From the NCBI GenBank assembly GCA_020053055.1, contig JAGVNX010000077.1, forward strand, positions 1 to 35,199: DNA of 35,199 nt. Reading direction: 5' to 3'. Shown piece after piece: positions 1 to 35,199 of the stretch. The notes under the pieces were generated by a model, which saw nothing but the letters and a program-made list of their open reading frames with translations, had not been told where the DNA came from and made no database searches. How positions within the stretch are numbered: position 1 is the first letter of the stretch; the number at the start of each line of letters is the position of its first letter. Origin of the DNA: Candidatus Iainarchaeum sp. GTDB taxonomy: Archaea > Iainarchaeota > Iainarchaeia > Iainarchaeales > GCA-2688035. The position numbers were made by a program, and so were the translations under genes.

Positions 1-2
1 AA

Positions 3-1241
3 AAAAAACAGTTTACCACAAATTCGGGAATATTGATAAATGAAGGCGACTGGCTTTCTTTGGATGGAAGCACAGGAGAAGTTTTTCAAGGTCAAATTCC
101 ATTGGTTGAACCCACAATGCACGGAGACTTTTCAATTTTAATGGGCTGGGCAGATTCTTTCAGGCGCCTGAAGATTAAAGCTAATGCTGACACTCCAAAA
201 GATGCGCAAGTTGCAAAAAACTTTGGCGCAGAAGGCATTGGCTTATGCAGGACAGAACACATGTTTTTTGAAGGCGAAAGAATAAAATCAATGAGAAAAA
301 TGATTGTTGCCGAAACTCTTGAAGAAAGGGAAAAAGCATTGGAAGCCTTGTTGCCATACCAAAAAGAAGACTTTAAAGGCCTCTTCAAAGTAATGAGCGG
401 CTTGCCTGTAATTATCCGCTTTTTAGATCCTCCTTTGCACGAGTTTTTGCCGAAAGAAGACAAGGAAATCAGGGAACTTGCCCTTGAACTTGGAATTTCA
501 GAACAAAAATTGAGAAACATAATTTCTTCCCTGCACGAATTCAATCCAATGCTTGGGTTCAGGGGATGCAGGTTAGGCGTTCAATATCCGGAAATCACTT
601 CAATGCAGGCAAAAGCAGTTTTTCTTGCTGCTTTGGAAGCGCAAAAAGAAGGCGCAAAACCAGTTCCGTGGATTGAAATTCCAATTGTAGGAACATTAAA
701 AGAATTTCTTTTAATGAAAAACCTGGTTGAAAAAGAAGCGCAAGCCCTGAATGCAAAAGGAAAGCTTGCCTATAAAATTGGAACAATGATTGAAGTGCCA
801 AGAGCCTGCATGGTCGCAGACCAGCTTGCAAAAGAAGCGGATTTTTTCAGCTTTGGAACAAACGACTTAACACAAATGTCCTGCGGTTTCAGCAGGGATG
901 ATGCGGGAAAATTCCTGAAAAAATATGTTGAACAAGGCATTTTTGAAAGAGACCCTTTTCAGAGCATTGACCAGGAAGGAGTCGGCGGTTTTATGAAAAT
1001 GGCAATTGAAAAAGCCAGGGCAGTAAATCCAAAACTTGAAATTGGCATTTGCGGCGAGCATGGCGGAGAGCCTGTTTCAGTTGAATTCTGCCACAAAATC
1101 GGCTTGAATGATGTAAGCTGTTCGCCTTACAGGGTTCCGATTGCAAGGCTTGCTGCTGCACAAGCAGCAATAAAAGAAAAAGCAAAGCCAAAAACACCAA
1201 AGCCAGCAAAAGCCAAGCTGGCAAAAAAGAAAAAAAAGTAA
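3..1241 (+). CDS. ppdK: C-terminal part of pyruvate,phosphate dikinase / PEP-utilizing enzyme, truncated by left window edge
   Basis: The frame stays open to the left edge (KKQFTTNSGILINEGDWLSLDGSTGEV). PPDK TIM-barrel motifs: GAEGIGLCRTEHMFF, NPMLGFRGCRLG, IGTMIEVPRA, FFSFGTNDLTQM, GICGEHGG. Lys/Ala/Pro-rich tail. Confidence 0.93.
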   Translation, partial: KKQFTTNSGILINEGDWLSLDGSTGEVFQGQIPLVEPTMHGDFSILMGWADSFRRLKIKANADTPKDAQVAKNFGAEGIGLCRTEHMFFEGERIKSMRKMIVAETLEEREKALEALLPYQKEDFKGLFKVMSGLPVIIRFLDPPLHEFLPKEDKEIRELALELGISEQKLRNIISSLHEFNPMLGFRGCRLGVQYPEITSMQAKAVFLAALEAQKEGAKPVPWIEIPIVGTLKEFLLMKNLVEKEAQALNAKGKLAYKIGTMIEVPRACMVADQLAKEADFFSFGTNDLTQMSCGFSRDDAGKFLKKYVEQGIFERDPFQSIDQEGVGGFMKMAIEKARAVNPKLEIGICGEHGGEPVSVEFCHKIGLNDVSCSPYRVPIARLAAAQAAIKEKAKPKTPKPAKAKLAKKKKK

Positions 1242-1251
1242 AATCCCATTC

Positions 1252-1260
1252 TTTTTTTTT
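1252..1260 (+). terminator. poly-T tract downstream of ppdK (archaeal U-tract terminator candidate)
   Basis: Run of T about 10 nt after the stop codon. Confidence 0.4.
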
Positions 1261-1301
1261 AACTTTCCAATTTAAATTCTTTTTCTACAATATTTTTTTT
1301 A

Positions 1302-1784
1302 ATGCCTCCAAGAAATCGCAGAACTGCAAAAAGAAATGCCAATCCCCCGCAAGCGCCCCGCCAGTTTCTTCCTCGCACGCACCAGGAAACTGTTTCAGTC
1401 GGCTTAATGATTGGCACGAGCCGTAAAAGAGGAAGCGACGGAATAACGCACAGAACACATTATGGCCCTGTTGGAGTTTTTCCTTTGGTCAATGTACAAA
1501 AAGAAGGCCGTCCTTGCACTATGAAAAGCGGAAGGGCAGAAGACTGGCACGCCCTGAATTTTTTAATGCAACAAAATCATTTTAATGTGAGGAATACAAG
1601 GGGCCCAAGCCCTGGCAGGCGCGCTATGTTTGATACACGTTTTCTTGAAATTTCAAGGCCAGTTCGCACTCATGGTGCCAAGCCTCGTCCAATAAAAGGC
1701 AAAAAGCTGGAAAAAATAATTGCGGGCCTTCCGTTTCTTGATATGCCAAAAAAATGGACGCCAAAAGAAACGCCAAAAAAATAA
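1302..1784 (+). CDS. hypothetical basic protein
   Basis: 160-aa ORF, Arg/Lys rich; no family recognised. Confidence 0.6.
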   Translation: MPPRNRRTAKRNANPPQAPRQFLPRTHQETVSVGLMIGTSRKRGSDGITHRTHYGPVGVFPLVNVQKEGRPCTMKSGRAEDWHALNFLMQQNHFNVRNTRGPSPGRRAMFDTRFLEISRPVRTHGAKPRPIKGKKLEKIIAGLPFLDMPKKWTPKETPKK

Positions 1785-2444
1785 TTATTGCTGGTTTTTT
1801 TCGCATTTTTCCCTGTATTCGCAGAATTTGCACATCCAGTTTTTTTCCAAATTTTTTTTTGCTTCGGGCAATGGCAATAATTCGTTTGCCAGGTAACTGT
1901 GCAGGTTTTTGAATCTTTGTATTATTTCTTCAGATTCTTTTTCAGAAAAAGCCACTTCAAAAATTTTGCTTTGCAAATTGTTCTTGTCAACATACAAAAC
2001 CAGGCCATTATGCACCCCTGTTGCATACATATAATACTGCAATTGCATCCTGTGGCTTTCCTGGGCTTTTTTCACAAATTCAAGGCTTTTTGTTGATTTG
2101 ACTTCAATCAAAACGCTTTTCCCGTTTTCCTTAATAAGAACCAAATCGTCAACCCTGCCTGAAACAACAAATTCCCCAAAATCCTGTTTGAAAGGCATTT
2201 CTGTTTTCAACAATTCAATTTCCCTGTTTTTTTCGCTTTTCAAAACCTCTACTACAAAACCGTGCATTATGTTGCCAACTTCAAAAATTTTTGCAAGTTC
2301 AATGTCAATTTGCTGGGGATACTTGTAAGAATACCAGGTTTTTCTCATGCAGCCCCCGATTTCGCTCGGATAATACCTTCCGATTTGCTTCGGCCTTTGT
2401 TCTTTTTCAAGATGCCTGCCAATCATTTTGTTAAAATCAATCAT
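1785..2444 (-). CDS. Cas4/RecB-like PD-(D/E)XK exonuclease with Fe-S cysteines
   Basis: GRVDDLVLI...SVLIEVKSTKS (D...ExK core), QLQYYMYA motif, IGGCMRK plus WMCKFCEYREKCEK cysteines. Confidence 0.85.
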   Translation of the reverse strand: MIDFNKMIGRHLEKEQRPKQIGRYYPSEIGGCMRKTWYSYKYPQQIDIELAKIFEVGNIMHGFVVEVLKSEKNREIELLKTEMPFKQDFGEFVVSGRVDDLVLIKENGKSVLIEVKSTKSLEFVKKAQESHRMQLQYYMYATGVHNGLVLYVDKNNLQSKIFEVAFSEKESEEIIQRFKNLHSYLANELLPLPEAKKNLEKNWMCKFCEYREKCEKNQQ

Positions 2445-2561
2445 AAAACCAGCCTGTAATTAACTGGCTTGAACTGGTTTTTAAATTCTTGCAATGCAAA
2501 TTTCCAGTGTTTTTTTTTGCTTAACAACCTTTTAAATTGTTTTTCCGCATTAACTATTACT

Positions 2562-3884
2562 ATGGTTTCTTTTTTTTCTTTTCTGAAGGGTTTTTTCAAA
2601 AAGTTTTTTTCAAAGCCAGCTTCCAAAGCCAGCGAAAAAAAATTAACGCTTGAAGAAATAATGCCTTTTTTGAAAAATGCTGTGCAGGAAGAACGCGCTT
2701 TTTTGGATTCTCTTGTCGCAAAAAAGTTTTCTGAAATAAAGCACGTTCTTAGGCGGCTTGAATCCCTGCTGCAAAAACTCGAATCAACAGAAGTTGAAAC
2801 AGAAAACCCAAAGCTTGGAAAAATAGTTGAAACAAGCAAAAGGCATTCTTCGCAGCAGCTTTCAATGCTCGTGCAAAAGCTTTCACCGCCAAATTTGCAG
2901 GACCTGGGGGCAGTGCAGAAATACTGCCTGGAATCAGAATCTTTTCTCGCCAAGGAAATTCCTGCTTTTGGAAAAAGCCTGGTTTACACTTCAATTGTCC
3001 TGAAAGAAGACATGAAAAACATTGGCTCTCTTGTGGAAGAATTGCAAAAAAGTTTTGCAGAATTAAACAAGGAATTTGAAAAGAATAAAAAAGTTTTTTT
3101 GGATTCGTTTGCAAATGCCAAAGTAAGGCAGATTCTTGAAAACAACATGAAAATTGCCGCAATCAAAGAATCAGTTTCTTCTCTTGCCAACGAAATTTCT
3201 TCGCTTGAAAAAATTGTTTTTGATTCAAAAGCAGGCATTGGGGAAATGCGCTGTTCAGAAGAAGCAAAATCCTTGCTTGCCCTTGAAGAAAAAAAAGCTT
3301 CTCTTTTGGAAGGAAAAAAAGCGCTGGAACACAAAGTTTTTGAAAAAACCTCTGCAGTGGAAAAGCCCATGAGAAAACTCGCGAACATTGCCGAAAAGCA
3401 GAAAACATCGCTTTCAAAAGAACAACTGGCTTTTTTGCAGGATTTTTTGCACAACCCCGTTTTGGCCATGAAAAGAGACCCAAAAGCCGAATTGTTCAAG
3501 GGGGTTTTGCGCGAGCTTGGCACCCAGTTTTCTTCAGGCAATCTGGAACTCAAGGAAAAAGATTTTGAAAAAAAACACGCTGTTTTGAAAGAACTGCTTG
3601 AATACAATTTTTTTGAAAACTTTTTTTGGAAAACAAATACAATCGAAGTCGAGCTTCAAAAAATTGAGAAAAGCCTCAGGCAATCGGATTTTTCAAAAAA
3701 AATTTTGGAAGAGCAAAAGGCATTGGATGAAAAGCAGGCATTGCTTGAAGAAAAACAAAGCCAGGTTTCGGCCCAAAAAAAAGACTTGGAATCCATTAAT
3801 GCAGAGAATGCAATTTTAAAGCAAAAAATAGCCAATGCGCTTTCCGAATGCACTTCCGGCAAAAAAATAGTCATTTCGAATTGA
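2562..3884 (+). CDS. coiled-coil protein of unknown function
   Basis: Long Lys/Glu/Leu heptad-rich ORF. The ATG at 2562 (MVSFFSFLKGFFKKFF) is a more plausible start than 2469. Confidence 0.7.
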   Translation: MVSFFSFLKGFFKKFFSKPASKASEKKLTLEEIMPFLKNAVQEERAFLDSLVAKKFSEIKHVLRRLESLLQKLESTEVETENPKLGKIVETSKRHSSQQLSMLVQKLSPPNLQDLGAVQKYCLESESFLAKEIPAFGKSLVYTSIVLKEDMKNIGSLVEELQKSFAELNKEFEKNKKVFLDSFANAKVRQILENNMKIAAIKESVSSLANEISSLEKIVFDSKAGIGEMRCSEEAKSLLALEEKKASLLEGKKALEHKVFEKTSAVEKPMRKLANIAEKQKTSLSKEQLAFLQDFLHNPVLAMKRDPKAELFKGVLRELGTQFSSGNLELKEKDFEKKHAVLKELLEYNFFENFFWKTNTIEVELQKIEKSLRQSDFSKKILEEQKALDEKQALLEEKQSQVSAQKKDLESINAENAILKQKIANALSECTSGKKIVISN

Positions 3885-3885
3885 C

Positions 3886-4542
3886 TCAGTTTTTCTTTCC
3901 TAATTCTATTGCCTCATCACAAAATTGTGCAATTATTTTTGTTATTTTCTCGTCTTTTTCCTGAATAATCAAAAAAATTCCTTTTGCTTTCCAAGCGCGA
4001 ATCTTGCTCGCCAAAGAATGGGCAAATCTCGCAACCACTCCCGGCTTATTGTAAACCAAAAGCGTGCTCAAAGAATCGAATACGAGAAACCTGGTTTCCC
4101 CCTTTATTTTTTCCATTCCGGTTTCAATTGCAATGCTCAAATCAATCAGGTTTTTTGGAGAATCCACATAAAAAAAATTTTCCCCCTCTATTACTTCCGA
4201 ATTGCTTGTTTTTGTTATTGCATCAACAAAATAAAAATTTTTAAAATCAATTTTGTCCCTTTTAAAATTTTCAATAAGCGCTTTTAGAGGCTTGTTTGTG
4301 CTCACATAAATTCCCGGAACCAGGTTTTTTGCAAAATAATTTGCAAACCTCATGTTTACCATTGAATATTGCTCCATTTTTTCCAGAACCAAGCCCACAA
4401 AAGAATTCGGCCGTTCTTCAAAAATCTTTTGAATAACCAAGTCAATTGCCCTTGTAGGGCTAACCAAGTCTAACAATTCCTGGTCAATATCCAAAGAACT
4501 GCTTTTTTTTGAACCAATTTCCTCCGGCAGTTTTTTTGGCAT
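3886..4542 (-). CDS. KaiC-like RecA-superfamily protein lacking a canonical Walker A
   Basis: RFLVFDSLSTLLVYN (Walker B-like strand) and IFLIIQEKDE; no GxxxxGKT. Shares 1 nt with the upstream KaiC-like ATPase gene. Confidence 0.6.
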   Translation of the reverse strand: MPKKLPEEIGSKKSSSLDIDQELLDLVSPTRAIDLVIQKIFEERPNSFVGLVLEKMEQYSMVNMRFANYFAKNLVPGIYVSTNKPLKALIENFKRDKIDFKNFYFVDAITKTSNSEVIEGENFFYVDSPKNLIDLSIAIETGMEKIKGETRFLVFDSLSTLLVYNKPGVVARFAHSLASKIRAWKAKGIFLIIQEKDEKITKIIAQFCDEAIELGKKN

Positions 4543-5237
4543 CAGCTCACCTCTTCAAAAAGCTCGTGCTTAGCCAATATTTTTATGCCATCTTTTTCTA
4601 TTTCTATCGGATGGAGCTTTTCAGAAATTTTTGTTCCCCTCATTTTCAATATGCCAATGCTCCTCACAAACCTGTCTTCAAGCTTTGTATGGTAAAGCAA
4701 AACAACGCCATCGGCAACATATTCTTCCAAGCCAAACAAAGAGCTTGTCTTGTCCAAAGAAATTTCATTTGTAATAATCGCAGTGCATCCGAGCCTTTTC
4801 AGCATTTTTGCAAGGCTCAAAATCCTTTTTCTTGCATCAAGCTCTCTTTCAAAATAAAGCCGAAAAATCACCCCAGGGTCAATCACAAGCCTTTTTGCGC
4901 CCAGCCTTGCAACAGCATCCTCTATAGTATTTTTTAATTTGTCAAAATCATACAATTCAACAGCAATTATGGCAAGTTTTTTTAATGCAATAAACTTCTT
5001 TAAATCCCAGCCAAAATTTTCTCCTTCCTTGATTATTTCCTCTTCAGGCTCTTCCAATGAAATATAAACCCCGGCTTCATTGTATTTCAAGGCACCCATA
5101 TACAAGTATTCCAGGCACAAACAGGTTTTCCCGCTCCCAGGGTCTCCAGAAATAACCACAAGATTGCTGAAAGGAATTCCGCCAAAAAGAATTTCGTCAA
5201 GGCCAGGAACCCCGGTTAATGTTCTCGCAACAGGCAT
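4542..5237 (-). CDS. KaiC-like RecA-superfamily ATPase
   Basis: TGVPGLDEILFGGIPFSNLVVISGDPGSGKTCLCLEYL; RLVIDPG Walker B-like region. Confidence 0.85.
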   Translation of the reverse strand: MPVARTLTGVPGLDEILFGGIPFSNLVVISGDPGSGKTCLCLEYLYMGALKYNEAGVYISLEEPEEEIIKEGENFGWDLKKFIALKKLAIIAVELYDFDKLKNTIEDAVARLGAKRLVIDPGVIFRLYFERELDARKRILSLAKMLKRLGCTAIITNEISLDKTSSLFGLEEYVADGVVLLYHTKLEDRFVRSIGILKMRGTKISEKLHPIEIEKDGIKILAKHELFEEVS

Positions 5238-5331
5238 TTTGAAACCTTCCCCAATCAGTAGGCATAAAAAGAATGAATAACCCTTTTAAAAATCCTTTTC
5301 CTAAAAAAAAACCAGCAAATATTATTGCAAA

Positions 5332-6498
5332 TTATTTTTCTATGCCTTCAAACAAGCTAACATAGCTGTCAGCTATTTTTGGCCAAGTCCATGCCCTGCT
5401 GTACTCATAAGCATTTTTTTCTATTTTTTCCCTGTATTTTTTGTCAGACAAAACCCTGTTCACTGCAATTGCAGTGGCTTTTGAATCCTTGAAAGGAACA
5501 AGAATGCCCCGTTCATGCCTTAACGCATCCTTTGCATACAAATAAGGCGTGCTTATGCATGCTTTTCCAGCTCCAATTGCATAAGCAAGGGTTCCAGAAC
5601 TTATCTGCTGCGGGTCAAAATAAGGCGTAATATACACGTCAGTCGCCTGCAAATACCTGCAAATTTCTTCAACAGGCAAATATTTATTATAAAATTTTAC
5701 ATTGCCCTTAAGGCCAAGATCGTTCACCATTTTTTTCAATTTATTCCTATATTTTTCCCCTTCTTTTTTTCTGACAAGAGGATGAGTTTCCCCAATAATC
5801 AAGTACAGCAAATCAGGATTTTTTTCAACAACCCGAGGCAATGCTTTCAAAGCAAATTGAATCCCCTTTTTATTGCTCAACAATCCAAAAGTAGCCATTA
5901 CCTTTTTTCCTTCCAAGCCAAGCTCTTTTTTTGCCTCTGCATTTTTTCCAAATTGGATTAGCGGGACTCCGTGCGGAATAATCGCAATTTTTTCTTCCGG
6001 AATCCCATATTTTTGCATTAAAATGTCTTTTCCATAACCGCTTATTACAACAACCTTTGAACTGTTCTGCGCAATTTTCTTGACAACATACTTTATGTGC
6101 CTTTGAGTTTTCGTAGCATTTTTTGGATCCAAAATAGAATGAAAAGTCGTTACAACAGGCTTTTTCAATTCCTCCAAAAAAGGAATCAAATAATCGCCAT
6201 AAGTCCCGCCAAACAACCCGAATTCGTGCTGAATGCAAACCGCCTTTGTTTTCTTGCACTTATTCAGCTTTTCAGCTGCAATCAAATAATTATCCCTGTC
6301 ATCCGCGTCAATCTGCAATTGCACTCGTTCAGGATAATTATAAGTTGAAAAAAGATTCTCGTTCATTGCAGTAACCCTGCACTTGATTTTCGGGCTGAAT
6401 CTTTTTTCAATAGAATTCAAAACATCCTGCGTAAAAGTCGCAATTCCGCATTCCCTTGGCGGAAAACTGCTTAAAAAATTTATCCAATATTGTGCCAT
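5332..6498 (-). CDS. GT4-family glycosyltransferase
   Basis: SSFPPRECGIATFTQDV N-terminus, IPHGVP, LLSNKKGIQFALKAL, YITPYFDPQQISSGTLAYAIGAGKACISTPY. Start at MAQYW preferred over 6531. Confidence 0.9.
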   Translation of the reverse strand: MAQYWINFLSSFPPRECGIATFTQDVLNSIEKRFSPKIKCRVTAMNENLFSTYNYPERVQLQIDADDRDNYLIAAEKLNKCKKTKAVCIQHEFGLFGGTYGDYLIPFLEELKKPVVTTFHSILDPKNATKTQRHIKYVVKKIAQNSSKVVVISGYGKDILMQKYGIPEEKIAIIPHGVPLIQFGKNAEAKKELGLEGKKVMATFGLLSNKKGIQFALKALPRVVEKNPDLLYLIIGETHPLVRKKEGEKYRNKLKKMVNDLGLKGNVKFYNKYLPVEEICRYLQATDVYITPYFDPQQISSGTLAYAIGAGKACISTPYLYAKDALRHERGILVPFKDSKATAIAVNRVLSDKKYREKIEKNAYEYSRAWTWPKIADSYVSLFEGIEK

Positions 6499-6545
6499 TC
6501 CCAACACCCAAATTAACCGGCAACCCTGCAAAAAATTCGTTTGTA

Positions 6546-7733
6546 TTAAACTTCTTTTTTTCTTTCAGTACACTCAATTTTCAATTGATTCAAAAGTTTT
6601 TCATAAAGCGCAACATGTTTTCTTGCCACAACACTCCACTTTATCGTGTTTGTAACATAAGCAAACGCATTCTTTGCATACTTGCCCCGCAATTCATCAT
6701 TTTTCAACAATTCAACAATTGCACGCTCCAATTCCGCATCATCATTCTGCGGAACAGCAATCCCAGCCTTGCTTTCCTCTATTTCAGCTTTCAAGCCCTC
6801 CATTGCAGTTGCAATGCACGGAACACCCAAAGCAAAAGCATGCGCCAAGTTCCCCGATTGCGAAGCCCTGCTGTAAGGCAAAACCATTATGTCAAAAGCA
6901 GACAAAATTCTGTCATAATCTTCCGGAGTAAAAGCCCCCAAAATAACCTTAATGCTCGCTTTTTCCCTGCTTTTTTCAATTGCATTCAAAAGCTTCGGCT
7001 TGTAAATCTGGCCAGAAGTAGAACCCGGCCTCGCATCTCCTGCTACAACCAAAACAACATTTTTTCCAACTTTTTTCCGAATACTGTCCCAAAGCCTAAC
7101 TACCCTTTCAAAACCCTTGTTTGGCTCCCACCATCCAATCAAGCCAACAACCTTTTGCCCATCCAATCCAAGTTCCTGCTTTGCATTCTTATGCTGCTTC
7201 ATGCCCTTTGCGCCATGAGGAATAACATAAACATTGTCGGCAACCCTTCCAATATTAATTGGCAAATAAATTTTTTGGTATTCCTCGTGAAAAATCGCGG
7301 CACTGCTGAGCTTCAACGCAACATCCATATAAATGCTTTCCATTCTGTCCAAAGTAGTGTACATGCTGTGATAAGTCAAAACAACAGGAAATTCAGCGTC
7401 AACCTTCCACTTGAACAAGCAATTAAAAAGTTTTGAACTATAATCCTCATCATGCAAATACAAGCCATACTCGTGCTGTATATGCACAACATCAGGCTTC
7501 AGCTTCCTTATTATCTGATAAAGCTTTTCACTCCAATCAGCATGCCTCAATTTTTTGTCTTTTGCAACCTGAAGCACTGGAAAAATATTTTTTTCCCTGC
7601 GCTTCCCGCCATCAGAAAAAGTAACAATTTTCACATCATGGCCAAGGCCACGCATTGCATTAACAAGGTCAACAGAATAAGTCGCAATGCCACAATGCCT
7701 GGGAGGCCAGCTTGAAACAATCACAATCCGCAA
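6546..7733 (-). CDS. GT4-family glycosyltransferase
   Basis: SSWPPRHCGIATYSVDLVNAM, VIPHGAKG, GWWEPNKGFERVVRLW, VLPYSRASQSGNLAHAFALGVPCIAT. Confidence 0.9.
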   Translation of the reverse strand: MRIVIVSSWPPRHCGIATYSVDLVNAMRGLGHDVKIVTFSDGGKRREKNIFPVLQVAKDKKLRHADWSEKLYQIIRKLKPDVVHIQHEYGLYLHDEDYSSKLFNCLFKWKVDAEFPVVLTYHSMYTTLDRMESIYMDVALKLSSAAIFHEEYQKIYLPINIGRVADNVYVIPHGAKGMKQHKNAKQELGLDGQKVVGLIGWWEPNKGFERVVRLWDSIRKKVGKNVVLVVAGDARPGSTSGQIYKPKLLNAIEKSREKASIKVILGAFTPEDYDRILSAFDIMVLPYSRASQSGNLAHAFALGVPCIATAMEGLKAEIEESKAGIAVPQNDDAELERAIVELLKNDELRGKYAKNAFAYVTNTIKWSVVARKHVALYEKLLNQLKIECTERKKEV

Positions 7734-7802
7734 ATTGCCATCAACTCCACTTAAATTATTTGAACAAACTTTATTTTATACCTTTCGCGCCCAGATTCTA
7801 AA

Positions 7803-8384
7803 ATGCTGGCAATTGCTTTAAGCGGAAACATTGCAACAGGCAAGACAACAGTGCTCGGATTTTTCAAAAAATTCGGGGTTCCAACACTGGATTCCGACAA
7901 AATAGTTGCCGAACTATATGAAAAAAGCGAAACAAAAATTTTTTTGCACGCAAATTTTAGCACAACCAGCAAAAAAGAAATTGCAAAACAAGTTTTTTCC
8001 GACTCAAAAAAACGCGTTCTCCTCGAATCCTTTTTTCACCCCCTTGTTTTTTCCAAAATTTTCTCAAAAATAAAAAAACTTGAAAAAAAAAGCAAAAAAA
8101 TTGTTATCGTAGAAGTGCCGCTTTTGTTTGAAACAAGCTCGGAAAAAAAATTTTCCAAAACAATTGTTGTCAAAGCCACTCAGGCCCAGCAGGCTTTCCG
8201 GCTTCAAAAACAAGGGTTTTCAAGCGCAGAAGCCCTTGAAAGAATAAAAGCGCAAAAATCTCTTGAATATAAAATCAAAAAAGCGGATTTTGTAATAGAC
8301 AACACAGGCTCTTTTGAAGCAACAAAAAAACAGGCAAAAAAAATTTTTGAAAAAATAAAAAATTGTTATGCAAAAAAACTTTAA
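7803..8384 (+). CDS. coaE: dephospho-CoA kinase, bacterial/eukaryotic CoaE type
   Basis: LSGNIATGKTTVLGFFKKFGVPTLDSDKI; VEVPLLFET; ADFVIDNTGS near the C-terminus. Confidence 0.85.
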   Translation: MLAIALSGNIATGKTTVLGFFKKFGVPTLDSDKIVAELYEKSETKIFLHANFSTTSKKEIAKQVFSDSKKRVLLESFFHPLVFSKIFSKIKKLEKKSKKIVIVEVPLLFETSSEKKFSKTIVVKATQAQQAFRLQKQGFSSAEALERIKAQKSLEYKIKKADFVIDNTGSFEATKKQAKKIFEKIKNCYAKKL

Positions 8385-8422
8385 AAAAAGGTTAATAATC
8401 TTATATGAAAAAAAGGGTTCTT

Positions 8423-8902
8423 ATGAAAATCGCTGTTTATCCCGGGACATTTGACCCAGTGACTTTTGGGCATCTGGATATCATTGAAAGAGCCAGCCAG
8501 CTATTTGACAAAGTAATAATCGGAGTTTCAACGCATCCCGAAAAAAAACCATTGTTTTCAATTGACGAACGCATAAAACTGATAAGGGAATGCACAAAAC
8601 AATTCAAAAACCTTGAAATAGCTTCTTTTGAAGGCCTACTGGTTGATTTTGCAAGGAAAAAAAAAGCAGGCATTATTCTCCGCGGCCTGAGGGAATTATC
8701 TGATTTCCAAGCAGAATTCCAGCGCGCAATAATCAACAAGAAGCTGGCCCCTGAAATAGAAACAATTTTTATTGCAACAAACGCAAAATTCTTTTATTTG
8801 AACAGCAGCATAGTAAAAGAAATAGCAGGCTTCAACGGCAATATTTCCTGTTTTGCCCCAAAACAAGTTGAAAACGCCCTCAAACAAAAAATTGGAAAAT
8901 AA
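8423..8902 (+). CDS. coaD: phosphopantetheine adenylyltransferase, bacterial CoaD type
   Basis: MKIAVYPGTFDPVTFGHLDIIERA, GVSTHPEKKPLFS, ILRGLRELSDFQAEFQ, FYLNSSIVKEIA: canonical bacterial PPAT signatures. Confidence 0.93.
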   Translation: MKIAVYPGTFDPVTFGHLDIIERASQLFDKVIIGVSTHPEKKPLFSIDERIKLIRECTKQFKNLEIASFEGLLVDFARKKKAGIILRGLRELSDFQAEFQRAIINKKLAPEIETIFIATNAKFFYLNSSIVKEIAGFNGNISCFAPKQVENALKQKIGK

Positions 8903-8909
8903 TTTTTTT
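8882..8909. repeat. direct repeat copy 1 at the coaD 3' end (AAACAAAAAATTGGAAAATAATTTTTTT)
   Basis: Exact 28-bp match to 9404-9431. Confidence 0.9.
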
Positions 8910-9148
8910 TATTGAAATTTTTCAAATTCTTCTTCTTTTATTTTAGCCAAATCAAGTATGCCTTTTAGAGCCCCAATTTTTAGCTCTTTATGGTTCGGCA
9001 CAACTGTGCCAATTTCTCCAGAACCAGTTTGTTTTTTCAGCACAATATGGCTGCCTGTTTGCCTTGCTATTTTGAAGCCGAATTTGTTGCAAAGAATTTT
9101 TATGCATTCTTTGCCAGAAATTTTTTTAAGCACGGGCAACAGAAGCAA
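8909..9148 (-). CDS. hicA: HicA-like mRNA interferase toxin
   Basis: ISGKECIKILCNKFGFKIARQTGSHIVLKK...GTVVPNHKELKIGALKGILDLAKI: HicA dsRBD-like fold with the catalytic His in QTGSH. Confidence 0.9.
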   Translation of the reverse strand: MLLLPVLKKISGKECIKILCNKFGFKIARQTGSHIVLKKQTGSGEIGTVVPNHKELKIGALKGILDLAKIKEEEFEKFQ

Positions 9149-9335
9149 CCTCGAAAGTAGTCAAAATTGCCTTGTTTTTTTGTTTTATTGGAAATTCCTC
9201 CAAATACAATCCAGTGGCTTCCTTTAAGTTTTCCACGGCTTCCTCAATTGTTTTGCCCTGGCTTACAGTGCCAATCTCTGCGCACTTTGCAACATACATA
9301 TCTTCTTCTTTTACAACGATAGCAGTGAAATTCAT
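9126..9335 (-). CDS. hicB: HicB-like antitoxin
   Basis: MNFTAIVVKEEDMYVAKCAEIGTVSQGKTIEEAVENLKEATGLYLEE; overlaps the hicA start. Confidence 0.9.
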   Translation of the reverse strand: MNFTAIVVKEEDMYVAKCAEIGTVSQGKTIEEAVENLKEATGLYLEEFPIKQKNKAILTTFEVASVARA

Positions 9336-9403
9336 AACACTCACACAAAATACGCCCGTCAAATAAAATAAAAGCTTAATTGCCAACGCACAAAAAAGCA
9401 TTA

Positions 9404-9431
9404 AAACAAAAAATTGGAAAATAATTTTTTT
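9404..9431. repeat. direct repeat copy 2 flanking hicBA
   Basis: Exact 28-bp match to 8882-8909. Confidence 0.9.
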
Positions 9432-9492
9432 GTTTCGGCAATCGCCGTTGACTCTTCTTCTTTTAAAACCAGAAACCAGGCCAATTTTTTCC

Positions 9493-9909
9493 ATGCATAA
9501 AAAATTTTATCTTGACACTTCCATTTGGAGGGATTATTTTGAAGACAGAAAAGACTCCTTAAGGCCGCTTGGAGAATTTGCTTTCCAGTTCCTGAAGAAT
9601 TGCGCAATGTATAATTGCCAAATTTTCTATTCCGAGGTTGTTCTATTCGAACTAGGCGGATTTTCAAAAGAATTAGTACTGGAAAAACTTTCTTTTTTCC
9701 AAAATTTGTTGTTGAAAATTCCAGTTTCTATTGTTCAGATGAAAGAAGCAAAACAAATTTCAGCAGAAAGAAATCTTGCAACCAACGATGTTTTGCATGC
9801 AATCCTCGCACGCGATAACAATGCAACTTTAATTACACGTGATGCGCATTTCAAAGAGCTTTTTGACGTTGTTGATTCTAAAGCTCCAGAAGAGGCCCTT
9901 TTGGATTAG
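9493..9909 (+). CDS. PIN-domain protein (VapC-like toxin)
   Basis: FYLDTSIWRDYFEDR, FYSEVVLFELG, LATNDVLHAILARDNNATLITRDAHF: PIN acidic residues. Confidence 0.88.
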   Translation: MHKKFYLDTSIWRDYFEDRKDSLRPLGEFAFQFLKNCAMYNCQIFYSEVVLFELGGFSKELVLEKLSFFQNLLLKIPVSIVQMKEAKQISAERNLATNDVLHAILARDNNATLITRDAHFKELFDVVDSKAPEEALLD

Positions 9910-10183
9910 CAAACTTTTTTTCAAGATATTCCCTAAATTCTCTGCTCCCCTCGTTATGCCTCCAATTGTCCCATTCCTCGTAAGTTCTGGAACTCCCCTT
10001 TCCCTTCAAAGCGCCCCTTGCGTCAAGCAAAGCCTTCCAAGCGTTTTCCTTTTCATGTGCTTTTAACTTGTCCCTTATTGCTTCGCGGATAAACTCTGTC
10101 TTAGTGCTGTACCGAAAATCCTTCATGTCCTTTTCAATCTGCTTTGCCAAAGCAGAATCCAGCCTCAAACAAATACTCTCCAT
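9878..10183 (-). CDS. ribbon-helix-helix antitoxin (CopG/VapB-like)
   Basis: MESICLRLDSALAKQIEKDMKDFRYSTKTEFIREAIRDKLKAHEKE. Alternative upstream ATG at 10207. Convergent with and overlapping the PIN gene. Confidence 0.82.
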   Translation of the reverse strand: MESICLRLDSALAKQIEKDMKDFRYSTKTEFIREAIRDKLKAHEKENAWKALLDARGALKGKGSSRTYEEWDNWRHNEGSREFREYLEKKFANPKGPLLEL

Positions 10184-10201
10184 GCAATACAATGCAATAC
10201 A
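10182..10201. promoter_or_regulatory. tandem 10-bp repeat ATGCAATACA x2, candidate RHH operator
   Basis: Exact tandem repeat overlapping the antitoxin start codon. Confidence 0.5.
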
Positions 10202-10307
10202 AACCATTATTAAAAATATTCTTTTTTTTAGAAGCCTGTTTTTTTTTGCAAGAACAATTTTGTTATGCTTTTTTTTTGTTAAAATTTGCTTTTTCTTAAC
10301 GCAAAGC

Positions 10308-10317
10308 TTTTTAAAGT
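10308..10317 (+). promoter_or_regulatory. candidate archaeal TATA element for the pilin gene
   Basis: CTTTTTAAAG preceded by purine-rich GCAAAG (BRE-like), upstream of a strong SD. Confidence 0.4.
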
Positions 10318-10352
10318 ACAGAGTTGTTATATCTACAATCAATAACCTAAAA

Positions 10353-10358
10353 GGAGGT
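10353..10358 (+). promoter_or_regulatory. Shine-Dalgarno GGAGGT
   Basis: AAAGGAGGTTGAAAAAATG; 7-nt spacing to the ATG at 10366. Confidence 0.8.
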
Positions 10359-10365
10359 TGAAAAA

Positions 10366-10860
10366 ATGAATTCTAGAGGACAAGCAGCGTTAGAATACCT
10401 GATGACCTACGGCTGGGCCTTAGTAATCATTGTGGTGGTAGCAGGAATCCTGTTCTTCATCATAAGCAGCCCAAGCGGCGGAGTATCATGCAGTTCAAAC
10501 GATCCAACAAAGTTTCCTGTAGTTTCAAGTAACGTAATTTCCACAGATTCAACCAGTGAAATCAAGCTTACTAATGGCACTGGAGGACAAATTACTGTTA
10601 CTGGCACAGCAGGAACTACCCCTTTTGTTGTTACTGGTGCGGCTTTAGGAGCAACAATCAATGCTACTCTTATGACCGCAACTGGAATGACAAAGGTAGT
10701 TGGTGGAGGAGCAAGTGTTATAATTGTGCCAGACTATGGTACAACTACTTGGGGAACAACGGAGAATAAAACGGGTTCATACACAGTAACATACACAGAC
10801 CAATTTGGGTATACTGGTAAATCATTGATAGTGACCTGCCAAGGAATGCCAAAAACATAA
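10366..10860 (+). CDS. class III signal peptide (archaeal type IV) pilin-like protein
   Basis: MNSRGQAALEYLMTYGWALVIIVVVAGILFFI followed by a Thr/Gly-rich beta domain. Confidence 0.9.
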   Translation: MNSRGQAALEYLMTYGWALVIIVVVAGILFFIISSPSGGVSCSSNDPTKFPVVSSNVISTDSTSEIKLTNGTGGQITVTGTAGTTPFVVTGAALGATINATLMTATGMTKVVGGGASVIIVPDYGTTTWGTTENKTGSYTVTYTDQFGYTGKSLIVTCQGMPKT

Positions 10861-10966
10861 TTTCAATTTCCTTTTTTTTTCTTTTCTTTTTCTTTTTTTT
10901 TTAATTTTTTTGTTAGCCGTGAGGCTTGTTTTTGAGAATTAGCCTTTTTTTTGCATTGTTTTTTTA
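10858..10966. repeat. dispersed repeat R1 (poly-T/C tract + GTTAGCCGTGAGGC core + GAGAATTAG + TTTGCATTGTTTTTTTA)
   Basis: Core 10912-10925. The first 69 bp match R4 except for two extra Ts. Confidence 0.9.
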
Positions 10967-12220
10967 TTGAAGCAGCCATTTCCAGAGGGGGATATATTTT
11001 ATTTTTGCTTTTTCGCCGTACCATTCGGCAGTTTCTTCGGCAGCATAGTTATTTGTTAGCACTATTAGCTCGTTGCATTTGAGTGCTTGTTTGGCTTTTA
11101 TCAGTGAGCGTATTTCTCTTTTTTTTGTATCTGGATTGGAAACATTGTAACATACTTGGATTAGTGCGGTTATTTTTCCGTTTTCTTTTATTACGAAATC
11201 CACTTCTTCGTGTTGCGGGTTTTTCCAGTAATAAAAGTGTAGTTTCCCGTCAATTTCTGCCTTTTTCAGGTGCACTGCAACAATGTTTTCGTAAAGCTTG
11301 CCAATGTCTTGTGTTGATTTTGATGCTTTTGCAGTTATAAAGCCATTGTCAATTGCATATATTTTTTTGTTGAAAGCCAATTGTTCCCGTGTTTTGAAGG
11401 AAAATCTTTTCAATGAAAAGAGCAGGAATGCTTCCTCTAAATAGCCCAGGTATTTTTGGACTGTGTGTGCGCTTTTTGATTTTGTGAGTTCTGCCAAACG
11501 CTGGAAAGAATACTCGTTGCTGGCATTTGACAAGAGGAATTGGGCAAGGTCTTCGATTGCATTGGGTTTTCTTATTTTGTATCTTTTTACAATGTCTTTG
11601 AAAAGAATTGAATCAAACAGCGTGGATAAGTATTCGTTATGATTAGTGTTCTTGACCAGCGGTTCTGGGTAGCCGCCGTGTGTTGCATATTCAAATAATT
11701 TTTCGCTTGTTTGCGTGGCAGTCGGTTCTTGGTTTTGCAGTTTTATAAATTCTTTGAAAGAAAAAGGAAAAACAGTTATTTGCAAATGCCTGCCTGTGAG
11801 GTGCGTGGCTAGTTCTTTGCTTAACAGATTTGAATTGCTCCCTGTAATGAATAATTTTCTTCCCTGCCTTTGCAGCCTGTTGGCAATCAATTCCCATTTG
11901 TCAAGGTTTTGAATCTCGTCAAGCAAGAGCAATTCTGGAGAGCCGTACAGAAAATCGGTTATTGCAAGCAATTCGTCAAATTCTTTTGTTGTAGCAAGTT
12001 TTTCATCATCAAAATTAATGTATCCAAATCTTGCGTTCTTATTCAGCCAGTGAATGGCAAAAAAAGACTTGCCGGCCCTTCTGGGGCCGGTAATTACCCG
12101 TATTAAGTTATCCTTGACAGAACCAATTTTCAGTTTGGTGTCTCTCTCGATATAAGGCTCTTTAAACCGCTTTTCCAGCTCTGCCTTTTGCTGGGCCAAA
12201 ACATCCCTAATTCCAGTCAT
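10964..12220 (-). CDS. AAA ATPase, DUF4143-type
   Basis: VITGPRRAGKSFFAIHWL (Walker A), ELLLLDEIQNLDKWE (Walker B), FITGSNSNLLSKELATHLTGRHLQITVFPFSFKEF, C-terminal HEEVDFVIKENGKITALIQV nuclease-like region. Confidence 0.9.
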   Translation of the reverse strand: MTGIRDVLAQQKAELEKRFKEPYIERDTKLKIGSVKDNLIRVITGPRRAGKSFFAIHWLNKNARFGYINFDDEKLATTKEFDELLAITDFLYGSPELLLLDEIQNLDKWELIANRLQRQGRKLFITGSNSNLLSKELATHLTGRHLQITVFPFSFKEFIKLQNQEPTATQTSEKLFEYATHGGYPEPLVKNTNHNEYLSTLFDSILFKDIVKRYKIRKPNAIEDLAQFLLSNASNEYSFQRLAELTKSKSAHTVQKYLGYLEEAFLLFSLKRFSFKTREQLAFNKKIYAIDNGFITAKASKSTQDIGKLYENIVAVHLKKAEIDGKLHFYYWKNPQHEEVDFVIKENGKITALIQVCYNVSNPDTKKREIRSLIKAKQALKCNELIVLTNNYAAEETAEWYGEKAKIKYIPLWKWLLQ

Positions 12221-12232
12221 TAGAAAACATAT

Positions 12233-12262
12233 AATGCATAAAAGTTTATAAAATCATGCATT
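12233..12262. promoter_or_regulatory. dyad AATGCAT...ATGCATT upstream of ATPase 1
   Basis: Perfect 7-bp inverted repeat just upstream of the start codon at 12220. Confidence 0.35.
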
Positions 12263-12366
12263 AAGTGTATTGCATTGCTTTCTTTTGGCGATTTAAGGGC
12301 CTTTGCTGCTTTGGAGATTAAAGGTTTGCATTGGAAAAAAGGGCATTTTTAATTTATCGAAAAATT

Positions 12367-12464
12367 CTTTTTTTTAATTTTTTTGTTAGCCGTGAGGCAT
12401 TTTTTTGAGATTTTGAGAATTAGCTTATTGATTTTTTCAAGGCTTTTTTTGTTTTTTGCGGTTG
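12367..12464. repeat. dispersed repeat R2
   Basis: TTTTTTTTAATTTTTTTGTTAGCCGTGAGGC core (GTTAGCC..GGC at 12385-12398), TTTTGAGAATTAG, and a 33-bp module 12432-12464 identical to one in R3. Confidence 0.88.
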
Positions 12465-12487
12465 GCGCAAGGAAGCATAATGCTGAT

Positions 12488-13672
12488 TTAATAGCTTAAT
12501 CCGATTAGGAATAATGGTATTTTGTTTTTGCTTGTGTCCAAGCTGTCTAAGACAAAAAAATCTGTTTTTTGGCTTTGGTTTTTTTTTGCTCCGCCGATTT
12601 CAAATGTCTTGTTTTTTATTTTAAAATCCGCGCTTGCTTCTTTTTTTGTTTTAATGTAATCGCATTCCAAATGGTTTACAAAAAATTCTTCTCGCAGAGA
12701 GCCAATGTCGGGTTTTGTGCCCTGTGCTGCGCACAATGCTGTTCTATACGGAAATGGCAAATAATATTTTGCTTCTTTTCTGAACTTCTTCATGCTTTCG
12801 CCAACTGGAAAAACCCTTTTTATGGCTTCGGTTTTTTCTATTTCAGATAGGAAGCGCATTACCCATGTTTTGTTTTTGCCAAGGGTTTCGCCAATTTTTG
12901 AATAACTCAATTCTAACGGTTTTGAATTGGCTGTTAAATACAATATCTTAAAGAAGCTTTCTTCAATGTCAGGGTCAACTTCTCGGATTATGGAAAGGTC
13001 TTTTGTGGCAATTGTTTCAATAGTTGACAAAATTGTTTTGAAAAAATAGGTTTTTGCATCGTACAATACCCCGCCATGCTTATAATATTCCTCCAAATGC
13101 CTGTGTGCAAAGCCAAATTCTCTTGCAAGCCTTGCTTTTTCTTTTATTATTGCGTCCAAGGAAAGGAGGGGCAGGCTTATTTTCTTTTTGATTTCCAGCC
13201 ATTCCCGAAAACTGGCAGGCTTCAAATGTTCAATTACTGTTCTTCTTGAAAGATCTGCTTTCAGGGTTTTAAGCTTAATCGAAGAAGACCCGCTGAAACA
13301 CACATAAGCAATTTTTTCGTCAAAAACAGATTTTAAATCATTGTCCCAGTTTGGTTTTGTGTGAATTTCATCAACAAATATTTTGTTGTGCCCGGCATTG
13401 CTTAGTGCTTTGATAATATCATAAAGCTGGGTGCTGCGCAATTCCCTGTCATCAGCTGAAAAATAAACCCCCTTGTTTTCTTTTGCTAACTGCAAAAGAA
13501 GAATGGTTTTTCCAATGCCACGCAAACCCGTAATTCCCAAGAAATACTCCTGCTCTTGGGTTATTTTGAAAAGATTTTCAAAAACACCCCTTTTTTTTTC
13601 AATACTGTCCAAGAGTTTCAAATTGGCGGAATGGGTTTCCAAAACCTTGGTTACTATTGCCTCGCTGTCCAT
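12488..13672 (-). CDS. AAA ATPase (AAA_14/DUF4143-related), divergent from its neighbours
   Basis: GITGLRGIGKTILLLQLAKE, NKIFVDEIHTKPNWDNDL, CFSGSSSIKL, C-terminal ADFKIKNKTFEIGG. Confidence 0.85.
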   Translation of the reverse strand: MDSEAIVTKVLETHSANLKLLDSIEKKRGVFENLFKITQEQEYFLGITGLRGIGKTILLLQLAKENKGVYFSADDRELRSTQLYDIIKALSNAGHNKIFVDEIHTKPNWDNDLKSVFDEKIAYVCFSGSSSIKLKTLKADLSRRTVIEHLKPASFREWLEIKKKISLPLLSLDAIIKEKARLAREFGFAHRHLEEYYKHGGVLYDAKTYFFKTILSTIETIATKDLSIIREVDPDIEESFFKILYLTANSKPLELSYSKIGETLGKNKTWVMRFLSEIEKTEAIKRVFPVGESMKKFRKEAKYYLPFPYRTALCAAQGTKPDIGSLREEFFVNHLECDYIKTKKEASADFKIKNKTFEIGGAKKNQSQKTDFFVLDSLDTSKNKIPLFLIGLSY

Positions 13673-13704
13673 TATAAAATATTAAAACAAAAACTATTTA
13701 AATC

Positions 13705-13720
13705 GTTACATTAGTGTAAC
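13705..13720. promoter_or_regulatory. inverted repeat GTTACA-TTAG-TGTAAC upstream of ATPase 2
   Basis: Perfect dyad. A similar GTTACA..TGTAAC dyad lies upstream of ATPase 3 (15310-15327). Confidence 0.5.
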
Positions 13721-13789
13721 GAAAAAGCCTTTTTTTGTAACATTTTTGTAACGGCTGTTATTTTTGTTTTGTTGTTTTCTGCCTTGGGT

Positions 13790-13935
13790 CTTTTTCTTTT
13801 TTTTTTTAATTTTTTTGTTAGCCGTGAGGCTGGCTGGTTTGAGAATTAGTTGAAGGGTTTTTTCAAGGCTTTTTTTGTTTTTTGCGGTTGACCGAGGCGC
13901 CAAGTGAGAATTAGTTTTTTTGCATTGTTTTTTTA
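13790..13935. repeat. dispersed repeat R3 (composite of R1- and R2-type modules)
   Basis: Core 13817-13830; 33-bp module 13858-13890 (as in R2); GAGAATTAG twice; TTTGCATTGTTTTTTTA (as in R1). Confidence 0.88.
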
Positions 13936-14019
13936 CTGTAATCCGCAAGCATATGCATGAATTCTTTTGCGTAGCAAAAGGCTCTTTTTCCCAGGTTTTT
14001 CTCTCATTGGAGAAAAAGC
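13936..14019. mobile_element. 84-bp hairpin-rich insertion flanked by the 10-bp direct repeat TGTTTTTTTA (MITE-like candidate)
   Basis: Interrupts sequence contiguous in R1. Flanking TGTTTTTTTA at 13926-13935 and 14020-14029, single copy at 10957-10966. Contains CTTTTGC-GTA-GCAAAAG and TTTTTCTC-TCATTG-GAGAAAAA hairpins. Confidence 0.55.
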
Positions 14020-14026
14020 TGTTTTT

Positions 14027-15307
14027 TTATTGGAGCAGCCATTTCCAGAGGGGAATATATTTTATTTTGTTTTCTTCTTTTTCTGTGTTTTTTGTTATTA
14101 TTGTTAGTTGTTTTGTTTTTTTGAATTGGTTTTTGAATTCTTTTAGCCCTTTAATTTCTCTTTCTTCAATTTCGTCTGTGTAGGAAACATTTATTGCTTC
14201 TAAAGACTGGTTTTTGTTTTTTATTACAAAATCAACTTCTCCCTTGTTCTTCCAATAATAGGGCTGTTTGCCCTGCCGTTTTAGTTGAATAAGCACGCAG
14301 TTTTCAGCCAGTTTTCCTTCATCTTGGCTGAACTTGAAGCCCACAGCATTCCTTAAGCCGTTGTCTATGCAATAAATTTTTGATGCAAGAGTTTTCTGTT
14401 CCTTAAAAGAATATGAAAAATGGTCTATTGTAAAGAATAAGAACGCTTCTTTGTAATAAGACAAATAGTCTTTAATTGTGTCATAAGACATTTGCAAGCT
14501 GTTCCTTAAATTTCTTAAAGAAACAAAGCTTGTAAAGTTTGTCATTAAATAGAGTGCAAGGTCTTTTGCCTTCTGATTATTCAGATTGTACCGATCCACT
14601 ATGTCCTTGTACAATATGTCATCAAAATATTGTTCAAGCAGCTTTATTTTGAAATTCTCTTGCTTGAACACTACTTCTGGAAAACCCCCCAGTTTTAAGT
14701 ATTCCCCCAGGTTTTTTAGAATCCCAATTCTTGTTTTTTCAAGCATTATGCCTTTTTTCAGGTTGTTTTTGTCTATGGCTATGTTTTTGAACAGCAGAAA
14801 TTCCTCAAAGCTTAACGGCAAGACTTCAAAAGTAATGTTTCTGCCTGTCAAAAGTGTTGAATATTCTTTTTTTAGAAGATAAGAGCATGAGCCCGAAATT
14901 ACAAACTTGTCGCTAGTTTTTAAGTCATATTTTTTTCTTATCCACGACTCCCAATCTTTCGCTTTGTGTATTTCATCAAGAAAAACATATGTTTTTTTGT
15001 CCAAGTTTATGTTCTCCTTGTAACTCGCATAAATGTCGTCAAGGTTGTCTTTTATTAGTTTTTTGTCCTCCAAGTTTACAAAGAGTATTTGTTTTGGCTC
15101 TATTCCTTTTTTCAGCAGGCCGTCAATTATTTGGTACATTAAAGTGCTTTTTCCGCTTCTCCTTACGCCAGTTATTATTGTAATTTCTTTTATTCCAACA
15201 GAATCTATTAGTTGATTATATTGTGGCCTATGCCTGCCCTTTAGTTCTTCAGGGACTTCTTTGCTTTCCCACCAAGGATTCCATTCAACCAGTTTAGTTA
15301 CGTCCAT
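14027..15307 (-). CDS. AAA ATPase, DUF4143-type
   Basis: IITGVRRSGKSTLMYQIIDGLL, TYVFLDEIHKAKDWESWI, VISGSCSYLLKKEYSTLLTGRNITFEVLPLSFEEFL, GEVDFVIKNKNQSLEAINV. Same C-terminus KIKYIPLWKWLLQ as ATPase 1. Confidence 0.92.
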   Translation of the reverse strand: MDVTKLVEWNPWWESKEVPEELKGRHRPQYNQLIDSVGIKEITIITGVRRSGKSTLMYQIIDGLLKKGIEPKQILFVNLEDKKLIKDNLDDIYASYKENINLDKKTYVFLDEIHKAKDWESWIRKKYDLKTSDKFVISGSCSYLLKKEYSTLLTGRNITFEVLPLSFEEFLLFKNIAIDKNNLKKGIMLEKTRIGILKNLGEYLKLGGFPEVVFKQENFKIKLLEQYFDDILYKDIVDRYNLNNQKAKDLALYLMTNFTSFVSLRNLRNSLQMSYDTIKDYLSYYKEAFLFFTIDHFSYSFKEQKTLASKIYCIDNGLRNAVGFKFSQDEGKLAENCVLIQLKRQGKQPYYWKNKGEVDFVIKNKNQSLEAINVSYTDEIEEREIKGLKEFKNQFKKTKQLTIITKNTEKEENKIKYIPLWKWLLQ

Positions 15308-15309
15308 AT

Positions 15310-15327
15310 GTTACACTATGTTGTAAC
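15310..15327. promoter_or_regulatory. inverted repeat GTTACA-CTATGT-TGTAAC upstream of ATPase 3
   Basis: Perfect 6-bp arms, directly abutting the start. A further GTTAC...GTAAC lies at 15343-15360. Confidence 0.5.
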
Positions 15328-15455
15328 AAAACACATATAAAAGTTACGTTTTGATGTAACATCCTGTGGCGACATTTTGAATTATTGCATTAAGTGACGA
15401 AAATAAAATTTTTTTGTAACGGTTTTTTGTTTATCATAAAAATATGTCAAAATAC

Positions 15456-15485
15456 AATAAACAAAAGTTTGCAAATTTGTTTATT
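15456..15485. repeat. inverted repeat AATAAACAAA...TTTGTTTATT
   Basis: Perfect 10-bp arms, 10-nt loop. Confidence 0.6.
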
Positions 15486-15541
15486 TTGTTTTTTTGGTTA
15501 AAAGGCAATTGCCTGCAAAAAATCATTGCCTGGCACCCCGG

Positions 15542-15608
15542 TAATTTCAATTTCCTTTTTTTCTTTTCTTTTTCTTTTTTTTTTAATTTTTTTGTTAGCC
15601 GTGAGGCT
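15542..15608. repeat. dispersed repeat R4, right boundary of the ATPase array
   Basis: Core 15594-15607. The 67 bp match R1 10858-10926 except for a 2-T length difference. Confidence 0.9.
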
Positions 15609-15669
15609 GGCTGGTTTTGCAGGGCGTATGTTTAAATCGGTTTCAGGGCATTTTTGTTTAGTGGTTTGT

Positions 15670-15897
15670 ATGCAGAAAGCGCGCGTGTATAATTTTGTGG
15701 TTTTGATTGAACAGGATTCTGACGGCTTGTTTGTAGCCAAGGTTCCTGATATTCAGGGTTGCCATACCCAAGGAAAGACAATTCCGCAGGTTTTGGACAG
15801 GATAAAAGAATCAATACAGGTTTGTTTGGAAGCAGAAGATATTGAATTGCCTCAAATGAAATTTATTGGCTTGCAGACTGTTGAAGTTGAAGCGTGA
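15670..15897 (+). CDS. HicB-family antitoxin-like protein
   Basis: MQKARVYNFVVLIEQDSDGLFVAKVPDIQGCHTQGKTIPQVLDRIKESIQVCLEAE. Confidence 0.88.
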   Translation: MQKARVYNFVVLIEQDSDGLFVAKVPDIQGCHTQGKTIPQVLDRIKESIQVCLEAEDIELPQMKFIGLQTVEVEA

Positions 15898-15903
15898 TTC
15901 TTT

Positions 15904-15963
15904 TTGGCGCGCCTAATTCCTATTTCAAGGCACGAATATGAAAAATTAAGGCAAAAAATATGA
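15904..15963 (+). pseudogene. truncated hicA-like remnant
   Basis: TTG-start peptide (M)ARLIPISRHEYEKLRQKI* directly after hicB. It resembles the HicA N-terminal RLxPISRxExxxxLR helix, then stops. Confidence 0.5.
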
Positions 15964-16094
15964 TTTGTTTTTTTATTCTTTGTCAGCTTTGGGCGCTGGC
16001 TTTTTCTTTTTTTAATTAGTATAATTTATATTATACAAATTATAATAATCTTTTTTTTAATTTTCTTTTTATTTTTTAATTTGCGCTTTGTTGT

Positions 16095-17111
16095 TTACAT
16101 GCCGAGCAGTTTGAGGCTTCCGAGGACTTGTGCTAAAACAATTCTTATTATGAAGAATAGGGCTAGTGCTATTATTCCTACTATTGGCATGTATCTTATT
16201 CCATCTTTTTCTTTGCCGGAGTTTATTACCCCCATTATTAGCGAGGAAAAGAAGCATGTTACTCCTAGTGCGAGCAGTGCGTACATTGTTGCGAATTCTT
16301 CTGTTATTGATATTTCTGGTATTCCTATTATTTTTGTTATTGAGCTTTGTTGTGTAATTTCTTTTAATTTTTCTGGGCTTAAGCCTATTTGGCTTGTTTG
16401 CACGTTTAATACTCCTACTATGTATGAGGAAATGCTGAATAGCACTGGTGCTCCGATTGCTGCTCCGAAGAATATTAGCATTATGTACATGCTTACTTCT
16501 GCTTTTGTTTCTTCTTTTAACGCGTTTTCTTCCCTTAAGTCATCGGCTAATTGTGATAATAGGTCTGCTACTTCTCCGCCGCTTCTTATTCCTTGCACTA
16601 CCAGCCACATTGTCCTTTCAAGCAATGGGCTTTTGATTCTTGTTGTTATGTCTGTTAAGGCTGTTTCTATTCTTTCTCCTGCCATTACTTTTCCGCTTGC
16701 AAGTTTTAGTTCTTCTGAAAAAATTCCGAATTCTGGCCTTGCTGATGCGAGCAATGCTCTTTCTGTTGTCAAGCCTGATTTCATGTTTGAAGAAATTAAT
16801 TGCAGTACGTCTGGCAGTATTTTGTCTACGAATTTTCCCCTGGTTTCAGCTACTGTGTTCAGCCAGTAGTATATGCCTCCTGAGAATCCGAGCAGAATCA
16901 GGGGGAATGTTGCGATTATTGGCAGTGCCAAAAATATTTGGAGGTTTGCTGCTATTGCTATGCTTAGTATTGTGCCGAATATGAAAATGAATCCTACTAC
17001 GCTTAGTTCTTGTGCTTCCCAGCCAATGTAACCCATTTCTTTTTTGAATGCCTTTACTATGAAAGGGGGGATTATTGTGCCTATTCTTTGGTAGAAACCC
17101 ATTTTTTTCAC
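16095..17111 (-). CDS. type II secretion/TadC-like (GspF-domain) membrane protein
   Basis: Hydrophobic helices plus FVDKILPDVLQLISSNMKSGLTTERALLASARPEFGIFSEELKLASGKVMAGERIETALTDITTRIKSPLLERTMWLVVQGIRSGGEVADLLSQLADDLRE (T2SF motif). Confidence 0.9.
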   Translation of the reverse strand: MKKMGFYQRIGTIIPPFIVKAFKKEMGYIGWEAQELSVVGFIFIFGTILSIAIAANLQIFLALPIIATFPLILLGFSGGIYYWLNTVAETRGKFVDKILPDVLQLISSNMKSGLTTERALLASARPEFGIFSEELKLASGKVMAGERIETALTDITTRIKSPLLERTMWLVVQGIRSGGEVADLLSQLADDLREENALKEETKAEVSMYIMLIFFGAAIGAPVLFSISSYIVGVLNVQTSQIGLSPEKLKEITQQSSITKIIGIPEISITEEFATMYALLALGVTCFFSSLIMGVINSGKEKDGIRYMPIVGIIALALFFIIRIVLAQVLGSLKLLGM

Positions 17112-17118
17112 TTTTTTT

Positions 17119-17994
17119 TTAATTCATTATTGTTGGCCTTCTGGATTTTATTATGCCGATGTACATGAATTGCATTATTGTTATTCCTATTAGCATTACC
17201 CAGAATATTGTTTCGCCTATTTTTATTGCCGGAAAGCTTCCCAGTATAATCAAAAATGTTAATCCCAATGCCGGGGCTATTACTCCTATCATCATGTATG
17301 CCAGTGAAAGTATTCTTAATTGCGAGGAGTATCTGTTTATTGCTATTCTTTGGTCTCTGGCTGCTGATTTTACTGTTTCTTTTATTATGCTTGAAATGTC
17401 TCCGCCTGCTTTCATTCCGTTTACTAGTTGCCAGAGTGCTTTTCTGAAGTATTCGCTTGGATTGTTTGTTGCAAGCTTTTGGAAGACTTCGTCGTACATG
17501 CTGCCAGTGTTTATTTCGTCCACTGCTTTTGAAAATTCTTTGCTTAGTTCGCCGTAATTGCTTTTTGCTATCATTTGCAGTGCGTCAAACAGGCTGACTC
17601 CGCTTTTTATTTCAATTAACAGGGTTCTTAATGCGAATAACAAGTTTTTTTCTAATTCTCTTTGTTTTTTTCTTATCTGCATTGTCGGGTACATTGATAA
17701 TTGGATGAATGTTGCCAATGCCATTATTCCCGACATTGTGAAGCCCAATAATAAATAATTTGGCGTGAATTTTGTCAGGATTATTGTGAATAAGGCGCCA
17801 AATAATAGAAAATAAAATCCGCCTAAAAATAGCATCATTGCAAGGTATTCTTTTATCTGGAATTCCATTCCTGCTTGTTCCAATTGCAATTCCAGCCCCG
17901 GGAAAATGCCTTTGAATTTTATTGCCATTGGGATTAGGGGCCGTGAAAGTCTTCTCAGCATTGGAATAGGGAACATGTTGAAAGGCAGTGCCAT
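17119..17994 (-). CDS. type II secretion/TadB-like (GspF-domain) membrane protein
   Basis: ELEKNLLFALRTLLIEIKSGVSLFDALQMIAKSNYGELSKEFSKAVDEINTGSMYDEVF...LVNGMKAGGDISSIIKETV. Confidence 0.9.
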   Translation of the reverse strand: MALPFNMFPIPMLRRLSRPLIPMAIKFKGIFPGLELQLEQAGMEFQIKEYLAMMLFLGGFYFLLFGALFTIILTKFTPNYLLLGFTMSGIMALATFIQLSMYPTMQIRKKQRELEKNLLFALRTLLIEIKSGVSLFDALQMIAKSNYGELSKEFSKAVDEINTGSMYDEVFQKLATNNPSEYFRKALWQLVNGMKAGGDISSIIKETVKSAARDQRIAINRYSSQLRILSLAYMMIGVIAPALGLTFLIILGSFPAIKIGETIFWVMLIGITIMQFMYIGIIKSRRPTIMN

Positions 17995-17999
17995 TTTTT

Positions 18000-20900
18000 T
18001 TACAACTCCGGTTTTTTGTTTTTTTCCACTAATTTTTTTATTTCATCAATGTCTTGGTAGCATTGGGCCATTATTTTTCCAACGCTGTTTACGTTGTGTA
18101 TGTCGTATGCCACCATCCAATTCAATATGCTTGTTTTTGTTTTCAATTCTTGCTGTATTTCGTTTTGGCTTAATCCTGTGTGCAGTGACAATTCGTCATA
18201 GAATCTTATGCTTTCATTGTGCGCAACAATTTTGTCATCGCTGCTTCTCCACCTGTAAATTATGTTTGGCTTTATTTCCAGTTCTTTTCCCCTTTTTTCA
18301 GGAATAAATTCTGCTGCTTCTAAGACTCTTCTTGAGCCTAAGCGCCTGTTCCTGAACATTACTATGTTTAAATGCACTGAATCTAGCATTGAAATTGGAA
18401 TTGAAACAGGCGGGTTTACAAGCCTTGTAATTGTTTCGTCAGCAGTGTTTGCATGGATTGTCGTGTAAACACTGTGCCCCGTGTGCATTGCTTCAAACAT
18501 TACTTCTGCTTCGCTTTGCCTTCTCACTTCTCCCACTATTACTCTGTCAGGGCGCATTCTCAAAGAATTTATAAGCAAGTCAAGCATTGTTATGCCGCCT
18601 TTTCCTTCCGGGTTTGGCTCTCTTGTTGTCAAGGGAACCCAGTGCAAAAAATCCGGAAGCATTAATTCCCTTGTATTGTGGCATATTATGTTGTTTGCCA
18701 CAAAGCTTTCATTTTCCGGAACGCTTAAGTCATAAACAAAGCCTTCAAATTCTTTTTGCTCAATTTCTTCAACTTGGTCCCAGAATATGCCGTTGCTTGC
18801 GAGTTCTTTAAGTTCTGCGGGTAGTTCTTCTTCATATTTTTCAACTAGCTTTTGCAAGGTTCTTCTTCCAATGTTGCTGTTATTGTGGCCATAGCTTTTC
18901 CAGCTTTTGTAGGTTCTTGTTTTTCCAACTTCCTGCTTTATTGCTTTTTTTATTTCTTTGTAATATTTTTTTGGAATTGGAATTATGTCTGAAACATCAT
19001 GGCTGTTCTGCGTTAGCCATTTTTCGCTTGCCACTGTTTTTTTGTCAATGCAAAACCCAATTTCCACTGCAAATTGCTTCAAAAATTTTGTTCCAGAAAT
19101 TCTCGCTTCAAATGTCTTGTCTTTGCGCATTTTCCATTTTATTCTCAGTGGAATCCCAAATCTTAACAGCATTGTTTGCGTGTCCTGCAATAACTGCCTT
19201 GAAGCCGAAACTATTGCAATGTCATTTTTTCTTACCCATCCGTCTCCGGAGAAATATCCGTTTAGCAAAGCGGCTGCAATTGGTGTTTCAAGCCTGAAAG
19301 CCCAGCCTGGAATTTTTTTTGTATAAGCATTGCCTTTCAGTTCTAAAACGTTTTCCAAAAATTGCTTGAATGGCTTTGAATTAATCATTAAGGTTATTCC
19401 ATCAGAATGCATTTTTGTTTTTAACCCGAATCTTTCTGCTATTGCTTCAACAGTTGCCCTCGCTTCAGGCTCTACTATTGAAACAAGAACGCTGTTTTTG
19501 TCATAACAGCCGTCAGCAAGCCACAACCCTGCAAATCTTGCCCATGTTTCATCAATTTCTATTTGCATTGGAATTTTTGTCCCAAGCTTTGAGGAAATCC
19601 AGCCTGTTTCCGGCTTTTCATTTATTAGTTCAATCATTGCCGTGCTTGCAAAATTTTTTCTGATAGACTTGTTTATAAGTTGTTTTTGGTAATTTTTGCA
19701 TAGCAGTTCCCTGTTTTTTTCAATCAAAGGGGCTATTTCAAGGCTTTTGATGAAACACCCCTTGAATGCTTCCAGATGCTCTTTCAAATTGAAAATTATT
19801 TTTTCTCCTTGCCATTCCAAACAGCGCGGAGTTGCAAGAAAACTTTTTTTTGTTATTTTCTTGCCAAGAATTGTTTCTATTTTTCCGTTTTCGTTTAATG
19901 CAAATAATGAATGGTCCGGGGTTACTTTTATTTGCCTCCCGCTTTTGAGTGTTATTTCTAAAATGTCTTTTTTTACCCAGTGCCTGATGAAATGGCTTGG
20001 TTTTTTCCAATCTATTTTTCCAAGAGGGGGCATGCTTATTATTTCTATTTCTTCGTCATTTTCGAGTGCTGTGTCTTTTATTGAATCGTCTTCAATCAGT
20101 GCATCAATTAGTTCTCCGATTGTTGTTTTTTGAATTTTGTTGTTTTGTTTGATTATTATTTCGCTTTCTCCGGCAACACTGTCTTCAATTGAGAGCACCC
20201 TGTGGTTTGGCTGTATGAATGGCATGCAGACGTTCAAAAAGCTTGTTTTTCCAGAGGCTGTTCCTCCGCTTATGAGGATGTTTAATTCGTATTCTATGGC
20301 TTCCCATATGAGCGCCATTAGTTCTGCGCTTGCTGTTTTGGTTTTTATAAAGTCTGTTACTGTCCACGGGTCTCTTCTGAAGCGCCTGATTGTCACTGTG
20401 TTTCCTTTGCTTGAAATTGGAAAGAGCGTTGCATTTGCCCTGTCTCCTGTTATTAAGTGGGCATCGAGCAGTGGCGCGAGTATTGTTATTTGTTTTCCCA
20501 CGCGCCTTGCTATTATGTTTGCATAGTTTTCTATTTCTGCTTCTGTTTCTATTTTCACGTTTGTTTTGAGCCAACCGTATTTTTTGTGGTAAACCCACAG
20601 GGGTTCTTGGCTTTTGTTTATTACTATTTCTTCCAGGTCTCCGTCTGATAACAAGAATTCTATTCTTCCAAGGCCGAGCATTTCGTGCATTAGTATGCCA
20701 ATAAGCGCTTTTTTTGTTTCTTCTGCCTCGCTTGGAAGTTCAATGTCAAGGATTTTTTGGGCTTTTTCAACGAATTTGCCGCGGATTTTTTCCACTGCTG
20801 CCATGTCTAACTGGCCTGTTCTTGAAACTATTTCTGCCACAAGGCTTTTTTTGAGGTTTGTGAGCAGTGCGCTTGTTCCTGCGCCGTAGCTTGGAAAATT

Positions 20901-21023
20901 AAGGTGGTATAAATTTACAAATTCTTTGGGGTCGTGGATTATGTTGATTTCTACTTTTAAGCCGTCTGTTTCAATTGCATAGGATTCTATTACAAGGTAT
21001 TTTCCGTCTGTTTCTGTCGCCAT
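18000..21023 (-). CDS. type II/IV secretion system ATPase (TadA/VirB11-like) containing an intein
   Basis: ILISGGTASGKTSFLN (Walker A), VLSIED|intein|TRELMLPDFLHW (Asp box), RPDRVIVGEVRRQSEAEVMFEAMHTGH (Walker B/His box). Confidence 0.95.
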   Translation of the reverse strand: MATETDGKYLVIESYAIETDGLKVEINIIHDPKEFVNLYHLNFPSYGAGTSALLTNLKKSLVAEIVSRTGQLDMAAVEKIRGKFVEKAQKILDIELPSEAEETKKALIGILMHEMLGLGRIEFLLSDGDLEEIVINKSQEPLWVYHKKYGWLKTNVKIETEAEIENYANIIARRVGKQITILAPLLDAHLITGDRANATLFPISSKGNTVTIRRFRRDPWTVTDFIKTKTASAELMALIWEAIEYELNILISGGTASGKTSFLNVCMPFIQPNHRVLSIEDSVAGESEIIIKQNNKIQKTTIGELIDALIEDDSIKDTALENDEEIEIISMPPLGKIDWKKPSHFIRHWVKKDILEITLKSGRQIKVTPDHSLFALNENGKIETILGKKITKKSFLATPRCLEWQGEKIIFNLKEHLEAFKGCFIKSLEIAPLIEKNRELLCKNYQKQLINKSIRKNFASTAMIELINEKPETGWISSKLGTKIPMQIEIDETWARFAGLWLADGCYDKNSVLVSIVEPEARATVEAIAERFGLKTKMHSDGITLMINSKPFKQFLENVLELKGNAYTKKIPGWAFRLETPIAAALLNGYFSGDGWVRKNDIAIVSASRQLLQDTQTMLLRFGIPLRIKWKMRKDKTFEARISGTKFLKQFAVEIGFCIDKKTVASEKWLTQNSHDVSDIIPIPKKYYKEIKKAIKQEVGKTRTYKSWKSYGHNNSNIGRRTLQKLVEKYEEELPAELKELASNGIFWDQVEEIEQKEFEGFVYDLSVPENESFVANNIICHNTRELMLPDFLHWVPLTTREPNPEGKGGITMLDLLINSLRMRPDRVIVGEVRRQSEAEVMFEAMHTGHSVYTTIHANTADETITRLVNPPVSIPISMLDSVHLNIVMFRNRRLGSRRVLEAAEFIPEKRGKELEIKPNIIYRWRSSDDKIVAHNESIRFYDELSLHTGLSQNEIQQELKTKTSILNWMVAYDIHNVNSVGKIMAQCYQDIDEIKKLVEKNKKPEL
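18675..20180 (-). mobile_element. intein with LAGLIDADG homing endonuclease (502 aa), inserted SIED^TREL
   Basis: N-terminal block SVAGESEI, TPDHSLFAL (block B), FAGLWLADGCYD and LLNGYFSGDGWV (LAGLIDADG), FVYDLSVPENESFVANNIICHN followed by Thr. Confidence 0.95.
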
Positions 21024-21098
21024 AAAAATCTTTTTTTTATTATTTTTTTTTAATTGGCTGTATTATTAATCGGTTTTGTGGTTATTAAGTTTGCGGAT

Positions 21099-23489
21099 TT
21101 AGTTTTTAGTTTTTTTTGTTTTTTTTAATCCAAATAATCCTTTTTTCTTTTCCCCTAAATCTGTTTGCGGCTGGTTTTGCCGGTTTTTTTCAGGTTTTTC
21201 TTTTGGTTTTTTTTGGGGTTTTACATAATTTGCGATTTTAATTATTGTGTCTCCGAATGCGGGGTATTCTATTTTTATGAGGCTTTCGTTTTCTAGTATG
21301 TTTATTAGTTCTTCAAGCCGTTTTTTTTCAATTTTGGTTTCTTTTTGCAATTCGCCTGTTCTTATTGTGCCTTTTTCTTTTATTATCTGCAAAGCCCTGT
21401 CAAGGTCTGTTTCAATAAGATAGTTTCTGATTTCTTTTTCTGTTGTCTTTATTTTTTCTTTTTCTTTGTTTTCAAGGGTTGTTGGAAAAGTCGGCATTTC
21501 TACTTCTGACCAGGTTTCTTCAATTGGCTCAATAATTACCCTGCGCGGTTCTTCCCTTGGTTTTTTGAAAAATCTCGTAATCGGCAATGGTTTTATGTGA
21601 ATTTCTTTTTTTGGCCTTTGCATTTCCCGGACTTTTGAAGTGATTTTTTGCATTTCTTCGAGTTCTTCTTGGCGGGAATTCCAGCCTTCTTCCCTGCTTG
21701 CTGCGTCTGCTTCTGTGATTTCAGCTTGTTTTTCGGCAGGTTCTTCAATTGGCTCTGTTTGTTCGCCGATTTTTTCGGGGTATTCTTGCGATTGTTGTTT
21801 TTGTTCTTCTTTTGGAATTTTTGTTTCTCGCATGGTTTGATTAATTTTGACATTTGCCGTGTATTGCTGGTTTTCTTTTTTTTGCGTTTTTCCAAACATT
21901 TTTCCAAAAATGCCTTTTTTTTCCTGTTGTTTTGGCAAAATTGTTTCTGCTCTTGGTGTTTCTTCCGGGCTTTTTTCTGTTGTTGCAGCAGTTGTTTGCG
22001 TTGAAACCGGGATTGTTTTCTGCGCTTGCCCTTCTGCAATTGGCTGCTGCATTGTTTCTGTTTGCCTTGGCAAAACCTGGTTTTCTTGGATTGGCGTGCT
22101 TGCCAGCCATGGAAACTGGAATCCTTTTTTTTCAATTTCCTGTTCAGCTTGCCTTTGGAGTTCGTTCATTTTTACGAGTTTTTCAAGGCTTGCCAGTAAT
22201 TGGTTGCTGTCCAATGGCTTTATTTCCCGGGCAATTGTCTGTTCCGGCATTTTGTAGTTGTTTAATAATTCTACAAGATAATTTTCTATTTCCATCATTT
22301 TTTCGTCGCTTATTCTTCCGGAAAGCTTTTGCGTGATTATTTTTTCAAGTTCGCCGCTTAATTTTTTTCCCTTGTTTTTTGGAGCGCTTTTTGTTTTTTC
22401 CAAAATTTTCTTTTTTTCTTCTAACTCGTAGAGTTTTGACTGGTAATCCATTACTTTTTCCTGAAAATCAGGGAGAGGAATTCGTCGTTTGTAAAAGTCT
22501 ATTTCCATGCGTTTCTGCATTCTTTTCATTTGTTCTATTTGCTGGTCAATGTTCAGCATTCCCTCGTTGCTTTCTATTACTATTTTTGGTTTTGGCGTTG
22601 CCCGCACCAATGTGCCGGCTGCGAGCATGATTGCTTTTGCGGCTTCAGCCAAATCAGTCATTGTTTTCAGTTCAAAAGGCGATTTTGTTTCTTCTTTGAA
22701 AATAATCTGGCCTTTTGACTGGTTGTCGGCAAGTTGTTCCATTTCAAGGTCTTCTTTTGCAAAAGCAACTTTGTTAAGGAGCGCAATTTGTGTTTTGTAT
22801 TCGCGGATTTTTTTTGACAGGCCTGCTTTTTTTCTGAGCTGTTCTTCTGAAAGCTTTTTTTCTTCCTGCGCGTGCTTTAATTGGTTCAGTTCTCTTTGGT
22901 ATCTTGTTTGCCAGGATTCAAGCCTTGTTATTTTTAGCCTTATTTTTCTCAGGTTTTCCCTTAATGCCCTTGGCTCTTCTTTTATTTTTTCATAAACGCC
23001 TTCCAGTTTTTCCATTTCCGGGGATTCTGGCTGGAATTCTTCGCTTTTTTCCTGCCCTGAAAAAAATTCAGGGTTTTTTTGCGTTTCGGCATAGCCTTGT
23101 TCTGTTTCAAATGTTTTTTCCCGCGCTTCTTTTTTTGTTTTTCTTTTGAAAATCCTGCTGAACAATCTTGAAAAAAAGCCTTGTTTTTTTCCAGGCTCTT
23201 TTGCCTGTTCTGCGAATAATCTTTTTTTTGCACTGTCTTCTATTTGTGCTTTTATCATTTCCTTTAAAATCGGCTTGTCTCCGGAAATTTGGGTTTCAAC
23301 AATTCTGCCGATTTCTGTTTTTAATTGGTCAAAAGTTTGGGCTTGGGAAACAAGCAGCATTCTTCTTGCTTCGTCGTCTTTTGCCCCGAGGGCTTTCAGT
23401 GTTTTGAGTATTTTGTCTTCTGTTTCGCCTTCCCTAATCATTTCGCTGATTATTTTTATTATTCCTTTTTCGCTTTTTTCTGCAGGCAT
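21099..23489 (-). CDS. large coiled-coil/disordered protein with C-terminal winged-helix-like domain
   Basis: Charged heptads and Gln/Glu-rich linker; C-terminal ALQIIKEKGTIRTGELQKETKIEKKRLEELINILENESLIKIEY. Confidence 0.75.
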   Translation of the reverse strand: MPAEKSEKGIIKIISEMIREGETEDKILKTLKALGAKDDEARRMLLVSQAQTFDQLKTEIGRIVETQISGDKPILKEMIKAQIEDSAKKRLFAEQAKEPGKKQGFFSRLFSRIFKRKTKKEAREKTFETEQGYAETQKNPEFFSGQEKSEEFQPESPEMEKLEGVYEKIKEEPRALRENLRKIRLKITRLESWQTRYQRELNQLKHAQEEKKLSEEQLRKKAGLSKKIREYKTQIALLNKVAFAKEDLEMEQLADNQSKGQIIFKEETKSPFELKTMTDLAEAAKAIMLAAGTLVRATPKPKIVIESNEGMLNIDQQIEQMKRMQKRMEIDFYKRRIPLPDFQEKVMDYQSKLYELEEKKKILEKTKSAPKNKGKKLSGELEKIITQKLSGRISDEKMMEIENYLVELLNNYKMPEQTIAREIKPLDSNQLLASLEKLVKMNELQRQAEQEIEKKGFQFPWLASTPIQENQVLPRQTETMQQPIAEGQAQKTIPVSTQTTAATTEKSPEETPRAETILPKQQEKKGIFGKMFGKTQKKENQQYTANVKINQTMRETKIPKEEQKQQSQEYPEKIGEQTEPIEEPAEKQAEITEADAASREEGWNSRQEELEEMQKITSKVREMQRPKKEIHIKPLPITRFFKKPREEPRRVIIEPIEETWSEVEMPTFPTTLENKEKEKIKTTEKEIRNYLIETDLDRALQIIKEKGTIRTGELQKETKIEKKRLEELINILENESLIKIEYPAFGDTIIKIANYVKPQKKPKEKPEKNRQNQPQTDLGEKKKGLFGLKKTKKTKN

Positions 23490-23507
23490 AAAAATCACTT
23501 TTCAATT

Positions 23508-24689
23508 TTATTGTGCATTTCCAATTTTAAGATTTGTAAAACCAGGTTTTGAAACATTAAAATCAAAACCATTAAATTTAATCAATGAAATCGGCTTGTT
23601 AAACATGATTTTTGTTGCAATGGTTACTGGGTTGTGCTGGGAAGGCTTGTTGTCCATGGAAACTATGATTTTTGGCGTGCCAGACAATTTTGTAAAATTC
23701 AAGACAAAAACATCAGTATAGCCTCCGACATAAAGTTTTAATTTGAAATAATTGTTGATGCTTGTGCGAACATGGTTTGCGGCTTTCGCGCTGCAGCATG
23801 TCACATCGCAAGGCGGTTGCCATGCACAATCTGCAATCGGGATTGCAGTTGAAATGCTTGCATACGGATTGCTGTTTGCTTGCAAGAATGGGTTTAAAAC
23901 CGGGTTTTTTGAGCCTGCTGTAAGGTCGCCGTAAAATTCCCATTTTTGTATTATAAGCGGCAGGCATGTTGGTGGCAGGGGCCCTCCTCCTCCTCCCCCT
24001 CCTCCTGGCGCGCAGTATTTTTTCGGAAAGGAAACATTGAAATCTATTCTTCTTATCTGGCTTATGTCAAAGCTGCATCCTTTTGACTGGCCGTCAGTAA
24101 AAATGTTCAGCTGTGGCCCTGTTGGCTGGGTATCATATAAAATGCATTCGTCTAAAATCAGGTAGGTAAGCTTGTCATTGCCGCCCCAATCTGAATTTTT
24201 AGCAGCCCTTGCAGTTATGTTTAAGTCGCCGTTTATGTTTTTGTCTGAAACAAAAATTGAGTAAAGGTTCAGAGAATCAAAAATTTTTTTTGTTTGCTCG
24301 TCTGCAGAATCAATTGGAGTTACCTGGCTTATTTCAATCCATCCGCATCCATTGGGAGAAGCATTTGGGCCTGTGCATGGGCAGATATCGTGGTCGTCAC
24401 TTGTTTCGCAGCCTGGCTGGATACAATTGTCAGCGCAGGCAATGTTTCCTGAATCATATTCAAAGGGGGTAAGAATTCTGCTTTGCATTCTTCCTGCATA
24501 GCCTGTTTTCATTGCCAATATTTCATTGTAAATGTTTTGAAAACCAGTGCTTGCTGAATTGAAAGCTGTTTCTTCTATTATGCTTTGCTTTTGCCATGTG
24601 GCTGTTTGTTTCACTCCGCTTCCGGCAAGAATCACTGCAAGCCCCATGAGAAATATTATAAAAGCAAGGAAAAAGCCTTTTTTGTTCAT
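23508..24689 (-). CDS. secreted/membrane-anchored Cys-rich protein of the filament locus
   Basis: N-terminal MNKKGFFLAFIIFLMGLAVILAGS TM/signal, Cys-rich ectodomain, poly-Gly tract. Confidence 0.75.
   Translation of the reverse strand: MNKKGFFLAFIIFLMGLAVILAGSGVKQTATWQKQSIIEETAFNSASTGFQNIYNEILAMKTGYAGRMQSRILTPFEYDSGNIACADNCIQPGCETSDDHDICPCTGPNASPNGCGWIEISQVTPIDSADEQTKKIFDSLNLYSIFVSDKNINGDLNITARAAKNSDWGGNDKLTYLILDECILYDTQPTGPQLNIFTDGQSKGCSFDISQIRRIDFNVSFPKKYCAPGGGGGGGGPLPPTCLPLIIQKWEFYGDLTAGSKNPVLNPFLQANSNPYASISTAIPIADCAWQPPCDVTCCSAKAANHVRTSINNYFKLKLYVGGYTDVFVLNFTKLSGTPKIIVSMDNKPSQHNPVTIATKIMFNKPISLIKFNGFDFNVSKPGFTNLKIGNAQ
23982..24005. repeat. eight-codon poly-Gly GGN microsatellite
   Basis: Minus strand GGA GGA GGG GGA GGA GGA GGA GGG encoding Gly8 flanked by Pro. 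Confidence 0.8.
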
Positions 24690-24691
24690 TT

Positions 24692-27600
24692 TTATTTCAC
24701 CCAGGCAGAGTATTGCACTTTGAAATAATAAACTTTTGATTCGCTTAAGCAATAAATTTTTGCTATGTTGTTTCTGCTGCAGTCTTTTGCCCCGCTTATT
24801 ACCCCCCAAATGTAATCATCTCCCCAGAGTCTTGTGCCATTAATTGAAACAGTGTAATTTGGCACTGCTGGAAGAGGGGTGTATTTTACATTGCCATCTT
24901 GTATTGCTGGGGTTCCACACTGTTCTCCTTCGCTTACGCATATGATGGGCGGCACAGATTCAACAGCTTCTACTTGGTGTGTTAGCGTGCTGTTGTCGTA
25001 AAAGCCCACATAAAGGGGGTTTGCATCTCCTGTGAAGCCTACACAGTTCAGGTCAAAGTTTATTCTGGTGTCTGTTTGGCTGTTTATTGTTCCGCTTGTG
25101 AATTTTATTTGGCAATCCCTGTATCTAAAATTTACTGTTTGCCTGCATGTTGTTAAATCATAAAGGCAATCTGGTGCACAAGTGCTGTCACAAAGCGTGT
25201 CTGTTCCCCAAGCATAATTGTTTTGGTCTTTTATTATTGTTGTCTGAATTGTTGGAAATTGCGCTGTATCGCTTTGGCAGTATTCCCCTGTGCAGGGAAT
25301 TCTTTCCAAAAACGTTTGGCTTGTATAGTCTCCTGTAATGTCAACATCAAATATTATGCTTTGATTTGTCCATTCTGCCTCTGTTGTGCAGGCAGGGCCC
25401 CATATAATCCCAGCTGATTTTTGGCATTTGTAATCTTGGGTGTATCTTTCGCATTTGCATATTTCTGTCCCCGGCTCTGCAGGTATTACTACTTGGGTAT
25501 TTGGAATTGCTGTTCCAATTTCCTCTGCAATTATCGCGTAAATTTCAGCCAGTGCACTTTGGTCTGCTGCATAATAATACCTTCCGCATTTTTTTGTAGT
25601 GTCAATTGTATAATCCCCAATATCATAACCAGGCAGGCAATCAGGATATTTTGGATTTTCGCCTGTTTTTCTTACTTTTGTCTGGTCTAGGCATGCAGTT
25701 CCATTTTCAGTATATGCATAGCAAGGCTCTTTTGCAACGTCTCTTAAAGATTCTTCATTAACTTCTGTTCCAAATCCAATTGTATAAATCGTTGCACCCA
25801 AAAGGTTTCTTGCATTGTCTGCTGCACTAATTGCATATTCTACTGCTGTTGAAGCAGGCTCAGGCTTGTTTGCCAAGCCGTCTGATAATAAGACAATTGT
25901 TTTTCTGTATCCTGCCAGGTCGCCATTGCTTAATGAGTTTGTAGCGCTTGTTATTGCAGCGCCTATGTTTGTTTCGCCTGTAGCTGCAAGGCTGTCCAAA
26001 GCCGCTTTCAATTCTGCTTTTCCTAGGTCATTAAGGGCTGTTGGAACTTGGTTTTCTGTGGCTGTGTCTGAATATGAAATGATTCCCATTTTGTCATTGG
26101 TTTTCCATTGTGCGTTATCAATAAAGCTTGCTGCAGCATCTGCTGCAGCATCAAGCCTTTGAGTATTCCATAATATTGAATATGTGTCGCCTAAAGAACT
26201 AAGGTCATTGCTCCATCCCAAAACTTGCCATGTTCCTTCTGCAATATCCAATGCCCTTTCTCCAGTAGTGCACGAATTGGTGTCATTTGTGCTATTTCTG
26301 TTTATTGCTATGCAACTGTTTGTGATTGGTTTTTGGCCATTTGCATTGGTATCTGCCAGTCCTGAACCTGTTGGCGCTTTTAATGTAAATTTTTGATAAT
26401 TGCATGGCCCTCCATAGTTAGTTGCCCCGATTGTTGCTTTCAGGCCTCTTGTTTTGCTTGTTATGTTTAATGAATCCAGCAAAGAGTATGTTGAAGGGTT
26501 TGGATTGTTACATGTTCCGCTTGTTCCAGATGCACAGGTTGATCCAGCGCATGTCCCGGTATTGTATTCTGCAGTAGGGTAAGAAGTATATGGCGTTCCA
26601 TTGATTGTAACTGGTTCTACTTTTCCTACAAACAATTCATGTTCATATTCTATCCGATCTGAGTATGTTTCTTTTTCAGCCCATGCTTCAATTGTCCAGT
26701 TCCCTGTTGGCAGAGTTGTTGGAATAAATGGCGCACTAGAAATACCAGCCAAAGGGTCGAACGAATTGCCAATAATCGCATAGTTAGTTGGGCTTGTTTT
26801 TGTTGGAGGCACTGTGGCAACAACAGTACCACTCGGGTTTTTAACTCTTAATCCAACTCCGCACTCGCCTTCGGGATAAAACTGATAGTACGTGTTATAT
26901 AAACGTACTCTAAGCGCGTAAGTTGAGGGGTCTAATATTGGTATTGTGCCAACAATGTGCCAATCACTTTCATTAGGAGAACACGTGTTTATTGCTGGTA
27001 TCATTGCCCAGATGTAGATAGTTCGCGGAACCATGTATATTCCAACCCAAATTGGCTTGTTTATTATTGTCTGTTTGTCTGCCCATAAGTCAATTGTCCA
27101 GTTTCCAGGTACAATAATTTGGTTTCCAGGCAAAACAATGTTGCTTTTTGTCAAACCTGCATAATAGGTTGCAGCATTCACTGAAGGCGAGGATTCAGCA
27201 TACCAGGGACTTGATTTATTTGGCGTCCATAATCTTATTTTTGCACTTGAACATACATAGGGATTTGCATCTGTTTTTGTGGTATATCTGTTCCAAAAGT
27301 AAATTGCATCGGTCTCGCGTACCATTTTATCGCGTATTTCTGGTGTCATGTTAAAGCTTCCAACATTCGGTATCCAGCCTGTGTAATTTCCGCAGTTGCT
27401 TGGCGTGTCTTGTGTGCAGGTGCCTGGCGGGTCTGGCTGGCAAGTGCCATTGTTGAAAGGGCCGTCTGCATATGATTTTTTTCTCATGTCCAGTTTGCTC
27501 ATGCTTCCGCTTTTGTCCATTATTGTCATTATTGCTATTGGGCTTCTAAAACCGCTTTTTTCGCTTATTGTTACTGTTGCAATTTCATTGTCATCTATTC

Positions 27601-28267
27601 CATTTTCAGAATCGTAACAATACATTGTTGATGCTGGAAAAAACGGTTCCGGTGTTTCTCCATAGGGCGGAGTGTTTGTTGCGTTTACTTTTGTTGTTAT
27701 TGTTGATAGGTCATCTAATTGCAGGGCAGTGTTTTTTTTGTTTTTTTGCTCTGTTTCTATTATGCAGCTGTTTGCTATGTTATCTTTCAGGTATGGCTGT
27801 CTTTTCATGAATGCCTGGCTTCCAGTATAAATTTCTTTGTTTTCAGGTATTTGATTTCCTCCTGTTACTGTTGAATTTAGGTCAAAGCAGTCGTCAAATT
27901 TTTTTGTGCTTTTGCATTCTGTTAGCGCTTCTGTTTTTTGTTCGTATTGTTCTATTTGTATGTTTAAATCCATGTTTTCCGGCAATAGTTTTTTCATTTC
28001 AAAATAGATTGTGTTTGCATCCAGGTTTGTCAGGGGGTCTCCTGTGTTGTCTACGAATACTCGCCCGATTATGCCATTGTTGTCCATTGCTGTTATTGTG
28101 TCGTCAAGCATTTGTTTTGAATTTGTTTGCTGTGTTATGCTGGTTGTCTGTGTTTCTGTCCTGAGCCCTAATCCTATATAGGATGTTAGTGCAATGAGGA
28201 TTACTATTGCAAATAATGTGTCAAGTGAAATTGCGAATCCTTTGGCTCTAATTTTTGTAATGCCCAT
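24692..28267 (-). CDS. pilin-like-anchored VWA-domain protein with a large insertion (putative filament tip/adhesin)
   Basis: N-terminal KGFAISLDTLFAIVILIALTSYIGLGL; MIDAS IMTIMDKSGSM; RLDAAADAAASFIDNAQWKTNDKMGIISYSDTA; GETNIGAAI; IVLLSDGLAN; IYTIGFG. Confidence 0.88.
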   Translation of the reverse strand: MGITKIRAKGFAISLDTLFAIVILIALTSYIGLGLRTETQTTSITQQTNSKQMLDDTITAMDNNGIIGRVFVDNTGDPLTNLDANTIYFEMKKLLPENMDLNIQIEQYEQKTEALTECKSTKKFDDCFDLNSTVTGGNQIPENKEIYTGSQAFMKRQPYLKDNIANSCIIETEQKNKKNTALQLDDLSTITTKVNATNTPPYGETPEPFFPASTMYCYDSENGIDDNEIATVTISEKSGFRSPIAIMTIMDKSGSMSKLDMRKKSYADGPFNNGTCQPDPPGTCTQDTPSNCGNYTGWIPNVGSFNMTPEIRDKMVRETDAIYFWNRYTTKTDANPYVCSSAKIRLWTPNKSSPWYAESSPSVNAATYYAGLTKSNIVLPGNQIIVPGNWTIDLWADKQTIINKPIWVGIYMVPRTIYIWAMIPAINTCSPNESDWHIVGTIPILDPSTYALRVRLYNTYYQFYPEGECGVGLRVKNPSGTVVATVPPTKTSPTNYAIIGNSFDPLAGISSAPFIPTTLPTGNWTIEAWAEKETYSDRIEYEHELFVGKVEPVTINGTPYTSYPTAEYNTGTCAGSTCASGTSGTCNNPNPSTYSLLDSLNITSKTRGLKATIGATNYGGPCNYQKFTLKAPTGSGLADTNANGQKPITNSCIAINRNSTNDTNSCTTGERALDIAEGTWQVLGWSNDLSSLGDTYSILWNTQRLDAAADAAASFIDNAQWKTNDKMGIISYSDTATENQVPTALNDLGKAELKAALDSLAATGETNIGAAITSATNSLSNGDLAGYRKTIVLLSDGLANKPEPASTAVEYAISAADNARNLLGATIYTIGFGTEVNEESLRDVAKEPCYAYTENGTACLDQTKVRKTGENPKYPDCLPGYDIGDYTIDTTKKCGRYYYAADQSALAEIYAIIAEEIGTAIPNTQVVIPAEPGTEICKCERYTQDYKCQKSAGIIWGPACTTEAEWTNQSIIFDVDITGDYTSQTFLERIPCTGEYCQSDTAQFPTIQTTIIKDQNNYAWGTDTLCDSTCAPDCLYDLTTCRQTVNFRYRDCQIKFTSGTINSQTDTRINFDLNCVGFTGDANPLYVGFYDNSTLTHQVEAVESVPPIICVSEGEQCGTPAIQDGNVKYTPLPAVPNYTVSINGTRLWGDDYIWGVISGAKDCSRNNIAKIYCLSESKVYYFKVQYSAWVK

Positions 28268-28373
28268 TTTTTTTCAGCCCGATTTTTGATTTAATTGCGG
28301 TTTATTATAATTAACGTTTTTTAGTATAAAATTGTATGCCAGGCGCTTTTAGAAGCTTTTTTTGGAATGGGTG

Positions 28374-29006
28374 TTAATTGTATGCCCAGAGTTCCATTGT
28401 TGCTGTTCCGCTGTAGCTTGTGCCTTCGTAATACACTATTCTTTTTTGCACTATTGTTTTTTTTGTGCTTGAGCCAATTGGGGTTATGCCTGTTGCCATG
28501 TCGGTTTCCTGGCCTCGAATTTTTTCCTTAATCAGGGTTTCTTGCGGGTTTTTGTTTGGGTCAAAATAATAAAACCGAAAATAATAGTTCATGTCTCCCA
28601 GCAATAATATTTTTGCCTTTGTTTTTTCATAATTTTCAAAGCAGTTTGTTGTGCAGTCATCCCAGATTTTTCCGTATTCCACAAATTTGGCAAGCTTGTT
28701 TTTGTCTATTGCCCTGTCTCTTTTTGCAAGGCCAATGAACAGTACATTGTCAATGCTTGGGTCAAATTGCCAGTCTGTTCCGCCATTTGTTTTTTCTCCG
28801 AGGTTTTTTACCATGAAATTCAATGCCCTTGAGCTTGTTGCTTCCAGTTCATAGTCTATCAGCTGGTTTTCTGCAAAAGAATTTTGGTTTTCCCAGATTG
28901 TCACTGCGATTGCAAGAACTGCAAGAAAAATTGTTGTTCCGATTACTATGTCTAAAGAAACTGCCTGGGCTTTTTTGTCACTGTGAAGTGAATACAACAA
29001 AACCAC
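28374..29006 (-). CDS. pilin-like minor protein
   Basis: DKKAQAVSLDIVIGTTIFLAVLAIAVTIW hydrophobic N-terminus, extracellular domain. Confidence 0.75.
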   Translation of the reverse strand: MVLLYSLHSDKKAQAVSLDIVIGTTIFLAVLAIAVTIWENQNSFAENQLIDYELEATSSRALNFMVKNLGEKTNGGTDWQFDPSIDNVLFIGLAKRDRAIDKNKLAKFVEYGKIWDDCTTNCFENYEKTKAKILLLGDMNYYFRFYYFDPNKNPQETLIKEKIRGQETDMATGITPIGSSTKKTIVQKRIVYYEGTSYSGTATMELWAYN

Positions 29007-29394
29007 CTTTTTTTGACAGCTTGTATTGGGCTTGGGTTCCCTCTGCTAAGGAAATCCCGCCTGCATTTGTGTCTCCATGCTCTTTGTCAAATTGTGCATT
29101 TCCAAAATAATTGCAGGAATAATTGTCAATTGTTATCTGCCCTGGCTTTGCCGCAATTTTTTTTATTACCGCTGTTTTTTCAACAAAAATATTTTTTTCA
29201 GCTAAGCCTTGGCTTGCATAAATTTCTGAAATCGCATCAGCTATTTTGTTGCATTCAATGCTGTTAGAATTTATGCTTGTTATCCTGTTACTTTGGATGT
29301 TTTGCTGGGCATAGGCCGTTACCCCAACCAAAAGCAGCAGCATTGCCACTAATGCTGCAATAAGAAATTCAAAGGAAACCTGTGCTTTTTTCAA
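28978..29394 (-). CDS. class III signal peptide pilin-like protein
   Basis: MKKAQVSFEFLIAALVAMLLLLVGVTAYAQQ. Confidence 0.85.
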   Translation of the reverse strand: MKKAQVSFEFLIAALVAMLLLLVGVTAYAQQNIQSNRITSINSNSIECNKIADAISEIYASQGLAEKNIFVEKTAVIKKIAAKPGQITIDNYSCNYFGNAQFDKEHGDTNAGGISLAEGTQAQYKLSKKGGFVVFTSQ

Positions 29395-29405
29395 GGCGCC
29401 ACCTT

Positions 29406-29933
29406 TTATTTGTCAAGCCGAATTAGTTTTCTTTCTGTCCAGCTTGCTTTGATTTTGTATCTAAAATTGTTTATCAAAATGTCTCCTGGGATTACAAGCC
29501 TTGCTTTTGTGGGATAGAGCAGTTCGTTTCCGGAATTTTCAGTTACTTTTACAGCGCTTGATTTTATGCAATCAGGGTCATCACTGCATTGTCTTAATGG
29601 GTCTGCAGTGTTGCAGGTGCATCCTGCTCCTTGTGTGCTTGCTATTGGGCATCCTTTTAGTTCCGAATCTGTTTTGCATATGCTCCAGATGCTGATGCTT
29701 GTTACTTGGGTTGGCCAGCTTGCTTCTGCAAATTGGATGTTTCCCGGCCCCATTGCATAAACAAGGTCTATTGTCTGGACAAGGTTGTCAAGGCTTTCGC
29801 CTGTTTGCTGTGCGCTTATGCTCTGGCTTGTTGTTGCCAGCGAAGCGCTGAACAGGACCACTACTATTACCATTGCAAATACGCTTACAATCAGATATTC
29901 CATTGCTGCCTGTGCAGTGCATGCGAGCTTCAT
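29406..29933 (-). CDS. class III signal peptide pilin-like protein
   Basis: AQAAMEYLIVSVFAMVIVVVLFSASLA; Cys-rich ectodomain. Confidence 0.85.
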   Translation of the reverse strand: MKLACTAQAAMEYLIVSVFAMVIVVVLFSASLATTSQSISAQQTGESLDNLVQTIDLVYAMGPGNIQFAEASWPTQVTSISIWSICKTDSELKGCPIASTQGAGCTCNTADPLRQCSDDPDCIKSSAVKVTENSGNELLYPTKARLVIPGDILINNFRYKIKASWTERKLIRLDK

Positions 29934-29983
29934 ATTCTACAATTAACAAGTTTCTAATATATAAATCTGATTTGTGCTGGCAT

Positions 29984-31315
29984 TTACAGTTCTATTTCCT
30001 GGGATTCTTTTGGAATAAAAATTTCTTTTTTCAGTTTTTTTTCAAGGGTTTTTTTGAATTCCGGCAATTTTTCTTTTTCGCCGTGAATCAAAAAGGTTTT
30101 CTGTGCGTTCACTGCTGATGCAAAATTCAGCAGCCCGTTGTAATCCGCGTGCCCGGAAAATTTTATTCGGCAGGTTTCGCATTGCACAAAAATTTTTTTT
30201 CCGTTCAATTCAACTGTTTTTTTTCCTTCAAGAAGCTCTCTTCCCAGGGAGCCTTCTGCCTGGTATCCGACAAGGATAACGCAATTTTTTTTTGACCCCG
30301 CGAGTTTTTTGAGGTGTTGCCTGCTCGGGCCGCCTGTCAGCATTCCTGAAGTTGCGATTATCACTGCGTTTTTTGATTTGAAGACTTCTTTTTTTGTTTT
30401 GCTTTGGGGTTGTTTGAAAAAAGGGCTTTTGAAAGCGTCATCGTCAGCCATTAAAATCCTGTTTGGAATTTCCGGGCGCATGAAACTTACGTTGTGCCTG
30501 CAAATCCTGTTTGCCTTGTTGACCATGCCGTCAAGCCAGATGTCAATTTCGGGCAGATAACCGCTTCTGATGTAATTGTCTATTGTGAACATTACTTCCT
30601 GGCCTCTGCCTACTGCAAAGCTTGGAATCAGTATTTTTCCGTTTCTTTTCAAGACCTGTTTTATTTTGTCTGCCAGTTCCTTGCTTGATTTTTGCATTGA
30701 AGGCAGAATGTCTTGTTTTCCGGCATAAGTGCATTCCATAACCAGAAAATCTATTTTTTCTTTTGGCAGGTCTGCCGGCAAAAGCAGGTTGCTTTCTCGT
30801 GTATTGATGTCCCCTGAATATAATAATTTTTTTCCGTCAAATTCAATTATTGTTTCCGCGCTTCCGATTATGTGGCCTGCGTTCAAAAATTTTATTTTTA
30901 TTTGCGAGTCAGGGAATAATTGTTTTTCCTCGTTGTAATTGATTGCAACGATTTGTTTCATTGTCTTGTCGATTTCTTTTGTCCCATAAAAGGCCAGTTT
31001 GTTTTCCTTTGCGATTTTTGCGGAATCGCTCAAAAGCAAATGCATAATGTCCCTTGTCGGCGGTGTTGCAAAAATTTTTCCTCCAAATCCTTGTTTGACA
31101 AGAAAAGGCAGGTAACCGCAGTGGTCAATATGGGCATGGCTGATTATTATGGCGTCAATTTTTTTTGCCAGTTCTTTTGGAATTTTTGGCAATTCCGGGT
31201 TTCCTTTCCCTATTTTTATGCCAGCGTCAACCAAAATTTTTTTGTTTTTTGTTTCAAGCAGCACTGCATTCCTGCCGACTTCCATGCAGGCTCCAAAAAA
31301 AGTGATTTTTGCCAT
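29984..31315 (-). CDS. beta-CASP metallo-beta-lactamase nuclease (archaeal CPSF/Ysh1-like, without KH domains)
   Basis: ISHAHIDHCGYLP, NAGHIIGSAE, LLYSGDIN, MECTYAG, PSFAVGRGQEVM, IIATSGMLTGGPSRQHLK, KFSGHADYNGL, FLIHGE. Confidence 0.93.
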   Translation of the reverse strand: MAKITFFGACMEVGRNAVLLETKNKKILVDAGIKIGKGNPELPKIPKELAKKIDAIIISHAHIDHCGYLPFLVKQGFGGKIFATPPTRDIMHLLLSDSAKIAKENKLAFYGTKEIDKTMKQIVAINYNEEKQLFPDSQIKIKFLNAGHIIGSAETIIEFDGKKLLYSGDINTRESNLLLPADLPKEKIDFLVMECTYAGKQDILPSMQKSSKELADKIKQVLKRNGKILIPSFAVGRGQEVMFTIDNYIRSGYLPEIDIWLDGMVNKANRICRHNVSFMRPEIPNRILMADDDAFKSPFFKQPQSKTKKEVFKSKNAVIIATSGMLTGGPSRQHLKKLAGSKKNCVILVGYQAEGSLGRELLEGKKTVELNGKKIFVQCETCRIKFSGHADYNGLLNFASAVNAQKTFLIHGEKEKLPEFKKTLEKKLKKEIFIPKESQEIEL

Positions 31316-31431
31316 TGCAAAAAATAAGAGTGATTTCCCTTAAAAATGTGCTTGTTGGCAAAAAAACTGTTTTGGGCAAGGACTGGTGTCTTGGGAATAT
31401 GTTTAAAGCCAGTTTTTTGCCAATTATTATA

Positions 31432-32112
31432 ATGAAAAAACAGGCTGCGGGGCAAACTAAGCAAAATGAACAAGTGAATAAAGACAGTGAAGGCAGTGCT
31501 GTTTCTTTTTCTTCCGAAGAAGCGCAAAAGAAGCTGCAGTTAAGGCTTTGCAGGTTTTTGCTTTTAAAATATTCCGATTTGATTAATGAGTCTGAACGCA
31601 GGACAATTGGCGAAATAAAAGGCCTTGTCAATTCCGATGATTTGACTATCCAGTCCATTCTTGCGGATTTGAAGCCAGAAAATTTTTCTTTTGAAAAGGA
31701 TTTTTTGCAGGCAGCAGAAAAAATTTTTGATTTTGTTTCAAGCGAGATTAATTTTGTGGAACTGGATGTTAATTTGAATTACTGGCTTTCTCCAAAAGAA
31801 ATTTTTTCTGAAAAAATTGCTGACGACGAGGATACTGCGATTTTTTTGTGCTCTTTGCTTTTTGGCCTTGGCGATGAAAAAGCATTTGTTGCTGTTGCAG
31901 AGCTTGACAATATGCAGACGCATGCTTTTTTAATAACAGAATTTCAAAATAATTTTTTGATTCTTGACCCGTGCCAGAAACACCAGTTCAAAAAATTTTT
32001 TGGAAACCGCGACAATGTTTTAATGGATTATTCCTTCAAAGGCGCGAAAATAAAACAGTTTTTATACAAATTCAACCATTCAACATACGAGCAATTCGTA
32101 GATGCGGAATAA
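31432..32112 (+). CDS. transglutaminase-like fold protein, probably without the catalytic Cys
   Basis: YWLSPKEIFSEKIADDEDTAIFLCSLLFGLGDEKAFVAVAELDNMQTHAFLITEFQNNFLILDP. Confidence 0.6.
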   Translation: MKKQAAGQTKQNEQVNKDSEGSAVSFSSEEAQKKLQLRLCRFLLLKYSDLINESERRTIGEIKGLVNSDDLTIQSILADLKPENFSFEKDFLQAAEKIFDFVSSEINFVELDVNLNYWLSPKEIFSEKIADDEDTAIFLCSLLFGLGDEKAFVAVAELDNMQTHAFLITEFQNNFLILDPCQKHQFKKFFGNRDNVLMDYSFKGAKIKQFLYKFNHSTYEQFVDAE

Positions 32113-32587
32113 AACCCGTTTGCCCTGCCTTGGTGATTTTTTGATTGAAAAAAGCTCCGGCGCAATTGTTTTCCACAAAAAAAACCACGAAACAAAATTT
32201 CTTGTCCTGCATTATGCTTCAGGGCACTGGGATTTTGCAAAAGGCCATGTGGAAGAAAACGAAACAGACGAACAGGCGCTTTGGAGGGAGCTTGAAGAAG
32301 AAACCGGCATTAAGCAGGAAAACGCAAAAATAATCCCGGGTTTTATCCGGAGAATAACTTATTTTTACAACAGGGACAGCCAAACAATTTTCAAGGAAGT
32401 GATTCTTTTTTTGGTTGAATCCGAAATAGATTCAATACGGCTTTCAGCTGAACACACTGATTTTGCCTGGCTGCCTTTTGAACAAGCCTTAAAAAAAACA
32501 ACTTTTGACAATGCAAAACAGGCTTTGAAAAAAGCCCATGATTTTTTGAAGCAAAAAAAACTTGGCTATTCCCAAAAGAATAAATAG
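32102..32587 (+). CDS. Nudix hydrolase
   Basis: GHWDFAKGHVEENETDEQALWRELEEETGI Nudix box. Confidence 0.95.
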   Translation: MRNKTRLPCLGDFLIEKSSGAIVFHKKNHETKFLVLHYASGHWDFAKGHVEENETDEQALWRELEEETGIKQENAKIIPGFIRRITYFYNRDSQTIFKEVILFLVESEIDSIRLSAEHTDFAWLPFEQALKKTTFDNAKQALKKAHDFLKQKKLGYSQKNK

Positions 32588-32608
32588 TGGTTTGTTATTC
32601 TTTTTGTT

Positions 32609-33076
32609 ATGGCCTGTAAAAAACAAAAAGCCCAGGCTGGTTTGGAGTATTTGATGACCTATGGCTGGGCTTTGATTATTCTTGTTACTGTTGCTTCTGT
32701 TTTGTTTTTTGTTGTGAGCCCGCCAAGCCAGAATACTGTTTTTTTTAACAGTAATTCTGCAAATTTTGTTGTAAGAAGCAGCAATGTTGGTTCTGGTTCC
32801 GGCCCTCCTTTTACTCTTCAATTGCAGAATGCTTCCGGAAAACCAATTGCTATTACAGCTATGTTTTCCGCCAAATTTAGTTTTAATGCCCCTTATAATA
32901 ATTGTGGGCCTCCCGTTTGCAATATTTTGGTGGCAAGTGGGCAGGTTATGAATATTACTGGCAATGTTAGTTCTTCTTATGCGGATTCTGGGATAATATC
33001 AATTCAATACAAAATTGACAGTTACACAAAAACCGTGGTGATAAACGCAAGAGGAAAGATTCCAAGTGCAACTTAA
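32609..33076 (+). CDS. class III signal peptide pilin-like protein
   Basis: KAQAGLEYLMTYGWALIILVTVASVLFFVVSPPSQ; N-terminus closely matches the 10366 pilin. Confidence 0.9.
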   Translation: MACKKQKAQAGLEYLMTYGWALIILVTVASVLFFVVSPPSQNTVFFNSNSANFVVRSSNVGSGSGPPFTLQLQNASGKPIAITAMFSAKFSFNAPYNNCGPPVCNILVASGQVMNITGNVSSSYADSGIISIQYKIDSYTKTVVINARGKIPSAT

Positions 33077-33089
33077 AAGATTTTTGGGT

Positions 33090-34013
33090 TCATAATTTTT
33101 TCTTTATTAGCTTGTTTTTTGCGCCAAGGAATTGTATTGTGCTTTCAGCATTTTCAGTGCCAAGGGCAAGAGCTGCCTTGATTGAATAGCCCCTTATTAT
33201 TGCTGCCAAGAATGCCGAGTTGAACGCGTCTCCGCAGCCTGTTGAATCCACAACCTTTACTTTGCGTGTTTTTTGCCCAAAAATTTTTTTTCCATCAAAA
33301 GCAATGCTGCCTTTTGCGCCAATAGTTATTACTGCGAGCGGAACAATTTTTTGCAATTTTTTCAGGTTTTTTTCAGGGCTTTTTGCTTTTGCCAGGAATT
33401 CCGCTTCTGCACTGTTCAAAAACAAAACAGTGGTTTTTTTTAACAATGGCATTAATTTTTCAAGCCCTTGCTTTAATTCTTTTCTTCCGGGATTCCAGGC
33501 AACAAGAATAGCTTTTTTTTCCGCAAAATCAAAAATTTTTTGCAACAATTTTGGCTTTGAATGCAGGCTTCCAACATAAAACCATTCTGCCTTTTCCAAA
33601 AATTTCCAGTTAATTTGTTTTTCTGAATCCAAATGCCTTGTTGCACCCGCAAAAGTGAGGATTATCCTGTCAGCGCCAAAACCAGTGAGAATCACGCTGT
33701 AAGCAGTCTTATAATTTTTCATTTTCACTATTGCAGAACAATCAACTTTTTCTTTTTCCAGTTCTAAAACAATTTTTTTTGCATTTTCATCAGTACCCAC
33801 TGCGCAAACAATCCCTGTTTTCAATCCAAGCCTTGAAAAAGCAACCGCAGTATTTGTAGCGCTTCCGCCAGTTGCAAAAAAAATATTGTCAACCTCTGTT
33901 TTTGAATCAGGCAAAAGGCACAATTTTCCTTTTTGCAAATGCTCTTCTGCAAGATGGACAAAAACATCTATTGTTGCATTTCCAAAACAAACAATTTCAG
34001 GCAAAAAAACCAC
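33090..34013 (-). CDS. PfkB-family carbohydrate/nucleoside kinase
   Basis: FATGGSATNTAVAFSRLGLKTGIVCAVGTDENAK and VVDSTGCGDAFNSAFLAAIIRG. Confidence 0.93.
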   Translation of the reverse strand: MVFLPEIVCFGNATIDVFVHLAEEHLQKGKLCLLPDSKTEVDNIFFATGGSATNTAVAFSRLGLKTGIVCAVGTDENAKKIVLELEKEKVDCSAIVKMKNYKTAYSVILTGFGADRIILTFAGATRHLDSEKQINWKFLEKAEWFYVGSLHSKPKLLQKIFDFAEKKAILVAWNPGRKELKQGLEKLMPLLKKTTVLFLNSAEAEFLAKAKSPEKNLKKLQKIVPLAVITIGAKGSIAFDGKKIFGQKTRKVKVVDSTGCGDAFNSAFLAAIIRGYSIKAALALGTENAESTIQFLGAKNKLIKKKL

Positions 34014-34167
34014 TGCAAATAAATTGTAAATTCTAATTAATAATCATTTGTTTTTACCCAATTCCTTTTAACAAGAAAATTGCCCAAAAAACCAGTTGAT
34101 TCACAAGCATCCCAAAACAGGCTCATATCGAATTGTTTTTATTAAGAATAACTCCTAATTTTAAAAG

Positions 34168-35073
34168 ATGCCTGTAAAAATTTCGCTTGCAAGAAGAGTA
34201 AACATAGCTGCCAGAAGGAAAATCAAGCGGGTTTCTATAGGAACCAGGCGGGCATTGGAACGTTCAATGGGAAAAACCCTGCAACTTGAACAGATTGACA
34301 AACTGCCAATATTTTCAAAACCAGAACAGGACCTGATTCTGAAACAGAGCGCTTTTGTAGGCCGTGGTCATTATGGCCCAACAACATTGGGAAATTTTGT
34401 AAATGCAACTGCAAACAGCTGGAATCCAAAAAACAGGAAAAGAAACCTTCACAGGCTTGCAGTTTTTATTGCATCAACATGCACAATGCCTTTTGAAGCA
34501 ATAAGAACGCATTATGCTTTTGTAGATATTGATTTTAATGGCAATTTGTGCTTTTCAAACAAGCCAAGAGGCCACAAAATACCTTCCGGTGTAGACCCTT
34601 TGCTTGCAAGCAAAATAGATGCAATGTTTCACTCAATGCATTTTAAAAAATCGCCTTTTTCCAGATGGGCACGCACTACTGCAATTGGAATTGTTTCGGG
34701 TTGTTTAGCACTGGGGCTGTTTTGGGTTGGAGCTAACAAATATGCTTTAGTTCAGACTGCAAGGACACAGGATATAATGAATGTCCTGCACGGGGAAATA
34801 ACAGATATTTTAGCGAGAGAATTGGATGAATCAGCTAGGCCGGCAACAGGAACCCAGCCAGTATGCAATCCGCAGCGATCCCCTGAAGATCAAGCGAAAA
34901 TTGCTAGGCTTCAACGAGAATATGATGGAATTGTGCAAAAAGCATTTGCTCCTGGCGGAACAATATCCAAGATTAATCGCGTTAAAAAAACGGGCAGTTG
35001 GGGAGCTTTTTTTGTTGGTGTCTTAATTCCTCTTCTTATTTCTGCAAGAAAAAGTATTCAAGAACAAAAGTAG
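34168..35073 (+). CDS. hypothetical protein with two predicted TM helices
   Basis: TTAIGIVSGCLALGLFWVGA and GAFFVGVLIPLLIS flank a ~100-aa loop; basic N-terminus. Confidence 0.65.
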   Translation: MPVKISLARRVNIAARRKIKRVSIGTRRALERSMGKTLQLEQIDKLPIFSKPEQDLILKQSAFVGRGHYGPTTLGNFVNATANSWNPKNRKRNLHRLAVFIASTCTMPFEAIRTHYAFVDIDFNGNLCFSNKPRGHKIPSGVDPLLASKIDAMFHSMHFKKSPFSRWARTTAIGIVSGCLALGLFWVGANKYALVQTARTQDIMNVLHGEITDILARELDESARPATGTQPVCNPQRSPEDQAKIARLQREYDGIVQKAFAPGGTISKINRVKKTGSWGAFFVGVLIPLLISARKSIQEQK

Positions 35074-35199
35074 AAAATAAAAATTGCAATTAAAAAAATG
35101 GCATAATGCACAGAGCAATTTGTTGGATTGTGTTCTTTAAACTAAAATAATTTATGCCTTTGTGCAATGGCCATTAGCCATTTCTTGAGCCAATAACTC

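Follow-up and report, generated by a model that had tools for sequence, protein, structure and literature searches.

What might a pilus protein do when its metal-binding von Willebrand factor A (VWA) domain is interrupted by several hundred residues between the metal-site motif and the first helix? The question is raised by Candidatus Iainarchaeum sp., an archaeon with a tiny genome that encodes a large pilus protein containing an interrupted metal-binding VWA domain. The window, i.e. the whole stretch of 35,199 nucleotides analyzed here, contains the gene of this pilin-anchored split-VWA protein (P0001, 1191 aa) as a single open frame at positions 24692–28267 of the minus strand. All genes and domains described below lie on the minus strand unless stated otherwise.

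A pilin module followed by a divided VWA domain

The protein begins with a class III prepilin leader, MGITKIRAKG (residues 1–10; 28238–28267), read from the sequence, with presumed cleavage before FAISLDTLFA. The leader is followed by the hydrophobic helix FAISLDTLFAIVILIALTSYIGL, and the glycine just before the presumed cleavage site hardly varies among 24 aligned relatives. A short charged leader, a conserved glycine and a hydrophobic helix, by which type IV pilins are recognized, are all present, and the genome has two matches to the prepilin peptidase family (PF01478). The pilin module, delimited by alignment to about residues 11–235 (27563–28237), carries four cysteines that are invariant in the 24 aligned members of the family. 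Next come the first VWA strand, β1, and the MIDAS motif DKSGS (together residues 244–255; 27503–27538), an insert of 446 residues without any Pfam match (residues 258–703; 26159–27496) and the remainder of the VWA domain, from helix α1 to the last helix (residues 704–920; 25508–26158; PF00092 at 2.3e-14). The protein ends with a Cys-rich region (residues 946–1191; 24695–25432) that has no Pfam match in the window protein and is CARDB-like in some relatives, CARDB itself being found in one of them (L033). The last residues, YYFKVQYSAWVK, contain no LPxTG-type sorting signal, and a PDB sequence search with the protein gave no match.

The two parts of the VWA domain behave as halves of a single fold. 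In the native protein, the Pfam VWA profile aligns only from its position 15 onward. When the insert was deleted in silico by joining residues 226–262 to residues 699–945, the joined halves matched VWA_2 over positions 1–106 of 107 with 64.8 bits, versus 49.0 bits for the part after the insert alone. A preliminary description of this DNA had placed the MIDAS at residues 251–255, the first VWA helix near residue 704 and an insert of about 440 residues between them. These positions are correct, since Pfam recognizes the domain from position 15 and the joined halves restore VWA_2; helix α1, RLDAAADAAASF, does begin at residue 704. The pilin-like N-terminus proposed at the same time is likewise confirmed by the class III leader and its conserved glycine.

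The metal site itself is distributed over both sides of the insert, with D251, S253 and S255 before it and T766 and D796 after it. The MIDAS Asp and Ser of the first part are invariant in a 16-row alignment, and T766 and D796 are invariant in 27 aligned members; this co-conservation on either side of the insert provides independent support for one VWA fold. An AlphaFold model of residues 225–945 was calculated from the 16-row alignment, eight rows of which are bacterial VWAs with no or a short insertion that guide β1 into place. Strand 20–27 of the modeled fragment (residues 244–251, up to the MIDAS Asp) has a mean pLDDT of ~93 and the VWA core downstream of the insert mostly 83–94, while the insert itself is modeled poorly and with low confidence. 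A single-sequence prediction of the whole protein (mean pLDDT 29.9) was too poor to use. The best PDB fold matches of the model found with Foldseek are VWA structures, among them the pilin PilB; these local matches of ~140 columns are too short to bridge a gap of 446 residues and therefore rest on the second half of the domain. The expectation that DKSGS and the later segments would join in one fold thus agrees with the model, in which the MIDAS strand is placed with the VWA core. A complete Rossmann-like core emerges from the native and joined Pfam matches, the model and the PDB fold matches, and the domain is a split but complete VWA with a large insertion.

A constant insertion site with changing contents

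The division of the VWA domain is not peculiar to the window. Relatives of the protein were found by protein search in 34 of 54 genomes, and a profile of the pilin module plus MIDAS matched strongly in most of the families that make up the order. Outside the order but within the class, 12 genomes were scanned with this profile: 11 had no match and one had a short pilin match only. A genome scan with P0001 alone as query returned no relative, and none was found on viral contigs. The distance from the MIDAS Asp to α1 is 127–1120 residues (median 448) in 34 members, all from the same order of Iainarchaeota (Diapherotrites), versus 9–71 residues (median 9) in a comparison set of 68 further VWA proteins, retrieved by using part of the split-VWA family as query. 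The split is a trait of the whole family, in which the site is constant and the contents vary. This central point, a split shared by the family and a module that differs between relatives by exchange, did not figure in the preliminary description. Several secreted VWA proteins of patescibacteria (L064, L066, L072, L075 and L110) have a Cys- and Trp-rich loop of about 60–75 residues between MIDAS and α1, i.e. at the site of the archaeal inserts, which indicates that this site tolerates growth.

In the window, the insert consists of three copies of one β domain, each ending in a GxWx(I/V)xxW motif. These motifs (GNW, GNW and GTW) start at residues 388, 522 and 678, with spacings of 134 and 156 residues, in line with the three motifs about 130–160 residues apart noted in the preliminary description. 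The copies span residues 286–400 (27068–27412; end GNWTIDLW), 438–535 (26663–26956; end GNWTIEAW) and 577–688 (26204–26539; end GTWQVLGW). A leave-out HMM, built from the last domain before α1 in relatives without P0001 and without its genus-mate, scored them at 15.4, 14.1 and 34.1 bits, respectively. The best of 1000 shuffled inserts reached 11.3 bits, so that all three copies score higher; the first two are weak matches and yet lie above every shuffle. In some relatives, a single GxW domain of about 130–145 residues makes up the whole insert. Neither an intein nor any other Pfam family was matched in the insert of the window, and NCBIfam gave no name for it either.

Other members of the family carry different modules at the same position. 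The insert of L027 contains seven LVIVD repeats over about 290 residues (Pfam), from which a β-propeller is predicted, and LVIVD repeats also occur inside the inserts of many other relatives. One to three lectin-like Laminin_G_3 domains are found in the inserts of L016, L022, L024 and L026, and that of L019 combines LVIVD repeats with Laminin_G_3. In the same-genus relative L016, the MIDAS (residues 262–266 of the open reading frame) reads DRSLT instead of DxSGS, an altered site that possibly still binds metal.

Comparison at short evolutionary distance suggests how these contents change. The window protein and its same-genus counterpart are 71% identical in the pilin module, 57% in the rest of the VWA and 67% in the C-terminal region, and only 37% identical in the last insert domain. 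The first two insert domains have no similarity to the same-genus protein (local score 42, shuffle average 43), and the genus-mate has a LamG domain in their place. Over its first ~170 residues, the insert aligns at 36% identity with the more distant G004 (score 212, against at most 77 for shuffles); the pilin modules of the two proteins are themselves just 36% identical. L018 and L024, two paralogues encoded by one genome, are sisters in the tree and differ in their LamG content. The mismatch between genus-mates, the match to G004 and the difference between these paralogues together point to a slot at which modules have been gained, lost or replaced, although for the GxW domains at least the apparent turnover might reflect fast divergence instead of exchange. 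The propeller-containing members are separated from most GxW members in a tree built on 248 columns, whose deep branches are weakly supported; the change between the two types may have occurred once or a few times, and given those weak branches no claim is made as to how often one head replaced the other.

The pilus operon and the probable role of the split-VWA protein

The gene lies within a conserved pilus operon. Upstream are the genes of two small class III pilins of 175 aa (29406–29933) and 138 aa (28978–29394), both kept upstream in relatives, and, directly before the VWA gene, that of a conserved small pilin-like protein of 210 aa (28374–29006); Pfam and NCBIfam gave no name for the small pilins of the window. 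A gene for a β-CASP metallo-β-lactamase nuclease (29984–31315) heads the operon, a place that it keeps in several relatives. The conserved downstream neighbor encodes a pilin-like protein (23508–24689) with the N-terminus MNKKGFFLAFIIFLMG, as read from the sequence. Its open reading frame is listed as 433 aa from position 24809, and the likely start is at 24689, just past the stop of the VWA gene. It is followed by a charged protein of 799 aa (21099–23498) that is syntenic across the order inside the pilus operon and has a weak C-terminal winged-helix match (TFIIE_alpha, 0.011) under the curated cut-off. The assembly machinery comprises a T2SSE-type ATPase with an intein (18000–21023; T2SSE 1.6e-30, Intein_splicing 7e-26), which has archaellum FlaI and TadA models among its best NCBIfam matches, and two T2SSF platform proteins (17119–17994, Pfam 1.7e-16; 16095–17111, Pfam 4.3e-17). 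The intein of the ATPase bears LAGLIDADG domains and looks recently gained, since the ATPase reading frame in the same genus has about 519 codons. Two stand-alone class III pilins, possible major pilins, are encoded on the plus strand at 10366–10860 (QAALEYLMTYGWAL) and 32609–33076 (QAGLEYLMTYGWAL).

The order of three small pilins, VWA pilin, 433-aa protein, 799-aa protein, ATPase and two T2SSF proteins recurs across many families. In one genus (g5; L022, L047, L017 and L019), the block from the small pilins to the 433-aa protein is present twice in tandem and, where both copies are complete, one has a propeller-type insert and the other a GxW/LamG-type insert.

Taken with this setting, the protein probably belongs to an archaeal type IV pilus as a minor pilin located at the tip, where it presents swappable heads on the MIDAS face of its VWA domain. 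Its N-terminal pilin helix would dock it on the filament, with the VWA domain grafted on the pilin module, and it would sit at or cap the tip together with the three small pilins encoded upstream. By analogy with PilA, PilB and PilC of Streptococcus sanguinis, the split-VWA protein and the small pilins probably make up the tip and initiate assembly. The head, made of three GxW β domains, would emerge on the metal-binding face, out of the loop that connects the MIDAS strand to α1. Because the insert leaves the VWA domain at this face, the head is probably directed away from the filament and responsible, alone or in part, for the gripping. The head, the MIDAS or both would bind a partner surface; binding could also be achieved entirely by the insert, with a structural role for the MIDAS. 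The outward orientation of the head, the tip position, adhesion and a ligand are inferred; the complete though split VWA, the repeat domains, the constant site, its exchanged contents and the operon are computational results. In relatives, a LamG-type lectin or a β-propeller in the same slot would alter the grip of the pilus, and such different heads at one position make the protein look like a tip with interchangeable grips. With the conserved pilus operon taken into account, the filament-tip adhesin suggested in the preliminary description stands as a candidate and as the best interpretation. A broader proposal, plausible if slightly short of an even chance, is that the MIDAS loop serves as a general slot for interchangeable heads, in which this DPANN order swaps modules and duplicates whole cassettes independently of TadG.

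Other explanations have to be weighed against the tip pilin. The closest published plan is that of CpaL of Caulobacter, in which a pilin module is combined with one VWA in two segments and a β-rich region between them (PMC12607857). CpaL and TadG proteins also have in common with the archaeal protein a pilin-like N-terminus and a predicted tip complex with small pilins (PMC12607857). The ATPase of the archaeal operon is TadA-like, two platform proteins of the T2SSF type are encoded with it, and the archaeal VWA is remotely similar to Tad-type proteins. One may thus see in P0001 an archaeal TadG/CpaL orthologue that inherited its split VWA from a common ancestor and serves chiefly to sense surfaces or initiate pili, the roles proposed for CpaL. 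This is unlikely in view of the insertion site. In CpaL, the insert of about 180 residues follows α1, and the first VWA segment (148–203) extends well beyond the MIDAS at 160–164 (PMC12607857). In Tad-family proteins of several bacteria, α1 comes directly after the MIDAS and is followed by a gap of about 200 residues, whereas in the archaeal family the insert lies between MIDAS and α1. The archaeal insert is therefore not of the TadG type and represents a separate gain, irrespective of the origin of the pilin and VWA parts, which may share deeper ancestry with TadG. The independent evolution supposed at the outset is accordingly supported with respect to TadG, the nearest analogue.

An equally improbable view makes the VWA domain a force- or metal-gated mechanosensor, whose inserted domains mainly tune access to the MIDAS instead of binding surfaces. 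The insert does emerge beside the MIDAS, and the VWAs of PilY1 and CpaL have been proposed as mechanosensors (PMC12607857), but exchange of whole lectin-like or propeller modules is better explained by changing ligand specificity than by a fixed regulatory part. Somewhat less probable again is a location away from the tip, the protein being a VWA protein at the surface or associated with the S-layer, whose leader would serve membrane insertion only. Class III leaders in archaea do occur on proteins other than filament subunits. Against such a location, the gene is conserved between three small pilins and the ATPase and platform genes, and published modeling allows a bulky modular pilin at the tip only (PMC8179133). 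That the insert is an intein or the result of misassembly or gene fusion, as the intein in the adjacent ATPase might suggest, is next to impossible, and such a mobile or chance interruption was rejected: the insert has no intein or other Pfam match, and 34 members of the order have inserts at the same site.

Comparison with known systems

VWA modular pilins are known in bacteria. The searchable papers describe none in DPANN archaea, a group with poorly characterized contact organelles. A search for literature joining pilin, von Willebrand and DPANN found no paper, subscription papers being mostly outside its reach. In the available portion of a census of type IV pili in archaea from 2016, VWA proteins appear only as possible regulators and TadG is cited for bacteria (PMC4858521). 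The architecture described here is real, family-wide and well supported and, with its exchangeable heads in a VWA loop, a new form of modular pilin. A slot that stays the same while its heads differ offers a direct way to learn which host or surface each lineage binds; as ordinary secreted β domains, the heads are amenable to expression and testing.

The pilins PilB and PilC of S. sanguinis are similar in being class III modular pilins with a MIDAS-containing VWA and a concanavalin-like lectin at the tip, and they have been modeled as capping the filament (PMC8179133, PMC9934059). The PilB-type architecture, a VWA grafted on a pilin, is found in the archaeal protein, with a metal site predicted from sequence. 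In S. sanguinis, unlike in the archaeal protein, VWA (PilB) and lectin (PilC) are carried by separate pilins. The PilB VWA has two arms only, with 85 residues from Ser206 to Thr291 versus 513 from Ser253 to Thr766 here. These arms, which flank the MIDAS on a smaller scale than the archaeal insert, have been likened to RrgA (PMC8179133), a VWA tip adhesin of Streptococcus pneumoniae with arms around its own MIDAS.

The tandem cassettes of genus g5 have a parallel in the Kil pilus of Myxococcus, in which one machine is supplied with alternative Tips by several paralogous minor-pilin clusters that include a large variable pilin (PMC12075869). In the Kil system whole tips are exchanged, while in the archaeal family modules within one VWA loop change too, and no killing is implied. 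PilY1 is another tip protein with variable N-terminal domains, often including a VWA, and a β-propeller; it does not belong to the pilins, and it carries the propeller at its C-terminus, outside the VWA (PMC13190605).

A likeness to RrgA had been put forward for the archaeal protein at the start, and in that form it is not supported. RrgA is a sortase-pilus adhesin without a pilin module, whereas P0001 has a pilin leader and no LPxTG-type signal. Integrin α subunits also combine a VWA (I) domain with a β-propeller by insertion. Their order is reversed, the VWA being inserted into the propeller, whereas in the archaeal family propellers are inserted into the VWA, and this reversed integrin-like layout raises the question of whether the metal site and binding by the head are coupled.
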